From: Candidatus Hermodarchaeota archaeon
Lineage (GTDB): Archaea > Asgardarchaeota > Hermodarchaeia > Hermodarchaeales > Hermodarchaeaceae
Direction: 5' to 3'
Assembly: GCA_016840135.1 (NCBI GenBank)
Contig: JAEOSX010000018.1
Location: 1-32,953, forward strand
DNA: 32,953 nt
A program made the translations under genes and the position numbers. This document shows positions 1-32,953 of this stretch, piece by piece (position 1 is the first letter of the stretch; each line of letters starts with the position of its first letter). The notes under the pieces were generated by a model. The model was not told where the DNA came from. It ran no database searches and worked only from the letters and a program-made list of their open reading frames with translations.

Positions 1-960
1 GTTGACCCGACGGTTGATCCTGCGCTGTCCATCTTTGAGGCGTTTCCGATGGCTTATCAGTCGGAAACTCAGTTGATGAAGGTTTTCAAGCCTGACTACA
101 CTAGGCTGGATAGTGAGGTAGAGATCAAGGGTGCAAGTGCCTACTCGGTTTATGTCGATCCTTTGTATCTTCATCCTCTCTCCTCCGTTTTCATGGAGGT
201 GGCTAATCCTGGGCTTCACCCCTTCACGATTTCGGACGTTGGTGTTCACTTCTTTGATGGAAACTCCTCGGAGTGGCTGGATACTAATGCCCCATATACT
301 GAATGTACTACTTCTACTGGGGAGTTTGAGGTTCAGCCTGGTGAGTCATTGATTCTTTATGCTCGTTACCTAGAGGAATTCCAAGTTGGTACAACAGCTA
401 GCTTGACGGTGAAGACCTCAGGGTTCCTTCCACCCTTGAATGCCACAGTGCATGTGCCAGTTCGTTCAGCCCCTATCTTCAATTTGACAGCTGTTCTGTC
501 AGAGTGCTATGCATTTGATAATGGTACAATCCATGTAGTGCTAGAGAATACCGGCGAAGGTTACTGTGAGATAGATAGGGTTGGTTACATAGGAGAAGAT
601 GACTTCTATACTGGAGACAACACTGAACGAGGGCGTGTAATATTTACTGGTGAACAGATTGAATTCAATCTTGACGCTGCTGAGGTTAGTCAAACCCTTA
701 CAGCAGGAGAAAATGTGCTGGTTAGGTTCCATTACATGTCCTACGTTTTTGATTATTGGGGGCAAAACGTGACTCTCGACTTGACTGTGCAAGCCACTCC
801 CGCGCCTAATCAGCCGAGTCCTTCCTCATTTCAGGACAACCCGTTGAACGGGATCGGTCTCTACTTCGACCCATCATCTCTAATGGTTTACGAAGAAGTT
901 ATGTCTCTCTCTTGTTGCTCCTGCAGCTCTTTCTTCATTACGCGACGATACTTCCCGTAG
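1..960 (+). CDS. C-terminal part of a probable extracellular/Ig-like beta-sandwich protein (5'-truncated by window edge)
   Basis: Frame 1 is open from base 1 (VDPTVDPALSIFEAFPMAYQSE...) to the stop at 960. The sequence is rich in Thr/Ser/Val beta-strand-like segments with CARDB/Ig-like character (VFMEVANPGLHPFTISDVGVHF, IHVVLENTGEGYCEIDRVGY). Confidence 0.6.
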   Translation, partial: VDPTVDPALSIFEAFPMAYQSETQLMKVFKPDYTRLDSEVEIKGASAYSVYVDPLYLHPLSSVFMEVANPGLHPFTISDVGVHFFDGNSSEWLDTNAPYTECTTSTGEFEVQPGESLILYARYLEEFQVGTTASLTVKTSGFLPPLNATVHVPVRSAPIFNLTAVLSECYAFDNGTIHVVLENTGEGYCEIDRVGYIGEDDFYTGDNTERGRVIFTGEQIEFNLDAAEVSQTLTAGENVLVRFHYMSYVFDYWGQNVTLDLTVQATPAPNQPSPSSFQDNPLNGIGLYFDPSSLMVYEEVMSLSCCSCSSFFITRRYFP

Positions 961-1091
961 CGATCATCTATAGAGAAGCGGGGAGGATGAGCAAACCTTA
1001 CGGGCCCATCACAGTGGGGGCATTTACTGGAATCCATTGTATAGTGGGAGCAGCGAGTACATTTCTTAAGTTGTCGGGGTAACGCCAACAC
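888..1091 (-). CDS. nop10: H/ACA RNP protein Nop10
   Basis: 67 aa with CTRCSHYTMDSSKCPHCDGPVRFAHPPRFSIDDRYGKYRR, the typical Nop10 zinc ribbon and HPPRFSxxDxYGKYRR motif. Confidence 0.95.
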   Translation of the reverse strand: MLALPRQLKKCTRCSHYTMDSSKCPHCDGPVRFAHPPRFSIDDRYGKYRRVMKKELQEQQERDITSS

Positions 1092-1100
1092 CTCGTTAAT

Positions 1101-1907
1101 CTAGGAGCGGGATACGACACTGCCTTCTCCGCCGCACTCCTTGATAACTCTTAGGCTTTCCTCTAGGGCACGGTCGAGAATGCTCTCTGCATCCTTGGCT
1201 CCTTTTGCTTTGAGGCGAATTCGATATCTTGGTGCTCCGTCTACGAATACCTCACCCTTTGTTGGTGCTACCACTGCCTGGGCAGCTAAAAGGGCTTTCC
1301 TGACACCTTCAACGCCTTCAGCGCTAGGGCAGGTTAGCTTTACTATGGCCTCGAGGCTTACTTCCCTGACAACAACATGGATTTGGGCAAGTTCCAGGAG
1401 TACGTCCGCCCATTTTTTGGGTACACCAATATCCACTAGGACCTTTACTCCCTTCTCTTTGGCTTCTTCTAGAGCTTCAAGCATATCACTGTAGTTCGAT
1501 TCCATTAGTTTGCCAGCGACTTCAAAAGCTTCTTCATATGTGGTTTTTAGCCGCTCTGCTGCTAACTCAAGTAGTCTCGTTCCACGTTGACCACGCTTCC
1601 ATTCTTGAATCTTCATTCGAGAATGCTCTTTAGTCACACGGCGAAGGGACAGGTCGACTTGACCCCTCCGTGAATCTACGCGGAGGACCTTCCCGACAAT
1701 CTTCTGGCTTTCTCTAACGAAGTTTCTAATGTTTCTTACCCAAGTGGAAGCGATTTCAGAGATGTGGATGAATGCTTCACGATCAGCGTGTTCATCAAGG
1801 CTTGCATAGGCGCCATGCGATGTTATTCGTGTTACAGTGGCTATTACGAGCTCCCCAACACCGGGGAGTTTTGATTCACCATCACGACTATCTTGGTCTT
1901 CAGACAT
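1101..1907 (-). CDS. Translation initiation factor 2 subunit alpha
   Basis: 268 aa with an N-terminal S1 domain (GELVIATVTRITSHGAYASLDEH...AFIHISEIASTWVRNIRNFVREGQ-like) and the aIF2-alpha C-terminal domain. Confidence 0.95.
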   Translation of the reverse strand: MSEDQDSRDGESKLPGVGELVIATVTRITSHGAYASLDEHADREAFIHISEIASTWVRNIRNFVRESQKIVGKVLRVDSRRGQVDLSLRRVTKEHSRMKIQEWKRGQRGTRLLELAAERLKTTYEEAFEVAGKLMESNYSDMLEALEEAKEKGVKVLVDIGVPKKWADVLLELAQIHVVVREVSLEAIVKLTCPSAEGVEGVRKALLAAQAVVAPTKGEVFVDGAPRYRIRLKAKGAKDAESILDRALEESLRVIKECGGEGSVVSRS

Positions 1908-1951
1908 TTACACGACACCTACAACTGAATCTATAACATGCGATGTTGTGG

Positions 1952-2161
1952 TTATTCTAGCTCAGATACAATTTCACCTAGAATCCGAGCTTTCCCCCCA
2001 GTAGGCTCCAGCAGGGGTTTCCCACAGACATCACATTTAACAACCAGAGTTGACCAACCAAAAACTATCTGTGTATCATTACTACACTCTGGACACTTCA
2101 CTACAAAGAACCGCGAGGTTGGTTCAGCTATTAGTCCTTTCCTAGACATATCACTCACCAT
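1952..2161 (-). CDS. rps27e: Ribosomal protein S27e
   Basis: 69 aa with FFVVKCPECSNDTQIVFGWSTLVVKCDVCGKPLLEPTGGKARI, the S27e zinc ribbon. Confidence 0.95.
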   Translation of the reverse strand: MVSDMSRKGLIAEPTSRFFVVKCPECSNDTQIVFGWSTLVVKCDVCGKPLLEPTGGKARILGEIVSELE

Positions 2162-2163
2162 TA

Positions 2164-2457
2164 CTAGACAAACTCTATTTTCTTCAACCTATTGCCTTTA
2201 CGGACGGTTGTATGACCGCAAGCCTTACACTTGTATCTAATCACATGTTTCTTTGTTCCAGCCTTTGCAAAACGTTTCTGGACTGGTTTAGGCTGCGAGC
2301 CATACCCTGCCTTTTTCCTGTGATACCGCCTAACTCCAGCGGCTAGGCGACGCTCTCGACCTTTCTTATACAGTGAGAGCGAGTGCTCTGTATGCACCTT
2401 ACAACGTGCGCAATAGGTCTTAACTGTCTTGGGTGCTTTCACTTTGGTCAGCTCCAA
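2164..2457 (-). CDS. rpl44e: Ribosomal protein L44e
   Basis: 97 aa with PKTVKTYCARCKVHTEH...GYGSQPKPVQKRFAKAGTKKHVIRYKCKACG, typical of L44e. The exact start is uncertain (ATG 2457 or GTG 2442). Confidence 0.95.
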   Translation of the reverse strand: MELTKVKAPKTVKTYCARCKVHTEHSLSLYKKGRERRLAAGVRRYHRKKAGYGSQPKPVQKRFAKAGTKKHVIRYKCKACGHTTVRKGNRLKKIEFV

Positions 2458-3010
2458 TAACGACAGGCTCCGCCCCGTTTCGTCGTATTAGCCCACGAGC
2501 ATTTTCAAGGGGGAGCACAGCCAAGTCATCAGCCCTAAACGGTCCAAATGTTTTTAAATCTACTCCAACGATTTGCGGATAATCCTCAAGGAAGCGGACG
2601 AGAGTTAGGCTAGATGACGACTCGGACTCCATTGGTGCGAATAATTCGTCCTCCAACATCATGACAGAGCGCAGACTTCTTGTTATTTTTTCGACGAACC
2701 GTTGTTCTTGCCTTGTTAGAAGACTATGGTCGATTGTTTCCGATTGCAGCACTATCGCAAGAATCTTCTTTATACGATGTCGTAAAAGGCTATTCAGAAT
2801 AAAACGCAGATTAGACAATTCAGCCTCTATTAGGAGCCTGTGAAGTTCCGACAAATCTTCTGATCGCATCTCAGATGTCAGCTGCTCTATGTAGGTTCTT
2901 AGCCTTTGCATAAAGGTCTCTCGAAGAGAGAGTAGTTTGTTTGACGCTCGTTCCTGTTTCCAATACTCAAACAGCGATTCATACATCACTCGTGCCTCCT
3001 TCTTCATCAA
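2420..3010 (-). CDS. GINS complex subunit (archaeal Gins51/Sld5-Psf1 type)
   Basis: 196 aa. Helical A domain followed by a small B domain (IVGVDLKTFGPFRADDLAVLPLENARGLI). Located next to priS and L44e, the conserved archaeal context. The start may be ATG at about 2986. Confidence 0.85.
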   Translation of the reverse strand: MMKKEARVMYESLFEYWKQERASNKLLSLRETFMQRLRTYIEQLTSEMRSEDLSELHRLLIEAELSNLRFILNSLLRHRIKKILAIVLQSETIDHSLLTRQEQRFVEKITRSLRSVMMLEDELFAPMESESSSSLTLVRFLEDYPQIVGVDLKTFGPFRADDLAVLPLENARGLIRRNGAEPVVIGADQSESTQDS

Positions 3011-4232
3011 TTGTGGCCATGCCTTTTCCTATGAGCAAAATAGCGGCAGAGAGAGGAAGCTCACACCTGGATTCCGTCATGGGCGGGTATTCAGTGTTTC
3101 CCAACATGAATGCAGGCGATTCCTTCACATAAACTTCTGTAGAACCTTCAAAAACTTGAGCGTCCTTGAAGGGATCAAAATCCTCTAGTGATTTCGTGTC
3201 TAATTTCTTGACGAGGAAACCTGTTTTACCGTGCAGTGAACCTGGAAGACGGATAAGACGATGGATATCAGTTGTAACCGGTTCGTCCACCTTCGCACTC
3301 ATTTGCTCAACAGAAAATTGGGCAATAGCACGCCATGCCACCTTACCGAGTCCCTTGGGCAATACATAACGGGGCGGGTTTTCTTCTAGTCGTCTTAAAA
3401 TGGAGGACGCCTCTCGAGTTAATTTTTCTTTCTGATGAACCTTCAAGTGTGGAATCTCTTTGATTATGGATGGATTTCTGAACACTGCTTGAATGCCGTG
3501 AGCTATTTTTTGTTCCCAACCAGGTGTTCGAGCATCAGGTCCTTTTGGTATTCCGTACGATTGATCTACAAGACCGTGATGGGGGAAGTCAAGCCCTACT
3601 CCAGTGATATAGTCAACGATTTCTCGGCGCTCCGCTGAACCTAGGGGCTGAACCTCATCTGTGAAACAATGAACGTGGTATCCACGATGACCAGAGAATA
3701 CGACCATTATGTCATCACGTACGACGCCGAAATCTGGCAACAGGAATTCTTCAATAATTTTTATTGCTTCATTTTTTGCGACGCCAAGGCACTCCTTGCA
3801 CATCCACTTCTTTTCTTGAAATGCTGTAGCCTGACACTTCGGACAAGTTTCCGGTCTGCGACCTTTACCACGAGTACTACACTCTTTACAATACCACCAA
3901 TCGTGTATTTTCTGACAGGGAAGAATGAGATGGTCAGCATCGATGTCAAAGATTAGGTTAGCACCCTCCCATTCTTTTAGTGACATCTGAGGTGCATCTG
4001 GCTTCCTGTATTTTGCGGCAGAATAGAATACATGAGCCGGCCCCTCTTTAGCCATAAACTGGATTAGCTCTTCCTGATTTATGAAACTAATATGACGAAG
4101 AGCACCCCTTCTAGTGAACCAGAAAAATGCAAATTCACGCTGCTCAAATTCAGGCGGCAGAGTAAGGTGTTCGGGCTCCCGTTGGTAATATGCCGCAAAC
4201 TTTTCCTTCAAGAACTCTTCGGCTTTATCCAC
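2979..4232 (-). CDS. priS: DNA primase small (catalytic) subunit PriS
   Basis: NLIFDIDADHL (catalytic DxD), FSGHRGYHVH, DEPVTTDIHRLIRLPGSLHGKTG. The track ORF extends to 4328; GTG at 4232 (VDKAEEFLKEKFAAYYQ) is a more likely start and leaves a short overlap with priL. Confidence 0.93.
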   Translation of the reverse strand: MDKAEEFLKEKFAAYYQREPEHLTLPPEFEQREFAFFWFTRRGALRHISFINQEELIQFMAKEGPAHVFYSAAKYRKPDAPQMSLKEWEGANLIFDIDADHLILPCQKIHDWWYCKECSTRGKGRRPETCPKCQATAFQEKKWMCKECLGVAKNEAIKIIEEFLLPDFGVVRDDIMVVFSGHRGYHVHCFTDEVQPLGSAERREIVDYITGVGLDFPHHGLVDQSYGIPKGPDARTPGWEQKIAHGIQAVFRNPSIIKEIPHLKVHQKEKLTREASSILRRLEENPPRYVLPKGLGKVAWRAIAQFSVEQMSAKVDEPVTTDIHRLIRLPGSLHGKTGFLVKKLDTKSLEDFDPFKDAQVFEGSTEVYVKESPAFMLGNTEYPPMTESRCELPLSAAILLIGKGMATIDEEGGTSDV

Positions 4233-5290
4233 TTTCTTCTCCTCCGATAATAAGCAAGGGGGTGCCGTATGAATTCGCAGTGTTTGTCCTTCTTCACGCA
4301 AAGACGAGTAGAAACCAAATACGCACATGCAGGTGGAGTATATTCAGTACTTCCTCGCTTACCAGCAATGTGTTCGACCTGATACCGCGCGAGATCTTCG
4401 CGGAAGTCGGGAGCTTTTACGAATAATTGTAGGATTGAATCGACATCCATTCCTACATTCAAGAGAAAAGCTGTTACAGTAAATCTTGCTATATGGGAAA
4501 GAGGTTTGCCTTCAGTCATATCAGCAAGAAGAGCTTGAATACAGGGCGGGAATGCTTCAGGTACTATTTCACCCATTATTTCTTGTTTAATACGCTCCGT
4601 GCGATTACGTACAATCACTTCTAATTCTTCATACATTTGCTGAATATTGGGTGGAAAAGGCGGCGAAACTCGCTTAACATCGCTAATCAGTAGTTGTTCC
4701 ACAGCTGCACGAAGCACTCGTGCAGTATCTCCCTTCCTGAGAAGGACACAGCCATTCACCATTCGCTTGTTTACTAGCTTCCATTCTCTTTCATGGAACC
4801 CTGCTGTTGCAGCAAGGTAATTAGCAAAGTGTAGTCTATGAGAGAATTCTCGTCCGGCGATTCGAGTGGGTTTTGGATCTAGCTGCCAATTGAAGTTGTG
4901 CTTGGCTAATGTTGCCAGCTTCAAATCGGATTCTTTAAAGAAAAATCGTTCAGCGCGTTTAGCCTCTGCAGTAGCCCAACGTCGCCGGAAATACATGCTT
5001 TTAATTGCGTCGACCATTACCTTCGCAACAAAGAAACTAGTAAATTCTACAAACTCGCTGCTAGTCTTACCTTCTAGAGTGACAGGTTCTTTTGATTCAA
5101 GAGCTTGGAGAAGCCGCCTCTGAGCCTGTTGAAGCGCCCGTGTATTTGCGTCTATCTCTTTGAGAGAAATATCTAATTCTTTCAATAGAGTCCGTGCTGA
5201 AATTGACCACGGATATTTCGCTGCTTCATAGATTTTAGTATCCTCGAGCATTTGTCCTGCCTTAGAATTCGTCTTCGACTCGTGGCGCAA
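4208..5290 (-). CDS. priL: DNA primase large subunit PriL
   Basis: 360 aa with C-terminal Fe-S domain signatures: PPCIQALL, YTPPACAYLVSTRLCVKKDKHCEFIRHPLAYY. Confidence 0.93.
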   Translation of the reverse strand: MRHESKTNSKAGQMLEDTKIYEAAKYPWSISARTLLKELDISLKEIDANTRALQQAQRRLLQALESKEPVTLEGKTSSEFVEFTSFFVAKVMVDAIKSMYFRRRWATAEAKRAERFFFKESDLKLATLAKHNFNWQLDPKPTRIAGREFSHRLHFANYLAATAGFHEREWKLVNKRMVNGCVLLRKGDTARVLRAAVEQLLISDVKRVSPPFPPNIQQMYEELEVIVRNRTERIKQEIMGEIVPEAFPPCIQALLADMTEGKPLSHIARFTVTAFLLNVGMDVDSILQLFVKAPDFREDLARYQVEHIAGKRGSTEYTPPACAYLVSTRLCVKKDKHCEFIRHPLAYYRRRRKWIKPKSS

Positions 5291-6017
5291 GATAGTAGAT
5301 TATATGACCGCCATTGCTTACTGTGAAAACCAGCTTGATTGGTGTCCCCTCACCGAATTCGACTTGGACTGTATCAGATGCAGCCACTGCTTTCATCATG
5401 TCACTAAGATACTCCAGTGCATACAAAGACTTAGCTGGTTGCTTAACCTTGTATTCAAGAAGAGCCTCGTCATCTTTTCCGAGACGTACTTCAAGATTGC
5501 CTGTATCTCCACGTGCAGAAATAACCAATGCATCTTCTGTAGCATTTAACGCAACAAAATCACTAATGATATCTGCATCTTGAATGATTTCCTTAAGTGT
5601 ATCAGCAGTGATTTTCACAGAAATACCAAATTCGACTGTCAGTGTTGGTGGGCGTTCACCACCCAACTCTATTAATGCCACACTGAAGCTGCGGCGTGTA
5701 CGGCCTAAGAGTGTGATTACTAATTTGTTTGATTCATGATCTACGCTTAGTTCCAAACTATTACCTGAACCAGCCCGCTTGACAATCTTTTCTATCTCGT
5801 CGAGATTTATTCCGATTTTGCTTTCCTCATCACATTTATACTCACTAAAGGCACCCTTGGGAAGTTCGAAATCAACCATCGCTATTCTCGATGGATCCAT
5901 AGCGCGTAGAGTAATTCCCTTGGGTGATATTTCAAAATTGGCTTCGTCAACAAGAGCGGAAATAGCGCTGATGAGAGCTTGCCATGTTTTTGCATCTTCA
6001 AACTTGGCGGTAAACAT
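5262..6017 (-). CDS. pcn: DNA polymerase sliding clamp (PCNA)
   Basis: 251 aa with LISAISALVDEANFEISPKGITLRAMDPSRIAMVDFELP and a C-terminal IIYYLAPRVEDEF, typical of archaeal PCNA. Confidence 0.97.
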   Translation of the reverse strand: MFTAKFEDAKTWQALISAISALVDEANFEISPKGITLRAMDPSRIAMVDFELPKGAFSEYKCDEESKIGINLDEIEKIVKRAGSGNSLELSVDHESNKLVITLLGRTRRSFSVALIELGGERPPTLTVEFGISVKITADTLKEIIQDADIISDFVALNATEDALVISARGDTGNLEVRLGKDDEALLEYKVKQPAKSLYALEYLSDMMKAVAASDTVQVEFGEGTPIKLVFTVSNGGHIIYYLAPRVEDEF

Positions 6018-6359
6018 TTAGTCAATCCTCCTAGGTAATGAGGTTTTGAATAATCGTATAGCACGTTTATATAATTGCTTATCAAGACTCGCGATGTCTT
6101 GAACTAAATCAGCCCGAACTAAGGGATTCCCCTCACTTGAAAGCGCAACAGTGCCAAATACTCGGACAAAGGCTTGGAGTTTTGGAGGAGTCTCAACTGA
6201 TACAATAATACGACCAGTGTCATCACTTAGTTCCATCAAGCCATCTTGGACATCCACTACAAAACCCATTATACGGATGCGGCGACCAACATCCTCTCCT
6301 GATAGTGCGCCAATTTCTTCAAAGATTGCAGCCTCTCTGACGAAGGATGTTCCAGACAA
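6018..6359 (-). CDS. Single OB-fold nucleic-acid-binding protein, RPA14/RPA3-like candidate
   Basis: 113 aa. VGRRIRIMGFVVDVQDGLMELSDDTGRIIVSVETPPKLQAFVRVFGTVALSSEGNPLVRADLVQDI resembles an OB-fold (strand pattern with LSDDTG). Its stop codon directly abuts the PCNA ATG. Confidence 0.6.
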   Translation of the reverse strand: MSGTSFVREAAIFEEIGALSGEDVGRRIRIMGFVVDVQDGLMELSDDTGRIIVSVETPPKLQAFVRVFGTVALSSEGNPLVRADLVQDIASLDKQLYKRAIRLFKTSLPRRID

Positions 6360-6542
6360 TTACACCAGCTACCTGATTTAGTTACAGAAAGAGTTTCTAA
6401 TAATTAACTTAAAACTACCGATTATTAAGGAGTCGCGGAGAAAAGATTAAAAGCAAACCTTCTGCGATGACGTAATATTCCTTTTCCTAGAAAGGAGAAC
6501 CAATTTTAGGAAATCAAACAGACGACTAGTATTTGAAGTGAT

Positions 6543-6797
6543 TTGATGTCGTGGAGAACTGTTCCGCTTCGAAATATCATTCTTGCTCTTCTTGAAAAAA
6601 GACAAGGTGTACTCATAGACAAAGAACTAATCAGGTTATTGAAGGCCTTAAGAGAAAACACAACTCCAATGGAGCTGAACCGCACCTTAATGGAGCTAGA
6701 AATTATCGGGCTTGTTCATGTTCAACAGATTACAAAATCAAAGCGGAAGATAGAAAGGGTTACTAGTCGTCGATACCTCACCATTGCCGAAGACTAG
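6543..6797 (+). CDS. Small winged-helix/HTH protein, uncharacterised
   Basis: 84 aa with an ATG start. The helical pattern NIILALLEKRQGVLIDKELIRLLKALRENTTPMELNRTLMELEIIGLVHVQQI...RRYLTI is consistent with a wHTH. Confidence 0.55.
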   Translation: MMSWRTVPLRNIILALLEKRQGVLIDKELIRLLKALRENTTPMELNRTLMELEIIGLVHVQQITKSKRKIERVTSRRYLTIAED

Positions 6798-6827
6798 TAG
6801 TATTTTCTACTTCGCTTGGTGATTAAA

Positions 6828-9020
6828 CTAAGCAAACGGTGTAGTGCTAGGGCGCGTTTGACGAGCGCGTTTACTCCAAGAAAGATAGGCTTTCTCCATC
6901 TCCGCGGTGATTGTTGGATGTACCTCCTTGATCGCCTTCATGAAGTGTCTTCGATACACGGTTTTTGCTGCCATATCTTCGTCAAGTGCAGCAAGGGCTG
7001 CTTCCCTGCAGCATGCCTCAATGTCGCTACCTGCGAACCTTTCGGAGGCTTGAACTAGTTCTTCGATTTTTACATCCTTTGCAAGCGGCATATCTTTCAT
7101 ATATATTTCAAAGATTTTTCGGCGTGCATCAGCGTCAGGCGCAGGGACAAGTATGTGTCGATCGAAACGACCTGGTCTGAGTAAAGCTGGGTCAAGAAGG
7201 TCAGGGCGATTAGTTGCAGCTAGTACGACAACATCCTTTAGAGATTGAATTCCATCAATCTCTGTTAGTATTTGACTGATAACCCGCTCCGTTACATGCG
7301 AGTCGCCCACGCCACTACCCCGAGCAGGTGCCAGAGCGTCAATTTCATCAAAGAATATAATCGCAGGGGCAGCATGCCTAGCGCGCCTGAATACTTCCCT
7401 TACAGCTTTCTCTGATTCACCTACCCATTTTGATAAAACCTCTGGACCTTTGATACTTATGAAATTCGCTTCGCTTTCAGTTGCAACTGCACGAGCGAGG
7501 AGTGTTTTTCCACATCCTGGAGGCCCGAATAGGAGGACACCTCGTGGTGGCTGTACACCGAGGCGGGTGAATGATTCAGGATATCGGAGTGGCCATTCAA
7601 CAGCTTGCTTAATCTTCTCTTTTATTTCCTCAAGTCCGCCAATATCGGCCCAGCGAACATTAGGCACTTCAAGAGTGACTTCTCGCATTGCTGTTGGCTG
7701 GATTTCTCTTAGAGCGTGTAGGAAATCTTCGTTTGTCACTCGGAGATCAGCGAGTACTTCTGGTGGAATTTCATCTTCTTCCAGATTGATTCGAGGCAGA
7801 TAACGGCGTAATGCAAGCATAGCTGCCTCGCGACAAAGGGCAGCAAGGTCGGCTCCAACATAACCATGTGTGATGCTAGCCATTGTTTCAAGATTCACCG
7901 ACTCCAATGGCATTCCCTGTGAATGAATGAGAAGTATTTTGTGTCTACCATCTCGATCAGGGATACGTATCTCAATCTCCCGGTCAAAGCGACCTGGACG
8001 ACGAAGTGCTGGATCAATAGCATTAGGTCGATTAGATGCTCCAATTACAATGACTTGTCCACGTTTCTGAAGACCGTCCATGACTGCGAGCAGTTGAGCA
8101 ACTACTCGTCGTTCAACTTCACCTAGAACCTCCTCACGTTTGGGAGCGATGGCATCTATTTCATCAATGAATATTATGCTGGGAGCATTCTTTTCAGCCT
8201 CTTCAAATAATTGGCGAAGCCGTTTCTCTGATTCACCATAAAACTTGCTCATTATTTCAGGACCATTGATGGAGATGAAATGCGCCTCCGACTCGTTTGC
8301 GACTGCTTGGGCAAGCAATGTCTTACCACAACCAGGCGGGCCGTGAAGAAGAACACCCTTTGGTGGAGTGATACCGAGACGGGCAAAGAGTTCAGGGTGT
8401 TTCAGAGGAAGCTCTACCATTTCTCGTATTCGTTGAATTTCGTCGCCAAGACCACCAATCTCTTCATATGTGATGTAAGGAATGCCTGCCTCCAATTCCT
8501 TTGGAGGCTCACTTAGAATTGTTAGCTGAGTATTCAGTACAACGAGACCAATACCAGTTGGGCGTAGGCGACGGACTATGAATCTTACTGGACGCCCCAA
8601 TATTGATACATGGACTGTGTCATCCTTGGTCACGGGACAATTCAAAAGTTTTTGTTTCACGAATTCATCGAAATCTTTAGCAGGGAACCTCATTTCTAGA
8701 GGGGCAAGGACTATGGCTGCTGCTGAACGTTCCTGAACTGGATAAGCCGATACGTGCTCTTCAAGGCTAGCTCCTGCATTTCGACGCATACGTCCATCCA
8801 TTCGAATGATGCGCTGACCCTCATCTTGAGGATAAGCAGGCCACACAATACCAGCGGTTACTTTCCTTCCCTTAACTCCAAGGATGTCGCCAGTTTGCAC
8901 TCCTAGGGATTCCATTGTAGATGTATCAATTCGGACAATGAATCTCCCTGCATCTCTCTCGTGAGCCTTCTTCACTCGAAGTGTTAGTGATTTTCCTTTG
9001 GGTTGAATTTCATCTTCCAA
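6828..9020 (-). CDS. CDC48/VCP-type AAA ATPase with two ATPase domains
   Basis: 730 aa. N-domain plus D1 ([34 protein letters not shown]) and D2 ([33 protein letters not shown]). Confidence 0.97.
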
Positions 9021-9155
9021 ATCTTATCCCAGCTATTAAGATTAAATTAAGGCTTTTAACTTCGTCGGCGTCATTAATTCCCTCTTCTGATATCATGCAT
9101 TAATTGTGTTGAAGAAAAATCTTGAACCTTTTCTTTCGAGAATTGGACTTGGAAA

Positions 9156-9428
9156 TTAAAGGAGCGAAACTGCTTCGATAATTACCTCGCCTACTCCAGG
9201 TATATCCTTCACGATTTTCTCAACTGAATCAGTACCACCTGCTTCGTCGCCAACAATGAACCGCATACGAAGAGCTGATAGTGGACCGAAGATTGGCACC
9301 TCTTCAAACCCTTCAATTTCTACTTTGCCTTGAAGGGACTGCTCGATACTTTGCTTCAATTCAGATAATGGGATTTCAACATCTTCTGGCATGATTTTCA
9401 TAATTGCAAGAACATGACCCAAAAACAC
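9156..9428 (-). CDS. Translation elongation factor 1-beta
   Basis: VLAIMKIMPEDVEIPLSELKQSIEQSL...VPIFGPLSALRMRFIVGDEAGGTDSVEKIVKDIPGVGEVIIEAVSLL. A GTG start at 9428 is preferred over the extended ORF start at 9470. Confidence 0.9.
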   Translation of the reverse strand: MFLGHVLAIMKIMPEDVEIPLSELKQSIEQSLQGKVEIEGFEEVPIFGPLSALRMRFIVGDEAGGTDSVEKIVKDIPGVGEVIIEAVSLL

Positions 9429-9470
9429 AACCTCCTTGTGATAACCTAGACTCGTTTGTGGAAATGTCAA

Positions 9471-9647
9471 TTAAGGCCCCTTAAAATTGCACCCTGCGCA
9501 AGTATAGGGATTCGCAAACTCCCGGCACTTCTCGCATCGCCAAAGTGTTAACCCGCCGCACGATGGACAGGTGAAATGAACAGAGTTTTCACGAGGACTA
9601 ACAAGGCCGCCACAGGAATTGCAGAATGGTGTTTTATGTGCACTCAA
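9471..9647 (-). CDS. Small zinc-ribbon protein (DUF1610-like), not in the provided ORF track
   Basis: Translated by hand on the minus strand: (TTG)SAHKTPFCNSCGGLVSPRENSVHFTCPSCGGLTLWRCEKCREFANPYTCAGCNFKGP*. It has four CxxC pairs and lies just upstream of EF1-beta. Start codon TTG at 9647 is inferred. Confidence 0.8.
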   Translation of the reverse strand: MSAHKTPFCNSCGGLVSPRENSVHFTCPSCGGLTLWRCEKCREFANPYTCAGCNFKGP

Positions 9648-9728
9648 AGTTTTCGCCTTAATTCGTAGTTTAACTCCCTCAGATATAGACGGTTCTTAAA
9701 TGTTATTCAACGTCATTCTCCACGTTAT

Positions 9729-10265
9729 CTATAACCCTTCCTTTTTTACAGCCCTACGCTTTAATGGTGTTCCACATTGTGGGCACGGCTCGCCCTTGGT
9801 CCGTTTCGGGAATAACCGCGAGCATCCTGGGCAATATGTTTTCCACTTTATTATCTCGCGAATACCTCGTTCCCCTACTGAGCGAAACTTGATGGATAAA
9901 GCAGAAGCAATATTCTGAATCGCATAGTCATTGGTTAGGACTACTGCATGATAACCTTGTTTGGTGAGATCAATAGCAAGGGCAAGGAGTTGTTGATCGG
10001 GTTCAGACAAATACTGAAGGTCACCTAGAACAGATGCTGTTTCAGCGACAGCACTAATTGATGAAGGCGTTGGCTCTATAACCCGAAGCTTTCCAGAGTT
10101 TAGTAGCATCTGAACGACACTATCAAGCTTTTTTCGTTTCATTTCCTCTAAAAGAGCAGGTGTTGTGGCTAACTGAACTTCTGTCGCAGCAAAGCTCAAT
10201 CTTCCCACAAGAGCCGAGGTGTCGACGACAAAGATTAGTGAATCGGAATTGCCCATCAAAGCCAC
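9729..10265 (-). CDS. nob1: Nob1-like rRNA maturation endonuclease (PIN domain plus Zn ribbon)
   Basis: 178 aa with N-terminal FVVDTSALVGR, VVLTNDYAIQNIAS and a C-terminal zinc ribbon CPGCSRLFPKRTKGEPCPQCGTPLKRR. Confidence 0.9.
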   Translation of the reverse strand: MALMGNSDSLIFVVDTSALVGRLSFAATEVQLATTPALLEEMKRKKLDSVVQMLLNSGKLRVIEPTPSSISAVAETASVLGDLQYLSEPDQQLLALAIDLTKQGYHAVVLTNDYAIQNIASALSIKFRSVGERGIREIIKWKTYCPGCSRLFPKRTKGEPCPQCGTPLKRRAVKKEGL

Positions 10266-11095
10266 CTTAGAAGTTTTTCTCGGAAACGACGATAGAAGCT
10301 ACTTGGTCGTCGAAGGATTAGAAGGGGCAAATCGGATTTTACTACTGTTACAGGAGCTTCAGAGGGAATCTGATGTACTAGCTCACCATCAATAACAAGA
10401 TTAGACATAGTTCCAACATGCACACGAAGCGTTGTTGAAGCAGGGATTACTAGAGGAAGCATACTGTTTCGTAAGGGTGCTGCAGCGACAAGCAGGAAAG
10501 CATCAATGAGAGGATGGATAACGGGTCCACCTAATGAAAGGGTATGACCAGTAGATCCACTAGGTGTTGCGATAACAAGTCCATCACCACGAAATTTGAC
10601 CGAGTCTTCCCCTATTTGAAGTCTAAACACTGGAGGTCTTCCTTGTTTCTGAGGGAATAATGATACCTCATTTGCAGCGTCAGGGAGTTTGTTATCTTGG
10701 AACTTGGTAGTGAGACGTAGTAGTTCTTGGACTTCATAGTCATCGGCCAGTATTTGGTTAAGAAGAACCTCTGCATCTACGATTTCACATTCAGAGAGGA
10801 ACCCAAAAGATTGGAGGTTCACGGGAACTATCGGTATGCTAGGAGGGATAGATCGTGCTGCATGAAGGGTGGTTCCATCACCCCCAAGTGTTACAACAAA
10901 ATCCACATGTAGGTTCGCTAGAGAAACGCCTAATTCAGGGCGGTCTAGTTTTTCCGCTAGGTGACTGGGCATAAGTACTGAAACTTCTCTAGTTTCTAGG
11001 AATGCTAGGAGCCGCCCGGCTTCCTTTTCACCTGCAGCAAAATCAGGTCGTGTTACTAGTCCAACCGTCTTCATCAAAGAGACATCTCGCTTCAA
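10256..11095 (-). CDS. NAD kinase
   Basis: 279 aa with FVVTLGGDGTTLHAARSI, SFGFLSE, DGLVIATPSGSTGHTLSLGGPVIHP. Confidence 0.92.
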   Translation of the reverse strand: MKRDVSLMKTVGLVTRPDFAAGEKEAGRLLAFLETREVSVLMPSHLAEKLDRPELGVSLANLHVDFVVTLGGDGTTLHAARSIPPSIPIVPVNLQSFGFLSECEIVDAEVLLNQILADDYEVQELLRLTTKFQDNKLPDAANEVSLFPQKQGRPPVFRLQIGEDSVKFRGDGLVIATPSGSTGHTLSLGGPVIHPLIDAFLLVAAAPLRNSMLPLVIPASTTLRVHVGTMSNLVIDGELVHQIPSEAPVTVVKSDLPLLILRRPSSFYRRFREKLLRWL

Positions 11096-11129
11096 GTTTA
11101 TAATAGATTCCTGGCTACCACAGCCAGCC

Positions 11130-11140
11130 TAAAAGTTTAA
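11130..11140 (+). promoter_or_regulatory. Candidate archaeal TATA box for the aIF5A gene
   Basis: AT-rich taaaagtttaa about 40 bp upstream of ATG 11178 in a divergent intergenic region. Inferred from position only. Confidence 0.35.
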
Positions 11141-11177
11141 GTGAGTTCTATCATTTTAACCGAAAAGGTGGCAGAAA

Positions 11178-11582
11178 ATGTCCATTAAGATTCTTGAAGC
11201 AAGTGGTCTAAAAGTAGGTCGTTACATCCTAATCGATGAAGAGCCGTGCCGCGTAGCTAGTGCTGAGAAAAGTAAGTCAGGGAAACACGGACACGCAAAA
11301 GTGCGTATTATTGCTATAGGCTTTTTTGATGGGGTGAAACGTAGTATAGTCTTACCAGGTGACGCGAAAATCCAATCGCCAATCATCGACAAACGAGTCG
11401 CGCAAATTAATTTCATCACCGACGCAACACCACCTATGCTGGGCTTAATGGACCTGGAAAACTATGAGAATTTCGAGATGCCGATGCCTGATGAAGGTTC
11501 GATTGAAGGAAGAATTGTGCAGGGCGCACAAGTTGAGTATTGGATTGTTATGGAACGCCGAAAAATAATCCGTGCTCGCTAG
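11178..11582 (+). CDS. Translation initiation factor 5A (hypusine-containing)
   Basis: 134 aa with AEKSKSGKHGHAKVRI (hypusination loop; candidate Lys36). Confidence 0.96.
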   Translation: MSIKILEASGLKVGRYILIDEEPCRVASAEKSKSGKHGHAKVRIIAIGFFDGVKRSIVLPGDAKIQSPIIDKRVAQINFITDATPPMLGLMDLENYENFEMPMPDEGSIEGRIVQGAQVEYWIVMERRKIIRAR

Positions 11583-11635
11583 TACAACCGATTTAATCTT
11601 CCCTTTTCTATTAACAGATTTCTGGTATTTGCACG

Positions 11636-12562
11636 ATGACGAAACATAATGTCAAACAGATGACAATAAAGCCTGGAATGACCCTCTGTGAGCTCGTATC
11701 ACAATACGATCGTGCTGGTGTCTTAGGAGCCGGAAGAGTAGCCCGAGCAGCAAAAATCGTAAAAAAGATGTTTCAATCCGATGAATATCTGGTATTTTTG
11801 TCAATGGCTGGGCCTATGATCGCGGGGGGATTACGCAATATCATCACAGATCTGATACGGAAGAAACGGATACATATCATTGTGACTAACGGAGCCAATG
11901 TTGTTCATGATTTAATTGAGGGAATAGGAGGACAGCATGTGAGGGGCTCCTTCAATGTTGATGACCGTGAGCTAGCGGAGGGACGTATTGGGAGAGCTGG
12001 CGACATCTTTGTTGAAACCTCATCTTTCGAGAAGCTCGAGGACTTTACAAGGGAGTTGTTAGGAAATATCCCTGAAACACAACGTGCATCAGGCATGTCT
12101 CCCTCTGAGCTGATTGCTGAGCTCGGTAAGCAGTTAGATGACCCCAAGTCCTTCATTAGACAATCCTATTTACAAAATGTGCCAGTTTTCTGTCCAGGAA
12201 TCCTAGACTCGATGCTAGGTCTTCATCTAGCGCTATTTGGTCAATTACAGAAGCTCAAGCTTGACGGACTGAAAGATATGAAGTTACTTCATGATAACAT
12301 ATTTGAGGCAAAGCAAGTTGGGGCGCTGATTCTAGGAGGGGGGTTACCGAAACACTTCACGTTGGGTGCGAATATACTCCGAGGCGGACTCGATAGTGCC
12401 ATTCAGATTACAACAGCTCATGATGAGGACGGCAGCCTTAGTGGTGCAAAGCTTCAGGAGGGAATTTCGTGGGGCAAGGTGAAGTCCACAGCATCCTTTG
12501 AAACCGTTATCGGAGACGCCACTATAATCTTCCCATTAATTACCGGCGCTACACTAGATTGA
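11636..12562 (+). CDS. dys: Deoxyhypusine synthase
   Basis: 308 aa with VFLSMAGPMIAGGLR, VTNGANVVHDLIEGIG, LGGGLPKHF, GAKLQEGISWGKVK. Confidence 0.95.
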   Translation: MTKHNVKQMTIKPGMTLCELVSQYDRAGVLGAGRVARAAKIVKKMFQSDEYLVFLSMAGPMIAGGLRNIITDLIRKKRIHIIVTNGANVVHDLIEGIGGQHVRGSFNVDDRELAEGRIGRAGDIFVETSSFEKLEDFTRELLGNIPETQRASGMSPSELIAELGKQLDDPKSFIRQSYLQNVPVFCPGILDSMLGLHLALFGQLQKLKLDGLKDMKLLHDNIFEAKQVGALILGGGLPKHFTLGANILRGGLDSAIQITTAHDEDGSLSGAKLQEGISWGKVKSTASFETVIGDATIIFPLITGATLD

Positions 12563-12575
12563 CTAGATTCTGGCT

Positions 12576-12612
12576 AAGTGTAAAGAAGAAAAAGCATTAA
12601 TACTTCACACTT
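12576..12612. repeat. Imperfect 10-bp inverted repeat (9/10) between dys and srp54
   Basis: AAGTGTAAAG (12576-12585) versus CTTCACACTT (12603-12612), 17-nt spacer, read directly. Confidence 0.65.
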
Positions 12613-12650
12613 TGTATTCATAATCGTACTAATAGAAGTTGGAAGAAACC

Positions 12651-14003
12651 ATGGTTCTTGGAAAATTAGGATCAGCACTCCACGCTGCAGTGCAGAAGTT
12701 ACTTCGTTCTCCATTAGTTGATGAGAAGTCAGTCAAAGAACTTGTAAAAGATCTTCAACGAGCACTCCTCCAAGCTGATGTTCACGTTCGATTAGTTATG
12801 GAACTAACTAAACGTATAGAAGAACGCTCCCTAAAAGACGAGATTGCCCCAGGGATTTCCCGTCGAGAATACGTCATCAAGGTTGTTTACGAAGAACTAA
12901 CTGCTATTCTAGGAGAGAAAGCTGTTCCATTAACCCTCAAACCTGGACAACCAAATGTGTACCTAGTTGTAGGAATCCAAGGGAGTGGTAAGACTACGAC
13001 TATTGGTAAGCTAGCTAAACTGATTAAGAAAAAGGGGCACCGCGTTGGCGTTGTAGCAGCCGATACGTTTCGTCCAGGTGCTTATGACCAGCTCCGTCAG
13101 CTTGCGGAACAAGCAGATGTGCCATTCTTCGGTGAACAGAAGGCGAAAGATTCAGTCAAGGTCGCAAAGAAAGGGGTTAAACACTTCACATCTGAGAAGA
13201 CTGAAGTTATCATTGTAGATACATCTGGTCGTCACAAAGAGGAGAAGGGACTTATCCGAGAGATGCAGCAAATAGCAAAAGCCGTCAAGCCAACTGAAAT
13301 CATCCTGGTTGTTGATGGGACATTAGGTCAGCAGGCAGCAACACAAGCTGCTGCCTTTCACGCAGCAACACCCATTGGTTCGATTATTGTAACTAAATTA
13401 GACGGTTCAGCTCGTGGAGGTGGCGCGCTCTCTGCAGTTGCTGCTACAGGTGCACCAATCAAATATATTGGCACTGGCGAGAAAATTGATGCCATAGAGC
13501 AGTTTGTACCAACTAAATTCGTTGGCCAACTCCTCGGAATGGCTGATTTCGAATCATTGCTGCAACGAGTAAAAGACGCTGAGGCGATGCCAGAGAGAGA
13601 GCTGGCAAAAGCCATAATGTCAGGTCGTTTCACGCTAAAGGATATGATGGCGCAAGTGGAAGCAATGGGAAAGGTGGGATCGCTAGGCAAAATTCTAAGC
13701 ATGCTAGGTCTTGGATATAAAGTTCCCAAGGAAATGCAGCAAACAGCAACAGAAAACCTAGAGAAATGGAAGGTCATTATGAAATCGATGACCGAAGAAG
13801 AAATGGAAACTCCCAAGTGCATCCATCGTTCACGGACAGACAGAATCGCCCGTGGTGCGGGTTGTCAACCCAAAGACGTGAAAGAACTCTTACGCCAGTA
13901 TAGTCAGTCCAAACGCCTCATTAAATCCCTTCGGAAGCGACGGGGGGGAATGCGTCTACCTGGAATGGTAGGTGGTCAACAGCTTCCAAAGGGTGGCCGC
14001 TAG
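12651..14003 (+). CDS. srp54: Signal recognition particle 54 kDa protein
   Basis: GIQGSGKTTTIGKLAKLIKKKGHRVGVVAADTFRPGAYDQLRQLAEQ, VDTSGRHKEE, TKLDGSARGGGALSAV, then an M domain. ATG 12651 (MVLGKLGSAL) is preferred over TTG 12639. Confidence 0.96.
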   Translation: MVLGKLGSALHAAVQKLLRSPLVDEKSVKELVKDLQRALLQADVHVRLVMELTKRIEERSLKDEIAPGISRREYVIKVVYEELTAILGEKAVPLTLKPGQPNVYLVVGIQGSGKTTTIGKLAKLIKKKGHRVGVVAADTFRPGAYDQLRQLAEQADVPFFGEQKAKDSVKVAKKGVKHFTSEKTEVIIVDTSGRHKEEKGLIREMQQIAKAVKPTEIILVVDGTLGQQAATQAAAFHAATPIGSIIVTKLDGSARGGGALSAVAATGAPIKYIGTGEKIDAIEQFVPTKFVGQLLGMADFESLLQRVKDAEAMPERELAKAIMSGRFTLKDMMAQVEAMGKVGSLGKILSMLGLGYKVPKEMQQTATENLEKWKVIMKSMTEEEMETPKCIHRSRTDRIARGAGCQPKDVKELLRQYSQSKRLIKSLRKRRGGMRLPGMVGGQQLPKGGR

Positions 14004-14004
14004 T

Positions 14005-14586
14005 GTGCGAACATTAAACATTGTAGTTGATTCCCCCGCTGAATTTGTAATCACCAAGACCGAACTAGATATCGGAGTAATATGCCAGCCGTACCAAGAT
14101 ATCGCGCACTGTGTTCGAACAGCTCTTTGCATTTCTCACAATCTACGCCGGTGGGTACACCTAGTAATTTGTTTTGAAAAGATTGGACCTATGTCAATCC
14201 ACTTAGACCCTAAATCAATACAATATATGGGAACAGATGAACGCTCAATCCTCCTCCTTCTAATGAAAGGACAAGAAACGTTACAGAAAAGGAAGCAGCG
14301 TACTCCCCGAGGTCTTCGAATCAGTACCTCTGGTGCTGAGAAAACACTGTCTCAATTAACCAGTGAAGAATCTTTACTTCTCTTTCCAGGTAAGCGTTCT
14401 AGCTGGGAGAGAACCGTTTGCAGTTTCAAGAATATTGTGATGTACTGTCCATTATCCGAGGAGCCGCTTTCCCAATGGACTGATTCCTTTTCTGGAAAAC
14501 ACTACAAGGACCATCACAGACGAGATCTTGCAATTCTGGAGATAATACACGAGCTTGATTTGATTAGCTGGACAAAAGAAAAATAA
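14005..14586 (+). CDS. trmY: tRNA pseudouridine(54) N1-methyltransferase, TrmY/DUF358 SPOUT family
   Basis: DIAHCVRTALCISHNLRRWVHLVICFEK and DPKSIQYMGTDERSILLLLMK match the TrmY pattern. GTG start at 14005 immediately follows the srp54 stop. Confidence 0.8.
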   Translation: MRTLNIVVDSPAEFVITKTELDIGVICQPYQDIAHCVRTALCISHNLRRWVHLVICFEKIGPMSIHLDPKSIQYMGTDERSILLLLMKGQETLQKRKQRTPRGLRISTSGAEKTLSQLTSEESLLLFPGKRSSWERTVCSFKNIVMYCPLSEEPLSQWTDSFSGKHYKDHHRRDLAILEIIHELDLISWTKEK

Positions 14587-14615
14587 TGAAATGAACTATC
14601 TGATGTTGCTGAATA

Positions 14616-15971
14616 ATGACTGCAAGTAAATTACTGAGGAAAGCTGAGCAGCTGTTAGCTCGGTATCCATTGTGCGACTGGTGTCTTGGTCGGCAATTTG
14701 CCATCCTAGGTTATGGCTTGACAAACAGGATGCGCGGGAATGCCCTCAAAACCCTCCTACTATTAGTGAGTACTGAAACTTATCAAAAGGATAGAAAACG
14801 CGGTAGCACCTGTTTAAAACGATTAGCTGAGAAAGGAATGTTTCTACCTGCACTACAGTTTCTTGAGAAGGAGGGGATAACTGGAATTACCACCGTTAAA
14901 CAGTGCAGCATTTGCCTTGGTGTAATGGAACAACTGGAGGAAATTGCCAATTTAGCGATTCAGAAACTGAACGGATGGGAGGCTGCCTCCATCCTTCTTG
15001 GCTCAAAAATCTCACCTGACTTCGTCGAAAGAGAGGAGCAATTACGAAGCGAACTTCAGATAGAAAATGGAGAACCGTTGAAAGCAGAAATAAACCGAGA
15101 AATTGGAAAAATTGTAATTGAACAACTTGACATTCCAGTTGACTTCAAATCGCCAAGCATCGTTGTTGTAGTGCATATTCCATCATTCACAGTAGAGCTA
15201 CAAGTGAACTCGCTTTTCATCTATGGTCGATATCGGAAACTTAAGAGAGGAATTCCACAAACAAAATGGCCCTGCCGTGAGTGTCTAGGACAAGGGTGTA
15301 CCCGATGTAAAGGGACAGGGAAGATGTACCCTGAATCTGTTGAAGAATTAATTGCCGCACCACTACTCGAAGTGACCAAAGGTAAAAGCGTGAAATTCCA
15401 CGGAGCAGGTCGAGAAGATATCGATGCATGTATGTTGGGAACGGGACGTCCATTTGTAATAGAAATTATGACACCAAGAAAACGGAGCATCGACCTTGAG
15501 GCAGCAATAGAGAAAATAAATCAGTATGCACAAGGAAAAGTTGAAGTTAGCCAGTTACGTTTTACGAATAAGGAGATGGTTAAACTTCTCAAAAGCAGTT
15601 CAGCGACCACTGAGAAAACTTACAAGGTAATCACGCAAACTGAAAAACCACTTCTCCTAGAAGAACGGCAAAAACTCGAAGCAATACCAATGCCCCTTGA
15701 AATAAAGCAGCGTACACCACAGCGAGTACTCCACAGGCGAGCTGATAAAGTACGGAGGAAGCAGATATACGAATTAACGGTCACATCTTTGAAGAATGAT
15801 AAGGTAACCCTTTTGATACGTTGCCAAGGAGGGCTTTACATAAAGGAATTCATATCTGGCGATAATGATCGTACAACACCAAGCATTGCTGAAATTCTCG
15901 GAAAGCCCATCAAGTGCATCCGATTAGATGTGATTGATGTAAATCTGCCTGAGGAAGAACTCCAAAGATGA
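14616..15971 (+). CDS. pus10: tRNA pseudouridine synthase Pus10
   Basis: 451 aa with N-terminal CDWCLGRQFAILGYGLTNRMRGNA, CRECLGQGCTRCKGTG, FHGAGREDIDACMLGTGRPF and GGLYIKEFISGDNDRTTPSIAEILG. Confidence 0.93.
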   Translation: MTASKLLRKAEQLLARYPLCDWCLGRQFAILGYGLTNRMRGNALKTLLLLVSTETYQKDRKRGSTCLKRLAEKGMFLPALQFLEKEGITGITTVKQCSICLGVMEQLEEIANLAIQKLNGWEAASILLGSKISPDFVEREEQLRSELQIENGEPLKAEINREIGKIVIEQLDIPVDFKSPSIVVVVHIPSFTVELQVNSLFIYGRYRKLKRGIPQTKWPCRECLGQGCTRCKGTGKMYPESVEELIAAPLLEVTKGKSVKFHGAGREDIDACMLGTGRPFVIEIMTPRKRSIDLEAAIEKINQYAQGKVEVSQLRFTNKEMVKLLKSSSATTEKTYKVITQTEKPLLLEERQKLEAIPMPLEIKQRTPQRVLHRRADKVRRKQIYELTVTSLKNDKVTLLIRCQGGLYIKEFISGDNDRTTPSIAEILGKPIKCIRLDVIDVNLPEEELQR

Positions 15972-16055
15972 AATCAAAAGCATCCAATGACGCCTAATAG
16001 CGAATATGTAGAAGAAGTGTTTTACATCACAAGCAAATTACAAGTAGAGTAATAA

Positions 16056-16065
16056 TCTTTAAAAG
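16056..16065 (+). promoter_or_regulatory. Candidate archaeal TATA box for the L21e operon
   Basis: tctttaaaag about 50 bp upstream of the L21e start, in an AT-rich gap after pus10. Inferred from position only. Confidence 0.35.
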
Positions 16066-16113
16066 AACATTCGACCACGTTGGCACCTCCAAGAAAAAAC
16101 AGAGTTGATCATT

Positions 16114-16422
16114 ATGGTGAAGCGCAGCCATGGTTACCGCGTCGGTAGCAGAAAGCTGATGACAAAAAACCCTCGAAAACGCGGATTACCATCCTTGGGT
16201 AGACTTCTACGCACTTATGAAAAAGGACAGCGTGTAGAAATTATTATTGACCCTTCAGTCCATGGTGGACAACCACACCGGCGATTCCACGGACGCGTAG
16301 GCATCATCAAAGCTAGAAGAGGGAACGCGTACGAGGTTACTGCAACGTTGGGTAAAAGAGAGAAATTACTGATTATCAGGCCAGAACATTTTCGTCCTTA
16401 CAGCGGTGATCAACCAAAATAA
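16114..16422 (+). CDS. rpl21e: Ribosomal protein L21e
   Basis: MVKRSHGYRVGSRKLMTKNPRKRGLPSLGRLLRTYEKGQRVEIIIDPSVHGGQPHRRFHGRVGII. Confidence 0.95.
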   Translation: MVKRSHGYRVGSRKLMTKNPRKRGLPSLGRLLRTYEKGQRVEIIIDPSVHGGQPHRRFHGRVGIIKARRGNAYEVTATLGKREKLLIIRPEHFRPYSGDQPK

Positions 16423-16443
16423 CTAGTAATCGAGGGAAACTAG

Positions 16444-16803
16444 ATGAAGAAGATTCTTGAAGCAGAACCACTTACATTGGCAGAGGTAAAACAATCCCTC
16501 ACAAAACGGGGAAGGAAAGCCGAGCTAAGCTATATACAACGCGTTACACTTGAGCATACAATCAGATTCTCCCCGCTCACTGCACGCACAACAAGATCCA
16601 TAGTAAAAAAATTAGTGAAGAAGTTCGATATGGAGGAACCGCTAGCAATACAACTTGTTGACATCGCTCCATCGACTGCAGAGGAACTAACTTCATTCCT
16701 AGCGAAAGCGCCTCGTATCTATTCAGAAGAAGAACAAGCAAAAATACTGGAAATCCTAGAAGCTCCCAGAAAGAAAGCTGAGGCAAAAGAGAAAGAGGAT
16801 TAG
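16444..16803 (+). CDS. rpo4: DNA-directed RNA polymerase subunit Rpo4/RpoF
   Basis: 119 aa, LTLAEVKQSLTKRG...LVKKFDMEEPLAIQLVDIAPSTAEELTSFLAK. Located between L21e and DUF655, as is typical in archaea. Confidence 0.85.
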   Translation: MKKILEAEPLTLAEVKQSLTKRGRKAELSYIQRVTLEHTIRFSPLTARTTRSIVKKLVKKFDMEEPLAIQLVDIAPSTAEELTSFLAKAPRIYSEEEQAKILEILEAPRKKAEAKEKED

Positions 16804-16855
16804 AAAACAGTAAGAGAAATCCGTTGATTTCATCCAATATCCTTGAGGGGCTAAG

Positions 16856-17449
16856 ATGTCACGTCCAATAAAGAAATTTGAAGAGTACGCATTTGTCTTA
16901 GACTTTCTTCCACGCGGCTATCCAGATGATACACGACCGCTTTTCAGGAAAGAACCTATCGTACAAGCTATTGGTGACACCTACTTCACTCTCCTTGAGC
17001 TAGTTCCTCGCAGAGGCGCGCGATTTGAGCCACACGAGACAGTTTTCATCGGTCGCGATAAACGAGAAAAAATTGACCACGTTAAAAGACGTATTCCTTA
17101 TGAGGATTTAACAGCAACAGCACGAAGTGAGCTTCCATTTATCATTGAAATGCTTGTAGGGAAATCAGAACAGCGTTTTGTTGATTTCTTTAATAATTCA
17201 AGACCCTTAACAACTCGGATGCATAGTCTCGAACTACTTCCAGGTATCGGGAAGAAGTACATGTGGCAAATTCTCAAAGAACGCCAGAAAGCATTGTTCA
17301 CTAGTTTCCAAGATATCGCAGAGCGCACACATATTAGATCACCAAAGGATCTTATAGTCAAACGAATCTTGTCTGAACTTCAACGCGAAGACAAATATAG
17401 CCTTTTCACGAGAAAACCCGCTACCGATAGAGAGATGGGAAGGACTTAG
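16856..17449 (+). CDS. DUF655 family protein (predicted nucleic-acid binding, HhH)
   Basis: 197 aa with EEYAFVLDFLPRGYPDD...VFIGRDKREKIDHVKRRI and the HhH-like LELLPGIGKKYMWQILKERQ. Confidence 0.85.
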   Translation: MSRPIKKFEEYAFVLDFLPRGYPDDTRPLFRKEPIVQAIGDTYFTLLELVPRRGARFEPHETVFIGRDKREKIDHVKRRIPYEDLTATARSELPFIIEMLVGKSEQRFVDFFNNSRPLTTRMHSLELLPGIGKKYMWQILKERQKALFTSFQDIAERTHIRSPKDLIVKRILSELQREDKYSLFTRKPATDREMGRT

Positions 17450-17456
17450 AAATAGA

Positions 17457-18305
17457 ATGCCACCGGAGGGGCTTCTCACACAAACACGGCGTTGGCTTCG
17501 TACCCGTGGTATCACAACAACGAAGCGGCTGGGACAACACTTTCTTATTAGTGAACAGGTCCTATCTCGAACTCTAGACTATGCAGATTTGAACCCGACT
17601 GACACCGTACTCGAGATTGGGGCGGGTATTGGTACATTAACGCGAGCTTTAGCAGAACTTGTTCAACATGTGTATGCTATCGAGAAGGATCCCGTGTTGC
17701 ATAACGCCCTTCAGAAGGAGTTTGAAGGAACCACCAATATCACTTTCATCCGCGGCGACGCTGTAAAAGAGGAATGGCCCTCTGCTACAAAACTAGTAGC
17801 GAATCTTCCTTTTGGCATCTCATCGCCAATACTCTTCAAGTTCCTGCCTTCAGGAATCAAAACAGCAATTTTAATGCTTCAACGGGAGTTTGCTGAGCGC
17901 CTCATCGCTTCTGCTGGGTCGAAGACCTACGGAAGACTAACTGTGATGGCAGCCTACAAATCCTCATCTGAGATTCTGGAGTATGTAGCACCCAATTGCT
18001 TTCATCCACCTCCTGAAGTCACCTCCGCTCTAGTCCGGATTAGACTACGTACAAAACCAGCGTTTATTGTGATGGATGATTCGCTTTTCACCAAGCTTGT
18101 TATATCTCTCTTTAATCAGCGTAGAAAAAAAATCCGCACTCCCCTTACCGCACTCCTACAAGAAAGGAAATTAAAACCAAATATCATTGAAGAAATAAAG
18201 CGTAAAATACTTTGGCTAGACCACCGAGTAGAGGAGCTTAATCCAGAAGAAATTGCAGAAATCGCCAACATCATACACAAGGTGGAATCCGATTGGCCCC
18301 AGTAG
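17457..18305 (+). CDS. ksgA: rRNA adenine dimethyltransferase (KsgA/Dim1)
   Basis: LGQHFLISEQVLSRTLDYADLNPTDTVLEIGAGIGTLTRAL, VANLPFGISSPILFK, FNQRRKKIRTPL. Confidence 0.94.
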   Translation: MPPEGLLTQTRRWLRTRGITTTKRLGQHFLISEQVLSRTLDYADLNPTDTVLEIGAGIGTLTRALAELVQHVYAIEKDPVLHNALQKEFEGTTNITFIRGDAVKEEWPSATKLVANLPFGISSPILFKFLPSGIKTAILMLQREFAERLIASAGSKTYGRLTVMAAYKSSSEILEYVAPNCFHPPPEVTSALVRIRLRTKPAFIVMDDSLFTKLVISLFNQRRKKIRTPLTALLQERKLKPNIIEEIKRKILWLDHRVEELNPEEIAEIANIIHKVESDWPQ

Positions 18306-18919
18306 AATCATCCTTCTCTGATGTTAGAGTCATTGTAAATGATGGAGTCTATGAGCCCGCTGACGACACCTTCTTACTCTGTCAATACCTCGACATTATT
18401 CCAGGCGAGAAGCTGCTTGAAATCGGTTGTGGATGCGGACTAGTATCCATTATTGCCGCAATAAAAGGAGCGACAGTTGTAGCGACTGACAAATCACTAG
18501 CTGCAGTTCAAAACACTCAAGAGAACGCCAGGAGAGCCAACCTCCTTGATAAAATCGACATACGCCAAGGGCTATTATTTGAGCCAATTCAAAGAGAAGA
18601 ACGATTCTCCGTAATTGCCATTAATCCACCTTACTTACCAGAAACCAGAGAGGACCCTGCTTATGATGGTGCATGGTCCGGAGGACCTGACGGACGAGAA
18701 GTGATAGATGCCTTCCTCGCCCAATGCACGGAGTTTCTAGAAAAAGACGGGCGAGTTCTTATTATACAATCCTCACTTTCCAACCCGGAAAAAACCCATC
18801 AAATACTAGACACCTTGTTCCACTATTCAACTATTAAAGCGGAGAAGCGTTTCTTTTACGAAAACATTCTCTTATTTGAAGGTCGTCAACCCCGCCGACC
18901 GACAACTGAAAGGTTTTAG
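18293..18919 (+). CDS. HemK2/Mtq2-like class I methyltransferase (putative release-factor glutamine methyltransferase)
   Basis: VYEPADDTFLLCQYL, LEIGCGCGLVSIIAA, INPPYLPE. Confidence 0.88.
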   Translation: MAPVESSFSDVRVIVNDGVYEPADDTFLLCQYLDIIPGEKLLEIGCGCGLVSIIAAIKGATVVATDKSLAAVQNTQENARRANLLDKIDIRQGLLFEPIQREERFSVIAINPPYLPETREDPAYDGAWSGGPDGREVIDAFLAQCTEFLEKDGRVLIIQSSLSNPEKTHQILDTLFHYSTIKAEKRFFYENILLFEGRQPRRPTTERF

Positions 18920-18951
18920 AATCCGTCTTCCCTGAAACGAGATGGTGAACC

Positions 18952-19086
18952 ATGCCAGTTAACCTGACCTCTGAAGGCTCAGCAGCGAAAAGAGCGTACG
19001 AAGAAGCCACCACCCTAGAAGAAAGGATCGAGAAACTCGAGAAATTCATCTCGCTTATACCGAAGCACAAATCGAATCGTATGTAA
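18952..19086 (+). pseudogene. N-terminal fragment of the DRG-type GTPase, separated from the main ORF by an insertion with a stop and frameshift
   Basis: ATG 18952 preceded by gatggtgaacc. Translates to MPVNLTSEGSAAKRAYEEATTLEERIEKLEKFISLIPKHKSNRM*. It aligns with the DRG N-terminal helix once 19075-19106 is removed. Confidence 0.6.
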
Positions 19087-19115
19087 ATCGAGTCGAGTGT
19101 AAATCGAGCGAGAAG

Positions 19116-20156
19116 ATGGTGGCTACCTACCGACACAGGTTGGTTGTTCTACGTAGCGAGTTGGAGGAACGCAGGGCTAGACGTAAGCTGAGGACTGGTG
19201 GTCCCACTTATTCTTTGCCTAAGGAGGGTGCGGGCCAGGTAGTGTTGGTGGGGCTTGCTAGTAGCGGTAAGAGTACGCTGCTGAATCGGCTCACTGGCGC
19301 CAAGGCAAAAGTAGGTAGTTACGGATTCATAACCCAGCTACCTGAGCCAGGAGTTTTGAAGTTTGGGGGTAGTGGCATCCAAGTTATTGAGATGCCAGCC
19401 CTATTTGAAGGAGCTGAGGAGAGTAGTATTGGTCGCCAAATTCTGGGTGGGATTCGCAATGCGGATCTCATTGTTCTTGTTGTCGATCTTTCCAAACCGC
19501 CTTTATCTCAGATGGAGTTCCTTATTGGGCTGCTAGAGAAGTCCAGGATTATACTGAACAAAAGTCCTCCACCGATTCGGTTTACGAAAACGGGTAGCGG
19601 TGGATTCCACATCATTGGTCAGACTCATTTCCAAGGCAATCCTGATCTTATTCATCAGTTACTACATATGCGGCGGGTTCATAATTGTTCTCTGCAGTTT
19701 AAGGGACCAGCAACTCTTGACGATCTTGTTGAGGTAATTGATAGTAGGACTCGCTATGCTCCTGCTATTGTGATTGGTACTAAGGGTGATGCGAGTGATA
19801 GCTCAGTTCATTTCGAGGAGCTTCGTAATCGATATGGTAGTGATTTTGAAGTTTTTGCGGTTTCAGTGGAGAAGGATAAAGGAATTGAGGCTGCTGCGGC
19901 GGGTATTTTTCGGGGACTGGGTGTGATTCGTGTTTATACTCGGAAGACGTCTGGTGAGGTTGCTGATAAGCCGATTATTTTACCTGAGGGCGCGCTTGTT
20001 GAGGAGCTTGCCTCTCGCCTTCATAGTGATTTTCTAGTTAGTTTTCGGTACGCCATTGTTTTTAGAGAAGGTGGGCGGATGAAGCGTAAGAAGGTAGGGC
20101 TCGCTTTTCGGTTGGAGGATCAGGACATCACCCAAATCTTTACCAGCGGTAAATAA
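19116..20156 (+). CDS. DRG/OBG-type GTPase with C-terminal TGS domain (divergent; N-terminal region displaced)
   Basis: Walker A GLASSGKSTLLNRLTGAKAKVGSYGF, G4-like GTKGD, C-terminal TGS-like VIRVYTRKTSGEVADKPIILPEGALVEELASRLHSDF...QDITQIF. Confidence 0.85.
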   Translation: MVATYRHRLVVLRSELEERRARRKLRTGGPTYSLPKEGAGQVVLVGLASSGKSTLLNRLTGAKAKVGSYGFITQLPEPGVLKFGGSGIQVIEMPALFEGAEESSIGRQILGGIRNADLIVLVVDLSKPPLSQMEFLIGLLEKSRIILNKSPPPIRFTKTGSGGFHIIGQTHFQGNPDLIHQLLHMRRVHNCSLQFKGPATLDDLVEVIDSRTRYAPAIVIGTKGDASDSSVHFEELRNRYGSDFEVFAVSVEKDKGIEAAAAGIFRGLGVIRVYTRKTSGEVADKPIILPEGALVEELASRLHSDFLVSFRYAIVFREGGRMKRKKVGLAFRLEDQDITQIFTSGK

Positions 20157-20249
20157 ATCCGAGCGTTTAATGGTATATCCACGCAAGATTAATAAGATTA
20201 GGAGATTTGCTGATACCACTCCTCAATATAATGCTGGAGGCTCAATGCT

Positions 20250-20789
20250 ATGGTAAGACCTGGTAAATGCTATCGTCAAATCAAGCGCCCACCCTACACA
20301 CGGCACAAATACATTAAGAGAATTCCTGGGCGCAAATTAGTGTTATTCCGGATGGGAAAGAAGAAGAACCGTAATTTTCAACTAACATTGAGCCTTACTA
20401 CAGATGAGGCAGTACAGATTCGGCATGAGGCGCTGGAGGCGATGCGAATCGCAGCCAACCGTTATCTAAACCGAAGTATTACTGTTGAGAATTACTTTCT
20501 TTGGGTTCGCGTTTATCCCCATCAAATTCTTCGTGAAAAAAGAATGATGGCCTTCGCCGGCGCTGATAGAATCCAAGAAGGGATGAGACGTGCCTTCGGG
20601 AAGCCCTTTTCGCTAGCAGCACGAGTTCGTCCAGGACAGCCCGTACTCACTCTAGAAGTCGACTTCAAACACCTACAAATTGCCAAGGATGCCCTTCGCC
20701 GCGCAAAGATGAAACTACCAACTCCCTGCACTGTTCGTCTAGACCGTGCAGATCCACCCGAACTAGTGACCAAAGTTGGGCTGAGCTAG
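20250..20789 (+). CDS. rpl10e: Ribosomal protein L10e (uL16)
   Basis: MVRPGKCYRQIKRPPYTRHKYIKRIPG...HQILREKRMMAFAGADRIQEGMRRAFGKP. Confidence 0.96.
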   Translation: MVRPGKCYRQIKRPPYTRHKYIKRIPGRKLVLFRMGKKKNRNFQLTLSLTTDEAVQIRHEALEAMRIAANRYLNRSITVENYFLWVRVYPHQILREKRMMAFAGADRIQEGMRRAFGKPFSLAARVRPGQPVLTLEVDFKHLQIAKDALRRAKMKLPTPCTVRLDRADPPELVTKVGLS

Positions 20790-20904
20790 AAATCAACCGA
20801 TAATTACCTCGAAAAATCTTCCTTGAGGGAATAATACGACCCCTTTCTCCGATACCTGTTTAGGACTTTAAGTAGTCATTTAGTTCTAGAACATTGACCC
20901 AGCC

Positions 20905-22158
20905 ATGGCTAGTATCATCACTGATCTAAAGACAATTCCAAGAAATAGTAGAGTGGTTCTAGGCGTTTCTGCTAGCTGGTTTTTTTCAGCAGGACTAGTA
21001 TCATCTTGGAAGAACCTATTCATCAATATGTATGGAGGCTTCCTCCTCGTAGGTACCATCTCAACGGTTTCCCTTGGACTTGGTCTTTTATTTTCTTTTT
21101 TAGGTGGTCATCTAGGAGCTGCCTATTCAGAAAAGAAGATTGTAGTTTCAAGCATTTTGATTACAGCAGTAGGCTACGCTATTTTCGCCCTTGCTAGTAG
21201 TATCGCCATCATAATCCTTGGTCTTGTGCTTATGACATTCTCTAGTCTTGGTGCGCCTTGTATGAATTCAATTTATTTTGGTGATGTTCAGCGAGAACAC
21301 AGAGGCTTAGCATCGGGTACACGGACAGTAGCTGTGAATGCTGCCGCATTTACTGCCCCAATCGTGAGCACCCATATCTTACTTAGCCTACTTGGGTTCG
21401 TGGGCATGATGCGAACAGGATTACTTCTCACTGCTATCTGCCTAACAATTAACAGTGGAGTGATTGCGTTTCTTATTCGTCCTAACCAAGGAGATACAGA
21501 CACAACTAGGAAAACACCCAAAAGTAAGCGGCTTTTCTTGGATGGACTTCATACAACACTGCGTACCTCACCAGCACTTCGATTACTACTAGTTATAACA
21601 ATTCTCGAGAGCGTAGGTTATAGTATTAGCACTACTTTTGAAATCTTCATAATAACAGGGATAGTAGGAGTTCCAATCGACGCTTACAGTATTTTGTTAC
21701 TGATATATGGTGTGCTCTTCATTCCTCTAGGATTTTTCTTTGGAAGATATGCTGATCGTGGAAGCAGGTGGCGTTGCGCACTCGGTTTCCTCATATTACC
21801 CTTCATAAACTTGGCTCTTATTTTCTCACGAGGTTTTTGGCAGCTGCTCATGCTCTTAATGAGTGGAGCAGTTGGAATTGCAGCGTGGTATGCGTCAAAG
21901 TATCCCCTAATCACTGATTTGACACCCCGAGAGAACCTTGCCAGTGTATTTGCAGTTTTTCTGACACTACCCAGCTTATTCGCCTTCTTCGTGCCCTTCC
22001 TTAGTAGTCTAATCCTGCTTTCTTTTCCCCTTGAAGCGCTTTGGATGTTAGAAGTGGGTATTTTCAGTTGTGCTGCAGCATTAATTCTTCTCGCATATCG
22101 TTCCTACTCTAAGGATTTCAGAGGTTCTATAATTCCTGGTAAGGAGCTAGCCTGTTAA
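20905..22158 (+). CDS. Major facilitator superfamily transporter
   Basis: 417 aa with multiple hydrophobic helices, an MFS-like duplicated layout, and a GRYADRGSRWR loop. Confidence 0.8.
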   Translation: MASIITDLKTIPRNSRVVLGVSASWFFSAGLVSSWKNLFINMYGGFLLVGTISTVSLGLGLLFSFLGGHLGAAYSEKKIVVSSILITAVGYAIFALASSIAIIILGLVLMTFSSLGAPCMNSIYFGDVQREHRGLASGTRTVAVNAAAFTAPIVSTHILLSLLGFVGMMRTGLLLTAICLTINSGVIAFLIRPNQGDTDTTRKTPKSKRLFLDGLHTTLRTSPALRLLLVITILESVGYSISTTFEIFIITGIVGVPIDAYSILLLIYGVLFIPLGFFFGRYADRGSRWRCALGFLILPFINLALIFSRGFWQLLMLLMSGAVGIAAWYASKYPLITDLTPRENLASVFAVFLTLPSLFAFFVPFLSSLILLSFPLEALWMLEVGIFSCAAALILLAYRSYSKDFRGSIIPGKELAC

Positions 22159-23448
22159 CGGAAAACGAAACGAACTACCAGCGAACCTAGCGTTAGACCC
22201 CAGCTCGTGATGAATCTCGATAAGGCGATTGTATTTAGCAGTCCGGTCACTTCGAGCAGGCGCGCCCGTTTTAATTTGCCCACAAGAAAGGGCTACTGCA
22301 AGGTCAGCGATGAACGTGTCTTCTGTTTCGCCACTCCGGTGACTGACAACTACTCCGTATTGATTAGTTGCTGCTAGGTCAGCCGCTTGTATTGCTTCAG
22401 TTAAGGTGCCGATTTGATTAACTTTCAAGAGGAGCGCATTACCTGCACCAATATCTATCCCACGCTGTATTCGCTCAGGATTAGAGACAAAAAGGTCATC
22501 ACCAACAACCTGTACCTGTTCTCCAACCCTTTTTGTTAAAGTCGCAAAACTGTCAAAATCATTTTCACTGAATGGATCCTCTATTGAAAATAGGGGATAT
22601 TCTTTACACATTCTATGATAGTAGTCACTTAGCTCTGCTGAGGTTAGCTGGTGCCCATCTATTAAGTATCTGTTATTAGTGTAGAACTCGGAGGCAGCCG
22701 CATCGATTGCCAGTACAATTTCCTTCTCTGGAGTATAACCCGCCTCTTCAATCGAATAGAGTATAGCATCAAATGCTTCTCGACTCTCAGTCATTGGAGG
22801 CGCGAAGCCTCCCTCATCCCCGATGTTTTTCGCTGCTGCCCCGTAGCGTTTCACTAGTACTTCCTTAAGGATGTGATATATCTCCACTCCCGCCTGTAAT
22901 GCTTCAAGGAAGTCGGTAAATCCTACTGGCATGACATGAAATTCCTGAATAGCAAGCTGATTTCCTGCATGTTTTGCACCATTGATGATGTTCAACATTG
23001 GAACGGGCAGTACATACTGCTTCTGAGACCGTAGATGCCTGTAAAGAGGTTGGTTTTTACAGCGCGCTGCAGCTGTTGCCACTGCGAGTGAAACACCAAG
23101 AATCGCGTTTGCACCCAATCGCGATTTGTTAGGAGTCCCGTCAATACTAATTAGTATTTCATCGATTTTTGCTTGTTCTCGACAGTCAAGACCTATAAGC
23201 GGTTTCGCAATCTCCTTTTCCACATTACTTACTGCTGTTAGCACACCTTTACCTGCGTAACGTGTTGCGTCACCATCTCGAAGTTCAACTGCCTCGTGCT
23301 CACCAGTAGAAGCACCAGATGGAACCATCCCAAGGCCACGACCACCTCTTGTAAAGACTTCAACTTGTAGTGTCGGATTACCACGACTATCAAGAATTTC
23401 TAAGGCTCGAACTTTAGTGATTTCGTATTGATTTGACACGGAATCCAA
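22147..23448 (-). CDS. eno: Enolase
   Basis: 433 aa with ALEILDSRGNPTLQVEVFTRGG, GAKHAGNQLAIQEFHVMP, NIGDEGGFAPP, LFSIEDPFSENDF, GDDLFVSNPERIQRGI, VVSHRSGETEDTFIADLAV. Confidence 0.98.
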   Translation of the reverse strand: MDSVSNQYEITKVRALEILDSRGNPTLQVEVFTRGGRGLGMVPSGASTGEHEAVELRDGDATRYAGKGVLTAVSNVEKEIAKPLIGLDCREQAKIDEILISIDGTPNKSRLGANAILGVSLAVATAAARCKNQPLYRHLRSQKQYVLPVPMLNIINGAKHAGNQLAIQEFHVMPVGFTDFLEALQAGVEIYHILKEVLVKRYGAAAKNIGDEGGFAPPMTESREAFDAILYSIEEAGYTPEKEIVLAIDAAASEFYTNNRYLIDGHQLTSAELSDYYHRMCKEYPLFSIEDPFSENDFDSFATLTKRVGEQVQVVGDDLFVSNPERIQRGIDIGAGNALLLKVNQIGTLTEAIQAADLAATNQYGVVVSHRSGETEDTFIADLAVALSCGQIKTGAPARSDRTAKYNRLIEIHHELGSNARFAGSSFRFPLTG

Positions 23449-23529
23449 TCTCCAACATTCTAATTCTAAGTTGTAGGTCAGATTAAAATCCCTTCAATAC
23501 TGTTTTGATACTAAAAAAGAGCGATAGAT

Positions 23530-24159
23530 GTGTCGGCACTTTTACCCAGGAAGAGACTAGAGATATTGCTTAGTAAATTAGAAGGATTTCCTGAGCCTTG
23601 TGCAGAGTTTGAGCAATATGAAATATCTGATTCAGTTGCGGCAACTATGGTATTCACTGCAGCGACCTATGGTGATATTGAGGGACGCGTTGTTTACGAT
23701 TTAGGCTGTGGACCTGGACGGCTAGCTATTGCAAGCGCTCTACTTGGTGCAAAACGAGTTGTTGCTGTTGATATAGATTCGAAAGTGTTAAAAGTCGCTA
23801 AACGCAACGCACAACAACTTGGTGTGTACGATCAGATAGAGTTCGTCGCGCAAGATGTGAAGACGCTCAAAGGTAGGGCGGACACGGTGTTAATGAATGC
23901 GCCCTTTGGAGTTCAACAAGCTCATGCAGATCGACCATTCCTAAGAAAAGCACTTGAATTAGCGAATGTCATATATTCTTTGCATAAGGCATCCAAGGGA
24001 GGAAGAAGCTTCATCACAAAGTTCGTTTCTGACTTTGGAGGGCGTGTCACATTCATTCAGGAAATGAGTATGGGATTAGCAGCCACATTACGGTTTCATG
24101 AAAAACAGAGACACGTTATTCGCGTCGACTTCTATCGAATTGAAAAAGCGGAAGTTTAA
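23530..24159 (+). CDS. METTL5-like class I methyltransferase
   Basis: YDLGCGPGRLAIASALLGAKRVVAVDID, ADTVLMNAPFGVQQAHADRPFLRKALELANVIYSLHKAS. Confidence 0.85.
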   Translation: MSALLPRKRLEILLSKLEGFPEPCAEFEQYEISDSVAATMVFTAATYGDIEGRVVYDLGCGPGRLAIASALLGAKRVVAVDIDSKVLKVAKRNAQQLGVYDQIEFVAQDVKTLKGRADTVLMNAPFGVQQAHADRPFLRKALELANVIYSLHKASKGGRSFITKFVSDFGGRVTFIQEMSMGLAATLRFHEKQRHVIRVDFYRIEKAEV

Positions 24160-24163
24160 CTCT

Positions 24164-24778
24164 ATGCCTAACAAACGTATTAAAGATGGAGATCGCGTTC
24201 TACCCGGAGACCGATTGGGTGTTATCGAAGAATTTATTCCAGGACCCGGTACCTTCCAAGATCAAGATGATATAATCTATGCTAGTGTCACTGGCCTCGT
24301 CCGAATTGATATGAGCGAACGAAAAATTCACATTGAGGCAATTACGAGAACCCCTATTTTCCCCCAGCGTAACGACATCATTATTGGTGAAGTGCAGCAT
24401 GTCGGGAAAAAGGCTGTCATCATTAATATTTTCCAAGTTAGCGGTAATTCTTGCCCCATACCTTACTCTGGCTCTATTTACATAAAAAATGCCGCTGCAG
24501 GGTATGTGGAACAAATGAGAGACCTATTTCGACCAGGAGACATCGTTATTGCTAGAGTACAGAAACAAGTTTTAGGAATGGCACGCTTGTCCACGGTTGG
24601 CCCCCGTTTGGGTGTTATTCATTCCCTCTGCAGTAGATGCGGTCATTCTCTAATACATCAAAACCGAAGGTTAACATGTAGTAATTGCGGGAATGTAGAA
24701 CAGCGTAAGCTCTCAAAAGACTACGGTAAAATCTATGAATTAATGCACGCCGATAAATCGGATTCACCGACCTCCTGA
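24164..24778 (+). CDS. csl4: Exosome complex RNA-binding subunit Csl4
   Basis: VLPGDRLGVIEEFIPGPGTF, S1-like RNDIIIGEVQHVGKKAVIINI, C-terminal zinc ribbon CSRCGHSLIHQNRRLTCSNCGNVEQRKLSKDYG. ATG at 24164. Confidence 0.92.
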   Translation: MPNKRIKDGDRVLPGDRLGVIEEFIPGPGTFQDQDDIIYASVTGLVRIDMSERKIHIEAITRTPIFPQRNDIIIGEVQHVGKKAVIINIFQVSGNSCPIPYSGSIYIKNAAAGYVEQMRDLFRPGDIVIARVQKQVLGMARLSTVGPRLGVIHSLCSRCGHSLIHQNRRLTCSNCGNVEQRKLSKDYGKIYELMHADKSDSPTS

Positions 24779-24806
24779 AGTTAAGTTATGGGGGCAATCT
24801 TGCAGC

Positions 24807-25034
24807 TTGGCACGTTGGACGAAGAAAATCCTAGTCTTCCCGATTACAAAAGCCAGTGATCAGGTAATATTTATCGATAAAATAAGAAAGAAAATCAAAT
24901 GCGAACTTCAAATCCGTGCGGACCCCCGAGGTATCACGCTTATATTTCGAGGAGGCTTGGAAGTAGTTCGCCGCAGCATTAGAAATGCAAGAGATATCTT
25001 CAGTGAAATCAGACACTCTGAAGAAAGGTCGTAA
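24807..25034 (+). CDS. Small uncharacterised protein between csl4 and rpo11
   Basis: 75-aa ORF, TTG start. WTKKILVFPITKASDQVIFIDKIRKKIKCELQIRADPRGITLIFRGGLEVVRRSIRNARDIFSEI has an alpha/beta pattern and sits tightly in an operon. Confidence 0.6.
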   Translation: MARWTKKILVFPITKASDQVIFIDKIRKKIKCELQIRADPRGITLIFRGGLEVVRRSIRNARDIFSEIRHSEERS

Positions 25035-25115
25035 CTGAAACTAAAAGCAAGTTTTAAAAGCTGTGTAACAAACCTTCAGCGAACTAAAAGGAAGCATAAC
25101 CAGGACTAACCACCG

Positions 25116-25400
25116 ATGAAAGCTATTATCACGAAGAATACAACCAAAGAACTAGAATTGGAACTCCACGATGCTGGGCACACAATATGCAATCCCTTAA
25201 GGGAAATTCTCTTTGAAGACAAGCATCTAACCTTTGCTGGTTACTCGCTCCCCCACCCTCTAATCCGAACAGCTACATTTATTATTCGCACTGATGGAAA
25301 GGCGAAACCTATCAAAGTATTTGTTAATGCGGCACAGAAGCTGATTAAACGGGTTGAAGAACTTCGTACAGCATTTCGGAAAGGCATGGAGGCCGAGTAA
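25116..25400 (+). CDS. rpo11: DNA-directed RNA polymerase subunit Rpo11/RpoL
   Basis: 94 aa with LELELHDAGHTICNPLREILFEDKHLTFAGYSLPHPLIRTATFIIRTDGKAKPIKV. Confidence 0.94.
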   Translation: MKAIITKNTTKELELELHDAGHTICNPLREILFEDKHLTFAGYSLPHPLIRTATFIIRTDGKAKPIKVFVNAAQKLIKRVEELRTAFRKGMEAE

Positions 25401-25404
25401 AAAC

Positions 25405-25869
25405 GTGGATGTTTTAAGCAAGCTTCAGCACCTGCTTAAGAGTCACGGAGTTAATTCAGTTGAATCTGCAGTGAGACGTAAGGACCTCGCAAGACTAGGA
25501 GATTCCCTAGCAAATTTACTATATTCCTTAGCCGAATCTCTAGTAAATGAGCGATTTGGAGGAGGGAAGGTTTCAGGAAAGACTCTTGCAGCAGCACTAA
25601 GATTGTCTAACCTGCGGCATCTTGCGCCCTCCCGTCTAGACGCCCATGGTCTTGGCGACAGTGTAGAAGCCTTGATTGCCTATAAATGGATTAGAGGTAG
25701 CCTAGACATACCAGAAGCAGTGACACTCCTAGCACGGGAAATTAAACATGCTACAGAGAATAGGGAGTTGGGACAAACGCAGGTTCAGCCCGTCGTTACA
25801 GCTTTTGCTGCTTTGATTCGTAATATTTGTCAGGATGAACAATCTGCAAGTACCAGAAAAAGCCAATAG
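25405..25869 (+). CDS. Archaeal RNase III-like family protein
   Basis: RRKDLARLGDSLANLLYSLAESLVNERFGGGKVSGKTLAAALRLS...LDAHGLGDSVEALIAYKWIRG resembles an RNase III domain. GTG start at 25405. Confidence 0.7.
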   Translation: MDVLSKLQHLLKSHGVNSVESAVRRKDLARLGDSLANLLYSLAESLVNERFGGGKVSGKTLAAALRLSNLRHLAPSRLDAHGLGDSVEALIAYKWIRGSLDIPEAVTLLAREIKHATENRELGQTQVQPVVTAFAALIRNICQDEQSASTRKSQ

Positions 25870-25927
25870 ATTATTAACGTAATTTTCTTCAAGCTTAATA
25901 AAACAGCTGAACAGGAGACGATAACAA

Positions 25928-26269
25928 GTGAAGTTCTGCCCAGACTGCCAATCCTTGCTCACACCCAAAAAAGTTGGTAAGAGAAAGAAACTAGTATGCA
26001 AGCTATGTGGATATACACAACCACTTACAACTAAAGTAAAAGCCGCATATCGTATCAAAGAAAGAATAGAACATGGACCACAAGATGAAACCGTCGTGAT
26101 CGATGAAGAACTTGCTAAGCAACGTCCAATGCCCACAGTCCGCGCAATTTGCCCGAAATGTGGACACAAATTAGCTTATTATTGGCAGGTGCAAACACGC
26201 TCTGGAGACGAGGGAATGACAACATTCTATAGATGCTACGAATGCAGTCAAACTTGGAGGGAGTACTAG
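25928..26269 (+). CDS. tfs: Transcription elongation factor TFS / RPB9-like
   Basis: N-terminal MKFCPDCQSLLTPKKVGKRKKLVCKLCGY. C-terminal TFIIS-type ribbon RAICPKCGHKLAYYWQVQTRSGDEGMTTFYRCYECSQTWREY. Confidence 0.95.
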   Translation: MKFCPDCQSLLTPKKVGKRKKLVCKLCGYTQPLTTKVKAAYRIKERIEHGPQDETVVIDEELAKQRPMPTVRAICPKCGHKLAYYWQVQTRSGDEGMTTFYRCYECSQTWREY

Positions 26270-26284
26270 CTACCTCGCCCCCCT

Positions 26285-27505
26285 TTAGCCCCATAATAAT
26301 TTTGGTAGAAACTTCACTTTCGAAAGGAAGATTTTCGCTAGTTGAGCTAACAAGAAGGGGTTTGTCAGTGATGCAGTGATTAGGCGACCTTGCTGATCAA
26401 TATCACCCTTAGTTTCAACGAGTTCACGTACACTGCTTTGCTGGGTTACCTGAAACAGTTTGTCCAGTTCTTTGTTGTTAAGGCAGTTGATAACGCGCCG
26501 AAGTAACGCCATTTGATTAAACTGTCTGCCATATGCTCGCCTCCATTGCTTATCGTAATTGGCTAACTCCTTGTGATGGTACCGTCCATTTCGTAGAGCC
26601 CGCTGGATACTGGCTGCAGCAATAATTGCACAACGTCCTCCGTAGACAACACCACCACCCGAGGTTGCCTTAGTTTGACCAGCTGCGTCCCCTACAGCTA
26701 TGAACCTCTCCACCACATTTTTTCCAGAGGGTCCACCTGAATAAACCAACCCCCCGTACCGTTTATCGATTTGTGCATCTTTGAGTATTGGTGTTCGAGA
26801 CAGGAACTTTTCCAGGGATTTTCGAACTTTGCTACCGGCACTTGCCAAACCAACTCTTGCTCGATGCGCGTCTAGCGGAATAATCCATTGGAAGAACTTT
26901 GGTGCAAACCGATTATCAAAGCAGAGATGAACCCTATCTGTTGGCAGTGACACATTCGAAACTTCGTATTGGAGCGCGCGAAGGATAAACGATTTCCGAG
27001 GACCTGGAAGACCATTTTGCCGAGCAAGGCGGGCACTAATCCCCTCAGCATCAACAACGAGATTTGCCCTGAACTCCCTCTTAGTGCCGCCTTTCCGGAC
27101 AGTCAATTTGACACCAGATTGTGATAGCTGACAACGAATCACACGATTACCCAGAAGCAGTTTTGCGCCTGCCATTTCTGCTTCACGCACAATTTGTTGA
27201 TCTAATAAATCACGGTGAAGAACATAGGCATGAGGTTTACCCTTATCAACAGTCAGAGTAAACCCTGAGGGAGAATGAAGAACAGAGCCACAGACGCGAT
27301 TAATGACAACTGATTTTTCAGGATGAACGCCCAAGCCATGCAATCCCTCGATACCGATAAGTCCAGCACAATGAACGGGCCGACCAACTTGTTTGTGATC
27401 TTCGAGGAGAAGCACCGAAAGCCCTAGTCTAGCAAGCTGGCGCGCAGCGAGTCCTCCCACAGGACCCGCTCCAATGACAATAACTTCAGCGTCCATCCAA
27501 AACAC
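26285..27505 (-). CDS. Geranylgeranyl reductase family FAD-dependent oxidoreductase
   Basis: 406 aa with VIVIGAGPVGGLAARQLARLGLSVLLLE, VGRPVHCAGLIG, FIAVGDAAGQTKATSGGGVVYGG. Confidence 0.92.
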   Translation of the reverse strand: MFWMDAEVIVIGAGPVGGLAARQLARLGLSVLLLEDHKQVGRPVHCAGLIGIEGLHGLGVHPEKSVVINRVCGSVLHSPSGFTLTVDKGKPHAYVLHRDLLDQQIVREAEMAGAKLLLGNRVIRCQLSQSGVKLTVRKGGTKREFRANLVVDAEGISARLARQNGLPGPRKSFILRALQYEVSNVSLPTDRVHLCFDNRFAPKFFQWIIPLDAHRARVGLASAGSKVRKSLEKFLSRTPILKDAQIDKRYGGLVYSGGPSGKNVVERFIAVGDAAGQTKATSGGGVVYGGRCAIIAAASIQRALRNGRYHHKELANYDKQWRRAYGRQFNQMALLRRVINCLNNKELDKLFQVTQQSSVRELVETKGDIDQQGRLITASLTNPFLLAQLAKIFLSKVKFLPKLLWG

Positions 27506-27600
27506 CTAGAGTTATCAGAGACAACATAGCTACTTAAGATGTCATACAGGAGGTTAGAAAATATTTACATTATATGGACTTGTAATTTCACGATAGAAAA

Positions 27601-27620
27601 TCACTTAGATGTTCAAGTGA
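27601..27620. repeat. Perfect 6-bp inverted repeat TCACTT-N8-AAGTGA
   Basis: Read directly: tcacttagatgttcaagtga. Confidence 0.75.
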
Positions 27621-27632
27621 GACAAGTTCTGT

Positions 27633-27671
27633 ATATTTCTGACTATCGTATATGTCATTAATCAGAAATAT
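27633..27671. repeat. Perfect 10-bp inverted repeat ATATTTCTGA-N19-TCAGAAATAT
   Basis: Read directly: atatttctgactatcgtatatgtcattaatcagaaatat, in the ggr/pth2 intergenic region. Confidence 0.8.
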
Positions 27672-27792
27672 GATAAAGTATTTCCAACTCCGTTTACTAA
27701 TTTGAATAATAATCCTCTGCAAACAGGAGGTCAATGTATTGAATGTAAGAACGCGGCTCTGCGGTAAACTCCAGCGACATAAAAACAACCCA

Positions 27793-28152
27793 ATGAACTT
27801 TGATTACAAACAGGTACTAGTGATAAGAACTGATTTGAAGATGAGCCGAGGAAAAATTGGAGTTCAGGCAGCGCACGCAGCGGTGTCCGCTGCGGAAGAA
27901 GCCCGACGTCACCATCCTTCTTGGTGGCGTAAATGGTTAAATGAGGGGCAAAAGAAAGTAGCAGTGAAGGTGGCTAGTAAGGAGGGATTACTGGCAATCA
28001 GAGAGAAAGCAGTGAAGCTAGGTCTACCCTGTGTAGCCATTCGTGATCGTGGACTAACCGAGATTAAACCTGGAACGTTAACTGCACTAGGTATCGGACC
28101 CGCACCAAACGCCGATGTAGACAAGGTTACAAGTGATCTACCCTTGTTGTGA
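27793..28152 (+). CDS. pth2: Peptidyl-tRNA hydrolase Pth2
   Basis: QVLVIRTDLKMSRGKIGVQAAHAAVSAAEEA...GLPCVAIRDRGLTEIKPGTLTALGIGPAPNADVDKVTSDLPLL. ATG 27793 preferred. Confidence 0.96.
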   Translation: MNFDYKQVLVIRTDLKMSRGKIGVQAAHAAVSAAEEARRHHPSWWRKWLNEGQKKVAVKVASKEGLLAIREKAVKLGLPCVAIRDRGLTEIKPGTLTALGIGPAPNADVDKVTSDLPLL

Positions 28153-28170
28153 AGTAGGGGAGGTGTAACA

Positions 28171-29487
28171 ATGGAGGCAAAAGCGTTCGATGCAACTATC
28201 GGTATCGACGTATTCTCAACAGATCCGCCGGGGATAGGCGGGCGTTTACGGGTTCATCCCGAGGACTTCATTGTTCAAGAGATAGGGACAGATGGCAGCG
28301 TTGCACCTCTCGAACCGACAAAGAAGCAGTTCCCAGACCAACCAGGAAAGTTTATCGCGTTTTATCTAGTAAAGCGAAATATCGATACTATTCAAGCAAT
28401 TCGACTCCTAAGTAAGGTATTAAGAATCAGTTACAAGCGTTTTTCGTATGCAGGCATAAAAGACCGCCGAGCCCTAACATCACAACGGGTTACTCTCTAT
28501 AGAGGAACGCACGACGACCTTGTTACACAGCCAATTACTAAGATAAGAATCCTCCACCCACACCGAGTTCCAAAACCCTTCCTCCCTGGTGCACACTTTG
28601 GAAATAGATTCCGAATCACAATTAGAACCTTTGAAGCGAAAGAAGCGAGAGCTCGAATTGCTGAAATAATGAACTCCTATATGCAAAACGGAGGTATCTT
28701 GAATTTTTTTGGCCCTCAGCGGTTTGGGATTATCAACCCCACAACACACTTGATTGGTAAACAGATCATACTCGGTAACCTCGAGGAAGCCCTCAAAATT
28801 CTTACTAAAAGGAGGGATGAAGCCCCCCATTCATCCATGGAAGATGTTGAGAGAGAAGGGGAGTTGTGGGAGTATCCACGACGACACAAAAATAGGTCTT
28901 ATGAACGGGCAGTAACCCATTACCTTGACAAACATCCAGGCGACTTTCAAGGTAGTCTCAGAGTGTTGCCAAAGGGGCTAGTACGATTATATGTTCATGC
29001 ATTCCAATCCTATCTCTTTAACAGAGCTGTAAGTGAGCGGGTGAAACAGGGTATTTCTCTTACACAACCAGGTCTAGGGGACTTTGTGATGCCCGTTTCG
29101 GGTGAAATTTACTCAGTTCGGATGGTCACTAAGGAAAAACTCGATATTTTTGATGAGAAGGTTCAGAAAGGGCATTACAAAATCGTGGTTCCACTAGTAG
29201 GATACGACTTCGAGAACATCGTATTTAATGGAGCGATGGGGGAAATCTTGAATAAACTGATTGCTGACGAGAAAGTAACGCCAGCCCATTTCCGTTTTAC
29301 TGACCTCCCTGAGTTTAGCTCGCGCGGGTCGTTTAGATCACTTCAAGTTAAGCCTATTAATTTTCAATCCTTAATTAATGAAGGAAATGACCCTGAAGTG
29401 ATAGTTAGTTTTGATTTGCAGAAAGGTAGTTACGCTTCAATAATACTACGGGAGTTCATTAAGCCCCGTCTTATTACTCAACTATGA
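28171..29487 (+). CDS. truD: tRNA pseudouridine synthase TruD
   Basis: 438 aa with FSYAGIKDRRALTSQRVTLYR, GILNFFGPQRFG, VHAFQSYLFNRAVSER. Confidence 0.96.
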   Translation: MEAKAFDATIGIDVFSTDPPGIGGRLRVHPEDFIVQEIGTDGSVAPLEPTKKQFPDQPGKFIAFYLVKRNIDTIQAIRLLSKVLRISYKRFSYAGIKDRRALTSQRVTLYRGTHDDLVTQPITKIRILHPHRVPKPFLPGAHFGNRFRITIRTFEAKEARARIAEIMNSYMQNGGILNFFGPQRFGIINPTTHLIGKQIILGNLEEALKILTKRRDEAPHSSMEDVEREGELWEYPRRHKNRSYERAVTHYLDKHPGDFQGSLRVLPKGLVRLYVHAFQSYLFNRAVSERVKQGISLTQPGLGDFVMPVSGEIYSVRMVTKEKLDIFDEKVQKGHYKIVVPLVGYDFENIVFNGAMGEILNKLIADEKVTPAHFRFTDLPEFSSRGSFRSLQVKPINFQSLINEGNDPEVIVSFDLQKGSYASIILREFIKPRLITQL

Positions 29488-29518
29488 AGTCAAGTTACAT
29501 TTTAGCAATCTTACTCAT

Positions 29519-30028
29519 CTAATCGAAAGAAATGCGTATACGCTCACCACTTAGCTCATATACGATTTTTTCAAGGTGAGTGATATCGAGATGAATACGG
29601 GATTGATCACGGCTACTTATGCGTACTTTGCGTTCAAAGCTATTATCAGGAAGCCAAATCGTGTTTATCCCCAATATTCGAACAGGCCGAATTAGATCAC
29701 GGAGGATTTGCTGGGGATTCTTACTTTCCTCAACAACACGGACAATGGAATCGAGCTCTTTTTCAGCAAGACGTAGAATTTTTCTGAGAATTGGACGTAA
29801 TCTACGACCATCTCCCCGAGACACAAGAACTATAATCAATCCGTTTGTTTGTATTGCGCGTAAGAAAGTTGTTTCTTTCAGGGGCGGGAAACTCTTCTCA
29901 AGATTCATGAAAACTCGGATTACCCTAACGTCAAGCTCCGAGATTTCGCCGCTATCTATTTTTTCTTGACAGTTAACACAGACAAGTGGATAATTCTTTA
30001 GACAGATTGAGCACAATGTGGTCTTCAC
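29519..30028 (-). CDS. Zn-ribbon plus NusA-like KH domain RNA-binding protein
   Basis: N-terminal LCSICLKNYPLVCVNCQEKIDSGEI, then a KH-like region RRLRPILRKILRLAEKELDSIVRVVEESKNPQQILRDLIRPVRILGINTIWLPD. GTG 30028 (VKTTLCSIC) is the likely start; the track ORF begins at 30055. Confidence 0.7.
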   Translation of the reverse strand: MKTTLCSICLKNYPLVCVNCQEKIDSGEISELDVRVIRVFMNLEKSFPPLKETTFLRAIQTNGLIIVLVSRGDGRRLRPILRKILRLAEKELDSIVRVVEESKNPQQILRDLIRPVRILGINTIWLPDNSFERKVRISSRDQSRIHLDITHLEKIVYELSGERIRISFD

Positions 30029-30200
30029 AATATAAACCTCAAAGGAGGACATCAACGGAATACTTTGGGAGAAGACTACAGACGAATTCTAAAAAAGCTT
30101 CCCATCTAGCCTTGTCATATTTGTTAAAAAAACTTTACATTCGAAAGGCTCAAAAAGCGGGGTTTGAATTCGGAAGACTGCGGTTCCTCGGTGTAAAAGA

Positions 30201-30689
30201 ATGGAGCTAGTTGATAGAGTAGTTCGTCTTACAGAGCGGCAACTGGAAATACTACGCAAGTTATTCTATGCTAGTATTCCTGTGTCTTATCAAACCGTTG
30301 TAAAAACACAAGCCCAGTTAGCTAAAGAATTAAAGATCACTCGTCAAGCCCTAAGTAATCATCTCCGGAAGCTTCGTTCCCTGAAATTAATCAGAACAGG
30401 CCGAGGTTTCATCGATTTATCACCTGATTGCTTACGATTGCTTGGTAAATCAACGGACGAAGCATTAGTCTTTCTTAAAGTACAACCTAAATTCCGTATG
30501 GAAGTTCAGGAAAAGGTAAAGCAGCTTAATCCACTTCAGGTCCAGCGGGTCACAGGATCTGTGGACATCGTAGTTTTAGTCAGTGGCGCTGATTTAGCGG
30601 AATTCCTATCAAAGGTTGCAGACATCGTAGGAGTCGAATCGACATCTACACACACTATCTTGACTACATGGACTACCCGAACTACTTGA
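30201..30689 (+). CDS. HTH transcriptional regulator (Lrp-like: wHTH plus putative ligand-binding C-terminus)
   Basis: LTERQLEILRKLF...TQAQLAKELKITRQALSNHLRKLRSLKLIRTGRGFIDL, followed by a RAM-like VQRVTGSVDIVVLVSGADLAEFLSKVADIVGVESTSTHTIL. Confidence 0.8.
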   Translation: MELVDRVVRLTERQLEILRKLFYASIPVSYQTVVKTQAQLAKELKITRQALSNHLRKLRSLKLIRTGRGFIDLSPDCLRLLGKSTDEALVFLKVQPKFRMEVQEKVKQLNPLQVQRVTGSVDIVVLVSGADLAEFLSKVADIVGVESTSTHTILTTWTTRTT

Positions 30690-30705
30690 GAGAGGATGTG
30701 TCAAA

Positions 30706-31854
30706 ATGCGGCAGTTTGAATTTGAAGCAAAAGAAGCGTTTCAAAAAGTTGGATTATCAATTCCACGTGGTAGAGTAGCTCAGAGTAGTGATGAGGTTGA
30801 ACAGGTAGCTCGAGAGTTAGGCTGCCCAGTAATTCTGAAAGCACAGGTACTGGCTGGTGGACGCGGGAAAGCAGGCGGTATTAAACGTGCTGAAACACCC
30901 AAGCAAGCCCGTTCACTTGCTGACAAACTATTTGGAATGGAAATTCACGGACATCTAGTTAATCGCCTCCTCGTCGAGGAATGCCTTGATATTTCCCAAG
31001 AAATCTATCTTGGGATTACGGTTGATAGAACAAATCGCAGACCTGTGGCAATTTGTAGTGGAATGGGTGGTGTTGATATCGAGAAAGTGGCTAAGGAGCA
31101 CCCAGAAAAAATTGCTAGATTAGCGGTCAATCCGCTTATGGGATTGCGCGAGTTTGAAGCCCGCCGGTTAGTTAAAGCTGCAGGGTTCAAAGGACGAACA
31201 CTGCTCCACTTATCTAGGATTGTAATGCAATTATGGCGAGTTTTTTCTGATAACGACGCTGAACTCACTGAAATCAACCCATTAATCGTAACAACAGATG
31301 GGAAATACATAGCAGCTGATGCCCGACTCAATGTAGACGATAGTTCCCTTTTCCGTCACAAAACCTTAGCAGAAAGATTGGAGAAAGGTGTCGCAGAGCT
31401 GACAGAACTTGAACTACGTGCCCGAGAATTGGGTATGACTTACGTGGAATTGAAGGGAGATATCGGCATTATTGGTAATGGAGCAGGGCTTGTGATGGCA
31501 ACAATGGATGCTGTCCATTATTATGGTGGAAAACCATCGAACTTTCTAGATGTTGGAGGAGGAGCCACTGCGGATCGTATGACCCAAGCCTTGGATATTG
31601 TCCTTTCCCACCCGGATGTGAAAGGTGTTTTCATCAATATTCTTGGCGGCATAACACGGTGCGACGAGATGGCTAATGGAATAGTGGCTTCTCAGAAGAC
31701 CCTGAAGCGTGAAGTCCCCATGGCAATCCGGTTAATTGGGACAAGAGAAAAGGAAGGGGCCGAGATATTACAAAAGGCTAACATTCCTTTCCTTGAAACA
31801 ATGGATGCAGCCGCACAGCTCATAGTAGAGAAAACTAGAGGTGGCGAAAAGTGA
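30706..31854 (+). CDS. sucC: Succinate-CoA ligase subunit beta
   Basis: VILKAQVLAGGRGKAGGIKRA, EINPLIVTTDGKYIAADARLNVDD, NFLDVGGGATADRMTQALDIVLSHPDVKGVFINILGGITRCDEMANGI. Confidence 0.97.
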   Translation: MRQFEFEAKEAFQKVGLSIPRGRVAQSSDEVEQVARELGCPVILKAQVLAGGRGKAGGIKRAETPKQARSLADKLFGMEIHGHLVNRLLVEECLDISQEIYLGITVDRTNRRPVAICSGMGGVDIEKVAKEHPEKIARLAVNPLMGLREFEARRLVKAAGFKGRTLLHLSRIVMQLWRVFSDNDAELTEINPLIVTTDGKYIAADARLNVDDSSLFRHKTLAERLEKGVAELTELELRARELGMTYVELKGDIGIIGNGAGLVMATMDAVHYYGGKPSNFLDVGGGATADRMTQALDIVLSHPDVKGVFINILGGITRCDEMANGIVASQKTLKREVPMAIRLIGTREKEGAEILQKANIPFLETMDAAAQLIVEKTRGGEK

Positions 31855-32726
31855 CTGTCTTGATTAATGATAAAACTCGAGTACTGGTTCAAGGAATAAC
31901 TGGACGAGAAGGTCAATTCCATACTCAAGCAATGCGTGGATACGGCACAAAGGTTCTTGCTGGCACAACTCCTGGTAAGGGTGGACAAGAAGTAGAGGGA
32001 ATTCCTGTATTCGATAATGTCATTGAAGCTACAGAAGAATTCCCAGAGATTAATGCGTCGATTATTTTTGTACCAGCCCGTTTTGCCGCTGATGCTGTTA
32101 ACGAAGCTCTGGACGCAAAGCTTGAAGTCGTTGTAGCAATCACTGAGCATATCCCTCTTCATGACGAGATGAAATTTGTAGCTTTAGCACATCAGCAGGG
32201 AAGCTATATTATTGGACCAAATACTCCAGGAGTCATTTCGCCTGGAATGTGTAAACTTGGGATTATGCCAGCCCACGTATTCAAACCAGGTCAGATTGGT
32301 TTGATATCTCGAAGCGGAACACTCACCTACGAAGTTGCAGCAAGCCTCAGTGGAGCGGGATTCGGTCAATCAACTGCGATCGGATTAGGCGGCGATCCAA
32401 TTACTGGGATGTCGTTCATTGACGCTCTTAGATTATTCGAAACAGACGATAATACTTCAGCAGTTGTAATGATTGGCGAAATTGGAGGCTCAGCTGAGGA
32501 GGAGGCTGCTGAGTACATTAAAGAGCATATCACCAAGCCGGTTGTAGCTTATGTTGCGGGGCGCACTGCCCCCAAGGGCAAGCGGATGGGGCATGCAGGT
32601 GCAATCGTCAGCGGTACGAGCGGCACAGCGGATAGCAAGATGGCTGCTCTCCGAGATGCAAGCGTAACTGTTATCGAGCGCCCCATCGATGTTGATGAAG
32701 CGTTGCAAACCCTACTCAAGTCCTAA
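31851..32726 (+). CDS. sucD: Succinate-CoA ligase subunit alpha
   Basis: VLVQGITGREGQFHTQAMRGYGTKVLAGTTPGKGGQ, GPNTPGVISPG, GRTAPKGKRMGHAGAIVSG. GTG start overlaps the sucC TGA (gtga). Confidence 0.97.
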   Translation: MTVLINDKTRVLVQGITGREGQFHTQAMRGYGTKVLAGTTPGKGGQEVEGIPVFDNVIEATEEFPEINASIIFVPARFAADAVNEALDAKLEVVVAITEHIPLHDEMKFVALAHQQGSYIIGPNTPGVISPGMCKLGIMPAHVFKPGQIGLISRSGTLTYEVAASLSGAGFGQSTAIGLGGDPITGMSFIDALRLFETDDNTSAVVMIGEIGGSAEEEAAEYIKEHITKPVVAYVAGRTAPKGKRMGHAGAIVSGTSGTADSKMAALRDASVTVIERPIDVDEALQTLLKS

Positions 32727-32788
32727 TGTTTATCTCAGGAATTTTTATAAGGTAAGGCGGGGAAGCGCAACCGAAACAGGTGAATCCT

Positions 32789-32950
32789 ATGCCCGTTGCT
32801 GATCCAGAAAAACGTCGCATTGCACTCGCGCATCTACTGTATGTTACAATTTGTAGAGATTGTGGAGCTAAGAATCCCTTTAAAGCAACGAAATGCCGGC
32901 GGTGCCGCCGCAAGAACCTTCGACCCAAGCGGCGTGAATTGACAAAGTAA
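32789..32950 (+). CDS. rpl40e: Ribosomal protein L40e, not in the provided ORF track
   Basis: Translated by hand: MPVADPEKRRIALAHLLYVTICRDCGAKNPFKATKCRRCRRKNLRPKRRELTK*. 53 aa, typical L40e. Confidence 0.95.
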   Translation: MPVADPEKRRIALAHLLYVTICRDCGAKNPFKATKCRRCRRKNLRPKRRELTK

Positions 32951-32953
32951 AAA

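Follow-up and report, generated by a model that had tools for sequence, protein, structure and literature searches.

The DNA analyzed here, called the window, is a stretch of 32,953 nucleotides from a MAG of Candidatus Hermodarchaeota (contig JAEOSX010000018.1, positions 1 to 32,953 of the forward strand; source genome G000). Its nearest named relatives are YT1_014 (G001) and H02S_Hermod_124 (G002), both Candidatus Hermodarchaeota within the Asgard archaea, and the whole window is syntenic with each of them at about 80% DNA identity. The window contains a gene (drg) for a DRG/Obg-type GTPase with the domains MMR_HSR1, MMR_HSR1_Xtn, and TGS, which is interrupted near its N-terminus. The frame opened by the ATG at 18952 encodes MPVNLTSEGSAAKRAYEEATTLEERIEKLEKFISLIPKHKSNRM and reaches a stop 44 codons on, while the main GTPase ORF lies in another frame and has its first ATG, GTG, or TTG at 19116. 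The insert contains the repeat units AAATCGAATCGTATGT, AAATCGAGTCGAGTGT, and AAATCGAGCGAG. The interruption, the two frames, the start at 19116, and the repeats are all as an earlier note on this sequence had described them. Removal of 32 nt yields a protein of 390 aa that aligns without gaps to uninterrupted homologues. The identical product results from any of eight cut registers in the window and from any of six in G002; 19075–19106, the segment proposed for deletion in the earlier note, is one of these eight, and the RNA structure selects 19071–19102 instead. The features of the locus are as follows.

18944–18948, forward strand: Shine-Dalgarno-like GGTGA upstream of the start codon, read in the sequence; G001 and G002 have GGTG there too.
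18952–19070, forward strand: exon 1 (119 nt) of the gene for the DRG-type GTPase, comprising codons 1–39 and two letters of codon 40; from homology to uninterrupted N-termini and dN/dS.
19050–19055, forward strand: exon-1 CUCGCU, complement of exon-2 AGCGAG (outer helix); present in the window and G002, not in intronless G001.
19065–19068, forward strand: 5′ arm of the central 4-bp helix H, GCAC (ACAC in G002); from the register analysis.
19069–19071, forward strand: bulge 1, AAA; predicted cut between 19070 and 19071.
19071–19102, forward strand: predicted BHB intron, 32 nt (31 nt in G002); from the G002 homologue, folding, and register analysis.
19072–19075, forward strand: 5′ arm of intron helix h′, UCGA, partner of 19093–19096.
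19093–19096, forward strand: 3′ arm of intron helix h′, UCGA.
19097–19100, forward strand: 3′ arm of central helix H, GUGU.
19101–19103, forward strand: bulge 2, AAA; predicted cut between 19102 and 19103.
19103–20156, forward strand: exon 2, the remainder of the GTPase gene, beginning with letter three of codon 40 and running to the stop; from the ORF, domain hits, and register analysis.
19107–19112, forward strand: exon-2 AGCGAG, pairing with 19050–19055.

The earlier note had suggested comparing the locus in sister genomes. We found that G002 carries a homologous insert of 31 nt in the same codon as the window (CACAAA TCGAATCGAGCGTAAATCGATCGAGTGTAAA TCAAGCGAG), while G001 and four further family members lack it and read ...LIPKHKSSEKMVA.YRHRL... 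in a single frame. More distant Asgard homologues also keep this N-terminal segment uninterrupted. Between the two interrupted species, both drg exons are under purifying selection: codons 1–41 show a dN of 0.057 and a dS of 1.09 (dN/dS about 0.05–0.08). Because the upstream segment is constrained in this way and the GGTG Shine-Dalgarno motif upstream of drg is common to the window, G001, and G002, the two parts behave as one gene. A DRG homologue in G010 that had been flagged with a stop merely shows its normal terminal stop. Searching the genome for TGTAAATCGAGTCGAG with up to 3 mismatches gave no indication of a dispersed or mobile repeat, the sequence being no commoner than its reversed control.

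Around the missing intron (window 19052–19151), G001 differs from both other species more than is usual: serine codons are swapped between TCN and AGN, and local identity to G001 falls to 0.63–0.76 in this block. This is suggestive of, but not conclusive for, tract replacement (gene conversion) in G001 upon intron loss.

According to our folding and register analysis, only one register forms a BHB-like structure, and it is the same in the window and G002: a helix H of 4 bp, a helix h′ of 4 bp, and two 3-nt AAA bulges. Helix H pairs exon-1 GCAC (window) or ACAC (G002) with intron GUGU, and h′ is formed by UCGA with UCGA. Cutting each bulge behind its second nucleotide would give HKSSEK in both species, CAC AA being joined to A TCG AGC. 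Shuffles of the insert interior reproduce this geometry at 1e-3 for the window and 1e-4 for G002; along the window, with lengths fixed, it occurs at about 3–5 per 10,000 sites. Folding yields −23.9 kcal/mol for the window and −18.8 for G002, compared to −2.1 for the same region of intronless G001, and window 19040–19140 scores z = −2.15 against dinucleotide shuffles. Exon-1 CUCGCU and exon-2 AGCGAG are complementary in both interrupted species, where G001 has other synonymous codons.

As in known BHB introns, the interruption is missing in orthologues, its precise removal restores the product, and two 3-nt bulges at the borders are set apart by a 4-bp helix. It departs from the strict hBHBh′ form, in that the outer helix h beside bulge 2 has only 1 bp in the strict register. 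In the window, pairing resumes at a greater distance, with an additional A in exon 1, and G002 shows only the CUCGCU/AGCGAG pairing. Since the outer helix is imperfect, we class the structure as a relaxed and not a strict BHB. Covariation at drg, with two species carrying the intron, consists of one G-U to A-U change in H alone. The TCGA repeats, which favor self-pairing by chance, count against the BHB reading.

The source genome encodes two EndA-family proteins (PF01974; L086:1222–1776, forward strand, and L087:1465–2127, minus strand) and one RtcB. Both EndA genes are present in seven of the eight family genomes, and the remaining one shows just the first. The catalytic EndA subunit is nearest to Aeropyrum pernix EndA (match over 175 residues) and has RKPK at the place of E-K44-P45-R46. 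In A. pernix, K44, P45, and R46 are part of a loop, specific to Crenarchaea, that has been linked to the recognition of a broad range of substrates (PMC12397907). The second subunit gives a weaker match and, judged from its sequence, appears to lack the catalytic His. Together this points to a crenarchaeal-type heterotetramer, the kind that cuts relaxed BHBs. ARAGORN in its permissive intron setting called several intron-containing tRNA genes in these genomes (L034, L035, L161, and L162), and EndA therefore probably has ordinary tRNA substrates as well.

To look for comparable interruptions, we scanned 1.79 Mb of stretches from eight genomes; the three genomes sampled best each offered about 220 comparable ORFs. 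This added a single case, in the gene for a MoxR ATPase of G001; the same intron turned up in G002 when the family was searched.

L231:1476–1501 (G001) and L236 (G002, reverse strand): BHB-like intron of 26 nt in a MoxR-like ATPase gene, Walker-A region (LLEG/VPGIAKT).

Taking AGGGCGUUUAAGGAACGCUCGGCAAA out of moxR restores LLEGVPGIAKT. Helix H is UGCU/GGCA and h′ has 8 bp; bulge 2 is 4 nt long, so the cut must fall after its third A (AAA before A). The intron is missing in G000 and in the sister-genus genomes with a complete match. It is identical at 25 of 26 positions between G001 and G002, with flanking exons only about 80% identical, which could reflect recent transfer or constraint. Several apparent split genes in syntenic stretches proved to be antisense ORFs or intergenic regions.

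We also searched cbf5, as it is the known archaeal mRNA-intron gene. It is uninterrupted in G000–G002. In four sister-genus species (G003–G006), it is interrupted at GIINLD^KPPGPTSHE by 40, 41, 42, and 42 nt, and removal of the insert restores GIINLD-KPPGPTSHE.

L172 (G005), L173 (G004), L174 (G006), and L175 (G003): BHB-like introns of 40–42 nt in cbf5.

A single register fits, with H formed by CUGG and CCAG or CCGG, an AUA and an AAA bulge each with its predicted cut after the second nucleotide, and an h′ of 5–6 bp; shuffles give this structure at 2e-4 to 8e-4. The pairs are formed in 97% of cells versus 27–63% in slid structures, and three pairs are changed on both sides. Across the four sequences, 23 of 500 shuffles reach this number of doubly changed pairs, which is weak to modest support for covariation.

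Inteins also occur in some genes of these genomes. In addition to the small intron, cbf5 of G003 (L211:10006–12480, minus strand) has an in-frame intein of about 1.6 kb with Intein_splicing and LAGLIDADG_3 hits, and the G006 cbf5 locus (L174, L177, and L215) likewise has an in-frame intein of about 1.6 kb in the same gene as its small intron. A Cdc48-type AAA ATPase of G006 (L229:210–3731, G006:C13) carries a 1317-bp in-frame intein (Intein_splicing and LAGLIDADG_3); its orthologue in the window (6828–9020) is without it.

Based on these results, the drg insert is very probably a very small BHB pre-mRNA intron removed by the tRNA-splicing endonuclease. In the proposed mechanism, the transcript would fold by pairing exon-1 GCAC with GUGU at the 3′ end of the intron and UCGA with UCGA inside it, leaving an AAA bulge at each exon–intron border. 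The heterotetrameric EndA would cleave both bulges after the second nucleotide to release 19071–19102, and RtcB would join the exons into CAC AAA UCG AGC (His-Lys-Ser-Ser), allowing synthesis of the 390-aa GTPase. We infer this cleavage and ligation of the drg transcript in the cell from the conserved insert, its unique BHB register in two species, the enzyme genes, and the like architecture in two other genes. Among the options listed in the earlier note was a tiny spliced element. The register, G002, and the enzyme genes support this option and narrow it to a BHB intron of the kind cut by the tRNA endonuclease.

At the drg locus, splicing has one serious rival only, programmed ribosomal bypassing, in which the ribosome would take off at AAA (codon 40), skip 31–32 nt, and land on the AAA before UCG or UCA. 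Bypassing of this kind is known from T4 gene 60, where the ribosome skips a short gap that stays untranslated, has matched codons at its ends, and holds a hairpin. At drg, the same AAA codons stand on both sides of the gap in both species, the take-off site is followed by a stop, and a hairpin lies in the gap; in the window, the direct AAATCG repeats would also permit bypassing from AAA to AAA. T4 gene 60 uses neither upstream-exon pairing nor BHB geometry. In drg, the pairing reaches both exons and involves exon-1 GCAC, a segment that would already be under the ribosome. Bypassing predicts neither this exon-1 pairing nor the BHB geometry, and the exact register would be a coincidence. In addition, the cbf5 intron ends carry no matched take-off and landing codons (GAT and AAG or AAA). 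We know of no archaeal bypass element and consider this explanation very unlikely. Bypassing or frameshifting between the matched AAA-UCG codons had been offered as one option in the earlier note; the AAA match is seen at drg and not at the cbf5 intron ends, and frameshifting fails on the opposite directions it would need in the two species.

A frameshift mutation followed by reinitiation at ATG 19116, with a dispensable N-terminus, is less probable still. This ATG, 13 nt past the predicted intron, is indeed the first start codon of its frame, but at this position G002 has AAATTCGTA and no ATG, its first in-frame start being a GTG deeper in the gene. The purifying selection on the 41 upstream codons also argues against reinitiation, and the good Shine-Dalgarno site belongs to 18952, not to 19116. 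These observations disfavor the reinitiation that the earlier note had raised.

The interruption itself is real and is no assembly error. The source MAG is fragmented (217 contigs, 81% complete) and the segment is repetitive, as an assembly or sequencing artefact would have it. Yet a homologous, non-identical insert is found in an independently named MAG (JABXGV010000173.1, G002), and of all indels in the three-way alignment spanning the window, none but the 32-bp gap relative to G001 is non-triplet and interrupts a recognized gene. The artefact considered in the earlier note is thus refuted unless an error is common to both assemblies, and we regard an artefact or a private strain mutation as highly improbable.

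Programmed ribosomal frameshifting in which the insert would be translated into additional residues can be dismissed almost entirely: although the exon-2 frame is open across the insert in both species, 32 and 31 nt differ modulo 3, so that the ribosome would need a −1 shift in the window but a +1 shift at the same place in G002, there is no slippery heptamer, and the added residues would disrupt a stretch in which none of the relatives has a gap. These opposite shifts and the lack of a downstream ATG in G002 mean that neither frameshifting nor reinitiation can account for both species. A group I or II intron or an intein was rejected, the insert being frame-changing and, at 31–32 nt, too small for such domains.

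BHB introns in mRNA are a known class. The crenarchaeal cbf5 pre-mRNA intron occurs in Desulfurococcales and Sulfolobales (Watanabe 2002; Yokobori 2009; PMC2738675). Its bulges are cut between the second and third residue, it sits in the codon of the catalytic Asp, and its structures are mostly unconventional BHBs tied to a hetero-oligomeric enzyme (PMC2738675). The drg insert resembles it in its BHB-like borders, the position of the predicted bulge cuts, the predicted heterotetrameric EndA, and a patchy presence with losses. Unlike it, the window's intron lies in another gene and in an Asgard lineage, the Hermodarchaeota introns measure 26–42 nt, and their cbf5 intron is placed at GIINLD^KPPGP and not in the catalytic Asp codon. 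With the BHB introns of archaeal tRNAs, relaxed non-canonical ones among them, the drg intron shares the RNA motif and, presumably, the enzymes, but it lies in an mRNA and its removal restores a reading frame. Introns in tRNA genes are reported to be abundant in the Asgard Atabeyarchaeia and Freyarchaeia (PMC11291895). The BHB of Haloferax HVO_1309 is likewise an mRNA substrate of the splicing endonuclease, located in a 5′ UTR (PMC7714728) and not, as in drg, in coding sequence. According to the same 2020 study, the crenarchaeal cbf5 mRNA intron was the only archaeal BHB intron reported besides those in tRNA and rRNA and its own 5′-UTR case (PMC7714728). Within the open literature that we searched, the crenarchaeal cbf5 intron was the one BHB intron in a coding sequence, and none came up for the Asgard archaea. 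The introns in the DRG-type GTPase and the MoxR ATPase and the independently placed cbf5 intron are therefore candidates for new members of this class.

Whether Hermodarchaeota routinely carry tiny BHB introns in protein genes, perhaps many per genome and gained or lost between close species, is to us an even question; it would amount to recurrent non-spliceosomal mRNA splicing by a tRNA endonuclease of broad specificity. Gene callers will miss such introns and report truncated proteins or misplaced starts, and more may be hidden. The drg, moxR, and cbf5 cases found here all fall in an Asgard lineage, the archaea closest to eukaryotes, and the precise presence and absence between close species makes mRNA intron gain and loss by the tRNA-splicing pathway directly testable.
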